A stretch of 64,000 nucleotides of DNA from Alphaproteobacteria bacterium (GTDB taxonomy: Bacteria; Pseudomonadota; Alphaproteobacteria; Ferrovibrionales; Ferrovibrionaceae), in NCBI GenBank assembly GCA_017307375.1, contig JAFKFH010000016.1, positions 1 through 64,000 of the forward strand, in the 5' to 3' direction. The notes below the pieces were generated by a model. It worked only from the letters and a program-made list of their open reading frames with translations, had not been told where the DNA came from and searched no databases. Every line of letters begins with the position of its first letter. Positions within the stretch are counted from its first letter, which is position 1. Positions 1 to 64,000 of this stretch are shown here, in pieces. Made by a program: the position numbers and the translations under genes.

Positions 1-399
1 GTCGATGCCGCGCGAGACCGAATCGGAGAACTCGCCCTTCATCAGATGCGGGATGCCGCAGGCGAACTCGACCACCTCCAGCCCGCGCTGGATCGAGCCC
101 TTGGCGTCCGAGACCACCTTGCCGTGCTCGCTGGAGAGCAGCACGGCCAACTCGTCCATATGCTTCTCGATCAGTTCCTTGAACTTGAACATCACCCGGG
201 CGCGCACCATCGGCGACTGCGCCGACCAGCCCGGGAACGCCGCCTGCGCGTCGGCGATCGCCGCCTCGACCTCGGCCCGCGTCGCCAGCGGCACCCGCGC
301 CTGCTCCTCGCCCGTCGACGGGTTGTAGACCGCGCCAGACCGATCCGAACTGCCGGAAACCGCCTTGCCGCCGATGATGTGGTGAATCTGCCTGGTCAT
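1..399 (-). CDS. mmsA: Methylmalonate-semialdehyde dehydrogenase (CoA-acylating), N-terminal part, runs off the window
   Basis: The visible 133 codons start MTRQIHHIIGGKAVSG and continue with VYNPSTGEEQARVPLA and a helix-rich NAD-binding aldehyde dehydrogenase N-terminus (KFKELIEKHMDELA, LLSSEHGKV). This is typical of MmsA, which oxidises methylmalonate or malonate semialdehyde to propionyl-CoA or acetyl-CoA in valine and inositol breakdown. The ATG is preceded by a strong GGAGG about eight bases upstream, which fixes the start. The catalytic Cys and the rest of the protein lie beyond the left edge, so the exact ALDH subfamily rests on the N-terminus only. Confidence 0.8.
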   Translation of the reverse strand, partial: MTRQIHHIIGGKAVSGSSDRSGAVYNPSTGEEQARVPLATRAEVEAAIADAQAAFPGWSAQSPMVRARVMFKFKELIEKHMDELAVLLSSEHGKVVSDAKGSIQRGLEVVEFACGIPHLMKGEFSDSVSRGID

Positions 400-527
400 G
401 TCCAATTCCTCCCGAACGAGGGCGGCAGGATGGCGCGCGCGCCACGGGGTTGCAACAGCGTTGGCAAAACCCGTCCGCCTCGTTTACTGATGCTCGGAGG
501 GAGATGGGCGGGACAGGACGGACCGAC

Positions 528-878
528 ATGATTACCGAAGTACGTCGGGTGGTTTTTTCCAAGGAAGCGCTGGTCGACATCCTCGAATTCGGCCGCAAGC
601 GCGGCAACCAGCGCCTGCCGCCCGGCCGTATCGAGGACGTGATGCTGGAAAACGCCGACGCGCCGCGGGTGACCGTCAAGGTCGACGTGCTCGGCGGCGG
701 CAAGTACCAGCTGGCGACGTTCCCGCAGGCCGAATTCGCCGCGATGATGATTCTCTACTGCAAGGCCAACAAGATCCCGCTGCCGCGCGCCTCGTCCAAG
801 TCGTTCGAGATCCAGGGCGATTCGCTCTGCCTCGTCGTCCGCCAGCAGCTCGATCGCGACATGCTGGCCGCCCGCTAG
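528..878 (+). CDS. Conserved hypothetical protein, 116 aa
   Basis: Small soluble protein starting MITEVRRVVFSKEALVD. It has no signal peptide or membrane segment. It reads as an alpha/beta fold: a helix that may bind RNA or protein (EFGRKRGNQRLPPGR), a beta-rich middle (VTVKVDVLGGGKYQ), then a helix with a single Cys (ILYCKANKIPLPR). I do not recognise the family. Regular codon use and conservation-like composition argue that it is real. An in-frame ATG at 504 has a GGAGG only three bases upstream and would add eight residues; I prefer 528 because the extra residues (MGGTGRTD) look non-conserved. The 3' end overlaps the convergent NmrA-like gene by four bases. Function unknown. Confidence 0.6.
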   Translation: MITEVRRVVFSKEALVDILEFGRKRGNQRLPPGRIEDVMLENADAPRVTVKVDVLGGGKYQLATFPQAEFAAMMILYCKANKIPLPRASSKSFEIQGDSLCLVVRQQLDRDMLAAR

Positions 879-1729
879 CGCCAGGCGCCGGCATTCTCGA
901 GGGCAAAATCGGCGAAATCGCGCGGCGGGCGCCCGGTCAGCCGCTCGACCTCGCCGGTCACGCGGGCGGCGGCCCCGGCCCGGACATACGCCGAAAGGCT
1001 GAGCAGCAGATCGATCGTCCAGTCGTCGATGCCGGCCGCCTTCATGCCGGCGCGGGCGTCGGCCGGCGCGACCGGATGATAGGTCACGGTCTCGCCGATC
1101 GCCGCCCCGATCATCGCGGCGACCTCGTCATGGGTGACCGCGCGCGGCCCGGTCAGGTCGTAGGCCCGGCCCAGATGGCGCGCGGGATCGGCCAGGATCG
1201 CGGTGGCCGCGGCGGCGATGTCGGCCACGTCGATCTGGCTGATCGCGCCGTCGGCCTCGGGCAGCCAGAAGGCGCGATGGCTGCGGATCGCCGCTCCCTG
1301 AAACGTGATCATGTTCTGCATGAAGCTGTTGGGGCGGATCACCGCATGCGGCAGACCGCTCTGCGCCAGCCGGCCGTCGAGCGCGGCCATCTGGCCGCCG
1401 AAGACATGCGCGTCCCCGGCGCCGAACGCCGACAGGCGCAGCACGAAGTCGACGCCCGCGACTTTGGCGGCGTTCAGCCCCGCCGCGACCTGGGTCGCCA
1501 TCGCCGGGACGAACGGGGTCAGCAGGAACAGCCGGTCGACCCCGGCCATCGCCTCGGCCATGCCGACCGGGTCGCCGAAATTGCACAGCCGGGTCTCGAC
1601 ATCGGCGGGGCCGGTCGCCTCCGGCCGGCTGATCCCGGCGACGACCGGCAGGCCGGCCGCCGCCAGGCTCGTCACCAGCGCGCGGCCCACCGTACCGCCG
1701 GAACCGGTCACCAGGATCCTGTCACCCAT
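875..1729 (-). CDS. NmrA-like NAD(P)-binding oxidoreductase (atypical SDR), 284 aa
   Basis: The N-terminus ILVTGSGGTVGRALV is a Rossmann glycine-rich loop of the GxxGxxG type, followed by GISRPEA, where atypical SDRs bind the NADP phosphate. The middle (AEAMAGVDRLFLLTPFV, HAVIRPNSFMQNM) matches the NmrA/QorB-type quinone reductase or redox-sensing group rather than classical SDRs: no YxxxK pair is obvious. Probable role is NAD(P)H-dependent reduction of a small quinone or aldehyde, or redox sensing; the substrate is not evident. It is transcribed alone, away from the suc operon. A CCTTAA-N7-TTAAGG dyad lies 26-44 bp upstream of its start. Confidence 0.75.
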   Translation of the reverse strand: MGDRILVTGSGGTVGRALVTSLAAAGLPVVAGISRPEATGPADVETRLCNFGDPVGMAEAMAGVDRLFLLTPFVPAMATQVAAGLNAAKVAGVDFVLRLSAFGAGDAHVFGGQMAALDGRLAQSGLPHAVIRPNSFMQNMITFQGAAIRSHRAFWLPEADGAISQIDVADIAAAATAILADPARHLGRAYDLTGPRAVTHDEVAAMIGAAIGETVTYHPVAPADARAGMKAAGIDDWTIDLLLSLSAYVRAGAAARVTGEVERLTGRPPRDFADFALENAGAWR

Positions 1730-1754
1730 TCTTCACACCTTCCGCCCGTATTTC

Positions 1755-1773
1755 CCTTAACCTCAGCTTAAGG
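1755..1773. promoter_or_regulatory. Inverted repeat CCTTAA-N7-TTAAGG upstream of the NmrA-like gene
   Basis: Six-base perfect arms at 1755-1760 and 1768-1773. The distance to the reductase start suits an operator or the promoter zone of that gene. The dyad is short, so chance is possible. Confidence 0.3.
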
Positions 1774-2019
1774 CTACGCCATTGGTTTCTATGGCACAGC
1801 CGGTTTTCGGTGCAGTGCGGCACGGGAAGGCTTGAAGCGGCCCGGGAAAGGGTTTACCTCCCTCCCGACCAGGCCGGCTCGAAGCTTCCAGGCCTTGAGC
1901 GGCGCAATCGGGAAAGGTGACATGGCGCGCAAGACTCTTGCGCCCGCTGGCAGCGGGCCGAACGATCCCGCCGCCCGCCACTCGTCATCCCGGCGCCCCG
2001 CCCTCGTGGCCGCCCCAGG

Positions 2020-2047
2020 TTGCCTCGCCCGCCGAGGGTGGTATAAC
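2020..2047 (+). promoter_or_regulatory. Candidate sigma-70 promoter of the suc operon
   Basis: TTGCCT at 2020-2025 (four of six matches to the -35 consensus) and TATAAC at 2042-2047 (five of six to the -10 consensus) with a 16-base spacer. Transcription would start near 2054, giving a leader of about 35 bases before sucC. It is the best promoter match in the intergenic region. Confidence 0.5.
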
Positions 2048-2088
2048 TCCAAGCGTTTCCTCCCGAAGGACCCCCCGAAGGACACCTG

Positions 2089-3252
2089 ATGAATATTCAT
2101 GAATATCAGGCGAAAAGCCTGCTCGCGAAATACGGTGTTGCGGTACCCCGTGGCGGCGCCGCGCTGACGGTCGACGAAGCGGTCAAGGCCGCGAAGGATC
2201 TCGGCGGGCCGGTCTGGGTGGTCAAGGCGCAGATCCATGCCGGCGGCCGCGGCAAGGCCGGCGGCGTCAAGGTCGTCAAGAGCATCGAGGACGTCGAGGC
2301 GACGGCCAAGAAGCTGCTCGGCACCACCCTCGTCACCCACCAGACGGGCCCGCAGGGCCGCGAAGTCGGCCGCCTCTATGTCGAGGAAGGCTGCGACATC
2401 GCCCGCGAGCTCTATCTCGGCATGCTGCTCGACCGCGCCACCTCGCGCGTCACCATCATGGCCTCGACCGAGGGCGGGATGGAGATCGAGGAAGTCGCCG
2501 CGGCGCACCCCGAGAAGATCCTGAAGGTTGCCATCGACCCGGCCTCGGGCCTGTCGGGCTTCCATTGCCGCCAGATCGCGTTCGGCCTGGGGCTGAAGGA
2601 CAAGCAGGTTTCGTCGGCGGTGAAGTTCATCACCGCGATGTACAACGCGTTCATCGCGCTGGACGCCTCGATCGTCGAGATCAACCCGCTGGTCGTCACC
2701 GGCGCCGGCGAGGTCATCGCGCTCGACGCCAAGATGAACTTCGACGACAACGCGCTCTACCGCCATCCCGAGGTCGAGGCGATGCGCGACCCGGCCGAGG
2801 AAGATCCGGCCGAGCTCGAGGCCGCCAAGCATGGCCTGAACTACGTCAAGCTCGACGGCACCATCGGCTGCATGGTCAACGGCGCGGGCCTGGCCATGGC
2901 CACCATGGACATCATCAAGCTCTACGGCGCGGAGCCGGCGAACTTCCTGGATGTCGGCGGCGGCGCCACGCGCGAGCGCGTGACCACCGCGTTCAAGCTG
3001 ATCCTGTCGGACCCGGCGGTGAACGGCATCCTGGTCAACATCTTCGGCGGCATCATGCGCTGCGACATCATCGCCGAGGGCATCATCGCCGCGGCGCGCG
3101 AAGTGTCGCTGGCGGTGCCGCTGGTCGTCCGCCTGGAAGGCACGAACGTCGAGCTGGGCAAGAAGATCCTGGCCGAGTCCGGCCTGCCGATCATTTCCGG
3201 CGACAACCTCGCCGATGCCGCCGAGAAGATCGTCAAGGCGGTCAAGGGCTGA
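2089..3252 (+). CDS. sucC: Succinyl-CoA synthetase (ADP-forming), beta subunit, 387 aa
   Basis: Full-length SucC: N-terminal ATP-grasp domain beginning [17 protein letters not shown] with the nucleotide-binding [16 protein letters not shown] segment (near residue 46), then the C-terminal CoA-ligase domain with [16 protein letters not shown]. With SucD it makes succinate and ATP from succinyl-CoA in the TCA cycle. Length matches the E. coli protein (388 aa). An AAGGA lies just before the ATG. It is the first gene of the sucCDAB-lpdA group. Many alphaproteobacteria have mdh directly upstream, but mdh is absent here. Confidence 0.97.
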
Positions 3253-3269
3253 GGGAAGGGACCAAATAG

Positions 3270-4145
<876 letters not shown>

Positions 4146-4157
4146 ACAATCTGAAGG

Positions 4158-4185
4158 ACGGCGGGTCGCAAGACCCGCCGTTTTT
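4158..4185 (+). terminator. Intrinsic terminator or attenuator between sucD and sucA
   Basis: Perfect 10-bp stem (4158-4167 with 4172-4181) closed by a GCAA tetraloop of the GNRA type and followed by a run of five T. It begins 12 bases after the sucD stop and ends five bases before the sucA ATG. This is a textbook rho-independent terminator placed inside what is otherwise one functional gene set. Confidence 0.85.
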
Positions 4186-4190
4186 GACAC

Positions 4191-7079
4191 ATGACCGCCC
4201 ATCTCGACCGTACGTCGTTCCTCTACCGCGCCAATGCCGGTCTCATCGAGGAGCTCTACGCTCGCTACCTGTCCGACCCGGCCTCCGTCGATGCGAGCTG
4301 GGCCCAGTTCTTCCAGGCGCTCGGCGACGAAGCCGCCACCATCACCGCCGAAAAGTCGGGCCCGTCCTGGGCCGCCCCGATCAACTGGGCGGCGTTCGAG
4401 GAAGCCGACCTGCTCGGCCCCACCGGCAAGGCGACGAAGTCGGCCGAGAAGGCGAAGGCTGCCGGCGCCAGCGATGTCGAGGTGCGTGCCGCCGCGCTCG
4501 ACACCATCCGCGCGGCGATGATGATCCGCGCCTATCGCATCCGCGGGCATCTGCAGGCCAATCTCGACCCGCTGGGCATCGAGAAGCCGGGCGTGCACCC
4601 GGAGCTCGACCCGAAGACCTACGGCTTCACCGACGCCGACATGGACCGGCCGATCTTCATCGATCGCATGCTGGGCCTGGAGACCGCCACGGTGCGCGAG
4701 ATCCTGGCGATCCTGCGCCGCACCTATTGCGGCACCATCGGCATCGAATTCATGCACATGTCCGACCCGGCCCAGAAGGCCTGGCTGCAGGAACGCATCG
4801 AGGGCCGCGAGAAGGAAGTCCACTTCACGCCCGAGGGCAAGCTCGCCATCCTCAAGAAGCTGACCGAGGCCGAGGGTTTCGAGCGCTTCTGCCACCTGAA
4901 ATACACCGGCACCAAGCGTTTCGGCCTGGAAGGCGGCGAGGCGCTGATCCCGGCGATGGAAGCGCTGATCAAGCGCGGCGGCCAGATGGGCGTGAAGGAG
5001 ATCGTGCTGGGCATGCCCCATCGCGGCCGCCTGAACGTGCTGGCCACCTTCATGGCCAAGCCCTACCGCGCGATCTTCTCGGAATTCCAGGGCAATGCCA
5101 CCACGCCCGACGACGTCTCGGGCTCGGGCGACGTCAAGTACCATCTCGGCACCTCGTCGGACCGCGAGTTCGACGGCAATGCCGTGCATCTGTCGCTCAC
5201 CGCCAACCCGTCGCATCTCGAGGCGGTCAACCCCGTCGTCAACGGCAAGGCCCGTGCCAAGCAGTCGCAGCTGCACGATACCGAGCGGCGCCAGGTGATG
5301 TCGGTGCTGCTGCATGGCGACGCGGCCTTCGCCGGCCAGGGCATCATCGCCGAATGCTTCGCGATGTCCGACCTGAAGGGCTATCGGGTCGGCGGCACCA
5401 TCCACATCATCGTCAACAACCAGATCGGTTTCACGACCAGCCCGAAGGCGTCGCGCAACTCGCCCTATCCGTCCGATGGCGCCAAGGGCCTGCAGACCCC
5501 GATCTTCCACGTCAACGGCGACGATCCGGAAGCCTGCGTCCACGTCGCCAAGATCGCGACCGAGTTCCGCCAGATCTTCGGCCGCGACGTCGTCATCGAC
5601 ATGTTCTGCTATCGCCGCCACGGCCATAACGAGACCGACGAGCCGGCGTTCACCCAGCCGCTGATGTACCGCGAGATCGCGCGCCACCAGACCACCCGCC
5701 AGCTCTACGCCCGGCGGCTGGTCGAGCAGGGCGTGATCGGCGAGGCCGATGCCGAGCGGATGATCGAGGACTACAACGCGCTGCTCGAGACCGAATTCCA
5801 GGCGACCCAGTCCTTCCGCCCGAACAAGGCGGACTGGCTGGAGGGCCGCTGGTCGGGCCTGTCGATCGCCGACGACAAGGACGACCGCCGCGGCAAGACC
5901 GACGTCTCGATGGAGGTGCTGAAGGAGATCGGCACCAAGCTCTATTCGGTCGAGCCCGAAGGCTTCAACCTGCATCGCACGCTCGGCCGCATCCGCGCCA
6001 AGCAGTTCAAGGCGATCGAGGACGGCGAGGGGCTGGAATGGGCCCAGGCCGAGGCGCTGGCCTTCGGCACGCTGCTGCTGGAAGGCTTCCCGGTGCGTCT
6101 CTCCGGCCAGGATGTCGGCCGCGGCACGTTCAGCCAGCGCCACGCGGTGCTGGTCGACCAGCAGTCGGAAGAGAAGTACGTCCCGCTCAATCACCTGCGC
6201 GACGGCCAGGCCCAGTTCGACGTCGTCGACTCGCTGCTTTCCGAACTGGCGGTGCTCGGCTTCGAATACGGCTACTCGCTGTCCGAGCCGCAGAGCCTCG
6301 TGCTGTGGGAAGCCCAGTTCGGCGACTTCGCCAACGGCGCCCAGGTGATCATCGACCAGTTCATCTCGTCGGCCGAATCGAAGTGGCAGCGCATGTCGGG
6401 CCTCGTCATGCTGCTGCCGCACGGCTACGAGGGCAACGGGCCGGAACATTCGTCGGCCCGCCTGGAGCGCTACCTCCAGCTCTCGGCCGAGGACAACTGG
6501 CAGGTCTGCAACCTGACGACCCCGGCGAACTACTTCCACGCCCTGCGCCGCCAGCTGCACCGCCCGTTCCGCAAGCCGCTGGTGATCATGACGCCGAAGT
6601 CGCTGCTGCGTCATCGCCTCGCGACCTCGACGCTGGCCGACATGGGCCCGGGCTCGACCTTCCATCGTGTCCTCTGGGACCTGAAGCAGGTCTGCCCGGA
6701 CGACAAGGTCAAGCGCGTCATCCTGTGCTCCGGCAAGGTCTATTACGACCTCTACGAGGAGCGCGAGAAGCGCGGCCTGAAGGACAGCTACATCCTCCGC
6801 ATCGAGCAGCTCTATCCCTTGCCGTTCAACGCGCTGACCAAGGAGCTGGCGCGCTTCAAGAACGCCAAGGAAGTGATCTGGTGCCAGGAGGAGCCCAAGA
6901 ACATGGGCGCCTGGTGGTTCATCGAATCGCGGCTGGAAAAGGTGATGAACGACGCCGGCATGAAGCCGAAGCGTCCGATCTATGCCGGCCGGCCCGAGGC
7001 GGCATCGCCTGCCACCGGTCTGAACAAGCGACACATGGCCGAACAAGCCAACCTGATCGAACACGCGTTGGTCGGCTAA
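4191..7079 (+). CDS. sucA: 2-oxoglutarate dehydrogenase E1 component, 962 aa
   Basis: Thiamine-diphosphate-dependent E1 of the 2-oxoglutarate dehydrogenase complex; it decarboxylates 2-oxoglutarate and succinylates the SucB lipoyl group. The N-terminus [19 protein letters not shown] is the conserved E1o helix. Further on are [18 protein letters not shown] (active-site loop), [11 protein letters not shown] with [10 protein letters not shown] (TPP/Mg site) and the C-terminal transketolase-like domain with [15 protein letters not shown]. An in-frame TGA two codons upstream makes ATG 4191 the earliest start. The preceding bases are TTTTTGACAC, with no Shine-Dalgarno sequence. Length is normal for alphaproteobacteria. 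Confidence 0.97.
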
Positions 7080-7098
7080 GGAAGAGGAAGATTTACCG

Positions 7099-8316
7099 AT
7101 GGCGGTAGAAATCAAGATCCCCGGTCTCGGCGATTCGGTGACCGAGGCGACCATCGCGAAATGGTTCAAGAAGGCCGGCGAGGCGGTTGCCGCCGACGAG
7201 CCGGTGCTGGAGCTCGAGACCGACAAGGTGACGATGGAGGTCAATGCGCCGGCTGCCGGCGTGCTGGCCGAGATCCTTGCCGATGACGGCGCCACCGTGC
7301 TGGTCGGCCAGGTCGTCGGCCAGATCGAGGCCGGCGGCGCGGCCGCCGCCCCGGCACCGAAGCCCGCCGCGCCTGCTGCCCCGGCTCCGGCGCCCGCGCC
7401 GGCCCCGGCTGCAGCGCCCGCCCCGGCCAAGGCCGCGGGCCAGGCCCTGCCGGCCGCCGCCAAGATGCTGGCCGAGAACAACCTGAGCGCAGGCGACGTG
7501 TCCGGCACCGGCAAGGACGGCCGGGTCACCAAGGGCGACGTCCTGGCGTTCCTGGAGAACCCGCCCGCCGCCGCTCCGGCACCGGCCGCGGCACCGGCCG
7601 CCCCGCGCAAGGAGGATCCGCGCGAGGAGCGGGTCAAGATGTCCAAGCTGCGCCGGGTGATCGCCACCCGCCTGAAGGAGGCGCAGAACACCGCGGCGAT
7701 GCTGACGACGTTCAACGAGGTCGACATGACCGCGCTGTTCGCCGCCCGCAAGACCTATGTCGAAGCCTTCGAGAAGAAGCACGGCGTGCGCCTCGGCTTC
7801 ATGTCGTTCTTCGTCAAGGCGGCCGTCGCGGCGCTGAAGGCGATTCCGGCGGTCAACGCCGAGATCGCCGGCGACGAGCTGATCTACAAGAACTACTACA
7901 ACATCGGCGTGGCGGTCTCGACCCCGACCGGCCTGATCGTGCCGGTGCTGCGCGATGCCGACCAGATGAGCTTTGCCGACGTCGAGAAGAAGATCGCCGA
8001 GCTGGGCAAGCGCGGCCGCGACGGCAAGATCTCGGTCGACGAGCTGCAGGGCGGCACCTTCACCATCTCGAACGGCGGCGTGTTCGGCTCGCTGCTCTCG
8101 ACCCCGATCCTCAACCCGCCGCAGTCCGGCATCCTCGGCATGCACAAGGTCCAGGACCGTCCGATGGCGGTGAACGGGCAGGTGGTGATCCGCCCGATGA
8201 TGTATCTGGCGCTTTCCTACGACCATCGCATCATCGACGGCCGCGAGGCCGTGACCTTCCTGGTCAAGCTGAAGGAAGGCATCGAGGATCCGCAGCGCCT
8301 GCTGTTCGATATCTGA
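7099..8316 (+). CDS. sucB: 2-oxoglutarate dehydrogenase E2, dihydrolipoyl succinyltransferase, 405 aa
   Basis: One lipoyl domain (residues 1-80, lipoylated Lys43 in ETDKVTM), an Ala/Pro-rich flexible linker, a peripheral-subunit-binding domain (about 112-150, [13 protein letters not shown]), a second Ala/Pro linker and the catalytic domain. The HxxxDG motif is SYDHRIIDG, with His376 and Asp380. It transfers succinyl to CoA at the core of the complex. It starts 20 bases after sucA with AAGGAAGAGGAAG upstream. Domain set and length are typical for SucB. Confidence 0.97.
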
Positions 8317-8339
8317 TCAACCGCCCGCAACGCGACCAT

Positions 8340-8391
8340 GGCGCCCCGCATCTGCCGCTCCTGACCCTTCAGGCCGGTGGAGCGGGGCGCC
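8340..8391 (+). other. Structured sucB-lpdA spacer with 10-bp inverted repeat
   Basis: GGCGCCCCGC (8340-8349) is perfectly repeated in inverted form at 8382-8391. Inside it lies a competing pairing (CCGCTCC with GGAGCGG) and a small CCTGA/TCAGG hairpin. There is no T-run, so it is not a standard terminator. It may be an mRNA processing or stability element that sets lpdA levels relative to sucAB. Confidence 0.4.
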
Positions 8392-8413
8392 GACATGACA
8401 TAGGAACCGAATC

Positions 8414-9823
8414 ATGGCCGAACAGCAATTCGACCTCGTCGTCATCGGCGCCGGCCCCGGCGGCTACGAAGGCGCGATCCGCGCCGCCCAGCTCGGCATG
8501 TCCGTCGCCGTCGTCGAGAAGCGCGGCGCCCTCGGCGGCACCTGCGTCACCGTCGGCTGCATCCCGTCCAAGGCGCTGCTGCAGTCTTCGGAACTGTATG
8601 AGGAAACCACCCACGCCCTGGCTGATCACGGCATCAAGGTGGCCAAGGTCGACTTCGATCTCGCCGCGATGATGGCCCGCAAGGACGCGGTGGTGAACTC
8701 GAACACCTCGGGCGTCGAATTCCTGTTCAAGAAGAACAAGATCACCTGGGTCAAGGGCACCGGCAAGCTGGCCGGCAACGGCCGGGTCGACGTCGCGCTG
8801 ACCGATGGCGGCGAACAGGTGCTGGCGGCGAAGAACATCCTGATCGCCACCGGGTCGGACGTCACCCGCCTGCCGGGCATCGAGATCGACGAGACCCAGA
8901 TCGTCTCCTCGACCGGCGCGCTGACCCTGCCCAAGGTGCCGAAGACGCTGGTCGTCATCGGCGGCGGTGTCATCGGCCTCGAACTCGGCACCGTCTGGCG
9001 CCGGCTGGGCGCCGAGGTCACCGTGATCGAATATCTCGACCGCATCCTGCCGACGATGGACGTCGATCTGGGCAAGAACACCCAGCGCGTGCTGGCCAAG
9101 CAGGGCATGAAGTTCAAGCTGGGCGCCAAGGTCACCGCGGCGAAGAAGTCGAAGTCGGGCGTCACCCTGACGGTCGAGCCGGCCAAGGGCGGCACGCCCG
9201 AGGAGATCACCGCCGATGTCGTGCTGGTCGCCATCGGCCGCGTCCCCTATACCGACGGCCTCGGCGCCAAGGAGATCGGCGTGGCGCTCGACGAGCGCGG
9301 CCGGGTCAGGATCGACGCGCATTTCCAGACCAACGTGCCGGGCATCTACGCGATCGGCGACGTCGTCGCCGGCGCCATGCTGGCCCACAAGGCGTCGGAA
9401 GAGGCGATCGCCTGCGTCGAGATGCTGGCCGGCCAGAAGCCGCATGTGAACTACGATGCCATTCCCGGCATCGTCTACACCTGGCCCGAGGTCGCCGCGG
9501 TCGGCAAGACCGAGGAGGAGCTGAAGGCTGCCGGCATCGACTACAAGGTCGGCAAGTTCCCGTTCTCGGCCAACGGCCGGGCGCGCGCCAACGGCGACAC
9601 CGACGGCTTCGTCAAGATCCTGGCCGATGCCAAGACCGACAAGGTGCTGGGCTGCCATATCCTCGGCCCCGATGCTGGCAACCTGATCCACGAGGCGGTC
9701 ATCGCCATCGAGTTCGGCGCGTCGTCCGAGGATCTGGCCCGTACCTGCCACGGCCATCCGACCTTGAACGAGGCGGTCAAGGAAGCGGCACTGGCGGTCG
9801 ACAAGCGCACCATCAATCTCTGA
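8414..9823 (+). CDS. lpdA: Dihydrolipoyl dehydrogenase (E3), 469 aa
   Basis: FAD-binding GAGPGGYEGAIRAAQ near residue 12, redox-active disulfide GGTCVTVGCIPSK (Cys44 and Cys49), a second Rossmann motif IGGGVIGLELGT for NAD, and the C-terminal dimerisation domain with the catalytic His448-Glu453 pair in HGHPTLNE. It reoxidises the lipoyl groups of the E2 subunit. As the last gene of the suc group it probably serves the 2-oxoglutarate complex first, and perhaps also pyruvate dehydrogenase or glycine cleavage. It is separated from sucB by a 97-base structured spacer. Confidence 0.97.
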   Translation: MAEQQFDLVVIGAGPGGYEGAIRAAQLGMSVAVVEKRGALGGTCVTVGCIPSKALLQSSELYEETTHALADHGIKVAKVDFDLAAMMARKDAVVNSNTSGVEFLFKKNKITWVKGTGKLAGNGRVDVALTDGGEQVLAAKNILIATGSDVTRLPGIEIDETQIVSSTGALTLPKVPKTLVVIGGGVIGLELGTVWRRLGAEVTVIEYLDRILPTMDVDLGKNTQRVLAKQGMKFKLGAKVTAAKKSKSGVTLTVEPAKGGTPEEITADVVLVAIGRVPYTDGLGAKEIGVALDERGRVRIDAHFQTNVPGIYAIGDVVAGAMLAHKASEEAIACVEMLAGQKPHVNYDAIPGIVYTWPEVAAVGKTEEELKAAGIDYKVGKFPFSANGRARANGDTDGFVKILADAKTDKVLGCHILGPDAGNLIHEAVIAIEFGASSEDLARTCHGHPTLNEAVKEAALAVDKRTINL

Positions 9824-9844
9824 TCCGGCGGCGGATTTCGGTTC

Positions 9845-10345
9845 ATGGGCCTGTTCACCGAAATCCGCATCGGCGAACCTCTGCCCAACGTCCAGGTGGC
9901 CGAGCTGGTCGGCGGTGACGTCTCCACCGTCGACCTGCAGGCCTTCTGCGGCAACCGCAACCTCGTCGTGATCGGCGTGCCCGGCGCCTTCATGCCGTCC
10001 TGCACCCGGCTGCATCTGCCCGACTTCGTGCGCAAGGCGCCGGCCCTGAAGGCTGCGGGCATCGACGACATCGTCTGCATCGCGCCGACCAACCCCTGGG
10101 CGCTCGCCGCCTGGGCCGAGCGGCTGGACCCGGAACGCCATCTGCGGTTCCTGTCGGACGGCAACCTCGAATTCGCGACACGCACCGGGCTGACCTTGCG
10201 CGACGATGCCAACTTCGTCGGCCGGACGATGCGGCGCTTCCTGATGCGCATCGCCAACTGCACGGTACGGCGGCTGACGGTCGAGGACGACGTCCTTGCG
10301 GTCACCTGTACCCGCGCCGACGACGTGGTGGTCGGCGTCGGTTAG
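9845..10345 (+). CDS. Peroxiredoxin-5-like redoxin with altered active-site motif, 166 aa
   Basis: Belongs to the Prx5/AhpE-like redoxin fold: GEPLPNVQV at the start, VPGAFMPSCTRLHLPDF around the peroxidatic cysteine and RRFLMRIANCTVRRLTVED near the end. The usual motif P-x3-(T/S)-x2-C is PGAFTPTC in Prx5. Here it is PGAFMPSC: Pro46 and Cys53 are kept, but the catalytic Thr/Ser is Met50. Extra cysteines at 35 and near the C-terminus could form a disulfide. It lies 21 bases after lpdA and may be co-transcribed. Peroxidase activity is likely but uncertain given the substitution. Confidence 0.8.
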   Translation: MGLFTEIRIGEPLPNVQVAELVGGDVSTVDLQAFCGNRNLVVIGVPGAFMPSCTRLHLPDFVRKAPALKAAGIDDIVCIAPTNPWALAAWAERLDPERHLRFLSDGNLEFATRTGLTLRDDANFVGRTMRRFLMRIANCTVRRLTVEDDVLAVTCTRADDVVVGVG

Positions 10346-11244
10346 GGCTGTCCGCCCGCGAAAGCGGCGAGATCGGCATTGAACCGGTCGACATGGGTCA
10401 AGAACAGGCCGTGCGGTGCGCCCTGATAGACCTTGATCTGCGCGCCCGGGATCAGCCCGGTGGTGCGGATACCCGTCAGCGGCAGCGGGGCCGATGCGTC
10501 GCGATCGCCCTGGATGACCAGGCTGGGGACCGCCAATGACTGCAGTTCGGTGCGGAAGTCGGTTTCGACCATCGCCCTGTTGCACTCGATCACCGCCTTC
10601 ATCGAGCATTGCAGCATCAGCCCGCGCCCCCAATCCAGCATCGGTTCGGGGGTCTCCGGCATGAAGAACGGGCGCGCATTGTTCGCCAGCCACGTCGGGT
10701 AGTCATGGCGCCAGACATGGCGCAGCCCCTCGAACATCTGCCGGTCGATGCCGTCGGGATTGTCGGCCGTCTTCAGCAGGAACGGCAGGGTCGGCGCCAG
10801 GAATAGCACCCTGGCAACGCGGCGCTGCCGCCCATGGCGGGTCAGGTAGCGCACCGCCTCGCCGCCGGCCATCGAATGGGCGACCAGCGTGACGCCGGCG
10901 AGGTCGAGGCTGTCCAGCACGGCGGCGAGATCGTCGGCCAGGGTATCGTAATCGTAGTTGCGCCCCGGATCGTCCGAACGGCCATGGCCGCGCCGGTCAT
11001 AGGCGACGGTGCGGAACCCTCGCTCGCTCAACGCCAGCATCTGGTAGCACCAGCAGTCGCTCGGCAAGGCCCAGCCTGCGAGGAAGACAATCGGCCTGCC
11101 TTCGCCCCAGTCGCGATGGAACAGGTGTACACCGTCGGTGCCGGTGATCCGCGTCGGTGATGTCGCCCGGGCAGGCGTCGCCGGATAGGCGGTACCAGCT
11201 GTCGCCGCCAGGGCAATGCCCGCAAAAACCTGACGCCTGTCCAT
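10342..11244 (-). CDS. Exported alpha/beta hydrolase (chloroperoxidase/esterase-like), 300 aa
   Basis: ATG 11244 has GGAGGAAAA upstream and starts MDRRQVFAGIALAATAG, a twin-arginine-like signal ending near PARA (residue 27), so export by Tat is likely. The alpha/beta-hydrolase core follows: oxyanion strand IVFLAGWAL, YDRRGHGRSD, nucleophile Ser124 in VAHSMAGGE, acid Asp in GDRDASAP and His in GAPHGLFLTH. Both glycines of the usual GxSxG elbow are Ala (AHSMA). The family includes cofactor-free haloperoxidases and esterases; the substrate is unknown. The 3' end overlaps the peroxiredoxin gene by four bases. Confidence 0.75.
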   Translation of the reverse strand: MDRRQVFAGIALAATAGTAYPATPARATSPTRITGTDGVHLFHRDWGEGRPIVFLAGWALPSDCWCYQMLALSERGFRTVAYDRRGHGRSDDPGRNYDYDTLADDLAAVLDSLDLAGVTLVAHSMAGGEAVRYLTRHGRQRRVARVLFLAPTLPFLLKTADNPDGIDRQMFEGLRHVWRHDYPTWLANNARPFFMPETPEPMLDWGRGLMLQCSMKAVIECNRAMVETDFRTELQSLAVPSLVIQGDRDASAPLPLTGIRTTGLIPGAQIKVYQGAPHGLFLTHVDRFNADLAAFAGGQP

Positions 11245-11402
11245 GGGATTTTCCTCCGCCGTCGGAAACGATGCACCTTGATAGCGAGGGGTGATCGTCC
11301 CGGTCGATAACCCGGCAGGTAAAGTCACCACCGGCCATCGCAAAATCCTGCGAACGTCGCTATGGTCGGGGCAGAGTTTGTTTTGGGGGGAATCGTTCAG
11401 CC

Positions 11403-12995
11403 ATGGCTGACGCAACGGGGCGGCAGGTCGGGGCCGTCGGCCTGACCTTGACCGGCATCGGCACCATCATCGGTTCAGGCTGGCTGTTCGGGGCGGCCCA
11501 TGCCGCCGAGCAGGCCGGACCGGCGGCGATCTTCTCCTGGATCATCGGCGCCTTCATCATCGGGCTGATCGCGCTGACCCTGGCCGAGATCGGGCCGATG
11601 TTCCCGGACATGGGCGGGCTGGGGCGCTATTCGCAATATACCCATGGCGGGCTGACCGCCTTCATCGGCGACTGGGCCTGTTTCATCGGCTTCGTCTCGT
11701 CGATCCCGTCCGAGGCATCGGCGTCGGTGCAGTATGCCTCGTCCTGGGACTATCCCTGGGCCAAGGCGCTGTTCGACGACCGGACCCAGACGATGTCGAC
11801 GACCGGGCTGCTGGCCGCCTCGGCCTTGTGCATTGTCTACTTCTTCCTCAATTACTTCTCGCTGCAGATGTTCCTGCGCGCGATCAAGTCGCTGACGCTG
11901 TTCAAGATCGCAATCCCGGTCCTGACCATCGTCGTGCTGATCTGGACCGGCTGGAATCCGGACAATTTTCATTCCGTCGGCGGTTCGATCGCACCCTATG
12001 GCTGGGCCGGGGTGCTGACCGCGATCACCACTGCCGGCATCGTCTACGCCTATAACGGCTTCCAGGTGCCGATCAATTTCGCCGGCGAGGCGCATAACCC
12101 ACGGGTGTCGGTGCCCGTCGCGGTGCTGGGGTCGCTGTTCTTCTGCATGTTGCTCTATCTCGGCCTGCAGGTCGCCTTCATCGGGGCGATGCCCGCCGAC
12201 CTGCTGAAGGGCGGCTGGTCGGCGCTGTCGATGCGCTCGCCGTTCGGCGAGCTGGCCGTGGCGCTGGGGGTGGGGCTGGTCGCGCAGTTGCTCTACGTCG
12301 ATTCGGTCGTCTCGCCTTCCGGCTCCGGCATCATCTATGTCGGCGCCTCGGCCCGCATGCTGTTTGGCATGGAGCGGGACGGTCACATGCCTGCCGTGGT
12401 CGGCCGGCTCGATGCCCGGACCTTGCTGCCGCGCCCGGCGATGTGGGTGGTGCTGGTGCTGGCGATCGCCAGCCTGTGGATGTTCCCGAGTTGGGACGAG
12501 CTTGCCGCGATCATCTCGGTCGGCTACGTGATTTCCTATCTTTGTCCCACCACCGCGGTCGGCACGCTGCGCCGGATTGCACCGCAGATCGAACGCCCGC
12601 TGCATATCCGCGGCATGTCGGTCATCGCCCCGGCGGCCTTCGTCGCCTCGTCGTTCCTGCTCTACTGGTCGCGCTGGCCGCTGACCGGACAGATCCTGTT
12701 CATGATCGCCGGCGGCCTGCTGATCTACCTGTTCTACGAATGGCGCCGCGGTTTTCAGGGCTTCGCCGTCCAGCTGCGCGGGGCCGCCTGGCTGATCTGC
12801 TACATGCCGGCGATGGCCCTCGTCTCCTATCTCGGCTCGCCGGTGTTTGGCGGAATCGGCCTGTTGCCGCTCGGCGTCGACCAGGCGGTGGTCGCGGTGG
12901 TGTCGCTCGGATTCTATTTCTGGGCGCTGCGGGCGGGGTGGCGCACCCCGGCGATCGACGCCCGGCTGATCGAGGTCACCGCCGCACGGGGTTGA
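11403..12995 (+). CDS. APC-superfamily amino acid/amine permease, 530 aa
   Basis: About twelve hydrophobic segments starting with LTLTGIGTIIGSGWLFGA, the TM1 glycine-rich break that binds the substrate amino group in APC transporters. TM2 contains ALTLAEIGPMFPDMGGLGRY, also typical. Probable proton-coupled importer of an amino acid or amine at the inner membrane; specificity cannot be read. A GGGGGGA stretch precedes the ATG. It is divergent from the exported hydrolase across 158 bp. Its 3' end runs 20 bases into the convergent UPF0126 gene. Confidence 0.85.
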   Translation: MADATGRQVGAVGLTLTGIGTIIGSGWLFGAAHAAEQAGPAAIFSWIIGAFIIGLIALTLAEIGPMFPDMGGLGRYSQYTHGGLTAFIGDWACFIGFVSSIPSEASASVQYASSWDYPWAKALFDDRTQTMSTTGLLAASALCIVYFFLNYFSLQMFLRAIKSLTLFKIAIPVLTIVVLIWTGWNPDNFHSVGGSIAPYGWAGVLTAITTAGIVYAYNGFQVPINFAGEAHNPRVSVPVAVLGSLFFCMLLYLGLQVAFIGAMPADLLKGGWSALSMRSPFGELAVALGVGLVAQLLYVDSVVSPSGSGIIYVGASARMLFGMERDGHMPAVVGRLDARTLLPRPAMWVVLVLAIASLWMFPSWDELAAIISVGYVISYLCPTTAVGTLRRIAPQIERPLHIRGMSVIAPAAFVASSFLLYWSRWPLTGQILFMIAGGLLIYLFYEWRRGFQGFAVQLRGAAWLICYMPAMALVSYLGSPVFGGIGLLPLGVDQAVVAVVSLGFYFWALRAGWRTPAIDARLIEVTAARG

Positions 12996-13626
12996 TCCCG
13001 AACAGGATCGCGACGGCGCGGATCACGAAGCAGATCAGGAAGGCGGTCACGGTCGCCAGCGCCGTGCCCAGGCTGCCGACCAGGGCGATATAGGCCCCGG
13101 CGCCGATCAGCGCCGGGGTCATGTAGAGATCGCCGCGCAGCACCAGCGGCACCTGGTTGACCAGGATGTCGCGCAGGATGCCGCCGCCGGCGCAGGTGAT
13201 GCCGGCCATGACGATCGCGATGGTGACCGAGGCGCCCTGGCCCAGCGCCACCTGGGTGCCGGAGACGCAGAACACGGCAAGGCCCACGGCATCGGCCCAG
13301 ATCAGCATGCGGCCGAGCGCGCTGCCCTTGTCGTCGTGGCGCGCGACCGGCCGCCAGCCGACCACCATGGCCATCACGTAGATCGCCAGCCCGGTCAGCA
13401 CGGTCATGAAGAACAGGTTCTCGTCGCGGATCCAGGCCAGCGGATAGCGGTTCAGCAGCAGGTCGCGCATCGTGCCGCCGCCGAGACCGACGATGAACGA
13501 CATCACCATCGCCCCGAGAAAATCCATGCGTGCCCGGATCGCGGCCAGCGCCCCGGTCGCCGCCAGCAGCACGACGCCGAACATTTCGAGCACATGATGC
13601 AGCGTCGGCACATTCTCGATCAGCAT
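12976..13626 (-). CDS. UPF0126 / TRIC-like membrane protein, 216 aa
   Basis: Six to seven membrane segments arranged as two repeats, each with a glycine-rich signature: FIVGLGGGTMRDLLLNRYP in the first and AGITCAGGGILRDILVNQVP in the second. This is the UPF0126 (YadS/YicG) family, related to trimeric intracellular cation channels; some members are proposed to affect glycine uptake. I chose the ATG at 13626 because it has GGGGAGG close upstream. An earlier ATG at 13653 has no such site and would add nine residues. Confidence 0.8.
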   Translation of the reverse strand: MLIENVPTLHHVLEMFGVVLLAATGALAAIRARMDFLGAMVMSFIVGLGGGTMRDLLLNRYPLAWIRDENLFFMTVLTGLAIYVMAMVVGWRPVARHDDKGSALGRMLIWADAVGLAVFCVSGTQVALGQGASVTIAIVMAGITCAGGGILRDILVNQVPLVLRGDLYMTPALIGAGAYIALVGSLGTALATVTAFLICFVIRAVAILFGINPVRR

Positions 13627-13725
13627 CGGCCTCCCCCCGGGGCCATTGGGCATGACCGAATTTATGCCGGGTTCCCGCCGCCGTTGCTATAGTCCTCGCC
13701 GTCTTTCGCAGGGGAGGGTTCGGGC

Positions 13726-14454
13726 ATGATTCCCCATGCCGCCGCGATCCAGGATGTCGGCCCGGTACCCGACATCCGCCGCCACCTGGCGTTGCTGGCG
13801 CGTTTCGGGGTGACCCCGCGCGGCATCGTGCATGTCGGCGGCCATCACGGCGAGGACATCGAATCCTACCTGGCCGCCGGCTGCCGCCACGTCTTCTATA
13901 TCGAGGCGCATCCGACCACCTTCGACCGGCTGCAGCGCCATGTCGCCTTCTGGCGCGACTGGCTCGCCGTGCTCGGCCGCAACTACGGCATGGCCAGCGT
14001 ACCGACGCTCGACGCGCTGCACGCCGCCGCCGGGCCGCAGGCGGGGAGCGCCACCCTCAACCTGACCGAGGACGAGGGGCTGTCCTCGCTGCTGCCCTCG
14101 GCCGATCCCGACATCGTTCCGGCCGGGCGGATCGAGGTGCCGATGGTCACCGTCGACCAGGCGATCGCGGCGCTCGGCTTTGCCGACGATGCCTTCAACC
14201 TGCTGACCCTCGACGTGCAGGGCGCCGAGCTTGCGGTGCTGGAGGGGGCGACCGGGCTGCTCGCCCGCATCGATCTCGCCATCGTCGAACTGAACCTGGT
14301 CGAGCGCTATCACGGCCAGGCGTCCCCGGCGGGCATTACCGCCTTTCTCGCCCGGCACGGTTTCCGCGAAGTCCATCGCGGCATCGAACTGCCGGGCTAT
14401 CCCGTCGTCGACGCGGTGTTCCAGCGGGCTCAGCCCGGCCCGTCGACCTCGTAG
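13726..14454 (+). CDS. FkbM-family methyltransferase, 242 aa
   Basis: SAM-dependent methyltransferase. The SAM site is GIVHVGGHHGEDIESYL (about residue 33) followed by YIEAHPTTFDRL. The FkbM hallmark LTLDVQGAELAVLEGA is near residue 165. FkbM enzymes usually O-methylate sugars, polyketides or surface glycans. No glycan or polyketide genes are adjacent, so the substrate is unknown. A GGGGAGGG lies upstream of the start. The 3' end overlaps spoVR, which is convergent, by 25 bases. Confidence 0.85.
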   Translation: MIPHAAAIQDVGPVPDIRRHLALLARFGVTPRGIVHVGGHHGEDIESYLAAGCRHVFYIEAHPTTFDRLQRHVAFWRDWLAVLGRNYGMASVPTLDALHAAAGPQAGSATLNLTEDEGLSSLLPSADPDIVPAGRIEVPMVTVDQAIAALGFADDAFNLLTLDVQGAELAVLEGATGLLARIDLAIVELNLVERYHGQASPAGITAFLARHGFREVHRGIELPGYPVVDAVFQRAQPGPSTS

Positions 14455-15983
14455 GCATAGACCGTCGTCTCGGTCTCCGCGTCGATGCCGACCAGACGCA
14501 CGGCATAGCCCCACAGCGTCGCGACGTAGCGCAGCACGGCGCGCGCATCGCTCTCGTCCAGCCCGACCCCGTCATGCAGGCGATGGGTCAGCATCAGCCG
14601 CCGGTCGCCATGCAGGTTGACGTCGGTCACCTGGATGTTGGGTTCGCGCGAGCCCAGGTCGTACTGCCTGGCCAGCGCCCGGCGCACCCGGGCATAGCCG
14701 CGCTCGTCGTGGATCGCGTCGATCCGCATATGCGGCAGGCGGGGGTTGTCGTCGAGCTTGAACAGCCGCAGCTTGCGGATCAGCGACGGGCTCAGATACT
14801 GCAGGATGAAGGATTCGTCGCGATGCTCGGCCCATGCCTTGCGCAGCGCCGCCATGCCGTCGCCCGAACCGGCGAGATCGGGCATCGCCGCCTTGTCCTC
14901 GTCGGTCGGGTCGGTGGCGATGCGGTAGATATCCTGCATCATCGCGAAACCGAGCGCGTAGGGATTCATCCCGGAAAAGCGCGGGTCGTCGAAGCTCGGC
15001 TGGGCCACCACCTGGGTGTGGCTGTCGATGAACTCGAGCATCGACCCCTCGGTGATCAGGCCCTCGTCGTACATCATGTTCATCAGGGTGTAGTGCACGA
15101 AGGTGGCACAGCCCTCGTTCATCACCTTGGTCTGCTTCTGCGGGTAGAAGTACTGCGCGATGTTGCGCACGATCCGCAGGATTTCGCGCTGCCAGTTCTC
15201 CAGCCGCGGCGAGAACTTCTCGATGAAGTAGAGCAGATTTTCTTCGGGCAGGCCGAGATGCGAGGGCGGGCCGCCTTCGGCCCGCCGGCCGTCGGCGGCC
15301 GCGCCGGCCTCGGGCTTCGCCGGGATCACCGGCACGGTGCGCCACAGATCGTTGTAGATCGCCTGGGCATGCTCGCGCCGCTCCTGCGCCTTCAATTCTT
15401 CCTGGGCAAGGCTCGGGCGCGAGCGGCGCTCGTAGCGATCGACGCCATGGTCCATCAGCGCGTGGGCGGCGTCGAGCACGCGTTCGACCGCCGCCAGGCC
15501 GTGGCGTTCCTCGCAACGCGCGACATAGCGCTTGGCGAACTGAAGATAGTCGAGGATGCCTTCGGCATCCGACCATTCCTGGAACAGCTGGTTGTTCTTG
15601 AAGAAGTGGTTGTGCCCGAACGAGGCATGGGCCATCACCAGCGCCTGCATCGTCATCGAATTCTCCTCCATCAGATAGGCGATGCAGGGGTTCGAATTGA
15701 TGACGATCTCGTAGGCGAGGCCGGCATAGCCCTTGCGATACATCTGCTCGTCGATCGAGAAGCGCTTGCCGAACGACCAATGCCGGTAGAACACCGGCAT
15801 GCCGATCGACGAGTAGGCGTCCAGCATCTGCTCGGAGGTGATGATTTCGAGCTGGTTGGGATAGGTATCGAGACCCAGGCGATCGGATGCCAGCCCGGCG
15901 ATCGCGTCGTAGGTCCGCTTCAGCGTGTCGAAATTCCAGTCCGACCCTTCGAACAGCGGCTTCCTGCCCTTGCGTCCGGCCAT
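14430..15983 (-). CDS. SpoVR family protein (YcgB-like), 517 aa
   Basis: Recognised by the N-terminal segment SDWNFDTLKRTYDAI, the conserved IGMPVFYRHWSFGKRF and the histidine/glutamate-rich core with NEGCATFVHYTLMN. SpoVR proteins occur with prkA and DUF444 in proteobacteria and in spore formers; they are tied to stationary-phase and starvation responses, and the biochemistry is unresolved. Length fits the family (about 500 aa). It is the last gene of the prkA operon, 19 bases after the DUF444 gene. Confidence 0.9.
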   Translation of the reverse strand: MAGRKGRKPLFEGSDWNFDTLKRTYDAIAGLASDRLGLDTYPNQLEIITSEQMLDAYSSIGMPVFYRHWSFGKRFSIDEQMYRKGYAGLAYEIVINSNPCIAYLMEENSMTMQALVMAHASFGHNHFFKNNQLFQEWSDAEGILDYLQFAKRYVARCEERHGLAAVERVLDAAHALMDHGVDRYERRSRPSLAQEELKAQERREHAQAIYNDLWRTVPVIPAKPEAGAAADGRRAEGGPPSHLGLPEENLLYFIEKFSPRLENWQREILRIVRNIAQYFYPQKQTKVMNEGCATFVHYTLMNMMYDEGLITEGSMLEFIDSHTQVVAQPSFDDPRFSGMNPYALGFAMMQDIYRIATDPTDEDKAAMPDLAGSGDGMAALRKAWAEHRDESFILQYLSPSLIRKLRLFKLDDNPRLPHMRIDAIHDERGYARVRRALARQYDLGSREPNIQVTDVNLHGDRRLMLTHRLHDGVGLDESDARAVLRYVATLWGYAVRLVGIDAETETTVYAYEVDGPG

Positions 15984-16002
15984 CTCAGGGCCTCCCGAAC
16001 TG

Positions 16003-17304
16003 TTACGCGGTCGTCCGTTGCGGGGTGAACAGTTCTTCGAAGACCGGATAGATATCCTTCTTCTCGAACACGCGCTTCATCGCCAGCCGCGGGTCTTCCG
16101 GCGCAACCCGGCGATAGCAGCGCCACAGCTCGCTCGCATTCGCCTCGTTGCGCAGGATCGCGGTCTCGCGCTCGTCATAGACTTCGATATAGGCGAAGAA
16201 CTGGCAGACCGGCAGCAGCGATTCGGTCAGCAGGCGGCTGCACAATTCGGAGTCCTGGGCGAAATTGTCGCCGTCCGAGGCCTGGGCCGCGTAGATGTTC
16301 CAGTCGTCGGGCGAGTAGCGGTCCTCGATGATCTCGCGCATCACCTTGAGGGCCGAGGAAACTACCGTCCCGCCGGTCTCGCGGCTGCCGAAGAAGGTCT
16401 GCTCGTCGACCTCAGCCGCTTCCGACGTGTGGCGGATGAAGACGATGTCGACATGGCGATAATGGCGATGCAGGAACAGGTTCAGCAGCAGGAAGAAACG
16501 CTTGGCCAGCTGCTTCATCGCCTCGGTCATCGAGCCCGACACGTCCATCAGGAAGAAGACCACCGCCTGCGCGTTCGGCTTGGGCTGCTGGGTGAAGCGG
16601 TTGTAGCGGGCGTCGACCGGGTCGATGAACGGAATGCGGCGCATCTTGGTGACCATGCGCTCGCGCTTTTCGCGCAGCTCGGCCAGCGCCGATTCATTGG
16701 CGCCACGGGCCTCGGCGGCGGCGATTTCCGCGTCGATCAGCGACAGGTCGGCCAGCCGCGGCCGATGCAGCGCCAGCCGCCGGCCCATCGAGTTGCGCAT
16801 CGTCCGCTTCAGATTGAGGTTGGACGGCGAGCCGGAGACCGAAAGCCCGGCCCGCATCGGCCGGGTCACCATCGTATCCTTCAGATTGGTCTTGATCAGG
16901 TTGGGCAGCTCGAGGCCGTCGAACAGGACCGACAGGAACTCGTCGCGGGTCAGGGTGAACTGGAACATGTCCTCGGCCCGCCCCTCGGGACTGGCCTGCC
17001 CGCCGCCGCCCCCGCCGCCACCGCCCCCTGGCGGGCGCTGGATCGTGTCGCCCTCGACGAAGTCGGTATTGCCGGGCAGCACCATGTCGCGCTTGCCGCC
17101 GCTGGCGGCGTTGCGAAAGCGGGGTTCGTGGATGCGCCCGGTCGGGATCGAGACTTTCTCGCCCGATTCGATGTCGGTGATCGTGCGCTTTTCCAGTGAG
17201 CGGGCCACCGCTTCCTTCAACTCGCCCTGGGCGATGCGAACGAAGCGCTGGCGGTTGGCGAGGCTCTTGCCTTTCGGGTTGAGCCGCCGATCGATGAAGT
17301 TCAT
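16003..17304 (-). CDS. DUF444 family protein (YeaH/YhbH-like, VWA-like), 433 aa
   Basis: Start chosen at MNFIDRRLNPKGKSLANRQRF, which aligns with YeaH; longer starts would run into prkA. It has a Gly-rich run of about ten residues near residue 98 and a C-terminal von Willebrand-A-like domain with the MIDAS motif in LMDVSGSMTEAM. Partner of the PrkA kinase and SpoVR in one operon; the trio is linked to nitrogen starvation and stationary phase in enterobacteria. It begins 23 bases after the prkA stop, with no strong Shine-Dalgarno sequence, so translational coupling is likely. Confidence 0.9.
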   Translation of the reverse strand: MNFIDRRLNPKGKSLANRQRFVRIAQGELKEAVARSLEKRTITDIESGEKVSIPTGRIHEPRFRNAASGGKRDMVLPGNTDFVEGDTIQRPPGGGGGGGGGGQASPEGRAEDMFQFTLTRDEFLSVLFDGLELPNLIKTNLKDTMVTRPMRAGLSVSGSPSNLNLKRTMRNSMGRRLALHRPRLADLSLIDAEIAAAEARGANESALAELREKRERMVTKMRRIPFIDPVDARYNRFTQQPKPNAQAVVFFLMDVSGSMTEAMKQLAKRFFLLLNLFLHRHYRHVDIVFIRHTSEAAEVDEQTFFGSRETGGTVVSSALKVMREIIEDRYSPDDWNIYAAQASDGDNFAQDSELCSRLLTESLLPVCQFFAYIEVYDERETAILRNEANASELWRCYRRVAPEDPRLAMKRVFEKKDIYPVFEELFTPQRTTA

Positions 17305-17327
17305 GGATGGGGCCGCTGCTGCAACCG

Positions 17328-19271
17328 TTACCCCGCCTTGTTGACCCGCATGTACCACTCGACCAGGCGCCGCACCTGCCGCGGGGTGTAGCCGCGGGTC
17401 ACCATGCGGTCGACGAATTCGGCATGCTTGGCGTCGGTATCCTTGTCGCGCTTGGACGAGAACGAGATCACCGGCAACAGGTCCGACACCTGGCTGAACA
17501 TCCGGCTTTCGATCACGCCCCGCATCTTTTCATAGGATGTCCAGGCCGGGTTCCTGCCGTTGTTCTGGGCGCGGGCGCGCAGGGCGAACTTGACGACCTC
17601 GTTGCGGAAATCCTTCGGATTGGCGATGCCGGCCGGCTTCTCCACCTTCGACAGCTCCTGGTCGAGCAGCTTGCGGTCGAGGATCTGCGCGGTATCCGGA
17701 TCCTTGAAATCCTGGTCCTCGACCCAGGCGTCGGCATAGGCGACGTAGCGGTCGAAGACGTTCTGGCCGTACTCGCTGTAGGATTCGAGATAGGCCTTCT
17801 GGATCTCGTAGCCGATGAATTCGGCATAGCGTGGCGCCAGCTCGGCCTTGATGAATTCGAGATATTCCTTCTCGATCGCCTCGGGGAACTGTTCGCGCCG
17901 CAACGCCTGTTCCAGCACGTACATCAGATGCACGGGGTCGGCGGCAACTTCGGACGAGTCGTAGTTGAAGGTTTCCGAGAGGACCTTGAAGGCGAACCGG
18001 GTCGAGATCCCGTTCATGCCCTCGTTGACGCCGGCGGCGTCGCGGTATTCCTGGATCGACTTGGCCTTCGGGTCGATGTCCTTGAGGTTCTCGCCGTTAT
18101 AGACCCGCATCTTCGAATAGAGATTCGAATTCTCGTGCTTCTTCAGCCGGGTCATCACGCAGAACTGCGCCAGCATGTCGAGGGTCGACGGGGCGCAAGG
18201 CGCGCCGCCCAGTTCCGATTCGCGCACCAGCTTGCGGTAGATCTCGGTCTCTTCGTTGGTGCGCAGGCAATAGGGGACCTTCACGACGCAGATGCGGTCG
18301 ATGAAGGCTTCGTTGTTGCGGTTGTTCTTGAACGCCTGCCACTCCGCCTCGTTGGAGTGGGCCAGGATGACGCCCTGGTAAGGGATCGCCCCGATCGATT
18401 CGGTGCCGACATAGGACCCGTCCTGGGTCGCGGTCAGCAGCGGATGCAGCATCTTGATCGGCGCCTTGAACATCTCGACGAATTCGAGCATGCCCTGGGT
18501 CGTCAGGTTCAGGCCGCCGGAGAAGGTATAGGCGTCCGGATCGTTCTGGCTGTAGACCTCGAGCTTGCGGATGTCGACCTTGCCGACCAGCGTCGAGATG
18601 TCCTGGTTGTTGTCGTCGCCCGGCTCGGTCCGGGCGATGCCGACCTGGGCCAGTTTCGACGGGTACATCTTGTACACGCAGAACTTGGAGATATCGCCGT
18701 CGAACTCGCGCACCCGCTTGACCGCCCACGGGCTCATCAGCCCGGTCAGCCGGCGGCGGGGAATGCCGTAGCGCTCTTCCAGCACCGGTCCCATGCGCTC
18801 GGGGTCGAAGATGCCCAGCGGCGATTCGAGGATCGGGCTGATCTCGTCGCCGGCGCCGAGCACGTAGATCGGCTGCTTCTCCATCAGGGTCTTGAGCCGC
18901 TCGGCCAGCGACGACTTGCCGCCGCCGACGGGGCCGAGCAGGTAGAGCACCTGCTTGCGTTCCTCGAGGCCCTGCGCGGCATACTGGAAGAAGCCGACGA
19001 TCCGCTCGATCGTCTCCTCCATGCCGAAGAAATCCTTGAATGCCGGATAGACCTTGATCGACCGGTTCATGAAGATCCGGCCCAGCCGCGCATCCTGCGA
19101 GGTGTCGATCACGGTCGGCTCGCCGATCGCCTGCACCATGCGTTCGGCGGCACTCAGATAGAGTGAGGGGTCAGATCGGCAACCGGAGAGATAGTCTCTC
19201 AGCGACATCCGCTGCGACTTGCGGCTGTCGAACTCACTCGCATAGAGGTCGAAAACGTCCTCTTGCGTCAT
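17328..19271 (-). CDS. prkA: PrkA-family serine protein kinase (YeaG-like), 647 aa
   Basis: AAA-type N-terminal domain with Walker A LLGPVGGGKSSLAERL and a C-terminal PrkA kinase-like domain. The start MTQEDVFDLYASEF at 19271 has GGAGGGTTGCC upstream; the frame is open further, but the upstream residues look random. Length matches the family (about 640 aa). It probably phosphorylates proteins under nutrient stress and works with the DUF444 and SpoVR products encoded next. In E. coli yeaGH is sigma-54 dependent; I see only a weak GG-N10-GC match here. Confidence 0.92.
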   Translation of the reverse strand: MTQEDVFDLYASEFDSRKSQRMSLRDYLSGCRSDPSLYLSAAERMVQAIGEPTVIDTSQDARLGRIFMNRSIKVYPAFKDFFGMEETIERIVGFFQYAAQGLEERKQVLYLLGPVGGGKSSLAERLKTLMEKQPIYVLGAGDEISPILESPLGIFDPERMGPVLEERYGIPRRRLTGLMSPWAVKRVREFDGDISKFCVYKMYPSKLAQVGIARTEPGDDNNQDISTLVGKVDIRKLEVYSQNDPDAYTFSGGLNLTTQGMLEFVEMFKAPIKMLHPLLTATQDGSYVGTESIGAIPYQGVILAHSNEAEWQAFKNNRNNEAFIDRICVVKVPYCLRTNEETEIYRKLVRESELGGAPCAPSTLDMLAQFCVMTRLKKHENSNLYSKMRVYNGENLKDIDPKAKSIQEYRDAAGVNEGMNGISTRFAFKVLSETFNYDSSEVAADPVHLMYVLEQALRREQFPEAIEKEYLEFIKAELAPRYAEFIGYEIQKAYLESYSEYGQNVFDRYVAYADAWVEDQDFKDPDTAQILDRKLLDQELSKVEKPAGIANPKDFRNEVVKFALRARAQNNGRNPAWTSYEKMRGVIESRMFSQVSDLLPVISFSSKRDKDTDAKHAEFVDRMVTRGYTPRQVRRLVEWYMRVNKAG

Positions 19272-19396
19272 GGCAACCCTCCGATCGCTCGCGCTCTCGC
19301 CGCCGGGATGGACGACTCGAGTCGCTGTCCACGCCATCTACCAACTAAGATGTTGGCTTTTTGGTTCGCTTCAATATCCCCAAGGGTCGATATCGA
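19272..19396 (-). promoter_or_regulatory. prkA upstream region with two perfect palindromes
   Basis: CGACTCGAGTCG (19313-19324, 12 bp) and TCGATATCGA (19387-19396, 10 bp) are both self-complementary. They sit about 42 and 116 bp upstream of the prkA start, where operators would lie. A GG-N10-GC spacing (TTGGGGATATTGAAGC read on the minus strand) weakly resembles a sigma-54 promoter, but its -12 box is poor. Confidence 0.35.
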
Positions 19397-19714
19397 TTAC
19401 GTCACCGTGATGGCGGGATGGTCAAGCCCCGTAACGTATTTTGGTGACGAGCCACCGGGGTTGCCCCAGCCGGTGACATCGGGGCCGAAGAATTCGGCAT
19501 TGATCGCCTTGAACGCCTGCGCCGCCGCGGGCAGGTCCTCCTCGTCGTAGATCGCCTGCACCGGACAGACCGACAGGCAGATACCGCAATTGATGCATTC
19601 GTCCGGGTGGATGTACATCATCCTCCCGCCCTCATAGATGCACTCGACCGGGCATACCGTCTGGCAGGCGCCGTCCTTCACATCGATGCAGGGCGAGACG
19701 ATGACGTAGGCCAT
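19397..19714 (-). CDS. 7Fe (3Fe-4S/4Fe-4S) ferredoxin, 105 aa
   Basis: Cys9, Cys17, Cys21, Cys25 and Cys40, Cys43, Cys46, Cys50. The first cluster motif C-x7-C-x3-CP is the FdxA-type pattern that holds a 3Fe-4S plus a 4Fe-4S centre; the second is CxxCxxCxxxCP. The length of about 105 aa, with a C-terminal extension after residue 60, fits FdxA. It is nine bases downstream of the enoyl-CoA hydratase gene on the same strand and so looks like the last gene of operon A, where it could supply or take electrons for the FAD oxidoreductase. FdxA homologues are often monocistronic, so an independent role is possible. Confidence 0.9.
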   Translation of the reverse strand: MAYVIVSPCIDVKDGACQTVCPVECIYEGGRMMYIHPDECINCGICLSVCPVQAIYDEEDLPAAAQAFKAINAEFFGPDVTGWGNPGGSSPKYVTGLDHPAITVT

Positions 19715-19723
19715 GGCTGTTCC

Positions 19724-20500
19724 CTATTCGCCTTTCCAGACCGGCTGGCGCTTTTCCTGGAAGGCGCGGACGCCTTCGTCCTGGTCGGTCGAGCGCAACG
19801 CCTCGACCAGCGCCGGGGTGCGCAGGGCCTGGGCTTCCTGCGCGGTCAGCCGGCTGCCCGCCCGCACCATCTGCTTGATCGCGCGCAGCGACAGCGGCGC
19901 GCAGGCCAGCATCTCGGCGACCCAGCGGTCGACCGCCTGGTCGAGACCGGCCGCCGGCACCACCTCGTTGACCAGGCCCAGCCCCAGCGCTTCCGCGGCA
20001 CCGAAGCGGCGGCCGGTCAGCAGGATGCCCATGGCCTGGACGTGGCTGACCCGGCGCGGCAGCATGGCGATACCGCCGTCGAGCGCCAGCCGGCCGACGC
20101 GCGGCTCGGGCAGGCCGAAGGTCGCGTTCTCGGCGGCGATCACCAGGTCGCAGCCCAGCACCATCTCGAACCCGCCGCCGAGCGCATGGCCGTTGACCCG
20201 GGCGATCACCGGCACGTCGAGGGTATCGCGCAGCGCGATGCCGCCGAAGCCGCCGGGCCGGTGGGTCGACCAGTATTCGAGACCGGACGAGCCCGAGCCC
20301 GACTTCATGTCGGCGCCGGTGCAGAACGCGCGCTCGCCCGCGCCGGTCAGCACGACGACGCGGACCGAGCGGTCGCGCTCGATCTTTTCCCAGGTCTCGA
20401 TCAGCGCCTTCTCGGTGGCCTGGTCGATCGCGTTCATGCGGTCGGGCCGGTCGATGGTGACCCGCGCGATGCCGCCTTCGGTATCGACGCGCAGGCTCAT
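19724..20500 (-). CDS. Enoyl-CoA hydratase/isomerase family protein, 258 aa
   Basis: Crotonase fold: INRP-like TIDRPDRMNAID, first oxyanion strand AFCTGADMKSG, second oxyanion segment NGHALGGGFEMVLGCD, then FGLPEPRVGRLALDGG. The acidic residue in the GLPEP loop is kept, consistent with hydratase or isomerase chemistry on an acyl-CoA. The start MSLRVDTEGG overlaps the CoA-transferase stop by four bases (ATGA), so translation is coupled. In operon A it probably acts on the CoA ester made by that transferase. Confidence 0.9.
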   Translation of the reverse strand: MSLRVDTEGGIARVTIDRPDRMNAIDQATEKALIETWEKIERDRSVRVVVLTGAGERAFCTGADMKSGSGSSGLEYWSTHRPGGFGGIALRDTLDVPVIARVNGHALGGGFEMVLGCDLVIAAENATFGLPEPRVGRLALDGGIAMLPRRVSHVQAMGILLTGRRFGAAEALGLGLVNEVVPAAGLDQAVDRWVAEMLACAPLSLRAIKQMVRAGSRLTAQEAQALRTPALVEALRSTDQDEGVRAFQEKRQPVWKGE

Positions 20501-21684
20501 GCCACCACCTTCGCAGCCTTCAGCGCGGCGATGCGCGCGGGGTCGAACCCGGCCTCGGCCAGGATTTCCGACCCATGCTGGCCCAGCCTGGGCGGCGGGC
20601 GGCGCAGCTGGAAGGCCGAGGGATCCATGGTCAGCGGCGAGCCGATCAGCTTCATGTCGTCGCCATAACCGACGATCATGCCGTTGGCCGCGGTCTGCTC
20701 GCTGGCCAGCGCCTCGGCGATGGTCTGGACCGGCGCGCAGAGCAGGTCCTGCTCCTCCAGCCGGCCGAGCCAGTAGGCGGTGGTGTCGGTCGCGAAGCGC
20801 TCGGCGAACCGGGCCTGCAGCTCGGCCTTGGTCGCCACCTGGGCGGCAAAGGTCGCGTGCCGGGGATCGGCCGACAGGTCGGGCAGGTCGAGGGCCCGGC
20901 AGATATCCTGCAGCGGGTTGGCCTTGAACGCGCCCACCAGCACCAGGGCGCCGTCGGTCGTCTCGAACACGCCGGTCAGCGGGAACGACCCCCAGTTCAG
21001 GTCGCGCTGCCGCTGCAGCCACATCGCGGCTTCCTGCATCTGCATTGCCAGCATCGAATCGTAGAGCGAGACCGATACCTGCTGGCCGACGCCGGTGCGG
21101 TCGCGCTGCAGCAGCGCCAGCAGGATCGACTGCACCAGATGCATGCCGGCCGAATAATCGGCCAGCGCGGTCGAATAGACGCTCAGCTTCTGGTCCGGGT
21201 TGGGGCGGCGGTGCATCACGCCGGACAGCGCCTGGGCCAGGATGTCCTGGCCGCCCTTGTGGGCGAACGGGCCGGTCTGGCCGAAACCCGAGCCGAAGGC
21301 GCAGATGATGCGCGGGTTGATCTTCGACAGCGCCTCGTAGCCGAACCCCATCCGCTCCATCACCCCGGCGCGGAAATTGTTCACGACGACGTCGGCGGTC
21401 CTGACCAGCTCGTAGATCACGGCCTTGCCCTCGGGCCCGCGGACGTCCAGCGCGATCGACCGCTTGTTGCGGTTCAGGCTGCGGAACACCGGATTGTCGA
21501 GGCCGTCGGGATCGTCCGCGATCGAGGTGCGGGAGAGGTCGCCCGCCCCCGCCCGCTCGATCTTGATCACGTCGGCGCCGTAATCGGCCAGCATCTGCGT
21601 GGCGCAAGGACCCATCATCACCTGGGTGAAATCAATGACCTTGATGCCCGACAGCGGCTGGGCCTTCTGGCTTTCCCCGGTCAT
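20497..21684 (-). CDS. CaiB/BaiF family (class III) CoA-transferase, 395 aa
   Basis: Begins with the family signature LSGIKVIDFTQVMMGPCATQ and has VVNNFRAGVMERMG. The catalytic aspartate should be Asp176 in ALADYSAGMH, matching the Asp169 region of formyl-CoA transferase. These enzymes move CoA between carboxylic acids through an enzyme-bound anhydride. Here it likely activates the imported acid or its oxidised product. It is coupled to both neighbours: one base shared with the FAD oxidoreductase stop and four with the hydratase start. Confidence 0.92.
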   Translation of the reverse strand: MTGESQKAQPLSGIKVIDFTQVMMGPCATQMLADYGADVIKIERAGAGDLSRTSIADDPDGLDNPVFRSLNRNKRSIALDVRGPEGKAVIYELVRTADVVVNNFRAGVMERMGFGYEALSKINPRIICAFGSGFGQTGPFAHKGGQDILAQALSGVMHRRPNPDQKLSVYSTALADYSAGMHLVQSILLALLQRDRTGVGQQVSVSLYDSMLAMQMQEAAMWLQRQRDLNWGSFPLTGVFETTDGALVLVGAFKANPLQDICRALDLPDLSADPRHATFAAQVATKAELQARFAERFATDTTAYWLGRLEEQDLLCAPVQTIAEALASEQTAANGMIVGYGDDMKLIGSPLTMDPSAFQLRRPPPRLGQHGSEILAEAGFDPARIAALKAAKVVA

Positions 21685-23042
21685 TACGCCGCCGCCTCCT
21701 CGGCCGTCGTGGCGTTCGGGGCCGGGATGTCGCCGGGATCGGCGCCCTGGGCGCGCAGCACCTGCTGGACCTTCTTCACGTCGACCTGCTCGACCGGCAC
21801 GCCGGCCTGCAGCGACAGCGCCGCGGCGACGCCGACGGCCTCGCCCATCGCCATGCAGGGCGGAATCTCGCGCGAGATCCGCTGCGCCGAGCCGGTCGCC
21901 GAATAATGCCGGCCGGCGACCAGCAGCTGGCCGACGTTCTTGGGCAGCAGCGAGCGGTAGGGGTAGTAGTAGTCGCGGCCGCGGGCCACGGTGTCGGGGA
22001 AGTGGCGGCGGTTCTGCACGTCTTCCTTCGTCATCACGTAGTGGCCTTCCAGCAGGCGGGTCTGGCGGATGCCGAGCTGCGGGGCGACGTCGACGATGAA
22101 GGCGTTCTTGAAACCCGGCATGTTCGCCCTGATGTATTCGACCAGCGCGTTCATCCGGCGGCGCCCCTCGAAGTCGGCGCGGGTCAGGTCGGCGACCTTC
22201 AGCCCGTCATAGCCGGCCATGTGCGGGCAGTTGCACCAGACGATGCCGGGCAGCGGCGTCTTCAGCCACCATTTGTCCCACGAACCGCCCATGATCTTCT
22301 TGGCTTCGCGGTCGATCGCGTTGAATTTCTCCGGCTCCTCGTACTCGAAGCGCTCGGCCGCTTCCGTGTCGACGCCGCCCAGGCGGAACACGGTGGTGAC
22401 GATGAAGGCGCCGTTGGTGACCGGGGCGCCGGCCGAGGCCGCGACGTCGAGGTCGCCGGTGGCGTCGACCACGGTGCGGCCGAGGATGGCCTGGCGGCCC
22501 TCCTTGCTTTCGGCGATGACGCCGGTGATGCGGCCGCCCTCGGTGATGGCGCGCGAGAACCAGCTATGCAGTCGCAGATCGATCCCGGCCTCGGCCACCA
22601 TGTCGTTGGCGGCGCGCTTGTAGCCGTCGGGGTCGAAGGCCGCGGCATAGCAGACCGGCTGCGGCTTGTGGTGGGAGTGGAAGTCGAACACGCCCCAGCG
22701 CGACCACTTCTTCCACATCTCCCAGTCCGAGCGGCGGTCGGCTTCCGGCGGGGTGACGCACAGTCCCATCCGTTCCATGCGGTCGATCATCTCGCCGCAG
22801 ATGCCTTTCACCGAGATTTCCTGGCCGTTGCACATGTCGTCGAGCACGAGGACCATGCCGCCCGAGGCCAGGCCGCCGAGATAGGGATAGCGTTCCAGCA
22901 GGATCACCGACAGGCCCTGGCGGGCGCCGGCCACCGCGGCCGAGATGCCGGCCGGGCCGCCGCCGACCACGACCAGGTCGGCCGAGCCGGCCACCGGAAC
23001 CTGGCCACCCGGTTCGCTGATGAAATCAGGAGTTGTGTTCAT
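21684..23042 (-). CDS. FAD-dependent oxidoreductase, 452 aa
   Basis: N-terminal dinucleotide fold DLVVVGGGPAGISAAVAGARQG (first glycines near residue 27) with the acidic strand end LLERYPYLGGLASGGM, which fits the FAD-dependent oxidoreductase group that includes thiazole- and fumarate-reductase-like enzymes. A C-terminal FAD motif is GRHYSATGSAQRISREIPP. The substrate is not evident. It sits between the ABC permease and the CoA-transferase, suggesting that it oxidises the imported compound before CoA transfer. AAAGGA lies upstream of the ATG. Confidence 0.85.
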   Translation of the reverse strand: MNTTPDFISEPGGQVPVAGSADLVVVGGGPAGISAAVAGARQGLSVILLERYPYLGGLASGGMVLVLDDMCNGQEISVKGICGEMIDRMERMGLCVTPPEADRRSDWEMWKKWSRWGVFDFHSHHKPQPVCYAAAFDPDGYKRAANDMVAEAGIDLRLHSWFSRAITEGGRITGVIAESKEGRQAILGRTVVDATGDLDVAASAGAPVTNGAFIVTTVFRLGGVDTEAAERFEYEEPEKFNAIDREAKKIMGGSWDKWWLKTPLPGIVWCNCPHMAGYDGLKVADLTRADFEGRRRMNALVEYIRANMPGFKNAFIVDVAPQLGIRQTRLLEGHYVMTKEDVQNRRHFPDTVARGRDYYYPYRSLLPKNVGQLLVAGRHYSATGSAQRISREIPPCMAMGEAVGVAAALSLQAGVPVEQVDVKKVQQVLRAQGADPGDIPAPNATTAEEAAA

Positions 23043-23067
23043 GACCGAAGTCCTTTCTTTGAGGCGC

Positions 23068-23085
23068 CGCCGTCGTCAGACGGCG
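23068..23085 (-). other. Short intercistronic hairpin at the end of the ABC permease gene
   Basis: Seven-bp stem (23068-23074 with 23079-23085), loop GTCA, overlapping the permease stop. There is no T-run. It may separate transporter and enzyme parts of the operon A mRNA by processing or partial termination. Confidence 0.3.
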
Positions 23086-23927
23086 CGGCCGACGTTCCAC
23101 TTCAGGATGCGACGCTCGGCATAGGTGATGACGCCGAAGAAGGCCGCGGAGAAGGTGGAGCCGACGGCGATCGTGGCGTAGAGCAGGGCGGAGTCGAAAT
23201 TGTAGGTGGCCTGGATGATCAGGGCGCCGATGCCGGTGGTCGACCCGATCCATTCGCCGACGATGGCGCCGATCACGGCGGTCGAGGCGGCGATCTTGAG
23301 GGCGGAGAACAGGTAGGGCAGCGAGTTCTGCACGCGGATCTTGAAGAAGATCTCGGACTGCGAGGCCGACAGTACCTTCATCAGCTCGAGCGCCTGGGGG
23401 TTCACGTCGCGCAGGCCGCGCGTCATGTTGACCAGCGTGGGGAAAAAGCAGATCAGCGCGGCGATGGCGATCTTGGGCTCCATGCCGTTGCCGAGCAGCA
23501 GCACCAGGATCGGCGCCTTGGCGACGACCGGGATGGTGTTGATCATCACCGCGACGGGGAAGAAGGCTTCTTCCATCGTCTTTTTCTGGACGAAGGCGGT
23601 CGCGATCAGGATCGCGGCGACATTGCCCAGCACGAAGCCCAGCACCGCCTCGATCGCGGTGGGCAGCAGGTTCGTCATCAGGATGCCGAACTTGGCGATG
23701 ATGGTCTGGACCACCGCGACCGGCGAGGGCGCGATGAACGGCTTGATGTCGAAGGCTTCGACCGCCGCCCACCACAGGAAGATCAGCCCGGCGATGGCGA
23801 CGACGGGCAGGATGCGCTTGCGCCACAAGAGGCGGCGCTGATGGGCGAGGAACTTGGCCTGGGCGGCCTTGTCGTCGGTGAAGGCGCCGGCGAGGCCGGC
23901 CCCGGGATCGAGGGCATGGTCGCTCAT
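23076..23927 (-). CDS. ABC transporter permease (SsuC/TauC type), 283 aa
   Basis: About six membrane helices; the EAA-like cytoplasmic loop for the ATPase is VGEWIGSTTGIGALI, preceded by PYLFSALKIAASTAVIGAI, as in the nitrate/sulfonate/taurine importers. With the ATPase and the binding protein it forms an NMT1/SsuA-type importer in the inner membrane. It shares one base with the ATPase stop. Specificity must come from the binding protein. Confidence 0.9.
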   Translation of the reverse strand: MSDHALDPGAGLAGAFTDDKAAQAKFLAHQRRLLWRKRILPVVAIAGLIFLWWAAVEAFDIKPFIAPSPVAVVQTIIAKFGILMTNLLPTAIEAVLGFVLGNVAAILIATAFVQKKTMEEAFFPVAVMINTIPVVAKAPILVLLLGNGMEPKIAIAALICFFPTLVNMTRGLRDVNPQALELMKVLSASQSEIFFKIRVQNSLPYLFSALKIAASTAVIGAIVGEWIGSTTGIGALIIQATYNFDSALLYATIAVGSTFSAAFFGVITYAERRILKWNVGRAV

Positions 23928-24754
23928 CAGCAGGTCTCCAGGACGCGGCGCAGATGGCCGGCAAGCTGCACGAACTCGACGGTTTCGCGCACCGGCAGGC
24001 GGCGCTCGCCGGGCAGCTCGACCGGCACCAGCTCGCGCACCCGGCCCGGACGCGCGGCCAGCAGCAGGACCTGCTGGCCGAGGAAGGCGGCCTCGTAGAT
24101 CGAATGGGTGACGAACAGGATGGTGACGCCGGTCTTGGCCCAGACGTCGAGCAGCTCTTCGTTCAGCCGGTCGCGGGTGATCTCGTCCAGCGCCCCGAAC
24201 GGCTCGTCCATCATCAGCAGCTTGGGGCCCGAGACCAGCGCGCGGGCGATCGCCACGCGCTGGCGCATGCCGCCCGACAGTTCGTGCGGATAGGCGTCTT
24301 CCCAGCCGGCCAGGCCGACCAGCGCCAGCAGTTCGCGCGGGTCGCGGTTGCCGGGCCGCGACGCTCCCCCGCCGACTTCCAGCGGCAGGGTGACGTTCTG
24401 CAGCGCGGTGCGCCAGGGCAGCAGCGCCGCATCCTGGAAGACGAAGCCGATGTCGCGGCGCTCGCGTGCCACCGACGGCTTGTCCCCCAGGACGGTCAGC
24501 GATCCGGCCGTGGGTTCGATGAGGTCCGCGACCACGCGCAGCAAGGTCGACTTGCCGCAGCCCGACGGGCCCAGCAGCGTGATGAAGCTGCCGGCCGCGA
24601 CCTGGAGGTCGACGTCCTGCAGCGCCGTCACCGTGCCGCGCTCGGTCGTGAAGCGCACGGTGACGCCGCGGCAGTCGATGGCCGTGCCGGCGCCTTGCGG
24701 CGGGCTCGGGGCTTGGGGCGGCGTCTGCCGCATGGCGATGGCCTGGACCGTCAT
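23927..24754 (-). CDS. ABC transporter ATP-binding protein (SsuB/TauB type), 275 aa
   Basis: Walker A GPSGCGKST (residues 62-70), signature [15 protein letters not shown], Walker B LLMMDEPFGALDE and the H-loop VTHSIYEAAFL. The FGALDE form after Walker B is typical of nitrate/sulfonate/taurine ATPases. The N-terminal 25 residues are Pro/Ala-rich and outside the domain, so a slightly later start is possible. It follows the binding-protein gene by eight bases. Confidence 0.92.
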   Translation of the reverse strand: MTVQAIAMRQTPPQAPSPPQGAGTAIDCRGVTVRFTTERGTVTALQDVDLQVAAGSFITLLGPSGCGKSTLLRVVADLIEPTAGSLTVLGDKPSVARERRDIGFVFQDAALLPWRTALQNVTLPLEVGGGASRPGNRDPRELLALVGLAGWEDAYPHELSGGMRQRVAIARALVSGPKLLMMDEPFGALDEITRDRLNEELLDVWAKTGVTILFVTHSIYEAAFLGQQVLLLAARPGRVRELVPVELPGERRLPVRETVEFVQLAGHLRRVLETC

Positions 24755-24762
24755 CTAGGGCC

Positions 24763-25803
24763 TCAACCGATCTTCGGGCGGGCAGCCTTGGTCGCGTCCA
24801 GGATGGCGGTGGTCACCACCTGGTCGAGCTTGGGCGCGCCGGCCGAGAACTGGCCGAGCTCGTCGTACAGCTTGATCTGGTCCTGCCAGACAGCCGTGTC
24901 GAAGGTGCCCCAGCCGCCGGCCTTGGTCGTCGGGGTGAAGACGAACTTCAGCAGGGTCGACGTGCCCTCGATCTCATCCTTCTTCACCAGGTTCGGGTAT
25001 TCCTGGATCATCAGGTCGACCGACTTCTCGACATTGTCGCGGGCATAGGCCCAGCCCTTGGCCGAGGCGCGGGTAAAGCGCTCGACCATGTCGGCCTTCT
25101 TGGTCAGGATATCGGTGGTGGTGTAGTAGGGCAGGGCGTAGAGCTTGACCCCGTTGTCCCACAGCCGCATGTCGATGCGGTCGGGTCCCAGCACGGCCAG
25201 CGCGGTGGTGTTGGTCACCCAGCCCGAGATCGCGTCGACCTGGCCGGTCAGCAGCGGCGTCATGTCGGCGCCGACGACGACGATGTTGACGTCCTTCTCG
25301 GGGATGTTGTGGCGCTTCAGCAGCGCCTGCAGCAGGATCTTGCCGGTCGCCTGGACGCCGATCTTCTTGCCGATCATGTCCTGCGGCTTGCGGATCGGGG
25401 TCTTGGGCAGCGAGAAGAAGGCGTAGGGGTGTTCCTGCGCCCCGACCGCGAAGCACTTGACCGGGATCTTCTGCGACGCGGCCAGCATCAGCGACGGCGA
25501 CGACGAGACCTGGCCGAGTTCGAACCGGCCCGACGCGACGATGGCGACGCCGTCGATTGAGGGGCCGCCCGGCTGGATCTGGACGTTCAGCCCTTCTTCC
25601 TCGAAATAGCCGAGCTTCTTGGCGACGATGTCGCCGATCTGGTTGTTGCCGGCGAGCCAGCCGAGCTGGATGTTGACGGTGGTCGTCTTCGCCTGGGTAT
25701 AGCCGATGCGCGGCAGGCCGCCCGCCGCCGCCAGACCGGCAAGCCCCGCCGCGCCCTTCAGCACGCTGCGACGGCCGAGGTTCAGTTTGCCCGTGGTGTT
25801 CAT
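24763..25803 (-). CDS. ABC transporter substrate-binding protein (NMT1/SsuA-like), 346 aa
   Basis: Starts MNTTGKLNLGRRSVLKGAAG: a twin-arginine signal (RRSVLK) with an Ala/Leu-rich stretch, so it is probably folded before Tat export. The mature part has the NMT1/SsuA pattern TTVNIQLGWLAGNNQIGDI, FEEEGLNVQIQPGG and QDMIGKKIGVQ. These proteins bind sulfonates, pyrimidine precursors, aromatic acids or similar small organics. It is the first gene of operon A and is divergent from the LysR gene across 210 bp. The open frame continues upstream, but the RR signal marks the true start. Confidence 0.9.
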   Translation of the reverse strand: MNTTGKLNLGRRSVLKGAAGLAGLAAAGGLPRIGYTQAKTTTVNIQLGWLAGNNQIGDIVAKKLGYFEEEGLNVQIQPGGPSIDGVAIVASGRFELGQVSSSPSLMLAASQKIPVKCFAVGAQEHPYAFFSLPKTPIRKPQDMIGKKIGVQATGKILLQALLKRHNIPEKDVNIVVVGADMTPLLTGQVDAISGWVTNTTALAVLGPDRIDMRLWDNGVKLYALPYYTTTDILTKKADMVERFTRASAKGWAYARDNVEKSVDLMIQEYPNLVKKDEIEGTSTLLKFVFTPTTKAGGWGTFDTAVWQDQIKLYDELGQFSAGAPKLDQVVTTAILDATKAARPKIG

Positions 25804-25936
25804 TCGATCAAGCCCTCTCCTGTGCCGCAACGACCGTGATTGGCCGGCGGCTTTGCCCCGTTTCCCCTGAGGTGGCCCGCCGTCTTTGCGCGGTCGGGCG
25901 AAAGTACTTGAAGGGCGAGTATGACGGGGCCAGCGA

Positions 25937-25961
25937 GCGCGAAAAGAACAGATTTTCGCGC
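25937..25961. promoter_or_regulatory. 9-bp perfect inverted repeat between lysR and operon A
   Basis: GCGCGAAAA (25937-25945) and TTTTCGCGC (25953-25961) with a seven-base spacer. It lies 53-77 bp upstream of the lysR start and 134-158 bp upstream of the operon A start, in the shared control region where LysR-type regulators bind interrupted dyads. Confidence 0.5.
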
Positions 25962-26013
25962 GTGGTGCTGCTATTTTGGCATCACCGGTTTCTGCTTGCG
26001 GTATGGGGAGGCG

Positions 26014-26964
26014 ATGCACGCGGCGGTTTTGCGTTATGTCGAACAGGTGGCGAGGCTGGGGTCGATCCGCCGCGCGGCCGAGGCGCTGAACGTGGCGTCG
26101 TCGGCGGTCAACCGCCAGATCCTCAAGCTGGAGGAGGAGATCGGCACCCCGTTGTTCGAGCGGCGCCGCAACGGCGTGCTGCCGACCGCTGCCGGCGAGG
26201 TGCTGCTGCGCCATGTCCGCGAGACGATGACGGATTTCGAGCGCGCGCGCGCCGAGATCGCCGGGCTCTCGGGCACGGTGACCGGCTCGGTCCGGATGAT
26301 CTCGCTCGAATCGCTCTTGGTCCGTTTCATGCCGCAGATGGTCGAGGAGATCGGCCAGCGCCATCCCGGCATCAGTTTCACCGTCATGACGGTCGATCCC
26401 TCCAAGATCGGCGAGGAGCTGCGTTCGGGCCGCAACGATTTCGGCGTGCTGTTCGTCGACAGGCGCTATCGCGGCGTCGATACGCTGGCCGAGATCACCA
26501 CCGCGGTCGGCGCGGTGATGAGCCCCGATCACCCGCTGGCCAAGCGGCGCTGGCTGACCCTGACCGAATGCGCCGCCTATCCGGTGCTGATGCTGCACGA
26601 CCGCTGGCTGCTCGATGCGATCATGGTGACCGAGTTTGCCCAGTCCGGCGCCCGCTTCACCCCACGGATCGTCTCCAATTCGATCGAATTCATGCGCCAG
26701 TCGATGCTGCGCGGCCTCGGGATCGGCTTCTTCACCCCGGTCGGCTTCATCGACGAGATCCGCGCCGGCACGCTGGTCCACGTGCCGCTGGCCGAACCGC
26801 GCCTTGCCGACAGCCAGATCGGCATCCTGGTGCCGCGCGCCAAGCGGCTGTCGCCGCCGGCGCGCATCGTCATCAACCATATCCGCGAACGCATGGTGGC
26901 CCTGGCCGAGGAGATGCCGGCCCTGCCGGCCCCGCCGCGCCGCGGCCGGCGCGAAGAGGCCTAG
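26014..26964 (+). CDS. LysR-family transcriptional regulator, 316 aa
   Basis: Winged helix at the N-terminus (YVEQVARLGSIRRAAEALNV, SSAVNRQILKLEEEIGTPLF) and a LysR effector domain (SVRMISLESLLVRF to the end). ATG 26014 has GGGGAGG upstream; the open frame extends 31 codons further without a site. It is divergent from operon A and is the likely regulator of that operon. Two bases separate it from the sensor kinase gene, so the LysR protein and the two-component pair are probably made together. Confidence 0.9.
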   Translation: MHAAVLRYVEQVARLGSIRRAAEALNVASSAVNRQILKLEEEIGTPLFERRRNGVLPTAAGEVLLRHVRETMTDFERARAEIAGLSGTVTGSVRMISLESLLVRFMPQMVEEIGQRHPGISFTVMTVDPSKIGEELRSGRNDFGVLFVDRRYRGVDTLAEITTAVGAVMSPDHPLAKRRWLTLTECAAYPVLMLHDRWLLDAIMVTEFAQSGARFTPRIVSNSIEFMRQSMLRGLGIGFFTPVGFIDEIRAGTLVHVPLAEPRLADSQIGILVPRAKRLSPPARIVINHIRERMVALAEEMPALPAPPRRGRREEA

Positions 26965-26966
26965 CG

Positions 26967-28460
26967 ATGATCCATCCGCGCTGGCGCGGCCTGCTGGCCC
27001 GGCGCTGGCTGTACGGCCCGCCGCTGGGCATGGCGATGGTGCTGGTGACCGCAGCCCTGGTCGCGCTGGTCGAGCGATCGACGACGCTGCCGCATCTGTC
27101 GATCATCTTCGTCGCCCCGATCCTGGTGGCGGCGGTGCTGTTCGGCCTCGTCGCCTCGATCTGCGCCGCGCTGGTGGCGGTCTCGCTGTCGGGTTACCTG
27201 CTCTATCCGCCGCATGTCGAATTCGGCGTGGCCGAGGCGCAGGACCTGCTCGACCTCGTCATCTTCGTCACGGTCGCGGTGACGGGAAGCTGGCTTGCCG
27301 CCGCGGCCCGGCGCGAGGCCAAGGCCGGCGCCATGCGCGAGGCCCTGATCACCGCCCTGCACCAGTTCAGCCAGCGGCTGGCCGCCATCGCCGATCCCAA
27401 CGACATCTGCCTCGAAGTGCTCGACCATCTCGAAGCCGCCCTCGGCCGCCGCGCGTTCCTGTTGCTGCCGGCCGATGACGGGCGTTTCGCGGTGCTGGCC
27501 GCGCGGCTCGAGGACCATGCCCTGCCGTCGGACGATCTTGCCACCGCCGAGGCATTGTGGCGCGGCGAGGTGGTCGTGGCGCCGCGCTTCCATCTCTTGC
27601 GCACCGGCCGCGGCCCGATCGCTATCCTTGTCCTCGGCACGGCGGCCGAGGGGGGGCCGGCGACCGACCCGCGCCTCATCGCCGCCCTGGTAGACCAGGC
27701 GGCGATTGGCGTCGAACGCGCCCAGCTTGCCGTCGCCATCGAGGATGCCCGGGTCAAGGACAAGGCCGAGAAACTCCGGGAAGCGCTGTTGAATTCCGTC
27801 AGTCACGATTTCCAGACGCCGCTGGCCGCCATCATCGGCGCGGCCACCACCCTGGAGAGCTTCGGTGCGGTGGCCGACGAGGCGACCCGTGCCGACCTCG
27901 TCGCCACGATCCGCGAGGAGGCCGAGCGCCTGGCCCGCTTCATCGCCAACCTGCTCGACCTCGGGCGCATTCGCGGCGGCGCGCTGCATCCGCGGCCCGA
28001 GGCGGTCGAGCTGGCCGACATCGTCGATGCCGCGCTGCGCCAGGCCGGGCCGCGGCTGGCGCGGCACCGGGTCGGCGTCGCGCTGCCGCTCGACCTCGCG
28101 ATGATCCGGGCCGACCCGCTGCTGCTCGAACACGCGCTGGTGAACCTCTTGGAGAACGCCGCCAAGTACTCGGGCGACGGCTCGGCGATCCGCTTGCAGG
28201 CGACCGGCCGCGGCGACATCATCGAGCTGGCCGTCGCCGACCAGGGCGTCGGCATCAGCGCCGCCGAGCTGCCGATGGTGTTCGACCGCTACTATCGTGG
28301 CGGCGACCACGATGCCCGGCCGGCCGGCGCCGGGCTCGGCCTCACCATCGCCCGCGCCTTCGTCGAGGCCTGCGGCGGCGGGCTGACGGTCGAAAGCGCC
28401 GGGGTCGGCCACGGCGCCACTTTCCGTATCAATCTGCCGGCGGCCGGGGGACGGGCATGA
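26967..28460 (+). CDS. KdpD-like sensor histidine kinase lacking the KdpD/Usp input domains, 497 aa
   Basis: Four membrane helices (about residues 20-113, DUF4118-like as in KdpD), a GAF-like region (about 120-255) and a kinase core: phospho-acceptor His280 in NSVSHDFQTPLAAIIGAATT, N box LVNLLENAAKYS, G1 DQGVGIS and G2 GAGLGLTIARAF. The H-box wording is KdpD-like. The N-terminal KdpD sensor and universal-stress domains (about 370 aa in full-length KdpD) are absent, and no kdpFABC is in the window, so potassium sensing should not be assumed. Confidence 0.88.
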   Translation: MIHPRWRGLLARRWLYGPPLGMAMVLVTAALVALVERSTTLPHLSIIFVAPILVAAVLFGLVASICAALVAVSLSGYLLYPPHVEFGVAEAQDLLDLVIFVTVAVTGSWLAAAARREAKAGAMREALITALHQFSQRLAAIADPNDICLEVLDHLEAALGRRAFLLLPADDGRFAVLAARLEDHALPSDDLATAEALWRGEVVVAPRFHLLRTGRGPIAILVLGTAAEGGPATDPRLIAALVDQAAIGVERAQLAVAIEDARVKDKAEKLREALLNSVSHDFQTPLAAIIGAATTLESFGAVADEATRADLVATIREEAERLARFIANLLDLGRIRGGALHPRPEAVELADIVDAALRQAGPRLARHRVGVALPLDLAMIRADPLLLEHALVNLLENAAKYSGDGSAIRLQATGRGDIIELAVADQGVGISAAELPMVFDRYYRGGDHDARPAGAGLGLTIARAFVEACGGGLTVESAGVGHGATFRINLPAAGGRA

Positions 28461-29173
28461 GCGAACAGGAACAGGCTGCCACGATCCTGGTCGTCGACGA
28501 CGAGCGCCAGATCCGCCGGCTGCTCAAGACCGGGCTGGGCCTTGCCGGCTTCGCGGTGGCCGAGGCCGAGAACGCCGCCGAAGGCCTGCGCCAGGCGATG
28601 GCCGTGATGCCGGACCTGGTGCTGCTCGATCTCGGCCTGCCCGACCGCGACGGCCTCGACCTGCTGCGCCAGATCCGCGACTGGTCGGAGATGCCGATCA
28701 TCGTGCTGTCGGTGCGCGCCCGCGAGGCCGAGAAGGTCGCAGCGCTCGAGGCCGGTGCCGACGACTACGTCACCAAGCCTTTCGGCATGGCCGAACTGGT
28801 GGCGCGCATCCGCGCCGGGCTGCGCCGGCGCCAGGGCGGGACCGCGGCGCCCGATCCGGTCTTCGCCGTCGGCACGCTGGTCGTCGACGTCGCCCGCCGC
28901 CGGGTCTCGGTCGGCGGCACCGAGGTCAAGCTGTCGCCCAAGGAATACCGGCTGCTGCACCATCTGGTCCGCCATGCCGGCAAGGTCGTGACCCACGATC
29001 AGCTGCTGCGCGAGGTCTGGGGCGCGGCGCATGTCGAGGACGTGCATTACCTGCGCATCTTCATGCGCAAGCTGCGCAACCGCATCGAACCCGATCCCAC
29101 CCGGCCGCGCTACCTGCTGACCGAGCTGGGGATCGGGTATCGCCTGCGCACGCCCGATCAGCTGGAGACCTAG
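28457..29173 (+). CDS. KdpE-like OmpR-family response regulator, 238 aa
   Basis: Receiver domain with acidic pair Asp14-Asp15, phospho-acceptor Asp58 in VLLDLGLPDRDG, Ser85 and Lys107 in TKPFGM. A winged-helix OmpR domain follows (KLSPKEYRLLHHLVRHAGKV, LLREVWG). Sequence style is KdpE-like. It overlaps the kinase stop by four bases (ATGA), so the two are a pair. The DNA target is unknown; operon A and the following aminotransferase operon are the nearest candidates. The 3' end overlaps the convergent aminotransferase gene by four bases. Confidence 0.9.
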   Translation: MSEQEQAATILVVDDERQIRRLLKTGLGLAGFAVAEAENAAEGLRQAMAVMPDLVLLDLGLPDRDGLDLLRQIRDWSEMPIIVLSVRAREAEKVAALEAGADDYVTKPFGMAELVARIRAGLRRRQGGTAAPDPVFAVGTLVVDVARRRVSVGGTEVKLSPKEYRLLHHLVRHAGKVVTHDQLLREVWGAAHVEDVHYLRIFMRKLRNRIEPDPTRPRYLLTELGIGYRLRTPDQLET

Positions 29174-30510
29174 CGGGCGACGGCGGCCAGGCCCGCGTCC
29201 AGCGCCTCCAGCCCGATCTGCAACTCGTCGCGGCCGATGGTCAGCGGCGGGGCGACCAGGACGATGTTGTAGCGACCATAGGCGTGCACGCCGCGCGCCA
29301 GCAGCGTGCCGAAGAATGCCTTCATCGCGCCCGACCCGGCCGGGTCGTGCCAGGCCACCAGCGGTTCGCGGCTTTGCCGGTCGGCGACCAGCTCCAGCCC
29401 GAACAGGGCGCCGAGGCCACGGACATCGCCCAGTACCGGATGCCGCCGCTGCAACTCGCCCAGCCCTTCGCGCAGCCAGCCCTCGATCTCGATGGCGCGG
29501 TCGAACAGCCCTTCTTCCTGATAGACCTCGAGGGCGGCAAGCCCGCCGGCCACCGCCAGCACATGGCCGGCGTGGGTGTGGCCGACGTCGAACAGGGTCT
29601 CGTCGAAGAACTGGGCGACGCCCTCGCGCACCAGCACGCCGCCCAGCGGGGTGTAGGACGCACTGGCGCCCTTGGCGAAGGTGAGCATGTCGGGCACGAC
29701 GCCGAGGCGGACGGCGGCGAAGGCCCGGCCGACACGGCCGAAGCCGGTCATCACCTCGTCGAAGACGAGCAGGATGCCGTGGCGGTCGCAGATGTCGCGC
29801 AGGCCGGCGAGATAACCGTCGGGATAGACGACCAGGCCGCTCGACCCGGTCACCGGCTCGATCATGATCGCGGCCACGTTCTGCGGCCCCTCGTGCGACA
29901 GGATGCGGTTGACGTGGTCCAGCGCCCGCGCCGTCTCGGTCGCCGGATCGTCGGTATGGAAGGGCGAGCGATAGGGATAGGGCGCGAAGAAGCGGACGAT
30001 ACCCGGCAGGTTGGGCATCGGGTCGCGCCAGCGGTCGACGCCGGTCAGCGCGCTGCCGCCGATGGTCGAGCCGTGGTAGGAGCGGTAGGCCGACAGCACC
30101 TTCGGCCGCCGGGTGACGAGACGGGCGATCTTGATCGCATCGTCGTTGGCCTCGGCCCCGCCGCTGGCGAAATGCACCCGCGCGCCCTCGGCCCACGGCG
30201 AGATCGCCGACAATGCCTGGGCATAACGCGCCCGGACGTCGTTGAAATAGCTGGAGGCGACCCAGCACAGCCGCTCGGCCTGGGCCTGGATCGCCGCGAC
30301 GACCTTGGGGTGGCCGTGGCCGAGCGAGACCGCGACGTAACCCGAGGTCAGGTCGAGATAGGCGCGGTCGCGATCGTCGTAGAACCACGAACCCTTGGCG
30401 CGCACGATGCAGGGCGGGTTCAATCCGCCCTGTACCGCCCAGGGTACCAGCACATGGCGATTGGCGGCGGCGGGCGGCGTGGCGTCGTCGGTATGGATCT
30501 TCAGGTCCAT
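29170..30510 (-). CDS. Class-III pyridoxal-phosphate aminotransferase, 446 aa
   Basis: Fold type I, class III: SGGAEANDDAIKIAR (phosphate-binding loop near 117), FDEVMTGFGRVG (Asp251 pairs with the pyridine nitrogen) and Schiff-base Lys280 in TFAKGASASYTPLGG. These enzymes move terminal amino groups from omega-amino acids, diamines or beta-amino acids to pyruvate or 2-oxoglutarate. It is the last gene of operon B, eight bases after the acyl-CoA synthetase, so it may deaminate a breakdown product. Confidence 0.9.
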   Translation of the reverse strand: MDLKIHTDDATPPAAANRHVLVPWAVQGGLNPPCIVRAKGSWFYDDRDRAYLDLTSGYVAVSLGHGHPKVVAAIQAQAERLCWVASSYFNDVRARYAQALSAISPWAEGARVHFASGGAEANDDAIKIARLVTRRPKVLSAYRSYHGSTIGGSALTGVDRWRDPMPNLPGIVRFFAPYPYRSPFHTDDPATETARALDHVNRILSHEGPQNVAAIMIEPVTGSSGLVVYPDGYLAGLRDICDRHGILLVFDEVMTGFGRVGRAFAAVRLGVVPDMLTFAKGASASYTPLGGVLVREGVAQFFDETLFDVGHTHAGHVLAVAGGLAALEVYQEEGLFDRAIEIEGWLREGLGELQRRHPVLGDVRGLGALFGLELVADRQSREPLVAWHDPAGSGAMKAFFGTLLARGVHAYGRYNIVLVAPPLTIGRDELQIGLEALDAGLAAVAR

Positions 30511-30518
30511 CGGATACC

Positions 30519-32357
30519 TCAGAGGGCGGCGGCGATCAGGTCGAGCGCCGCGGGATTGTCGAGAGAGGAGAGGTCGCCGGGCAGCTCGCCCAGCGCGAGG
30601 CTGCGCACCACGCGACGCAGGATCTTGCCGTTCCGGGTGCGCGGCAGGTCGGCGACGGCGATCACCCGCGCCGGGCGCAGGCCGGGGCCCAGCGCGGTGC
30701 CGAGATGACGGCGCAGCGCCTCGACGTCGAGCGTGCCACGCGGCACCACGAACAGCCAGATCGCCTGGCCCGAGCGGGCATCGGGCATGCCGATCGCGGC
30801 GGCGGCCAGCATGCCGCCGTGGGCCAGCGCCGCCTCCTCGATCTCCGCGGGGCCGACGCGCCGGCCGGAGACCTTCAGCACGTCGTCGGCGCGGCCGCGC
30901 AGTTCCCAACTGCCGTCGTCGTGCCGCACGGCAAGGTCGCCATGGGTCCACAGTCCCGGACGGCGCTGCCAGTAGCTTTCCAGATAGCGCATCGGCTCGT
31001 CCCAGAAGCCGCGGGTCATACCGATCATCGGCCGGCGGATGACGAGTTCGCCGTCGACGACGTCGGCATCGACATCGGTCACCGCGGCGCCGAACCGCCC
31101 CGGCACGATCGGCCTGGTCACGACGTTCGACAGGATGCCGCCGGACACCTCGGTCCCGCCGGTATAGTTGATCACCGGCACCGCATCGCCGCCGACCTCC
31201 CGCTGATACCAGAGGAAGGTGTCGGCATCGATCGCCTCGCCCGCCGTCATCAGCGTCCGGCAGGGCGGGCGCAGCTCGGCCGGCAGCCGTGGATAGGCTG
31301 CGGCCATCGACCGCAACAAGGTCGGCGCGCTGCCGTAATGGGTGACCCCGGCGGCAACGGCGGCGTGCAGGGTGGCGCCCTCGGCCGGTCCGCCGTCGTA
31401 GAGCACCAGCGTGCCGCCGAGCATCAGCGGGGCGCAGACCGACAGCGGCCCGATCATCCAGCCCATGTCCGAATACCAGAAGAACCGGTCGCCCGGATGG
31501 AAGTCGAACTGGTAGGCCACGTCATGGGCCGTCCGGAACGGGAAGCCGGCATGGGTATGCACGGTGCCCTTCGGCTTGCCCGTCGTGCCGGAGGTGTAGA
31601 TGATCATCCAGGGATCGTCGGGATCCATGTCGGGGCTGGGGGCCTCGGCCGCCGCGATCTCGTCCCAGGTATCGTCGCCCGATGTGCCGAGGCGCCGGAC
31701 GATCGCGATGCGCCTGATCGCGGGAACCTGGGTCAGCGCCGCCTCGACGGACGGCATGACGGCGATATCCCGGCCCTGGCGGCGGAAGCCGTCGCAGGTG
31801 ACCAGCACGCTCGCCCGCGCGGCGTTCAGCCGGGTGGCGATCGCCTCCGGCCCGAAGCCGGAATAGAGCGGCACGACGATCGCGCCCATCCGCGCCACGG
31901 CCAGCATGACGATGGCCGCTTCCGCGATGTTGGGCAGCAGGAGGCCGACGCGGTCGCCCGGCCCGACGCCGAGCGTCGCAAGCCGCCCCATCGCCGTTTC
32001 GACCTCGCGGCGCAGCGCGGCCCGGTCGAGATCGCGGCGCGATCCGTCCTCGGCCAGGCAGATCAACGCCGGCGCATGGCCCGGCCCGGCCAGCACGCTG
32101 TCGGTGAAATTGAGCTTCGCCCCCGGAAACCACCGCGGCCATGCCGGCGCGGCGTGATCGTCCAGCACCTGGCTGAACGGTCGCCGAAAAACGATGCCGA
32201 GGTCGGCGATCACGGCGCGCCAGTACGCGTCGTGATCGGCCAGCGCCAGGCGGCGCAGGCCGTCGAATCCGTCGACGCCGCAGGATCGGGCCAGCCGCGT
32301 CAGCGCCGCGGCGGCGATTCGCTCCGGGGTCGGATGCCAGCGCGGCTCAGCGGTCAT
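30519..32357 (-). CDS. AMP-forming acyl-CoA synthetase (acetyl/acetoacetyl-CoA synthetase-like), 612 aa
   Basis: ANL-superfamily ligase: N-terminal acetyl-CoA-synthetase-type segment ending WFPGAKLNFTDSVL (about 76-89), ATP loop MIIYTSGTTGKPKGT (251-265), VINYTGGTEVSGG, hinge GRADDVLKVSGRRVGPAEIE and C-terminal Lys in RTRNGKILRRVV. It forms an acyl-CoA from a short carboxylic acid; specificity cannot be read. The ATG at 32357 overlaps the BadI-like gene stop by 11 bases. Confidence 0.88.
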   Translation of the reverse strand: MTAEPRWHPTPERIAAAALTRLARSCGVDGFDGLRRLALADHDAYWRAVIADLGIVFRRPFSQVLDDHAAPAWPRWFPGAKLNFTDSVLAGPGHAPALICLAEDGSRRDLDRAALRREVETAMGRLATLGVGPGDRVGLLLPNIAEAAIVMLAVARMGAIVVPLYSGFGPEAIATRLNAARASVLVTCDGFRRQGRDIAVMPSVEAALTQVPAIRRIAIVRRLGTSGDDTWDEIAAAEAPSPDMDPDDPWMIIYTSGTTGKPKGTVHTHAGFPFRTAHDVAYQFDFHPGDRFFWYSDMGWMIGPLSVCAPLMLGGTLVLYDGGPAEGATLHAAVAAGVTHYGSAPTLLRSMAAAYPRLPAELRPPCRTLMTAGEAIDADTFLWYQREVGGDAVPVINYTGGTEVSGGILSNVVTRPIVPGRFGAAVTDVDADVVDGELVIRRPMIGMTRGFWDEPMRYLESYWQRRPGLWTHGDLAVRHDDGSWELRGRADDVLKVSGRRVGPAEIEEAALAHGGMLAAAAIGMPDARSGQAIWLFVVPRGTLDVEALRRHLGTALGPGLRPARVIAVADLPRTRNGKILRRVVRSLALGELPGDLSSLDNPAALDLIAAAL

Positions 32358-33144
32358 AGTCGCGGAACCGGTCGTAGTCGGGCGCGCGTTTGCCGGCGAA
32401 GGCGGCATGGCCCTCCGCCGCCTCCATGCCCTGGTAGTACATCCGCAAGGCGCCGAAGGCCATCTGGGTGATGCCGGCGATCGATTCGGAATCGGCGTTG
32501 AACGAGGCCTTGATCATCTTGAGCGCCGTCGGGCTCAGGGCCAGGACGTCGTCGGCCCAGGCCAGGGCCTCGTCGAGCAGCCGATCGGCCGGCACCACCG
32601 CGTTGATCAACCCCATCGCCTCGGCCTCGGTCGCCGTATAGGTCTTGCAGCGCAGCCAGATCTCGCGCGCCCGGCGCTCCCCCACCAGCCGGGCGAGATA
32701 GGCGGTGCCGAAGCCGGCATCGAAGCTGCCGTAGCGCGGGCCGACCTGGCCGAACTTCGCATGCTCGGCCGCGATCGACAGATCGCAGACCACCTGCAGC
32801 ACGTTGCCGCCGCCGATCGCCCAGCCGTTGACCGCGGCGATAACGGGCTGGGGGATGGCACGCATCAGCCGGTGCAGCGCTTCGACCCGCAGGCCGATGC
32901 CGGTCCAGGCGGCACCCTCGTAGCCCGAACCGACCTTGAAGTCCTTGACGTCGCCGCCGGTGCAGAAGGCCTTCGGGCCGGCACCGGTGAAAATCACGGC
33001 GCCGATATCGGCGCTGCCGCCGGCGGTTTCGAACGCCGCGATCAGTTCGTCCACCGTGCGCTGGCGGAACGCGTTCAGGCGGTCCGGGCGGTTGATGGTG
33101 ATGACCAGGGCCTTGCCCCGGCGCTCGGTCAGAATGTCTTCCAT
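32347..33144 (-). CDS. BadI/MenB-like crotonase (2-ketocyclohexanecarboxyl-CoA hydrolase or naphthoate-synthase type), 265 aa
   Basis: Crotonase fold with details specific to the BadI/MenB branch: NRPDRLNAFRQRTVDEL, AFCTGGD (62-65 TGGD), GWAIGGGNVLQVVCDL, FGQVGPRYGSFDAGFG (131-146, keeping the GSFD aspartate of MenB) and REIWLRCKTYTATEAEAMGL. BadI opens a 2-ketocyclohexane ring by a retro-Dieckmann reaction; MenB does the reverse ring closure. There are no menaquinone genes nearby, so ring cleavage of an imported compound is more likely. The residue after TGGD is Val rather than the usual Gln. GGAGGAAA precedes the ATG. Confidence 0.82.
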   Translation of the reverse strand: MEDILTERRGKALVITINRPDRLNAFRQRTVDELIAAFETAGGSADIGAVIFTGAGPKAFCTGGDVKDFKVGSGYEGAAWTGIGLRVEALHRLMRAIPQPVIAAVNGWAIGGGNVLQVVCDLSIAAEHAKFGQVGPRYGSFDAGFGTAYLARLVGERRAREIWLRCKTYTATEAEAMGLINAVVPADRLLDEALAWADDVLALSPTALKMIKASFNADSESIAGITQMAFGALRMYYQGMEAAEGHAAFAGKRAPDYDRFRDYDR

Positions 33145-33157
33145 CGGTTTCCTCCTG

Positions 33158-34131
<974 letters not shown>

Positions 34132-34135
<4 letters not shown>

Positions 34136-35103
34136 GCCGCCTCCGTCAGGTCGGGATGGCGGCAGGCGACGAGGACGTCGCCATGGCGGATCGGCACCGG
34201 GGCGGCCGCGGTGCAGTCGGGCCGGGCGGCGGGGCAGCGTGGCCCGAAGGCGCAGCCATGGGGCAGGGCGCCGGGCCGTGGCATCGCGCCGCCGATCTGG
34301 GCCAGCCGCGGCCTGAGGTCGCCGACCGTCGGGATCGCCCGCATCAGCCCGGCGGTGTAGGGGTGGCGCGGCCTGCCCATGATGGCCGCGGTCGGCCCGG
34401 TCTCGACGATGCGGCCGGCATACATGACCGCGACGCGATCGGCGGTTTCGGCGACGACGCCGAGGTCGTGGGTGATCAGCAGCACCGCCGCGTCGTGGTC
34501 GCGGCACAGCCGGCGCAGCAGGTCGAGGATCTGGGCCTGGACCGAGACGTCGAGCGCGGTGGTCGGTTCGTCGGCGATGATCACCTGCGGGTCCCCGGCC
34601 AGGGCAAGCGCGATGACCACGCGCTGGCGCATGCCGCCCGAGAACTGATGCGGGTAGTGGTCGATCCGCCGCCCGGCCGACGGGATGCCCGTTTCCTCGA
34701 GCAGGGCGATCGCGCGCTTGCGCGCCGCCGCGCGCGACATCGGCAGGTGGGTGGTGATGGTCTCGACCAGCTGCTCGCCGACCGTCAGCAAGGGGTTCAG
34801 CGCGGTCAGCGGGTCCTGGAAGATCGTCCCGATCCGGCGGCCGCGGATCCGGCGCATCGCCGCCTCGCCGAGGCCGGTGATCGCCTGGCCGTCCAGGCGG
34901 ATCTCGCCGCCGCTGATCCGGCCCGGCGGTACCAGCAGGCCGATGACGGCGGCACCGGTCAGCGACTTGCCGGCGCCGGATTCGCCGACCATGCCGACGA
35001 TCTCGCCGGCGTCGATGTCGAGGCTGATGCCGTCCAGCGCCCGTACGCGCCGGCGGCGGGTGACGAAGTCGACGGCAAGATCCCTGATCTCGAGCAGCGC
35101 CAT
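34132..35103 (-). CDS. Dpp/Opp-type ABC transporter ATP-binding protein (DppD-like), 323 aa
   Basis: Walker [12 protein letters not shown] (about residue 40), [17 protein letters not shown], signature [15 protein letters not shown], Walker [15 protein letters not shown], then [14 protein letters not shown] and a Cys-rich tail ([15 protein letters not shown]). It pairs with the DppF-like protein to power the operon B importer. Two bases separate it from the DppC-like permease gene. Confidence 0.92.
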
Positions 35104-35105
35104 GG

Positions 35106-36002
35106 TCAGCCGAGCCTCGGGTTCAGCGCGTCGCGCAGCCAGTCGCCCAGGAGATTGACGGCCAGCACCAGCATGACCAGGGCCAGGCCCGGGAATACCG
35201 AGATCCACCAGGCACCCGAGAACAGATAGTTGTTGCCGATGTTGACCAGCGTGCCCAGCGACGGGCTGGTCGGCGGCATGCCGACGCCGAGGAACGACAG
35301 CGTGGCCTCGGTCAGGATCGCGGTGGCGATCTGCACGGTGGCCAGCACGAACAGCGGGCCGGTGACGTTGGGCAGGATATGGGCGCGCGCGATGCGGGCG
35401 GGCGCGACGCCGGAGACGCGCGCCGACTGGACATAGTCCTTCGAGCGTTCGGCGAGCGTCAGGCCGCGGACGGTGCGGGCATACTGCACCCAGCCCGACA
35501 GCGCGATCGCGGCAATCAGCACCGGCACGGCGAAGCGCGCATGCATGTCGCCGGGCAGCGCAGCGCGGGCAATGCCGTCGACCAGCAGCGCCACCAGAAT
35601 GGCGGGGAAAGAGAGCTGGATGTCGGCGGCGCGCATGATGAAGGCATCGAGGAAGCCGCCGGCGAAACCGGCGATCAACCCCAGCGTCACGCCCAGCCCC
35701 AGCGAGACCACGACCGACAGCACGGCGACGACCAGCGACAGCCGCGTGCCGTAGACGATCGCGGCCAGCAGGTCGCGGCCCTGGTCGTCGGTGCCGAGCG
35801 GACGGCCGGGCCCCGGCGGCAGCAGCGACTCGATCAGGTCGAGATTGCGCAGGTCGAACGGATCCTTGGCGACGATCACCGGCGCCAGCAGCGCGGCGAT
35901 CAGGAACGCCGCGACGACGATGGCCGAGAGGATCGCCAGCGGATCGTGGCGGAAGGCGTGGGCCAGGTCGTGATCCCACAGCCGGCGGGCCAGCGCGGTC
36001 AT
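35106..36002 (-). CDS. Dpp/Opp-type ABC transporter permease (DppC-like), 298 aa
   Basis: One N-terminal helix (LAILSAIVVAAFLIAALLAP), the conserved PLGTDDQGRDLLAAIVYGTR segment of DppC permeases, then about five helices with the EAA loop ARVSGVAPARIARAHILPN. It partners the DppB-like protein. Its start overlaps the M20 amidohydrolase stop by four bases, so the two are translationally coupled even though the amidohydrolase is not a transporter part. Confidence 0.92.
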   Translation of the reverse strand: MTALARRLWDHDLAHAFRHDPLAILSAIVVAAFLIAALLAPVIVAKDPFDLRNLDLIESLLPPGPGRPLGTDDQGRDLLAAIVYGTRLSLVVAVLSVVVSLGLGVTLGLIAGFAGGFLDAFIMRAADIQLSFPAILVALLVDGIARAALPGDMHARFAVPVLIAAIALSGWVQYARTVRGLTLAERSKDYVQSARVSGVAPARIARAHILPNVTGPLFVLATVQIATAILTEATLSFLGVGMPPTSPSLGTLVNIGNNYLFSGAWWISVFPGLALVMLVLAVNLLGDWLRDALNPRLG

Positions 36003-37183
36003 GCCGCGGCGTCCAGCGCATCTTCGGCGATGGCGGCCAGCAGGGCGGCGCCGGCCGGGATCACCGCGTCGTTGAAGTCGTAATGCGGCGAGTGCAGGAA
36101 GGCGCCGGCCTTGCCCCCGGTGCCCAGGCGGAAATAGGCGCCGGGCCTGGCCTGCAGCATGAAGGCGAAGTCCTCCGATCCCATCGACGGCTCCATGTCG
36201 GCGATCACGCGCCCGGCGCCGAACAGCCCGCGGGCCAGGCGCACGACGCGCGCGGCCTCGGCCGGATCGTTGATGGTCGGGGGATAGAGCTTGTCGTAGG
36301 TCACCTCGGCCCTGGCGCCGAATGCCGCGGCGGCCTGGGCGGCCACCTCCGCCAGCCGCTTCTCGACCAGTTCCTGGACCGGTTCGCGGTACCACTTGAC
36401 GATGCCGGCCGCGTCGACCGCGTCGGGAATGACGCTGAGCGCGGTGGGCGAGCCGGCCTGGAGGTGATGGAACGAGATGACGGCGGAATCGAGCGGGTTG
36501 ACGTTGCGGCTGACGATGGTCTGCACCGCGGTCAGCACGTGGGCGGTGGCGATGATCGGATCGATGGTCTGGTGCGGATGGGCGCCGTGACCGCCGACAC
36601 CGCCGAGGCGCAGGCGGAAGACGTCGATGCCGGCCATCATCGGCCCGGGGTTGATGCCGATGGTGCCGGCCGGCAGCGACGGCCAGTTATGCAGCGCGAA
36701 GACCGACGAGACGGGGAAGCGCTCGAACAGCCCGTCCCGCATCATCGCGCGGGCCCCGGCATGGCCCTCCTCGCCGGGCTGGAAGATCAGGTGGACGCGG
36801 CCGGCGAAATTGCGGGTCTCGGCAAGATAGCGGGCGGCGCCGAGCAGCATGGTGGTGTGTCCGTCATGACCGCAGCCATGCATCTTGCCGGCCAGCGTCG
36901 AGCGATGGCCGAAATCGTTCTTCTCCGCGATCGGCAGCGCATCCATGTCGGCACGCAGGCCGACCGCGCCGTCGCCGCTGCGACGGCCGTACAGCACGCC
37001 GACCACGCCGGTGCGGCCGATGCCGGTATGGACCTCGTCGACGCCGCAGCGGCGCAATTCGTCGGCGACCAGCGCCGCCGTCCGCGTCTCCTCGTAGCCG
37101 AGCTCGGGGTGGCGGTGCAGGTCGTGGCGGATTGCGGTGAGGTCGGCGTGATGGCGGCCGAGGGCGGCGAGGCGCGGGTCCAT
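35999..37183 (-). CDS. M20-family amidohydrolase (hippurate/N-acyl amino acid hydrolase-like), 394 aa
   Basis: M20D pattern: RHDLHRHPELGYEE at the start, GLRADMDALPI, the metal site MHGCGHDGHTTMLLG, QPGEEGHAGARAM and, near the end, SMGSEDFAFM. It hydrolyses amide bonds of N-acylated amino acids or similar compounds in the cytoplasm. Its gene is placed between the two permease genes of the Dpp-type importer and is tightly spaced with both (three bases from dppB, four-base overlap with dppC). This implies that the imported substrate carries the amide that it cleaves. Confidence 0.93.
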   Translation of the reverse strand: MDPRLAALGRHHADLTAIRHDLHRHPELGYEETRTAALVADELRRCGVDEVHTGIGRTGVVGVLYGRRSGDGAVGLRADMDALPIAEKNDFGHRSTLAGKMHGCGHDGHTTMLLGAARYLAETRNFAGRVHLIFQPGEEGHAGARAMMRDGLFERFPVSSVFALHNWPSLPAGTIGINPGPMMAGIDVFRLRLGGVGGHGAHPHQTIDPIIATAHVLTAVQTIVSRNVNPLDSAVISFHHLQAGSPTALSVIPDAVDAAGIVKWYREPVQELVEKRLAEVAAQAAAAFGARAEVTYDKLYPPTINDPAEAARVVRLARGLFGAGRVIADMEPSMGSEDFAFMLQARPGAYFRLGTGGKAGAFLHSPHYDFNDAVIPAGAALLAAIAEDALDAAA

Positions 37184-37186
37184 GGA

Positions 37187-38179
37187 TCAGGTTCCCTTGA
37201 CTGACGTGGTGAGGCGGCCGTCGCGCAGCCGCGGATCGATGGCGAGATAGGCGAGGTCGACGACCAGGTTGATGGTCACGAAGACCAGGGCGATCAGGCA
37301 GAGATAGGCGGCCATGACCGGCACGTCGGCGAAGGCGACCGACTGGGCGAACAGGAGGCCCATGCCGGGCCACTGGAATACCGTCTCGGTGATCAGCGCG
37401 AAGGCGATGATCGACCCGAGCTGGAGGCCGATGATGGTGACGACCGGCATCAGCGCGTTGCGCAGCGCATGGCGGAAATAGACGGCGGCGGGCTTCAGGC
37501 CGCGGGCGCGCGCGAACTTGACGAAATCGGTCCGCATCACCTCGAGCATCTCGGCGCGCACGAGCCGCAGCACGAGGGCGAGCTGAAACAGGGCCAGCGT
37601 AATCCCGGGCAGCACCAGATGGCGCCAGCCGTCGACGGTCAGGAAGCCGGTGCGCCACCAGCCCAGTGCGACGGTGTCGCCCCGGCCATAGGAGGGCAGC
37701 CAGCCCAGCGTCACCGAGAAGACGAGGATGAGGAGCACGCCCAGGAAGAACGTCGGCAGCGAGATCCCGACGAGCGAGAGCGTCAGCAGACTGCGCGAGA
37801 CGAGGCCGCGCCGCACGATCGCGGTGCGTACGCCCAGCGGCACCCCGACCAGGATGGCGAGGCCGGCGGCGAACAGGCTGAGCTCGATCGTCGCGGGCAC
37901 CCGCTCGGCCAGCAGTTCGGCCACCGGCCGGCCGAGCTTGAGCGAGCGACCGAAATCCCCGTGCGCCGCCTGCTCGAGGAAGCGGAGATACTGGATGTAC
38001 GCCGGCTGGTCGAGGCCCAGCGCGGCCGCGACCCGGGCGCGATCGGCCGCGGTCGCATCCTGGCCCAGCATCTGCGTGACCGGATCGCCGACGAAGCGGA
38101 ACAGCACGAAGGCGATCAGCGACACCACCAGCATCACCACGACGGCCTGGAACAGACGGCGCGCGAGGTAGAGCAGCAT
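37187..38179 (-). CDS. Dpp/Opp-type ABC transporter permease (DppB-like), 330 aa
   Basis: N-terminal YLARRLFQAVVVMLVVSLIA helix, FVGDPVTQMLG, FLEQAAHGDFGRSLKLGRP and the EAA loop ARGLKPAAVYFRHALRNAL are all DppB hallmarks. There are six membrane helices. It shares one base with the binding-protein stop. Its normal neighbour dppC is displaced by the M20 amidohydrolase gene. Confidence 0.93.
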   Translation of the reverse strand: MLLYLARRLFQAVVVMLVVSLIAFVLFRFVGDPVTQMLGQDATAADRARVAAALGLDQPAYIQYLRFLEQAAHGDFGRSLKLGRPVAELLAERVPATIELSLFAAGLAILVGVPLGVRTAIVRRGLVSRSLLTLSLVGISLPTFFLGVLLILVFSVTLGWLPSYGRGDTVALGWWRTGFLTVDGWRHLVLPGITLALFQLALVLRLVRAEMLEVMRTDFVKFARARGLKPAAVYFRHALRNALMPVVTIIGLQLGSIIAFALITETVFQWPGMGLLFAQSVAFADVPVMAAYLCLIALVFVTINLVVDLAYLAIDPRLRDGRLTTSVKGT

Positions 38180-39747
38180 CAGTCGACCTTGAAGAACGCC
38201 AGGTTGACGCGGTTGTCGATCTGCAGCGGCGTCGCTACGGTCTTCTTCATCCCCCAGACGATGCCCTGCTGGTAGAGCGGGATGTGGCCGATGTCTTCCC
38301 GATGAAGGGTCAGCGCCTTGGTCACCAGCGCCGTGCGCCTGGTCGGATCCATCTCGCTCAGGCTGGCGCGGATGGTGCGGTCGACCTCGGCATTCGAATA
38401 ACCGCCGACATTCCACTGGCCCTGGTCGCCGCGCTGCGAATGGATCATCACGCTGAGCGTGTTGTAGGCGTCCATGTTGACCGGCGTGTAGCCGAAGAAG
38501 TTCAGGCTGGTATCCTTCGAGCCGATCTTGGGAAAGAAGCGTGACGACGGCATCGCATCCAGCGTCACCTTGATGTCGATACGGGCCAGCATGCCGGCCA
38601 GGGCCTGGCAGACCCGCTCGTCGTTGACATAGCGGTCGTTCGGGCAGTCGAGCGTGACGCCGAAGCCTTCGGCATAGCCGGCTTCGGCCATCAGCGCTTT
38701 GGCGGCGGCGACGTCATAGGGCCAGGCGCGTGGCTGCAAAGCGGGATCGACGCTGTTGACGCCCGGCGCGATCATGTTTCCGGTCGGTACGGCCGTGCCG
38801 CGCATGATCCGGGCGTTGATCGCGGCCATGTCGATCGCCTGGTACATCGCCTGGCGGACGCGGCGGTCCTTGAACGGGTTGCGGCCCTTCACCGTCGAAT
38901 ATAGCAGTTCGTCGCGCGCGACATCGAGGGCCAGGAACATCGTGCGGATCTCCGGACCCTGCAGCAGTTTCAGGCTCGCGGTCTTCTCGACCCGGTCGAT
39001 ATCCTGCACCGGCACCGGATAGGCGAAGTCGACTTCGCCCGACAGCAGCGCGGCGATGCGGGTGGCAGGGGCCGCGATCCGCACCATCGTCGCTTCGGTG
39101 ATGTTGTGGCGCGGCTTGTCCCACCAGCCGGGATCGGCCGACAACACCGTCTTGACGTCGACGTCGCGCGATTTCAGCCGGAACGGCCCCGTGCCGTTGG
39201 CATGCCTGGTCGCGTAGTTCTCCCTGGACTGCTTCAGGTCGGCCGGCATCTGCGCGTTGTTCTGCTCCGACCAGGCACGCGACATGATCCGGATTTCCGG
39301 CAGCGACTGGATCAGCGCGGCATTGGGGAAGGCGGTGACGATGTCGACCGTCAGCGGGTCGACCGCCTTCACCGCGGTGATCGAGGCGGCGAAGACCTTC
39401 ATGTCGGAGGTTTCCGACATGGCGCGGCGGAACGAGAAGGCGACATCGTCGGCGGTAAACGGCTGGCCGTCGTGGAACTTGACGCCCGGGCGCAGGGCGA
39501 AACGCCAGATCGTCGGTTCCGGCTGCGTCCAGGACAGCGCCAGCGCGGGCTCGATCCTCATTTCCGCATCCCGGCGCACCAGGCCTTCATAGATGTGCTG
39601 CAGCACCGTCAGGGTCATGCCGTGGTTGAAGGCATGCGGGTCCATCGTCGCGGCATCGTCCTGCGACGCCCAGATCAGGGTCTTCGCCGCGGCCGGCCCG
39701 GCCAGCAGCGTCATGCCGACAAGGGCCGCGATCATCGTCTTGCGCAT
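38179..39747 (-). CDS. Dpp/Opp-type ABC transporter substrate-binding protein, 522 aa
   Basis: Sec signal MRKTMIAALVGMTLLAGPAAA with cleavage after AAA, then the SBP family-5 pattern (ASQDDAATMDPHAFN, IYEGLVRRD, FALRPGVKFHDGQPFTADDV). It is periplasmic and determines what operon B takes up; family-5 proteins bind peptides, opines, glutathione or other amides. First gene of operon B, divergent from the TetR gene. Confidence 0.92.
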   Translation of the reverse strand: MRKTMIAALVGMTLLAGPAAAKTLIWASQDDAATMDPHAFNHGMTLTVLQHIYEGLVRRDAEMRIEPALALSWTQPEPTIWRFALRPGVKFHDGQPFTADDVAFSFRRAMSETSDMKVFAASITAVKAVDPLTVDIVTAFPNAALIQSLPEIRIMSRAWSEQNNAQMPADLKQSRENYATRHANGTGPFRLKSRDVDVKTVLSADPGWWDKPRHNITEATMVRIAAPATRIAALLSGEVDFAYPVPVQDIDRVEKTASLKLLQGPEIRTMFLALDVARDELLYSTVKGRNPFKDRRVRQAMYQAIDMAAINARIMRGTAVPTGNMIAPGVNSVDPALQPRAWPYDVAAAKALMAEAGYAEGFGVTLDCPNDRYVNDERVCQALAGMLARIDIKVTLDAMPSSRFFPKIGSKDTSLNFFGYTPVNMDAYNTLSVMIHSQRGDQGQWNVGGYSNAEVDRTIRASLSEMDPTRRTALVTKALTLHREDIGHIPLYQQGIVWGMKKTVATPLQIDNRVNLAFFKVD

Positions 39748-39835
39748 CGGGAACGCCTCCTCTGTTCGCCGTTTCCATTTCCGGACGCGGCGTCGGTTGT
39801 CTGGTTTTGCGTTGGCGTCGCAGGCTCGGCTAACT

Positions 39836-39891
39836 TACGCACCGGACCGTTGACGATGTTCAATTCACATACGCAACGGTCCGTATGTCAA
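39836..39891. promoter_or_regulatory. Repeated operator-like elements and promoter between operon B and tetR
   Basis: TACGCACCGGACCGT (39836-39850) and TACGCAACGGTCCGT (39870-39884) are direct repeats, 13 of 15 bases identical, 34 bp apart; each contains a CGGwCCG palindrome. The second also lies inside ACATACG-N8-CGTATGT (39867-39888). A perfect TTGACA (-35) for operon B reads on the minus strand at 39891-39886, so a bound repressor would cover that promoter. Confidence 0.6.
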
Positions 39892-39913
39892 GTCGATTTT
39901 CCAAGGGGGGACA

Positions 39914-40546
39914 GTGCGTCCGGAGCCAAGGGGTGAAGACGACAAGCGCGGCGGCCGCACCGGTCGGCCGCGCGACGAGGCAGTCCAGCGGGCGCTGATC
40001 GGCGCCGCGACCGACCTGCTGCGCGAGCGCGGCTATCGCGCGCTGTCGATGGAGGGGGTGGCGGCGCGGGCGGGCGTCGCCAAGCAGAGCGTCTATCGCC
40101 GCTGGCCGTCGAAAGGCGCGCTGCTGGTCGACATCTACATGGAAGGCATGGGCGAGGAGAGCCTGCCGGCCGCGTCGGGCCATGGCGTGATCGCCGACTT
40201 CCGCGCCTATCTTGGCCAGACGGTCGAGCGTCTGAAGGATGTCGCCTGGGCCAACACGCTGCGCAGCCTCGTCGCCGAGGCGCAGAACGATCCCGATCTT
40301 GCCGCGCTGATGGTCGAGCGTGTGGTCGAGCCGCGCCGCCAGGCCGGGCGCCACATCGTGGCCCAGGCGATCGCCGCCGGCGAGTTGAGCCCCGATTTCG
40401 ACGTGGAGACGGTGCTGGATTTCGTCTTCGGCGCGATCTGGTACCGGCTGCTGCTCGGCCACGCCGCCGTCACGACGGAATTCGTCGAGCGCATGCTGAG
40501 GCAGCTGTTCCCCGCACCGGTTTTGCCGCGCCGCACAAAAGGTTAA
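39914..40546 (+). CDS. TetR-family transcriptional regulator, 210 aa
   Basis: HTH at the N-terminus: AVQRALIGAATDLLRERGYRALSMEGVAARAGVAKQ is split over helix 1 and the helix-turn-helix, ending SVYRRWPSKGALLVD. The ligand domain is of the TetR C-terminal type 33-like length. The start is GTG with GGGGGG four bases upstream. It is divergent from operon B across 166 bp holding repeated palindromes, so it very likely represses itself and operon B and is released by the substrate or a product. Confidence 0.88.
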   Translation: MRPEPRGEDDKRGGRTGRPRDEAVQRALIGAATDLLRERGYRALSMEGVAARAGVAKQSVYRRWPSKGALLVDIYMEGMGEESLPAASGHGVIADFRAYLGQTVERLKDVAWANTLRSLVAEAQNDPDLAALMVERVVEPRRQAGRHIVAQAIAAGELSPDFDVETVLDFVFGAIWYRLLLGHAAVTTEFVERMLRQLFPAPVLPRRTKG

Positions 40547-40548
40547 TT

Positions 40549-40601
40549 CGTTTACGCGACGTTTATGCAAACCGGCACAGCCGTGCCTCGTTCGTTTACG
40601 C
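40549..40601 (+). promoter_or_regulatory. Three helically phased CGTTTAYGC repeats upstream of the MFS gene
   Basis: CGTTTACGC at 40549-40557, CGTTTATGC at 40560-40568 and CGTTTACGC at 40593-40601. Start-to-start distances are 11 and 33 bp, that is one and three turns, so all copies face the same side of the helix. The outer two extend to an identical 11-mer, TTCGTTTACGC. They lie between tetR and the transporter start and are likely an activator or repressor site. Confidence 0.5.
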
Positions 40602-40688
40602 CTCCCCGTCCTACCGTGAAGGATAGTGGTCCGTCCGCTATCGCCGGTCGGGCCGAAAACGATAACCCATGGAGGAGGGGAACGCGCG

Positions 40689-42395
40689 ATGACGCAAGCG
40701 GCCGATCTGAATGGCGTGGACGCAAGGTCCAGGCCGATGACGCGGGAGGAGAAGAAGGTCATCCTGGCCTCCTCCCTCGGCACGATCTTCGAATGGTACG
40801 ACTTCTATCTCTACGGTTCGCTGGCCGCGATGATCGGGGCCCAGTTCTTCTCGGCCTTCCCGGAAGCGCAGCGGAACATCTTCGCGCTGCTGGCCTTCGC
40901 CGCCGGCTTCCTGGTCCGCCCGTTCGGCGCGCTGGTCTTCGGCCGCGTCGGCGACCTGGTCGGCCGTAAGTATACCTTCCTGATCACCATCGTGATCATG
41001 GGCGCCTCGACCTTCCTGGTCGGCGTGCTGCCGAGCTATGCCACCATCGGCGTCGCCGCGCCGATCATCCTGATCGCGCTGCGCTGCCTGCAGGGCCTGG
41101 CGCTGGGCGGCGAATACGGCGGCGCGGCCGTCTACGTGGCCGAGCATGCGCCGCACGGCCGCCGCGGCTTCTACACCTCGTGGATCCAGACGACGGCGAC
41201 GCTCGGCCTGCTGCTGTCGCTGCTGGTGATCCTGTTCGTCCGCGTCCAGGTCGGCGAGAAGGACTTCGCCGAGTGGGGCTGGCGCATTCCGTTCATCGTC
41301 TCGGTCCTGCTGCTGGCGATATCGGTGTGGATCCGTCTCCAGATGAACGAAAGCCCGGCCTTCCAGAAGATGAAGGCGGAAGGCAAGGGGTCGAAGGCTC
41401 CGCTGTCGGAAGCGTTCGGCCAGTGGAAGAACGCGAAATGGGCGCTGCTGGCGCTGCTCGGCCTCGTCGCGGGCCAGGCGGTGGTCTGGTACACCGGCCA
41501 GTTCTATGCGCTGTTCTTCCTGCAGTCGATCCTGAAGATCGACCTGTTCACCTCGAACGTGCTGATCGCGTGGTCGCTGATCCTCGGCACCGGCGGCTTC
41601 ATCCTGTTCGGCTCGCTGTCGGACCGCATCGGCCGCAAGCCGATCATCCTGGCCGGCTGCCTGATCGCGGCGGTCACCTACTTCCCGCTGTTCAAGTACC
41701 TGACGGCGACGGCCAACCCGACGCTCTACAAGGCGCAGACCGAGCGGCCGGTGGTCGTGACCGCCGACCCGAAGGATTGCTCGTTCCAGTTCAACCCGAC
41801 CGGCACGGCGAAGTTCACCTCGTCCTGCGACATCACCAAGGCGTTCCTGGCCTCCAACTCGGTCAGCTACACCACGGTCGACGGCCCGGCCGGCCAGCCC
41901 GCCAAGATCAAGGTCGGCGATACCGAAATCACCTCGGTGCCGGGCACGGCGCCGGCCGATCAGCTCGCGGCGTTCCGCGCCCAGCTCGGCGCGGCGATCA
42001 CGGCCAACGGCTATCCGGCGGCCAACGATCCGGCCAAGGTGAAGGTGACGTCGTTCTTCGGCGTCTTCAACGGCCAGGCCTTCACCGCGGTCATCATCCT
42101 GACGATCCTGGTGATCTACGTGACCATGGTCTACGGGCCGATCGCCGCGGCGCTGGTCGAACTGTTCCCGACCCGCATCCGCTATACCTCGATGTCGCTG
42201 CCCTATCACATCGGCAACGGTTGGTTCGGCGGCCTGCTGCCGGCGACGTCGTTCGCGATGGTGGCCCAGACCGGCGATATCTTCTACGGGCTGTGGTACC
42301 CGATCGTCATTGCGGTGGCGACCGTGGTGATCGGCGCGCTGTTCGTCCCGGAAACCAAGGATCGCGACATCTTTACCTACGACGGCGAGAAATAA
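40689..42395 (+). CDS. MFS transporter, metabolite:H+ symporter (MHS) type with large periplasmic insert, 568 aa
   Basis: Starts with the MHS signature ILASSLGTIFEWYDFYLYG (about 25-43), followed by GRVGDLVGRKYTFL and RCLQGLALGGEYGGAA, and SDRIGRKPIILAG in the second half. ProP/ShiA/KgtP relatives are about 430-450 aa; here about 117 extra residues (341-457) lie between helices 9 and 10, on the periplasmic side, with two cysteines (364, 380) that could form a disulfide. It probably takes up a carboxylate or betaine-like compound. GGAGGAGGGG precedes the ATG; earlier in-frame codons lack such a site. Confidence 0.88.
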   Translation: MTQAADLNGVDARSRPMTREEKKVILASSLGTIFEWYDFYLYGSLAAMIGAQFFSAFPEAQRNIFALLAFAAGFLVRPFGALVFGRVGDLVGRKYTFLITIVIMGASTFLVGVLPSYATIGVAAPIILIALRCLQGLALGGEYGGAAVYVAEHAPHGRRGFYTSWIQTTATLGLLLSLLVILFVRVQVGEKDFAEWGWRIPFIVSVLLLAISVWIRLQMNESPAFQKMKAEGKGSKAPLSEAFGQWKNAKWALLALLGLVAGQAVVWYTGQFYALFFLQSILKIDLFTSNVLIAWSLILGTGGFILFGSLSDRIGRKPIILAGCLIAAVTYFPLFKYLTATANPTLYKAQTERPVVVTADPKDCSFQFNPTGTAKFTSSCDITKAFLASNSVSYTTVDGPAGQPAKIKVGDTEITSVPGTAPADQLAAFRAQLGAAITANGYPAANDPAKVKVTSFFGVFNGQAFTAVIILTILVIYVTMVYGPIAAALVELFPTRIRYTSMSLPYHIGNGWFGGLLPATSFAMVAQTGDIFYGLWYPIVIAVATVVIGALFVPETKDRDIFTYDGEK

Positions 42396-42422
42396 CGCTC
42401 GATCGATCCCGACCCACTGTCA

Positions 42423-42457
42423 CCGGGGGGCGTGCGCCGCACGCCCCCCCCTTTTTT
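42423..42457 (+). terminator. Intrinsic terminator of the MFS gene
   Basis: GGGGGGCGTG (42425-42434) pairs with CACGCCCCCC (42440-42449), five-base loop, then CC and six T. It is strong for the plus strand. On the minus strand no T-run follows, so it would not stop operon C transcripts in the same way. Confidence 0.88.
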
Positions 42458-42482
42458 GTCCGGACAGCCGGTGAACGGCTGG

Positions 42483-43484
42483 TCAGTGTGGCAGCAATCC
42501 TTCGAAGGCCGCGCGGATCGCCGCAGTACTCAGGCCATACTTCTGGAACAGGTACTGGGCCGTGCCGCCTTCCGAGAAGACATCGCGGACACCGAGGCGG
42601 CCGAACGGCAACGCGATGCCGGCCTCGCTGATCACCTCGGCCACGGCCGCGCCCAGCCCGCCGATGACGCTGTGATTCTCCGCGACCAGCAGCGGCTTGC
42701 CCGTGCGCGCGATGGCGAGCACGCCATCCCGGTCCAGCGGCTTGACGGTATGCGCGTTGACGACGCCGACATCCAGTCCCGCGACGCGCAGGTCATCTGC
42801 CGCCTCCAGGGCCAGCGCGACCATCACGCCGGATGCCAGGATGGTTCCGTCGGCCCCTGACGTGATCGGCTGCAGCTTGCCGAGCCGCGCACGCGGCGTG
42901 CCGGCTGGAATGCAAAGCGGCAGTTCGCCCCGCTTGATCCGCATGTAGACCGGCCCCCTGTGTTCGGCGATTGCCTCGACCAGATCGGCGACCTGGTCGC
43001 CATCGGCCGGTTCGACGACGATCATATTGGGCAAGGCGCGCATGATCGCCACGTCGTCGATCGCCTGATGCGTCGGGCCGCCGGGCGAGGTCAGCCCCGG
43101 CATGAAGCCGACCAGCTTGACGTTCACGTTCGGATAGGCGATCTGCAGGGCGACCTGGTCGAGGGATCGGCGGGTGGCGAAAACCGAGAAGGTGTTGACG
43201 AAGGGGATGTCGCCTTCGCGCGCCATGCCCGACGCGGCGCACATGACGTTGGCTTCGGCCACGCCGAAATTGAAGAAGCGTTCCGGAATCCGGTCGCGGA
43301 ACATGTCGGTCTCGGTCGGGCCGGTCAGGTCGGCGCCGAGGCAGACGACATCGGGGTTGCGCTGCGCCAGGGCGACCAGCGCCTGGCCATACGCCTTCAT
43401 CTTCAGCGGCGTTCCCTGGCGCCAGATCGGCGCCGATTTCGCGATGGTGATGCCCGGTAGCGCGCGCGGTGCACTCGTTGACAT
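42483..43484 (-). CDS. Split transketolase, C-terminal subunit (pyrimidine-binding and C domains), 333 aa
   Basis: Transketolase-like Pyr domain: DVVCLGADLTGPTETDMF, FFNFGVAEANVMCAASGMA with the catalytic Glu of TPP enzymes, then LTSPGGPTHQAIDDVA, and a C-terminal domain ending near the stop. It lacks the TPP-pyrophosphate (PP) domain, which is encoded by the gene just upstream. Split transketolases act in special sugar pathways (for example apulose-4-phosphate or sulfosugar routes) rather than the pentose phosphate pathway. Last gene of operon C. Confidence 0.88.
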   Translation of the reverse strand: MSTSAPRALPGITIAKSAPIWRQGTPLKMKAYGQALVALAQRNPDVVCLGADLTGPTETDMFRDRIPERFFNFGVAEANVMCAASGMAREGDIPFVNTFSVFATRRSLDQVALQIAYPNVNVKLVGFMPGLTSPGGPTHQAIDDVAIMRALPNMIVVEPADGDQVADLVEAIAEHRGPVYMRIKRGELPLCIPAGTPRARLGKLQPITSGADGTILASGVMVALALEAADDLRVAGLDVGVVNAHTVKPLDRDGVLAIARTGKPLLVAENHSVIGGLGAAVAEVISEAGIALPFGRLGVRDVFSEGGTAQYLFQKYGLSTAAIRAAFEGLLPH

Positions 43485-43488
43485 GTTT

Positions 43489-44322
43489 TCAGGCTCCCAG
43501 TTCGGCCAGGGCGCGCTCGGCCGCCTCGGGCGGCAGCTTCAGGAAATGGCTGTAGGTGCCGGCCAGGAACGAAACCCCATGGCCCGGCACGGTCGTCGCG
43601 ACGATCGCGGTGGGTCGCGTCGTTTCCTGGCGCGCCTCATGCAGCGCGCCCAGGATCTGCGGGATCGAGTTTCCATCGATGCTGAGCGTGTTCCAGCCGA
43701 AGGCCCGCCATTTCGCCGCGATGTCGCCCATGTCGATGACGGAATCGGTGCGGCCGTCGACCTGCATGTTGTTGACGTCGATGAAGGCGCAGACATTGGC
43801 CAGCTTGAAGCTTGCGACCGCCATGGCCGCTTCCCAGGTCTGGCCCTCCTGCAGTTCGCCATCGCCGATCACGACATAGACGCGGGACGGCAGGCGGCGG
43901 CGACGCAGGGCGAGCGCCTTGCCGAGGGCGACGGAGAGGCCCATGCCCAGCGAGCCGCAGGTCGCCTCGACGCCCGGCAGGCGTTCCGAGGCGATGATCT
44001 CCATCGGGCTGCCGTCGCGCCCGTATTCCTCCATCAGCTCCATCGGCATGCAGCCGCTCTCGGCGAGGGCGGCGAACAGGCCGACGCCGTAATGGGCGGG
44101 CGACAGAATGAACTGGTCGCGCTCGGTCCAGTCGAGTTCGTCCGGCCGGTAGGCCATCTCATGAAAATAGAGCGCGGCCAGGATGTCGGCGCAGCCGAGA
44201 CCCTGGCCGGCATAGCCTTCGCCCAGCGGGGCGACCATCCGGATGACATGGCGGCGCAGGCGGCGCGCCTTGGCCTCGAGCGCCGCCGGGGGCAGGCCGA
44301 GGCCGCGGGGGGAAATCGACAT
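43489..44322 (-). CDS. Split transketolase, N-terminal subunit (TPP pyrophosphate-binding domain), 277 aa
   Basis: PP domain with RRHVIRMVAPLGEGYAGQG, SPAHYGVGLFAALAE, GSLGMGLSVALGKAL and the TPP motif VIGDGELQEGQTWEAAM ending in NNMQVDG. It pairs with the following 333-aa gene, four bases away, to make one active transketolase. Sequence and splitting match two-gene transketolases used in catabolic operons. Donor ketose and acceptor aldehyde are unknown; the adjacent aminotransferase could supply an aldehyde. Confidence 0.9.
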   Translation of the reverse strand: MSISPRGLGLPPAALEAKARRLRRHVIRMVAPLGEGYAGQGLGCADILAALYFHEMAYRPDELDWTERDQFILSPAHYGVGLFAALAESGCMPMELMEEYGRDGSPMEIIASERLPGVEATCGSLGMGLSVALGKALALRRRRLPSRVYVVIGDGELQEGQTWEAAMAVASFKLANVCAFIDVNNMQVDGRTDSVIDMGDIAAKWRAFGWNTLSIDGNSIPQILGALHEARQETTRPTAIVATTVPGHGVSFLAGTYSHFLKLPPEAAERALAELGA

Positions 44323-44345
44323 CTGATGTTCCTTGATGGCGGGCG

Positions 44346-45680
44346 TCAGTGACCTTGGTTCGACACGGTCTCGCGCAGGGCGGCTTCGAGACGGTCGAGC
44401 CCTTCCCGGGCATCCTCGTCCGACAGCACCAGCGGCGGAGCGAGGCGCACGACGTTGGACAGCGAACCCGAGGGCGGCAGGACGATCAGCCCGTGTCTGG
44501 CGGCAGCGGCGACGACACGAAGCGCCCGGTCCGCGTCCGGTGCCTTCGAGAGGTGGTTGTCGACGAGTTCGATGCCCATCGACAGGCCCATGCCGCGTGC
44601 ATCGCCCACGCCCGGAATTTCCTTCATCCATGCGGCGAAGCGGCCGTGGAAGACCGTGGTCAGATGCTTCGCGCGATCGACCAGCCCCTCGCTGTCGATG
44701 ACGTCGAGCGTCGCAAGGCAGGCGGCGCAGGCCAGCGGGTTGCCGCCGTAGGTCGAGGAGAGGACCCCGGCCGGCAGCGCGTCGAACAGGTCGTGGCGGC
44801 CGATCACCGCGCTCATCGGCACGCCGCTGGCAATTCCCTTCGCGACGCACAGCAGGTCGGGTTCGAAGCCATGGCCCTGGAAGGCGAAGAAGTTTCCGGT
44901 GCGGCCGAATGCCGACTGGACCTCGTCCATGATCACCAGGGCGTCGAGCTTGTCGGCAAGCCGGCGCAGCCGCGTCCAGAAGACCGGTGGTGCCACATGC
45001 GCGCCGCCGGCGCCAAGGAACGGCTCGATGATGATGGCCGCGACCTGGCCGATCGAGTTGATGCGGATCACCTCCTCGGCCATGTCCATGCACAGATTGG
45101 CCCACTGGTCGACATCGAACTCGGCCGGCCGGCGATAGCCGTTCGGGAACGGCACGACGATCGAGCCCGGAACCGTCGGCCCGACCAGCCGCCGGGTGCC
45201 CGGCATGCCGGACAACGACGAGGTGCTGATCGACTTGCCGTGGAAGGCTTCGGAGAACGAGACGATCTCGAAGCGTTTGGTCGCGGCCTTGGCGATCTTC
45301 ACGGCGCTGTCGATGCATTCGGCGCCGGTCGTGCACAGCGCTACGGCATCGAACCGCCCGCCGGCGTAGCCCAGCAGCCGCCTGGCGACTTCTGCCCGCA
45401 GCGGATGCGGGGCGTCATAGCAGTTCAGCAACCTGGCGGCCTGTTCCTGAATCGCCTTGACCACCGTCGGATGGCAGTGGCCGGTGTTGGCGACCAGCAC
45501 GCCCGAGGTGAAGTCGATGAATTCCCGGCCTTCGACATCGCGGATGCGGGCGCCCCGGGCGCTCTCCCACACGATCGAATCGTGGCCCGGCGCCAGCGAC
45601 CACAGGCTGGCCGCTTCGGCGGCCCGATACTCGTCGGAACGCCCTTGGCGCGGCGTCGTCATTGCATCCAATCCATTCAT
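44346..45680 (-). CDS. Class-III pyridoxal-phosphate aminotransferase, 444 aa
   Basis: CTTGAECIDSAVKIAKAAT (phosphate-binding loop), IMDEVQSAFGRTG (Asp252), Schiff-base Lys281 in CVAKGIASGVPMSAV, and SSTYGGNPLACAA. This is the GABA/ornithine/taurine-type branch; it converts a terminal amine to an aldehyde. The start at 45680 (MNGLDAMTT) is chosen because the first in-frame ATG lies inside the upstream ATPase gene; ATG 45662 is also possible. It sits between the importer and the split transketolase in operon C. Confidence 0.88.
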   Translation of the reverse strand: MNGLDAMTTPRQGRSDEYRAAEAASLWSLAPGHDSIVWESARGARIRDVEGREFIDFTSGVLVANTGHCHPTVVKAIQEQAARLLNCYDAPHPLRAEVARRLLGYAGGRFDAVALCTTGAECIDSAVKIAKAATKRFEIVSFSEAFHGKSISTSSLSGMPGTRRLVGPTVPGSIVVPFPNGYRRPAEFDVDQWANLCMDMAEEVIRINSIGQVAAIIIEPFLGAGGAHVAPPVFWTRLRRLADKLDALVIMDEVQSAFGRTGNFFAFQGHGFEPDLLCVAKGIASGVPMSAVIGRHDLFDALPAGVLSSTYGGNPLACAACLATLDVIDSEGLVDRAKHLTTVFHGRFAAWMKEIPGVGDARGMGLSMGIELVDNHLSKAPDADRALRVVAAAARHGLIVLPPSGSLSNVVRLAPPLVLSDEDAREGLDRLEAALRETVSNQGH

Positions 45681-45702
45681 TTTCACTATCCTGGGAGGTG
45701 GG

Positions 45703-46662
45703 TCAGGCGACCAGGTGGCAGGCGACATGATGGTCGCCGCCGACCGGCCTGAACTTGGGTGTCTCGACGCGGCAGCGCGGCTCGGCCAGCGGGCAGCGGC
45801 TGGCGAACCGGCAGCCGGCGGGCGGGTCGATCAGGCTGGGCGGTTCGCCCTGCAGCATCTGCCGCGGTTTGGCCGCACCCTTCACCCGCGGCACCGCGTC
45901 GAGTAGCGCGCGGGTATAGGGATGCAGCGGATTTTCATAGAGCGCCTTGCGGGATGCGATTTCCACGAGGCTGCCGGCATACATCACCGCAACGCGGGTC
46001 GAGACGCTGCGGACCACCGCCAGATCATGCGCGATGAACAGATAGCTGAGGCCGAATTCACGCTGCAGGTCCATCAGCAGGTTGACCACCTGGGCCTGCA
46101 TCGAGACGTCCAGCGCCGAGACCGCCTCGTCGCAGACGATGAAGTCGGGCTTCAGCGCCAGGGCGCGGGCGATGACGATGCGCTGGCGCTGGCCGCCCGA
46201 GAATTCGTGCGGGTAACGTTCGGCCGAACTGCGCGGCAATCCGACCATGTCCAGCAAGTCGCCGATCCGGGCCAAGCGCGTGCGGCGATCGAGGCCGCCG
46301 GCGATGTCCAGCGGCTCGGCGATCGCGTCACCGACCTGCATGCGGGGATTCAGCGCCGCATGCGGATCCTGGAAGACGAATTGCAGCCGGCGGCGGACCG
46401 CGGCGAGATTGGCCTTGCCGCCGCTGCCGGTGATGTCGCGGCCGAACAGGCTGATCCGTCCGCTGGTCGCCGGGTAGACCCCGACCAGCATCCGGCCGAT
46501 GGTCGACTTGCCCGAGCCCGATTCGCCGACCAGGCCCAGCGTCTCCTCGGCTGCAATCGAGAACGAGACGTCGCTGACCGCGTGCAGCAGCTGCGGTCGT
46601 CGCGATCCCCGGCCCAGCGCGAACGTCTTCGAAACCTCGGCGAGTTCGACGATCGGGTTCAC
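45703..46662 (-). CDS. Dpp/Opp-type ABC transporter ATP-binding protein (DppF-like), 319 aa
   Basis: Walker A GESGSGKSTIG (about residue 45), VFQDPHAALNPRMQVGD, signature FSGGQRQRIVIARAL, Walker B FIVCDEAVSALDVS (Ala in place of the usual Pro after Glu), and C-terminal LHPYTRALLDAVP with GCRFASRCPLAEPRC. Second ATPase of the operon C importer. Its start overlaps the DppD-like stop by four bases. Confidence 0.92.
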   Translation of the reverse strand: MNPIVELAEVSKTFALGRGSRRPQLLHAVSDVSFSIAAEETLGLVGESGSGKSTIGRMLVGVYPATSGRISLFGRDITGSGGKANLAAVRRRLQFVFQDPHAALNPRMQVGDAIAEPLDIAGGLDRRTRLARIGDLLDMVGLPRSSAERYPHEFSGGQRQRIVIARALALKPDFIVCDEAVSALDVSMQAQVVNLLMDLQREFGLSYLFIAHDLAVVRSVSTRVAVMYAGSLVEIASRKALYENPLHPYTRALLDAVPRVKGAAKPRQMLQGEPPSLIDPPAGCRFASRCPLAEPRCRVETPKFRPVGGDHHVACHLVA

Positions 46663-47660
46663 GACCGACCTCCGATCATCCCCTGCCGTTCAGCACGCGG
46701 CGGACAGCGCGTCTGCCTGAGGCCGCCCAGGTCGATCATCGCGGGGGCCTCGCTACGGCATGACTCGAGTGCCTCGGGACAGCGCGGATGGAACCGGCAG
46801 CCGGGTACCATCCGGGCGGCGTCGGGGATCGAGCCCGGGATCGTCGCCAGCCTGTCGACATCCCGGTCGATGTTCGGGATCGCCCGCAGCAGGCCGCTGG
46901 TATAGGGATGCATCGGGGCATCGAACAGGCCGTCGCCCACGGCTTGCTCGACCACTTGGCCTGCATACATCACCGCGATCTTGTCGGTGAATTCGGAAAT
47001 CACCCCCATGTCGTGCGAAATCAGGATCACTGACATGCCGAGTTCTTCCCGCAGGTCGCGCAGCAGATTGAGAATCTGGGCTTGCACCGTCACGTCCAGG
47101 GCCGTCGTCGGCTCATCCGCGATCAGGATCTTGGGCCGGCAGGCGATCGCCATCGCGATCATGACCCGCTGCCGCATGCCGCCCGACAGGCGGTGCGGGT
47201 ATTCGGCGACCCGGCGCCGCGCATCCGGGATGCGGACCATGTCCAGCAGGCCGACGGCCTTGGCCAGCGCATCGGCGCGGTTCAGGCCCTGGTGGATCCG
47301 CAGCGTCTCGCCGATCTGCTCGCCGATCGTCAGCACCGGGTTCAGCGACGACATCGGGTCCTGGAAGATCATCGCGATCTCGCTGCCGCGAATGCGGGCC
47401 AGTTCGCCCGGCGCGACGGCCAGAAGGTCTCGGCCCTGATAGAGAATCCGCCCCGAGGCGATGCGCGTCGATTTCGCCGGATGCAGCCGCAGGATGCTCA
47501 GTGCCGTGACGCTCTTGCCGCTTCCCGACTCGCCGACGATGCCGAGACATTGCCGCGGGGCCAGCGTCAGGTCGACATCGCGAATCGCCGTGATCCAGCG
47601 ACCGCCGCTGCGGAATTCGACGGTGAGGCCGCTGATCTCGAGGATGTTGCTCTCGCTCAT
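46659..47660 (-). CDS. Dpp/Opp-type ABC transporter ATP-binding protein (DppD-like), 333 aa
   Basis: Walker A GESGSGKSVTALSI (about residue 42), FQDPMSSLNPVLTIGEQ, signature [15 protein letters not shown], Walker [28 protein letters not shown] and a Cys tail (GCRFHPRCPEALESC). One base separates it from the DppC-like gene. It powers the operon C importer together with its DppF-like partner. Confidence 0.92.
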   Translation of the reverse strand: MSESNILEISGLTVEFRSGGRWITAIRDVDLTLAPRQCLGIVGESGSGKSVTALSILRLHPAKSTRIASGRILYQGRDLLAVAPGELARIRGSEIAMIFQDPMSSLNPVLTIGEQIGETLRIHQGLNRADALAKAVGLLDMVRIPDARRRVAEYPHRLSGGMRQRVMIAMAIACRPKILIADEPTTALDVTVQAQILNLLRDLREELGMSVILISHDMGVISEFTDKIAVMYAGQVVEQAVGDGLFDAPMHPYTSGLLRAIPNIDRDVDRLATIPGSIPDAARMVPGCRFHPRCPEALESCRSEAPAMIDLGGLRQTRCPPRAERQGMIGGRS

Positions 47661-47661
47661 T

Positions 47662-48549
47662 TCAGCCCTCGATCTTCAGGCGCGGGTCGAGGACGTCGCG
47701 CAGGCCGTCGCCCAGGAGATTCATGCCGAGCGCGGCGAGGCTGATGCCGATACCCGGGAACAGCATGATCCACCACGCCTCGACCGCGTAGTCGCGCCCT
47801 TCGGCGATGATGTTGCCCCAGCTGGGTGTCGGCGGCGGCGGGCCGATGCCGAGAAAGCTCAGCGCCGCCTCGGCCAGGATGGCGTAGGCGAAGACGAAGG
47901 TGAGCTGGACCAGCAGCGGGCCGATGCTGTTGGGCAGGATGTGGCGCCAGACGATCCTGAGGCCGCTGGCGCCGCTGATCTTCGCCGCCTGGACATAGTC
48001 GAGCTCGCGCACCACCAGGGCGGAAGCCCTGACGATCCGGGCGGTGCGCGGAATGTAGGAGACGGACAGCGCGATGATGACGCTGTGGACCTGCGGGCCC
48101 AACGCCGCGTTCACGCCGATCGCCAGCAGGATCGGGGGAAATGCCAGCAGGGCGTCCATGACGCGCATCACCAGCGAATCGATGGCACGCACATAGCCCG
48201 ACAGGACGCCGAAGAAGGTCCCCGCGATGCCCGAGAGCACGGCGACCCACAGGCCGATCCACAACGACAGCTGGGCGCCGTAGATGAAGCGGGAAAAGAC
48301 ATCCCGGCCGAAGCCGTCGGTTCCCATCAGGAAGCGTTCGGACGGCGGGCGGAACCGGAATCGCATCTGCATCGCCGTCGGATCGGTCTTGACCAGCAGC
48401 GGGCCGAAGGTTGCGACGACGACGAGCAGCAGGGTGATGCCGAACCCGATCCTGAACGAGCGATGCCGGAACAGGCGGATCGCCATTTTCCAGGCGCGGT
48501 GCCGCCAGGTCGGCGGATCCGTCGCGAAGTCGAGCGCGGCGTCAGTCAT
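47662..48549 (-). CDS. Dpp/Opp-type ABC transporter permease (DppC-like), 295 aa
   Basis: N-terminal helix ([20 protein letters not shown]), [20 protein letters not shown] in place of the common GTDxxGRD motif, and EAA loop [19 protein letters not shown]. Six membrane helices. It overlaps the DppB-like stop by eight bases. It forms the membrane channel with DppB. Confidence 0.92.
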
Positions 48550-49486
48550 AGCGCACCCGGGGATCGACGATCAGATAGAGGATGTCGGTGGCGATGTTGA
48601 TCAGGACGAAGATGAAGCCGAACAGCAGCAGCGTTCCCTGGACGAGGGGGTAGTCGCGCGTCAGCACGGCCTGGACCACCAGTCGCCCGACCCCGGGCAG
48701 CGCGAACACCTGCTCGACGATGACCGAGCCGCCGATCAGCAGGCTGAAGATGTAACCCACGACCGTCAGAACGGCGATCAGGGTGTTGCGGAACGCGTGT
48801 TTCCACAGCACGACCGATTCGACCACGCCCTTGGCCCGGGCGGTGCGAATGAAATCCTGGTCGAGGACGTCCAGCATCGCCGATCGTGTCATCCGGGCCA
48901 GGAAGCCGATCTGGAACAGCGCCAGGACGATCGCCGGCTGGATCAGGGCCAGCAGCCAGGGGACAAAACCCTCGCTCAGCGGGACGTAGCCCGCCGAAGG
49001 CAGCCATCCCAGCGTGACGCTGAACAGGATCACCGACAGGATCGCGATCCAGAAGGTGGGTACCGACACGCCGATCAGGGCGACCGCCATGGCGACGGCG
49101 TCGAGCCAGCTGTCGCGCGCATAGGCCGCGACCACGCCCAGCATGATGCCGGCAGGCACGGTGATCAGCAGCGATATCGCCGCCAGCGACAGGCTGACCG
49201 GCAGGCGTTCGGCCACGGCCGAAACCACGGTCTGGTTGAGCTGGAGCGACGAGCCGAGATCGCCCTGCGCGAGATGCAGCAGCCAGGTCCCGAGCTGTCG
49301 GACGAGCGGCTGATCGAGATTGAGCCGTTGCCGGATCTCCTGGATGGCCTGGGGCGTCGCCCCTTCGCCGGCCATCAGCACGGCCGGATCGCCCGGCAGC
49401 AGCTGCATCAGCAGGAACGCCAGCACCGCGATGATCAGCAGGATCGGCACGGCATGTGCCAATCGGAAGGTAATTAGTCTCAGCAT
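48542..49486 (-). CDS. Dpp/Opp-type ABC transporter permease (DppB-like), 314 aa
   Basis: N-terminal [20 protein letters not shown] helix, [19 protein letters not shown] and the EAA loop [19 protein letters not shown] are DppB features. Six helices. It is separated from the binding-protein gene by 60 bases that can form a stable hairpin, the usual layout where the binding protein must be made in excess. Confidence 0.92.
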
Positions 49487-49513
49487 GTACGATGCGCCCC
49501 CGGCTTGATGTGA

Positions 49514-49539
49514 GGGGCAGCGCCGCCGGGCGCCGCCCC
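49514..49539 (-). other. Stem-loop between binding-protein and permease genes of operon C
   Basis: GGGGC-A-GCGCC, loop GCCG, GGCGC-C-GCCCC: ten base pairs with one mismatch, no T-run. In ABC importer operons such hairpins often stabilise the upstream binding-protein mRNA and lower permease expression; that role is inferred here. Confidence 0.45.
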
Positions 49540-49546
49540 CGACCTG

Positions 49547-51127
49547 CTACTTCAGCGGGACATTCCAGAAGCGGTTGATGTAGTAGTCGTCGAACGACGG
49601 CAGCCGCTTCTTGTTCAGGGCCTGGATGAGACCGGTATCGGCGATCTTGATCATGTAGGCCTGATCGAGGACCTGTTTCTCGATCTGGTTCCAGGCGGTC
49701 TTGCGGTCGGCCAGGTCCTGCGACGTGTAGAACTTGTCGTAGGCGGCATCGAGGGTGCCGTCGTTCTTCACGTGCGGGAAGTTGTAGACCATGAACTTCC
49801 ACTGCTGCGGCCCCAGGTTGGGGTTCGAGCAGAACTGCGTCGACGAGATGTTCCAGTTGCCGCCGCCGCTCTGCATGTTCGCGGCATTGGTCGCCCAGTC
49901 GATGACATGCACCTCCGAGTCGATGCCGGCTTCCTTCAACTGCTCGGAGAGGACGAGGATCGCGTCGCGGAATTCGGGATAGGTCGCGGTCGTCATCAGC
50001 TGGATCTTCTGGCCGGGCTTGTAGCCGGCCTTTCGCGCCAGTTCACCGGCGAGCTTCGGATTCTTCTGGTCGTAGTACTGGTTGTTCAGGTCGCCGTTGT
50101 AGTACTCGCCGCCGGGGATGGTCATCGCGTGGCTGCGCTTGGTCGGGCGGCTGATCGCGGCCATGATGTCGTCGACGCCGATCGCGGTGCGGATCGCCTG
50201 GCGCATTTCCGGCGTATCGGTGCCGGGCTGCTGCGTGTTCACGATGAAGTACTGCTGGCAGGCGAGCAGGCGGCGCACTTCGAGATCCGGGCGGCCCTCG
50301 ATCCGGGCGACGAGGTCGCGCGGCACGTTGGCGATGATGTCGGCCTCGCCGGTCTGCAATGCGGCGATGCGCGAATTGGCCTCCGGCATGAAGCGATAGC
50401 GTACGTTCCTGACCAGCGCCTCCTTCTTGCCCACCAGGCCGTCGGCGGGCTTGCCCGTCGTGTCGACGGCATAGTCGTCGAACTTCTCGAGGGTAAGGTG
50501 GCTGTCCTTGCGCCACTCGGCCAGCTTGTACGGACCGGTGCCGATGATGTCGACCTCGCGGGCCGGCTTGTCCTTCTGTTCCGCGGGCAGCACGACGAAC
50601 GGATAGACGGGCGATTTCAGGACGTCGAGGAAGACGGCGTTGGTCTTGGAAAGCTTGATGATGAAGGTGTAGGGGTCGGGGGTGGAGTATTCGGTCACAT
50701 CGGCCAGCACCGAGGCGTTCGGGCTCAGCTTGCGGTAACGCTCGAACGACGCCTGGACGTCGGCTGCCGTCATTTCCTTGCCGTTGTGGAACTTGACCCC
50801 CTTCCTCAGCTGGAAGGTGAACGTCTTGCCGTCGGGCGCGACATCGATCTTGGATGCCAGCATCGGCTTGGCGGCATAGTTGGCATCCATGCCGACCAGG
50901 CCTTCGAAGATGTGGTGCATCACTTCGAGGTCGACCGTGCTGCTGCCGACGAACGGGTCCAGCGTGCCAGGCCCCGCGGTATTTCCGTATATGATGGTTT
51001 CGGCGTTCTTGCCCTGGCTTTGTGCCGGGGCGGCCAGGGCCGACACGCCGACCAGCGCGGTAATGCCCATCAAGATGCTGAGATATCTGGACTTTTTGCT
51101 CTTCTGTGACGCCGTCGCGGTGATCAT
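49547..51127 (-). CDS. Dpp/Opp-type ABC transporter substrate-binding protein, 526 aa
   Basis: Signal peptide after a basic start (SKKSRYLSILMGITALVGVSALAAPAQSQG), cleavage near AQSQ, then the family-5 pattern TIIYGNTAGPGTLDPFVG, IFEGLVGMDANY and LRKGVKFHNGKEMTAADV. Periplasmic receptor of operon C. First gene of the operon, divergent from gntR. Paralogous in layout to the operon B system but clearly different in sequence, so a different ligand is expected. Confidence 0.92.
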   Translation of the reverse strand: MITATASQKSKKSRYLSILMGITALVGVSALAAPAQSQGKNAETIIYGNTAGPGTLDPFVGSSTVDLEVMHHIFEGLVGMDANYAAKPMLASKIDVAPDGKTFTFQLRKGVKFHNGKEMTAADVQASFERYRKLSPNASVLADVTEYSTPDPYTFIIKLSKTNAVFLDVLKSPVYPFVVLPAEQKDKPAREVDIIGTGPYKLAEWRKDSHLTLEKFDDYAVDTTGKPADGLVGKKEALVRNVRYRFMPEANSRIAALQTGEADIIANVPRDLVARIEGRPDLEVRRLLACQQYFIVNTQQPGTDTPEMRQAIRTAIGVDDIMAAISRPTKRSHAMTIPGGEYYNGDLNNQYYDQKNPKLAGELARKAGYKPGQKIQLMTTATYPEFRDAILVLSEQLKEAGIDSEVHVIDWATNAANMQSGGGNWNISSTQFCSNPNLGPQQWKFMVYNFPHVKNDGTLDAAYDKFYTSQDLADRKTAWNQIEKQVLDQAYMIKIADTGLIQALNKKRLPSFDDYYINRFWNVPLK

Positions 51128-51154
51128 GCGCTCCCCCTGTCTCTGTGATATCAG

Positions 51155-51170
51155 ATAGGATATATCCTAT
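51155..51170. promoter_or_regulatory. Perfect 16-bp palindrome between operon C and gntR
   Basis: ATAGGATATATCCTAT is fully self-complementary and AT-rich within GC-rich DNA. It lies 28-43 bp upstream of the binding-protein start. A perfect TTGACA on the minus strand (51204-51199) places it just downstream of the probable operon C promoter, where a repressor would block initiation or elongation. Likely site of the adjacent GntR. Confidence 0.65.
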
Positions 51171-51367
51171 AGACACCGTAGTCAGGCCGTCATAAGCTTG
51201 TCAAACGAAACGAACCGACCTCTCGATTTCCCGATAAAGCCGAGGCCGATGGCCACACGAATCCGAACCGTCCTGCCGACTGCGCCGCCCGTCCCGGGAC
51301 GTCGTTGCGGCCGCGATCACGATGGGCCGTCGTTCGCCTTACCCGTTCTCATGCCCGGTACCCCCTG

Positions 51368-52084
51368 ATGCTCCCGCTGAAAAAGCTTGCCCGCGAAAAC
51401 CTCGCCTCGAAGGTCTATGAAGAGCTGCGCGAGGCGTTGATGCAGGGGCGGCTGCGGCCTGGGCAGCGGCTGAAGATCAGCGAGATTGCCGCCCAGTTCG
51501 GCGTGAGCGACACGCCGATCCGCGAGGCGTTCATGCAGCTGCTTCGCGAACAGGCCCTCGAGGTGACCAGCTCGCAGAGCTTCCAGGTGCCCAGGCCGTC
51601 GTTTCAGCGCTATGCCGATATTCGCGAACTCCGCCTTCGCCTCGAGCCGCTCGGCGCCGAGAAGGCGGCCAGGCTGATCTCGCCGGCCGAGATCGACGTG
51701 ATCGAAGCCGCCCACCATGCCCTGGTCGATGCCGAGCGGCGCGGCGACTGGCGCGACGCGGTCTACCAGAACTACGTGTTCCATCTCGGCATCTGCCGGG
51801 CTGCCGGCATGCCCAGCCTGACCAAGATCCTGGAAAGCCTGTGGTTGCAGAGCGGCCCGACGCTCAATCTTCTCTATCCCCATGCCGCGCCCCGCTATGC
51901 CGGCGAGCATCAGCATGTCCGCGTGCTCCGCGCGCTGCGCGAGCGGGATGGCCAAGCGGCGGGCGACGCGATCCGCTCCGATCTCGAGGAGGGCGGCGCG
52001 GCGCTGGTCGTGCTGCTGAAGGATATCGACGCGGGGCGCATCCGGGTACCGGAGCTGGTCGCCGCCGCCGCCGAGCCGGTCTGA
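51368..52084 (+). CDS. GntR-family (FadR/FCD subfamily) transcriptional regulator, 238 aa
   Basis: N-terminal winged helix (SKVYEELREALMQGRLRPGQ, ISEIAAQFGVSDTPIREAFMQL) and an all-helical FCD effector domain whose metal/ligand residues lie in RLRLEPLGAEKAARL, NYVFHLGICRAAG and EHQHVRVLRAL. The start MLPLKKLARENLASK is at the beginning of the domain; earlier frames would add a basic random tail. It probably controls operon C and its own downstream genes through the 16-bp palindrome. Confidence 0.9.
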   Translation: MLPLKKLARENLASKVYEELREALMQGRLRPGQRLKISEIAAQFGVSDTPIREAFMQLLREQALEVTSSQSFQVPRPSFQRYADIRELRLRLEPLGAEKAARLISPAEIDVIEAAHHALVDAERRGDWRDAVYQNYVFHLGICRAAGMPSLTKILESLWLQSGPTLNLLYPHAAPRYAGEHQHVRVLRALRERDGQAAGDAIRSDLEEGGAALVVLLKDIDAGRIRVPELVAAAAEPV

Positions 52085-52120
52085 AAAGTCGCACTCAGAA
52101 ATCAAGCTGCGGGAGCAGGT

Positions 52121-53791
52121 ATGCCACAGAGCCAAGCGCCGTTGGCGCCCGAGTTCAAGCCGATGAACGTCCATCCCAGGCGCGTGACGGTCATGCATCC
52201 CGACAATGCATGGCACCTGTCGCACTGGTACGAGGCGCCGCGGGAGGACCCCGCCGTGCCCGAGGTCTATACCTATACCGACGCCATCTCCTATGCCCCG
52301 GGCGCCGAAGTCAGCTTCCATTCCAGCAGCACGGCGAAGGCCTATACGATCCAGGTCTGGCGCGACGGCCACAAGCCGACGCTGGTCCATGAAGCGAAGG
52401 ATCTGCCGGGCGAGTTCCATGCGACGCCGCGGGCCGCCTATCGCGACGGCTGCGGCTGGCCGGTCGGCCATCGCTGGACCCTGCCGCCGGATCTGCCGTC
52501 AGGCTTCTATCGGGTCGCCTCGACCTGCGACATCGGCAACGGCTCGCAATTCCTTCAGCATCATTTCTTCGTGGTCACGCCGAACGACCCCGCCCCCGCC
52601 CGCGACCGGTTTCTGCTGATCCTGCCGACTTCGACCTGGCTTGCCTACAACGACTGGGGCGGCTCCAATTCCTATGACGGAATTGATGGGCCGGACGGCA
52701 ACAAGTTCTCGCCGGTCCTGAGTTTCCAGCGGCCCTGGACGCGCGGCCTGGTCTGGCTGCCGCCCGGGGCCCCGCGGCTTTGCGACATGCCGAAGCGTCG
52801 CCCGCTCGAGGCGCCGCGCTATCCGACCAAGGAGTTCGCCTTCACCAACGGCTTCGCCCAGTATTACGCGTCGGCCGGCTGGGCGCAGTTCGATCGGCAT
52901 TTCGTGGTCTGGGCGGAACGCGAGGGCTACGATTTCGACATCATCACCCAGACCGATCTGCACTACCACCCGGAGATCCTGGGCCGCTATTCCACCGGCG
53001 TCATCGTCGGTCATGACGAATACTGGACCCGGGACATGCGCGACACCGTCGACGCCTTCGTCGATGCGGGCGGGCGGATGGCGCGGTTTGCCGGCAACTA
53101 TCTCTGGCAGGTCCGCCTGGAGGGCGAGGGGGCGCGGCAGGTCTGCTACAAGGCGCGCGCGAAGGCCGAGGATCCGGTGCGCGGGACCGAGAAAAGCCAT
53201 CTGCTGACCTGTGGCTGGGAAGATCGTGCCGTCGGCCATCCGGGGGCCACGACCTTCGGGGTCAACGGCATGCGCGGCACCTATGCGTCGTGGGGCGGCT
53301 TTGCGCCGCGCGGCAGCCGGGGCTTCACCGTCTATCGCCCCAAGCACTGGGCGTTCGACAATACCGACATGCACTATGGCGACCTGCTGGGCGACGAGGC
53401 GGGCATCTTCTCCTACGAGGTCGACGGCCTCGACTATACCTTCCGCGACGGACTGCCCTATCCGACGCATGCCGACGGTGCGCCCGAAAGCGTCGAGATC
53501 CTCGCCATGGGGCCGGCCGTGATCGCCGAGGACGAGTTCCAGGGCGAAGGCTATCGCTACTATCTGCGCGACGGCGGCCTGGCCGACCGCGCCATGACGA
53601 TGTCGAACGCGGTGACCCCGGAAACGCTGATCAAGCACCGCTATGGCTCGGGCATGATGGTGACGATGACGCGGGGCAAGGGCGAGGTCTTCACCGCCGG
53701 CAGCTGCGAATGGATCACCGGCCTGGCGCGCGACGAGTTCTATACGCAGCAGGTGACCCGCAACGTCCTCAACCGCTTTCTCGGGAAATAG
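52121..53791 (+). CDS. N,N-dimethylformamidase large-subunit-like protein, 556 aa
   Basis: Two parts: an N-terminal beta-rich region (residues 1-155, with VYTYTDAISYAPGAEVSF) and a C-terminal region typical of DMFase large subunits, with LPTSTWLAYNDWGGSNSY (169-186), VIVGHDEYWTRDMRDTV (294-310) and YGDLLGDEAGIFSYEVDG (419-436). DMFase hydrolyses dimethylformamide to dimethylamine and formate at a mononuclear iron held by two Tyr and one Glu; the HDEYW tyrosine and the YEVDG glutamate are possible ligands. No small-subunit gene is adjacent. It follows gntR by 36 bases. The substrate is unknown, but amide hydrolysis is a fair guess. Confidence 0.75.
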   Translation: MPQSQAPLAPEFKPMNVHPRRVTVMHPDNAWHLSHWYEAPREDPAVPEVYTYTDAISYAPGAEVSFHSSSTAKAYTIQVWRDGHKPTLVHEAKDLPGEFHATPRAAYRDGCGWPVGHRWTLPPDLPSGFYRVASTCDIGNGSQFLQHHFFVVTPNDPAPARDRFLLILPTSTWLAYNDWGGSNSYDGIDGPDGNKFSPVLSFQRPWTRGLVWLPPGAPRLCDMPKRRPLEAPRYPTKEFAFTNGFAQYYASAGWAQFDRHFVVWAEREGYDFDIITQTDLHYHPEILGRYSTGVIVGHDEYWTRDMRDTVDAFVDAGGRMARFAGNYLWQVRLEGEGARQVCYKARAKAEDPVRGTEKSHLLTCGWEDRAVGHPGATTFGVNGMRGTYASWGGFAPRGSRGFTVYRPKHWAFDNTDMHYGDLLGDEAGIFSYEVDGLDYTFRDGLPYPTHADGAPESVEILAMGPAVIAEDEFQGEGYRYYLRDGGLADRAMTMSNAVTPETLIKHRYGSGMMVTMTRGKGEVFTAGSCEWITGLARDEFYTQQVTRNVLNRFLGK

Positions 53792-53904
53792 GCGGTCGCC
53801 GGCCCGGTGGTGCTCTGATTTCGGCATCACCCTGTCCGCGACACGATGCTTCCGCCGCGCCGTGCGATCCGCTTAGCATGCGCGGGCACGAGGGAGGATT
53901 TGCC

Positions 53905-54810
53905 ATGTCCATGACCACGCCCGGCGGTGTCTATGCCGCTTCGCTGACCCCGCTGGACCCCGCGACCCTGCGCCCCGATATCGATCGGCTGGTCGCGCAT
54001 TCGCGCTGGCTGCTCGATCGCGGCTGCGACGGGCTGGGCATCCTCGGCACGACCGGCGAGGCCAACTCGCTGTCGGTCGCCGATCGGCGCCGGGTGATCG
54101 AGGCCGCAGCGGCGGCGCTGCCGCCCGAACGGCTGATGCCCGGGATCGGATCCTGCGCGCTGGCCGATGCGGTCGAGCTCGGTACCGCCGCGCTCAAGGC
54201 CGGGGTGCGCACCCTGCTCTGCCTGCCGCCTTTCTACTACAAGCCGGTTCCGGAAGCCGCGGTCGAGGCCTTCTTCGACCGGCTGATCGACGGCCTCGCC
54301 GATCCGGATCTGCGCCTCTACCTCTATCATTTCCCGCAATTGACCGGCTTTGCCTTCACGGTGCCGATGGTCGAGCGGATGATCGCCCGTCATGGCGCGA
54401 TCATCGCCGGCATGAAGGATTCGTCCGGCGTGCTCGAAAACATGACGACCTTCGCCCGGTCGATTCCCGGTTTCGGGGTCTTTGCGGGTTCCGAGCAGTT
54501 CCTGCTGCCGGTACTCGAGGCCGGCGCGGTCGGCTGCATCTCGGCCACCACCAACCTGACCTCGCCGCTGGCACAGCTGGTCTTCCGCCAGCGTCGCGCC
54601 GCCGATCAGGAGCGGCTGACCGCCCAGCGGCTGGCAATCCAGAAATATCCGCTGGTCGCGATGCTCAAGGGGCTGATGCAGCGCCATTCCGGCGACGCGG
54701 CCTGGGCCGGCATGCTGCCGCCTGCCCTGCCGGTGGCCGAGGCCGATATCGCCGCCCTGGCCGCCCAGCTGCAGGCACTCGGTGTCGAAGGACTGAAGCT
54801 CGCGGCTTGA
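53905..54810 (+). CDS. DapA/NanA-family (class I) aldolase or hydratase, 301 aa
   Basis: TIM-barrel DHDPS/N-acetylneuraminate lyase family: GTTGEANSLS (48-57), catalytic Tyr141 in LYHFPQLTG and Schiff-base Lys171 in AGMKDSSGV. The substrate is a 2-keto acid such as pyruvate, cleaved from or added to an aldehyde. In this catabolic setting it is more likely a lyase or dehydratase than lysine biosynthetic DapA. GGGAGGATTT precedes the ATG. It is 113 bases after the DMFase-like gene. Confidence 0.88.
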   Translation: MSMTTPGGVYAASLTPLDPATLRPDIDRLVAHSRWLLDRGCDGLGILGTTGEANSLSVADRRRVIEAAAAALPPERLMPGIGSCALADAVELGTAALKAGVRTLLCLPPFYYKPVPEAAVEAFFDRLIDGLADPDLRLYLYHFPQLTGFAFTVPMVERMIARHGAIIAGMKDSSGVLENMTTFARSIPGFGVFAGSEQFLLPVLEAGAVGCISATTNLTSPLAQLVFRQRRAADQERLTAQRLAIQKYPLVAMLKGLMQRHSGDAAWAGMLPPALPVAEADIAALAAQLQALGVEGLKLAA

Positions 54811-54830
54811 CGTCGCGGCCAACAGGCTCC

Positions 54831-54862
54831 AATGCTGTTACCGACCAGTAGGCAACAGCATT
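54831..54862. promoter_or_regulatory. Inverted repeat AATGCTGTT...AACAGCATT upstream of a tetR gene
   Basis: Nine-base perfect arms (54831-54839, 54854-54862), extendable to 12 bases with one mismatch around an eight-base spacer. It lies 20 bases after the DapA-like stop and about 130 bp before the next tetR. It may be that regulator's operator or a transcription-stop hairpin; no T-run follows. Confidence 0.45.
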
Positions 54863-54990
54863 CGGGCGCTTGGCATGCCGCATCGCAACATCGTTCCTGC
54901 GCCAGTCCTCGTCACCGCGCCGGTCTTCAGGCTCGGCAACGAGCTGATCGCTTGCTATGGTCCGCGCCCCGGCGAATCGGGGGCGTGTCG

Positions 54991-55752
54991 ATGAGGAGCG
55001 AGCAGGGAATGAAGCCGGCGGCCAATTCGCCGTGGACCGACGAGGTCCAGAACCGCGAGGAGCAGTTCGAGCTTAAGCGCCGGGCGGTGCTGAAGGCTGC
55101 CGCCCGTGCCTTCATCCAGCGCGGCTACTATCGCACCTCGCTCGACGACCTGGCCAAGAGCCTGCACGTCACCAAGCCGACGCTGTACTACTACATCAAG
55201 AACAAGGAAGACATTCTCTACGCCTGCCAGGCCATCGGGGCCGAGCGCATGCACAAGGCGATGAGCGACGCCCAGCAGGCGGGCCGCAACGGCCTGGGCA
55301 AGCTGATGATCTTCCTGAAGGCCTATGCCGAGCATGTGCTGGACGATTTCGGCCGCTGCCTGATCATGGTCGACAACCGGGCGCTGAAGCCCGAGACGCG
55401 GGCCCTGCTGCAGCGCGACGAACGCGCGCTCGATACCCAGCTGCGCGAGATGATCGCCGAGGGCATCGCCGACGGCTCGATCGGCGTCGACGATCCGAAG
55501 ATGGCATCGTTCTTCATCTTCGGCGCCTTCAACTGGCTGACCCACTGGTATCAGCCGGAAGGTCCGCTGTCGCCCGAGGAGATCGCCGACAAGTTCCTCG
55601 TCTATGTCCGGTCGGGCGTCGCCCGGGGCCGCGACGGCGGTCAGGCGATCAGCCCGAGCGACGGATCCGACGATGCGAAGCCGGGGAAGGCGCGCGCCGC
55701 GTCGGCCGGCGACCAGCGCCGGGCCAGGACTTCGGCCAGCACCGCGCGATAG
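54991..55752 (+). CDS. TetR-family transcriptional regulator, 253 aa
   Basis: HTH: RRAVLKAAARAFIQRGYYRT and LDDLAKSLHVTKPTLYYYIK with NKEDILYACQ. The ligand domain (SDAQQAGRNGLGKLMIFLKA, MVDNRALKPETRALL, THWYQPEGPLSPEEIAD) resembles KstR2/FadR-like TetRs that sense acyl-CoAs, by inference only. Starts are possible at 54991 or 55009; both have purine-rich sites. The last 40 or so residues are Gly/Ser/Ala-rich and overlap the convergent DUF1501 gene by 112 bp, so they are probably a non-conserved extension. Confidence 0.82.
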   Translation: MRSEQGMKPAANSPWTDEVQNREEQFELKRRAVLKAAARAFIQRGYYRTSLDDLAKSLHVTKPTLYYYIKNKEDILYACQAIGAERMHKAMSDAQQAGRNGLGKLMIFLKAYAEHVLDDFGRCLIMVDNRALKPETRALLQRDERALDTQLREMIAEGIADGSIGVDDPKMASFFIFGAFNWLTHWYQPEGPLSPEEIADKFLVYVRSGVARGRDGGQAISPSDGSDDAKPGKARAASAGDQRRARTSASTAR

Positions 55753-56903
55753 TCGGTCGTCACCTTCAGGTCGACGCCGTCCTCGAGCTGATCGGGACCG
55801 AGGCCCGGCCAGCGGCCGTACATCCGTCCGCCGCGCACCGTCGATCCCAGCACCATCATCGCGCCGCCCCGGCCGTGATCGGTGCCATTCGAGCGATTGG
55901 CGCGGAAACGGCGTCCGAACTCGGTCATCACGATGACGGTCGTGGTCGCCTGCCGCGACCCCAGATCGTCCCAGAACGCGGTCAGCGCCCGCGACAGCTG
56001 GCCGGTGAGTGTCCCGAAGCGTCCGGGCTGGCCTTCATGCGTATCCCAGCCGCCGACATCGACTGCCGCCAGTTCCAGGCCGACATCGAGCCGCGCAAGG
56101 CGTGCGACCGCCATCAGCGCCCGCCCGGCCTCGCCCGCAGACTCGTAGCGCGCCGCGCGTTCATAGGGTGCCGGCTTGCCGTCGGGCAGGTGATCGATGC
56201 GCGCGTCCAGCAACAGCGAGGCATCGAGCATGCGCCGCATCGCCGACGGCACCGTGCCGCCGTCGCCCGCCGGATAGATATTGCCCAGGATCTGCCGCAT
56301 CACCGGTCCGCCCGGCAGGCCGGCCGCGGCATTGACGTCGGGCACGGCCACCGCACCCGGCAGGCCGGCATAGGACAGCGGCAGCGAGGGGCTCGACCCC
56401 GCCGCGAACAAGGCACCGTCGGTCATGTGCGGGGCGGCCAGCCGTGCCAGCCAGCCATCGGGCACGCGGCCGATATCGGCTTCGCGTGCCACGCCCTTGT
56501 CCATCATGTCCTGGGCGACGAAATGGCTGCGCGACGGTGTGGTCAGGCCGACGGCATGCAGGATGGCAAGCTGGCCGCCGCGATAGAGATCGCCCAGCCC
56601 CGCAGCCTCGGGGTGCAGGTGGAAACCGGCCTTGTCGTCGAGGCCGTTGGCAAGCGGAATGCCCGGCCGCTCATCCCCCTCGGTGACGCGCAGCTCGGCC
56701 GGCCGCGCCTCGACATAGAAGGGATCGGCGGCCGGCCCGACGAAATTCAGGCCGTCGCAGGCGCCGCGCTGGAAGACGACGACCATGAGGTCGCGCGCGG
56801 CGCCCTGGGCCGGGCCGGCGAAGGCGAGCTTGGGGGACGCGGCCAGGGCGCCGGTGGCGGCCAGGGCGCGCAGGATATCGCGGCGGTGCGGTGTCGGCAT
56901 CAT
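55641..56903 (-). CDS. DUF1501 family exported protein, 420 aa
   Basis: Twin-arginine start MMPTPHRRDILRALAATGAL with Ala-rich h-region and cleavage near AFAGPA. The body has LMVVVFQRGACDGLNFVGP, HAVGLTTPSRSHFVAQDMM, VGGWDTHEGQPGRFGTL and VIVMTEFGRRFRANRSNGTDHG. This matches DUF1501, a sulfatase/alkaline-phosphatase-like fold of unknown function always next to DUF1800. GGAGGG lies upstream; the DUF1800 stop is 14 bases away. Its C-terminus is conserved, so in the 112-bp overlap this is the more trustworthy frame. Confidence 0.92.
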   Translation of the reverse strand: MMPTPHRRDILRALAATGALAASPKLAFAGPAQGAARDLMVVVFQRGACDGLNFVGPAADPFYVEARPAELRVTEGDERPGIPLANGLDDKAGFHLHPEAAGLGDLYRGGQLAILHAVGLTTPSRSHFVAQDMMDKGVAREADIGRVPDGWLARLAAPHMTDGALFAAGSSPSLPLSYAGLPGAVAVPDVNAAAGLPGGPVMRQILGNIYPAGDGGTVPSAMRRMLDASLLLDARIDHLPDGKPAPYERAARYESAGEAGRALMAVARLARLDVGLELAAVDVGGWDTHEGQPGRFGTLTGQLSRALTAFWDDLGSRQATTTVIVMTEFGRRFRANRSNGTDHGRGGAMMVLGSTVRGGRMYGRWPGLGPDQLEDGVDLKVTTDYRAVLAEVLARRWSPADAARAFPGFASSDPSLGLIA

Positions 56904-56917
56904 CGTGCTGCCCTCCG

Positions 56918-58489
56918 TCAGCGCAACTGGAATTCCGGATAGAGCCCGACGGCCGCGACCAGCCGTCGGGCCTTGGGATCCTCGGCGTCGAGCTGGTGGC
57001 CCGCATCGAGCCCCAGCGGCGACAGCACGGCGGCCGTGCGGTCCGGCAGGGCGGCCCCGGGCAGCAACTGCGCCTCGACCCGCCGCAGGGCATCGCCGGC
57101 CGGCAGCCGCGGCTGCCCGAACATCGCCGCGACCGGCAGCTTTCCGGCGCCCCAGGCATTGTCGGCCAGCCCGACGATCAGCGAGACGCGGCGGCGCGCG
57201 GCATTGGCCGACAGCCAGTAGTCGACATCCTCCGGATGGCCGGTCGGCGGCCCCCAGCCGAACAGCCGCTGGCCCGAACCGTCGAGTTCGCCGACCAGTC
57301 CCTCGGTCACGCCGAGTTCGATGCCGCTGGCGCGCACGAAGCTCGCCGCCAGCTCCAGCGGCCGCTTGACCTTGCGCCCGAAGCTCGGCGTGAATTCGGG
57401 CGCCAGGGCGATGGCCCGGACGGTCCGGTAAATCTGATCAGGGGCCGCGATGCCGGCGGTCCAGGTCTTGATCGCGCGATCGAGCAGGGCCGGCGGAACC
57501 GGGGTGCCGACCAGCCGTTCGGCCAGCCGGGTGCAGACGTGGCGTGCGGTAGCCGGATGGCGGGCCAACCGGTCCAGCACCCGTCGCCCGTCGCCCTGCG
57601 GGGGGGCATAGGGGTCGTATTCCTCGGCCAGCACGCGCTTCTGGTAATTGTCGTGCCAGGCCGCGACATAGGTAAATTGCCCGGTCGTGCCCAGGCGGTC
57701 GCGCCCCGCGATGACCGCGCCGTCGCTGATGCTCCAGCCGGTGAAGGCACGCGCCGCCTCGTAGACGTCCTCGTCGACATAGCCGCGGGGATTGCCCTGC
57801 CGGGCGCCGGGCACGTCGCGCCAGTGCAGATGCTCGGCCGCCAGATAGGCGTCGCGGCCCATGGTGTGAAGCTCGAACAGTTCGCGGGCGAAATTCTCGT
57901 TTGGGGCACCGGCGCGGCTCGACCGGTTGTTCAGGTAGACCAGCATCGCCGGGCTCGAGGCGACCGCCTCGAGCAGCGCGCGGAAATTTCCCAGGGCCTG
58001 GGGCCGGACTGCTTCGCGGTCATGCGGCGGCAGCAGCACGCCCACGGCCCGTTCGCCGGCGCCGTTGACGTTGAAATGGTTATGCCAGAAATCGACCATG
58101 ACCTCGCGCAGTTGCCAGCGACTCGAAACCGCGCGCGCGATGGTGGCGGCGGCGACTTCCTGCCGGGGCCGGTTGCGCTCGGGATCGGCATAGGGCTGCT
58201 GCTTGTCGTTCAGCGGCCACAGGCGGTCGGGTCCGGCCGCGAGCAGGGCAAGCGGGCGGGCCTCGTCGGTTGCCGGCCATTGCTGATGATCGGGATCGGC
58301 GGGATAGCGGATGCGCAGCCTTACCCGGGCAAGTGCGGCATGGCCGGGGGCATCCGTCGCCTCGTCCGGCCTTGCCTGGGCGTCCAGCCAGGCTGCCAGT
58401 CCATCGCGCCTGACCCTGGTCAGGGATTCCGCGTCGGGGCCGAAGGCCAGCTTGGTCAGTGCAACGAGCGCCGCATCGTCGGACAACAT
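56918..58489 (-). CDS. DUF1800 family protein, 523 aa
   Basis: Start MLSDDAALVALTKLAFGP, preceded by AGGAGACAGG; earlier ATGs add a short basic tail. Family features: WLDAQARPDEATD, REVMVDFWHNHFNV with a conserved His/Asn pair, NENFARELFELHTMG, YVDEDVYEAARAFTGW and KRPLELAASFVRASG. Length about 500 aa fits DUF1800. Function is unknown; the DUF1800-DUF1501 pair is widespread and thought to act outside the cytoplasm. No obvious signal peptide is seen here. Confidence 0.9.
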   Translation of the reverse strand: MLSDDAALVALTKLAFGPDAESLTRVRRDGLAAWLDAQARPDEATDAPGHAALARVRLRIRYPADPDHQQWPATDEARPLALLAAGPDRLWPLNDKQQPYADPERNRPRQEVAAATIARAVSSRWQLREVMVDFWHNHFNVNGAGERAVGVLLPPHDREAVRPQALGNFRALLEAVASSPAMLVYLNNRSSRAGAPNENFARELFELHTMGRDAYLAAEHLHWRDVPGARQGNPRGYVDEDVYEAARAFTGWSISDGAVIAGRDRLGTTGQFTYVAAWHDNYQKRVLAEEYDPYAPPQGDGRRVLDRLARHPATARHVCTRLAERLVGTPVPPALLDRAIKTWTAGIAAPDQIYRTVRAIALAPEFTPSFGRKVKRPLELAASFVRASGIELGVTEGLVGELDGSGQRLFGWGPPTGHPEDVDYWLSANAARRRVSLIVGLADNAWGAGKLPVAAMFGQPRLPAGDALRRVEAQLLPGAALPDRTAAVLSPLGLDAGHQLDAEDPKARRLVAAVGLYPEFQLR

Positions 58490-58586
58490 CGATCCTGTCT
58501 CCTGCCGATGAACCGAACAGGGGAAGATCATGCAGCGCAAAATGGCGTGAATGAGGCAGGCTGTTCCTAGGACAGGCGTCCTCGTG

Positions 58587-59267
58587 TTAGCGCCGCGGCT
58601 TCAGTCCGTGCAGCACCAGCCTGACATAGGTCTCGGCCAGGCTGCCTTCGACCGCACGGATCTTGCCGCCGACGACGGCGTGGCGGGTGATCAGGTAGTG
58701 GCGCGCGCCCATCAGCATCGCGGCGACGGCCTCGAGCTCGGTTTCGTCGAAGTCGCGAACCTCGTCATGGGCCAGGCTGCGCTGCAGCGATCGGACATAA
58801 CGCTGCGTCATCGACTGCAGGTGCTGGGCATGGGCCTTGGGCGCATAGAGCTCGGCCTCGGTCGTCACGCGCCACAGATGCGGATGCTGGACCAGGTAGT
58901 CGATCATCGCCTGGAAGCCGCGCCGCTCCAGCTCGTCAAGGCTGCCGGCATCCTGGATCGCCTCGCTGATCGCGGCCAGCATGTCGGCGCCGATGGTGGG
59001 CAGCAGAATGTCGAACAGATCCTGCTGCGACCGGAAATGCAGGTAGAACGCGCCGTGGGCAACCCCCGCCTTCTCGGTGATGCGGGCGATCGAGGCGCCG
59101 GCATAGCCATGCTTGCCGACGACGCGGCCGGCAGCCTCGATCAGGCGCCGCCGGGTTTCCTCGTTCTTCTGCTGCTGCGCCGCCGACGGCGTGCGCCGCC
59201 GGCGTGGCGGCTTGATCACCGTTGCCGCGGCGGTGGCCGGCGCGGCGGCGCCCCGACTGCTTGTCAT
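58587..59267 (-). CDS. TetR-family transcriptional regulator, 226 aa
   Basis: Basic, Ala-rich N-terminal arm (residues 1-35, KPPRRRRTPS), then the HTH NEETRRRLIEAAGRVVGKHG, ARITEKAGVAHGAFYLHFRS and an HLWRVTTEAELYAPKAH ligand region. The style is of TetRs that control lipid or drug-related genes. It is 60 bases downstream of the lipoprotein hydrolase on the same strand and may be co-transcribed with it. Confidence 0.88.
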   Translation of the reverse strand: MTSSRGAAAPATAAATVIKPPRRRRTPSAAQQQKNEETRRRLIEAAGRVVGKHGYAGASIARITEKAGVAHGAFYLHFRSQQDLFDILLPTIGADMLAAISEAIQDAGSLDELERRGFQAMIDYLVQHPHLWRVTTEAELYAPKAHAQHLQSMTQRYVRSLQRSLAHDEVRDFDETELEAVAAMLMGARHYLITRHAVVGGKIRAVEGSLAETYVRLVLHGLKPRR

Positions 59268-59327
59268 CGCGGGTATCCGGGTCCCTGCTAGTGGCGGCTG
59301 CGGTGTTCGCCGATAAAACGGCAGCCG

Positions 59328-60176
59328 TCAAGGGCCAAGACGTGGCGGAAACCCGTTCACGGCGCCGATGGTATCCGCCGCGGTCGGGGCCAGCCAGGAC
59401 AAGCCCGGATAGAAGGCCAGCAGGATACCGACATGCCCGATATTGCCGTAGTCGTGGTATGCCGCGGGCACGCCCAGCGCGGCCAGCCGCGCCGCCAGCA
59501 TCTCCGAGTTCCGGGGCAGGACCAGGGTATCGTCGCGGCCGTGCAGCAACAAGGTCGGTGGCGCCCCCGCCGTGGCGAAGGCAATCGGCCGCGCCGCGTC
59601 GGGGTTCTGGAGGCCGGCGAATACGGCGCGGGTACCGTCATATTCGAACGGGTCGAAGGCATAGGGCCCGGCAATCCCGACCAGCCCTGCCGGCCGGACA
59701 TCCGCGGGCAGGTAGCGGCGGTCGAGGGCGAGCAGCGCGGCGATCTGCGCGCCGGCCGAATGGCCGGCAACGACGATGCGGCGGGGATCACCGCCGAAGC
59801 GGGCGATGTTGCGGGCCGTCCAGGTCACCGCCGCGGCGGCATCCTCGACAAAGACGGGGAAGCGGACCTGCGGATAGAGCCGATAGTCCGGGATCACCAC
59901 GACGATGCCGGCCTCGGCCAGCCGCGTGCCGACGAAGCGATAGTCGCGGCGCTCGCCGCTCTGCCAGCTGCCACCGTACAGGAAGACGACGACCGGCCGG
60001 TCCGTCGCGCCCGGCGGCGCGTAGATGTCGAGGCGCTGGCGCGGCTCGGGTCCATAGGCAATGTCGCGGCCGGCAGCAGGATCGTCCCGCACGAATACCG
60101 CATTCATGGTAGCGAGCGGCGAACAGCCCTGCAGCAGCGAGGTCAGTCCGAGGGCGATTGCCAGGCGGCGGATCAT
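59328..60176 (-). CDS. Lipoprotein alpha/beta hydrolase (carboxylesterase, HSL/BD-FAE-like), 282 aa
   Basis: ATG 60176 starts MIRRLAIALGLTSLLQGCSPL, a lipoprotein signal with the lipobox LLQGC (Cys18), so it is anchored to a membrane facing the periplasm. Core features: VVFLYGGSWQSGERRDY (an HGG-type oxyanion motif with Tyr in place of His), nucleophile Ser in VAGHSAGAQIAALL, acid Asp in HGRDDTLV and His in YGNIGHVGILL. It probably hydrolyses esters. GAGGTCGC precedes the start; the open frame continues upstream without a better site. Confidence 0.85.
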   Translation of the reverse strand: MIRRLAIALGLTSLLQGCSPLATMNAVFVRDDPAAGRDIAYGPEPRQRLDIYAPPGATDRPVVVFLYGGSWQSGERRDYRFVGTRLAEAGIVVVIPDYRLYPQVRFPVFVEDAAAAVTWTARNIARFGGDPRRIVVAGHSAGAQIAALLALDRRYLPADVRPAGLVGIAGPYAFDPFEYDGTRAVFAGLQNPDAARPIAFATAGAPPTLLLHGRDDTLVLPRNSEMLAARLAALGVPAAYHDYGNIGHVGILLAFYPGLSWLAPTAADTIGAVNGFPPRLGP

Positions 60177-60364
60177 GCGACCTCTACGCCCGCAGCCGGC
60201 AGGTGGATCAGTCCATCGGGAGACCTGAGGCCCCGACAGCCGCGAAAGACTGCGCAAGCCATTCGTCGGACTGTCGCACATCAATCACGCGACAAGGCGA
60301 ATCTTCCAGCATATCCTGCCCGCATGGGATGCGGCACACCGCCCGATTTTGAGGACCTGTCAGG

Positions 60365-61033
60365 ATGATCACCGTTCACCACCTGAACAATTCCCGCTCG
60401 CAGCGGATTCTCTGGCTGCTCGAGGAACTCGGCCTGCCCTACGAGGTGGTGCGCTACGAACGTGATCCCGCGACGATGCGCGCGCCGGACGCGCTGCGCA
60501 AAATCCACCCGCTCGGCAAGTCGCCGGTCATCACCGACAACGGCCAGCACGTCGCCGAGTCGGGCGCGATCATCGAATACCTGCTGGAAACCCATGGCCA
60601 GGGCCGGCTGATTCCGCCAGCCGGCACGCCCGATCGCCAGCGTTACCGCTACTGGCTGCATTATGCCGAGGGTTCGGCGATGCCGCTCTTGCTGCTCAAG
60701 CTGGTCTTCATGCGCATGGCGGAGGGGCCGATGCCGTTCTTCGCCAAGCCGATCGCGCGGGCGATCTCGAAGAAGGGCCAGGACATGCTGGTCGACCCGC
60801 AGTTGAAGACGCACATGGAGTACTGGGAAGCCGAGCTGGGGCACGCTGAATGGTTCGCCGGCCCGGAGATGAGCGGGGCCGACATCCAGATGTCCTTCCC
60901 GCTCGAAGCGGCGACGGCCCGCGCCGGTGCGGCGCATTACCCGCGGATCAAGGCCTTCCTCGATCGAATCCACGCCCGCCCCGCCTATCAGCGCGCATTG
61001 AAGGCAGGCGGCCCCTACGAACTGCTCAAATGA
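60365..61033 (+). CDS. Glutathione S-transferase family protein, 222 aa
   Basis: Thioredoxin-like N-terminal domain (ITVHHLNNSRSQRILWLLEE, with the cis-Pro loop HPLGKSPVITDNG and ESGAIIEYLLE) and an all-helical C-terminal domain (YWLHYAEGSAMPLL to the end). The Asn-Ser-Arg-Ser near residue 8-11 is in the place of the catalytic Ser/Tyr. It is close to Ohr and KatG, so it may detoxify peroxides or electrophiles. It is divergent from the lipoprotein hydrolase across 188 bp in which I see no clear operator. Confidence 0.88.
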   Translation: MITVHHLNNSRSQRILWLLEELGLPYEVVRYERDPATMRAPDALRKIHPLGKSPVITDNGQHVAESGAIIEYLLETHGQGRLIPPAGTPDRQRYRYWLHYAEGSAMPLLLLKLVFMRMAEGPMPFFAKPIARAISKKGQDMLVDPQLKTHMEYWEAELGHAEWFAGPEMSGADIQMSFPLEAATARAGAAHYPRIKAFLDRIHARPAYQRALKAGGPYELLK

Positions 61034-61139
61034 CCAATCTTCCGGCTGGGCGCGCGGCAATCATACCAAAGCATTGACGCGCATTTCGCACCGGATGGCA
61101 ATATCGGTGGACGGAATCATCCGGCAACAGGAGCCCACG

Positions 61140-61571
61140 ATGTCAGTCGATGCGAAGTACAAGACCACCGCCACCGCCACCGGCGGCGGCCGTGATGGCC
61201 GGACCGCCCTGGCCGACGGTTCGATGTCCCTGCAGCTGGTCGTACCGAAGGAACTGGGCGGGCCGGGCGGTGAAGGCGCAAATCCCGAGAAGCTCTTCGC
61301 GCTGGGCTATTCGGCCTGCTTTCTCGGCGCCATGCGGGTCGCGTCCGGCCAGACCAAGATAAAGGTACCCGAAGGCACGACGGTGACGGCCACGATCGGC
61401 ATCGGCCCGCGTTCCGAGGGCGGCTTCGGCATCACCGCCGAACTCGACGTCTACCTGCCCGGTCTGGCCGAAGACGAGGCCCGCAAGCTGGTCGAGACGA
61501 CCCACGGAATCTGTCCCTATTCGAACGCGATCAAGGCCAGCGTCGACGTCAAGACCACGACGCGCGGCTGA
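61140..61571 (+). CDS. ohr: Organic hydroperoxide resistance protein (Ohr, OsmC family), 143 aa
   Basis: Ohr signatures: YKTTATATGGGRDGR, GANPEKLFALGYSACFLGAM with peroxidatic Cys60, and GICPYSNAIK with resolving Cys125. It reduces lipid hydroperoxides using lipoyl or thiol partners; the lipoyl proteins of the suc operon would be natural donors, by family knowledge. The start MSVDAKYKTT has AGGAG upstream; the open frame extends 22 codons earlier without conservation. No ohrR is visible in the window. Confidence 0.92.
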   Translation: MSVDAKYKTTATATGGGRDGRTALADGSMSLQLVVPKELGGPGGEGANPEKLFALGYSACFLGAMRVASGQTKIKVPEGTTVTATIGIGPRSEGGFGITAELDVYLPGLAEDEARKLVETTHGICPYSNAIKASVDVKTTTRG

Positions 61572-61633
61572 ACCGATACCCATGCGGCCGTCACGGCGGT
61601 GATGCGTCGCATGGGGCGCCGCCTGCTGGATAA

Positions 61634-63859
<2,226 letters not shown>

Positions 63860-63867
63860 AGGTCATG

Positions 63868-63901
63868 GCCGCCGTCCCGCCGAATTCGGCGGGACGGCGG
63901 C
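63868..63901. terminator. 34-bp perfect palindrome between convergent katG and the right-edge gene
   Basis: GCCGCCGTCCCGCCG, then AATT, then the exact complement: a stem of at least 15 bp, nine bases after the katG stop. There is no T-run on either side. As a symmetric hairpin between two convergent genes it probably ends or protects both transcripts. Confidence 0.6.
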
Positions 63902-63907
63902 TGTGCC

Positions 63908-64000
63908 TCACAGCGCCATGTCGCGGTCGAGCGGAAAGATCGGCCGCGGCACGTTGACGTAGGGCAGCTGGCTCAGGTCCGGGGTGCACAAGGCGCCGCT
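63908..64000 (-). CDS. C-terminal 30 residues of an unidentified protein, runs off the window
   Basis: The open frame on the minus strand enters from the right edge and ends ...QLPYVNVPRPIFPLDRDMAL before TGA. Third-position G/C bias matches the neighbours and the palindrome after the stop suits a gene end. Too short to identify. It is convergent with katG. Confidence 0.5.
   Translation of the reverse strand, partial: SGALCTPDLSQLPYVNVPRPIFPLDRDMAL

Follow-up and report, generated by a model that had tools for sequence, protein, structure and literature searches.

Organization of the sucD-sucA junction

The window is a stretch of 64,000 nucleotides from a 7.5 Mb alphaproteobacterial genome. 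It encodes SucC, SucD, SucA, SucB and Lpd, all of which match NCBIfam models above the cut-offs (with names including succinate-CoA ligase alpha and 2-oxoglutarate dehydrogenase E1). The sucD open reading frame (3270–4145; NCBIfam NF004230 equivalog, E 8.9e-144), coding for the succinate-CoA ligase alpha subunit, lies upstream of sucA (4191–7079; NCBIfam NF006914 and TIGR00239 equivalogs, Pfam PF16078), coding for 2-oxoglutarate dehydrogenase E1, and both are on the forward strand, as are all features of the junction. These equivalog matches agree with the gene names that an earlier sequence-only reading had given to the junction. The E1o N-terminal domain (Pfam 2-oxogl_dehyd_N, PF16078) starts at residue 8 of the sucA open reading frame, so the ATG at 4191 is a credible start and a wrongly assigned start codon can be dismissed.

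The sucD stop codon (4143–4145) is followed by ACAATCT and then by the Shine-Dalgarno (SD) sequence GAAGGA (4153–4158), whose predicted duplex with the anti-SD CCUCCUUU is worth −5.0 kcal/mol alone and −5.8 kcal/mol in context, the anti-SD letters being those that we assume for this species rather than letters taken from its own 16S rRNA. The SD stands at the 5′ foot of a hairpin with a perfect 10 bp stem (ACGGCGGGTC/GACCCGCCGT; 4158–4167 and 4172–4181) and a GCAA tetraloop of the GNRA type (4168–4171). A4158 is shared, being both the last base of the SD and the outermost base of the stem. The predicted fold is −25.8 kcal/mol, compared with −10.7±2.6 kcal/mol for shuffled sequences (z = −5.94; none of 200 as good). 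A 9-nt linker (TTTTGACAC, 4182–4190) leads from the stem to the ATG. Five T residues occupy 4181–4185, the first of them being the outermost paired base of the 10 bp stem, and these are followed by GACAC and the ATG at 4191.

The sequence-only reading had described a 10 bp hairpin with a GNRA loop, five T ending five bases before the ATG, and no space for an SD between the hairpin and the ATG, and it is correct on all three points; no SD fits in the linker 3′ of the hairpin, where the anti-SD duplex is +0.7 kcal/mol. It also stated that sucA has no ribosome binding site, which is wrong if the hairpin is bridged because GAAGGA, which was overlooked, adjoins the 5′ foot. The spacing from this SD to the ATG is 30 nt as a raw (aligned) measure and 8 nt with the hairpin left out.

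Recurrence of the arrangement at sucA

Junctions between sucD and sucA were drawn from family, class and named genomes. The window genome is the sole member of its genus in the comparison set, which holds 17 other genomes of its family, and one relative set consists of 80 loci from a larger set. For 335 genomes with a SucD match, the first-given loci and 80 next-best listed places were read and about 225 genomes were left out, a draw that is biased towards SucD-like relatives. Rows were excluded if sucA was out of reach, if the gap was above 600 nt or below 20 nt, or if the junction was identical to another; the 201 records contain 171 with sucA, 160 of them distinct and 155 with a gap of at least 20 nt. 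The detection thresholds were chosen once the junctions had been inspected, and the controls were then scored with the same values.

The order of SD, GC-rich hairpin, approximately 10 nt and ATG is present at sucA in 53 of the 155 distinct junctions of related bacteria, compared with 2.55±1.24 matches (maximum 5; 20 rounds) in dinucleotide shuffles of the same stretches. At the same loci the arrangement precedes none of 102 sucC starts and none of 117 sucD starts but 52 of 156 sucA starts. The window is not a positive in the counts of 53/155 and 52/156, because the untrimmed finder took the pairing of AAGG with UUUU at the foot of the hairpin into the stem; it is recovered by trimming outer A-T and G-T pairs. 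Trimming the weak outer pairs and including further genomes, mainly from one family, gives 72 positive junctions out of 172, with that family supplying 22 of the 72. Counted by coded family, the arrangement is found in 20 of 42.

The element is present in every sampled row of 16 of the 20 positive families, several of which are represented by a single row. Of 15 tree rows from the window's own family, 14 are positive by the finder, and inspection by eye shows that the negative one (L099) also carries an SD followed by a bulged stem. All species of one other family whose junction can be read have the hairpin (22/22); a further match in that family (L265) has no readable sucA. It is absent from the named loci of Pelagibacterales (11/11 rows), Sphingomonadales (12/12) and Hyphomicrobiales (12/13). 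Twenty extra loci, outside the counts of 155 and 172, include five with the arrangement at an SD duplex of −4 kcal/mol or better, a sixth with a hairpin in the slot and a weaker SD, and 14 with neither. The sequence-only reading had named conservation of the hairpin in relatives as a check; conservation holds for the structure and its placement, the SD–hairpin–~10 nt–ATG order being shared by many relatives, and does not hold for the stem sequence or the T-run, which are not common to them.

Two groups of long junctions may be noted. Three loci of one coded family (L105, L114 and L116) have sucD-sucA gaps of 353–453 nt, and the hairpin is still located 11–12 nt before the ATG. Three Sphingomonas loci (L040, L044 and L035) have gaps of 147–159 nt that contain a highly stable long fold (−97 to −110 kcal/mol) unlike the element.

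Mapped on a SucD-SucA tree of 164 rows, 59 of which carry it, the element is clustered: at least 23 changes are required, compared with 48.4 for shuffled labels (none of 500 as low), and 11 of the 23 changes are forced by well-supported branches; it is a quick tree, in which gain and loss are indistinguishable. A scan of approximately 460 kb from the window's genome covered 230 called genes preceded by a gap of at least 20 nt. A loose rule for the arrangement picks out 8 of them, and the stem reaches −20 kcal/mol or better in just two, sucA and a TetR-family gene. In 400 kb of a relative (G014) the count at this stem strength is 2 of 177 genes, sucA being one of them; genes were called by a simple codon-usage script. 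The TetR-family gene provides another clear example in the window's genome (L216:18239–18281; G000:C5:238239–238281), with a GAGGAGG SD, a 12 bp hairpin, 6 nt and an ATG. Its product has a Pfam TetR_N domain, and its top NCBIfam match is a FadR model, below the cut-off.

Spacing and stem variation

In the 72 junctions the raw SD–ATG spacing is 29.7±4.3 nt (range 21–44), and with the hairpin left out it is 8.5±1.9 nt, with little relation to hairpin length (r = 0.10). Because 22 of the 72 positives belong to one family, values were also averaged by family or named locus; the resulting 25 groups have a raw spacing of 29.2±5.5 nt, an effective spacing of 7.9±2.1 nt, and r = 0.29. Ordinary SD spacing is 6.9±1.5 nt at sucD (94/117; 3–11 nt) and 6.0±2.6 nt at sucC (43/102; 2–12 nt), values that are bounded because these SDs were sought no more than 22 nt from the ATG. 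The raw distances at sucA fall outside both ranges, and the effective spacing is 1–2 nt longer than that of sucD.

The hairpin lies 10.1±1.6 nt from the ATG, the finder having accepted distances of 5–14 nt, and 66±76 nt (13–424) from the sucD stop. The strongest untrimmed hairpins, sought across 75 nt, also cluster 8–12 nt from the ATG, and those of shuffled sequences are flat. Pairing with the anti-SD averages −6.7 kcal/mol on the 5′ side of the hairpin and −1.1 kcal/mol in the linker; the linker has no SD in 65 of the 72 junctions, and in the other 7 (6 of the 25 groups) it has an SD as well.

The stems remain paired as their sequences change, as seen in the number of distinct stems, in an arm-swap control and in pair changes within a family. 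There are 48 distinct stems. When a 5′ arm is matched with the 3′ arm of another junction, 54% of positions pair, compared with 100% for a stem's own arms, and 2.7% of swaps are fully paired. The finder itself requires complementarity, and the real control is therefore the absence of the arrangement from sucC, sucD and shuffles. In the 22-species family one pair is seen as AT, GT, CG, GC and TA and another as CG and TA, with a nearly invariant lower stem; these pairs were counted from the stem base by script because MAFFT alignment misplaces the 3′ arm of the elements.

A proposed hairpin-bridged ribosome binding site

We propose that initiation of sucA in the window uses a hairpin-bridged (split) ribosome binding site, a reading to which we give a probability of roughly 0.7. 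The type would most likely be that of T4 genes 25 and 38, and it would recur at sucA across many Alphaproteobacteria. The hairpin probably serves to fold away surplus distance between the SD and the ATG, and not mainly as a transcription stop signal, because the order of SD, hairpin and start is kept in many relatives despite differing hairpin sequences. The anti-SD of the 30S subunit would pair with GAAGGA (4153–4158) while the hairpin (4158–4181) remained folded and bulged from the mRNA path. This would place the SD approximately 8 nt from the ATG instead of approximately 30, so that the ATG could reach the P site with the hairpin held out and ribosomes could start sucA on its own SD. If the folded hairpin is bridged in this way, SucA output would be independent of ribosomes arriving from sucD. 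As expected of a T4-type site, the linear SD–AUG distance is too long, the spacing without the structure is in the functional range, and the pairing persists through sequence change.

Of the three routes to sucA expression that the sequence-only reading had listed, namely read-through, a promoter in sucD and unusual initiation, it is the last that the comparative evidence favors. A promoter in sucD gains nothing from a sigma-70 scan, which found no promoter-like site within that gene (weak evidence, covering one promoter type); the sole sigma-70-like match in positions 1–12000 is inside sucA at 4498, with 0.9 expected in shuffles.

Bridging is not a general requirement of sucA, since 100 of the 172 junctions lack the element. 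A normal SD is present in 49 of these 100, and among the 77 GC-rich junctions without the element 32 have neither the element nor a normal SD. The arrangement is also missing from four sampled sucA genes (L267, L268, L271 and L272) located away from the listed sucD, either on another contig or approximately 140 kb from it, and the element may therefore belong to the sucD-sucA junction rather than to sucA as such; these cases are few, L267 and L268 are of one genus, and the genome of L272 contains another sucD match, which may or may not adjoin sucA. Further points against bridging are the effective spacing slightly above that of sucD, the linker SDs in 7 of the 72 junctions, the predicted pairing of the window SD with UUUU, and the choice of thresholds after inspection of the junctions.

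Alternative roles of the hairpin

The hairpin could instead be a regulated mask that holds the SD in or near a helix and limits sucA translation until a change in temperature, a protein or a metabolite releases it, an alternative that we consider unlikely. The latch in the window would be the pairing of AAGG (4154–4157) with UUUU (4182–4185), which can extend the stem by −3.8 kcal/mol and has a predicted probability of 0.85–0.99. In the folding model this would hide the window SD unless the ribosome opens the pairing, and the extension is small enough to be about balanced by the SD duplex (~−5 kcal/mol); the pairing may lower or modulate initiation, or it may be harmless. Masking is also consistent with the 22-species family, in which the G-run of the SD continues into the stem. 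Elsewhere the relation is loose: the 5′ purines of the SD are outside the stem in many relatives (uncounted), and pairing of the SD flank ranges from near 0 to 1.0 among 13 folded relatives. Loop and stem sequences differ from family to family, a pattern that speaks against recognition by a sequence-specific binder and against an aptamer, and the window and 20 relatives have no Rfam match.

Hairpins between cistrons can protect 3′ ends, and the element might accordingly stabilize the sucCD 3′ end, or it might adjust the ratio of SucCD to SucAB as a site of RNase III/E processing. Its absence from the four non-adjoining sucA genes is in keeping with such a role, which is nonetheless quite unlikely given that the hairpin is fixed with respect to the ATG (standard deviation 1.6 nt) and not to the sucD stop (76 nt), from which 11 of the 72 hairpins are more than 100 nt away, and that an SD stands at its 5′ foot with no SD in 65 of 72 linkers.

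The third alternative is an intrinsic terminator or attenuator, in which the GC-rich stem and T5 would end many sucCD transcripts before sucA. In the window genome five T come after a highly stable stem, which gives the site this appearance, and the sequence-only reading took it for a strong terminator, a view that fails on conservation and is very unlikely to be correct. A T-run follows the stem in 2 of the 72 element junctions (the window and L150), and in a 14-row alignment of the window's own family no other row has a run of four T at this position; the T-run is part of a linker of narrowly kept length, and the hairpin keeps its place relative to the ATG, not the sucD stop. By eye the window has either a 10 bp stem and four T or a 9 bp stem and five T, and the terminator scan did not report the site because its rule needs five T after the stem and one T sits in the stem. 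Termination as a conserved function can be rejected, as the T-run follows the stem in so few junctions; partial termination at T5 in the window species alone is possible.

Relation to known systems and implications

The hairpin-bridged reading has its closest parallels in phage T4, as described in a review (PMC3014915). At the gene 26-25 intercistronic junction a structure between the SD and AUG of gene 25 cuts the spacing from 27 to 11 nt, accommodation having been demonstrated by reporter and DMS probing, and the structure is present in close T-even phages and missing from more distant ones; RNA structure in the gene 38 leader reduces the spacing from 22 to 5 nt, and destabilizing mutations in the T4 split sites lower initiation (PMC3014915). 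Gene 25 resembles sucA in having an intercistronic structure between SD and AUG that shortens the spacing, and differs in being a phage gene known from experiment, whereas sucA is a chromosomal TCA-cycle gene for which the arrangement is known by comparison alone, with unrelated stems in 20 coded families; gene 38 shares the structure-shortened spacing but is likewise of phage origin, with another gene and sequence. In E. coli thrS the hairpin lies upstream of the SD/AUG domain, unlike the window hairpin, which is between SD and AUG. According to PMC3936740, the ribosome can take in a long hairpin at the thrS split site and leave it folded.

Two structured RNAs are named after sucA: RF01070 of Burkholderiales, termed a probable or predicted riboswitch in PMC4603805 and PMC3766115, and sucA-II (RF01758) of Pseudomonadales, listed in a table of PMC2864571. 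These are longer models (83 and 217 positions) and do not match the window. Rfam 15 covariance models at the gathering score gave no match in the window or in 20 relatives, and RF01070, RF01758 and other known Rfam families can be set aside there at that score; a lax search of 4000–4400 gave one chance-level match, elsewhere in the stretch. RF01070 matched 0 of 1 genomes (the window's own) and RF01758 0 of 143, results that are weak alone because control genomes also gave no match. Among the matches listed in a search of open-licence literature there was no bacterial sucA case and no survey of the SD–hairpin–AUG arrangement. To our knowledge, this arrangement has been demonstrated experimentally only in phage T4.

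Rules for SD–AUG spacing are usually applied to linear RNA, and bridged sites can therefore be misread as lacking an SD or as terminators, as occurred in the sequence-only reading. A gene-specific bridged site that occurs in 20 coded families and varies in nature through dozens of stems and linker lengths would provide a natural data set on how the 30S subunit holds a folded hairpin. It is rather doubtful, if conceivable, that this chromosomal class of ribosome binding site, deeply kept in many alphaproteobacterial families, combines with the competing U-tract of the window to form a tunable toggle for 2-oxoglutarate dehydrogenase. The hairpin-bridged site also points to translation of SucA starting from a signal of its own inside the sucCDAB operon.
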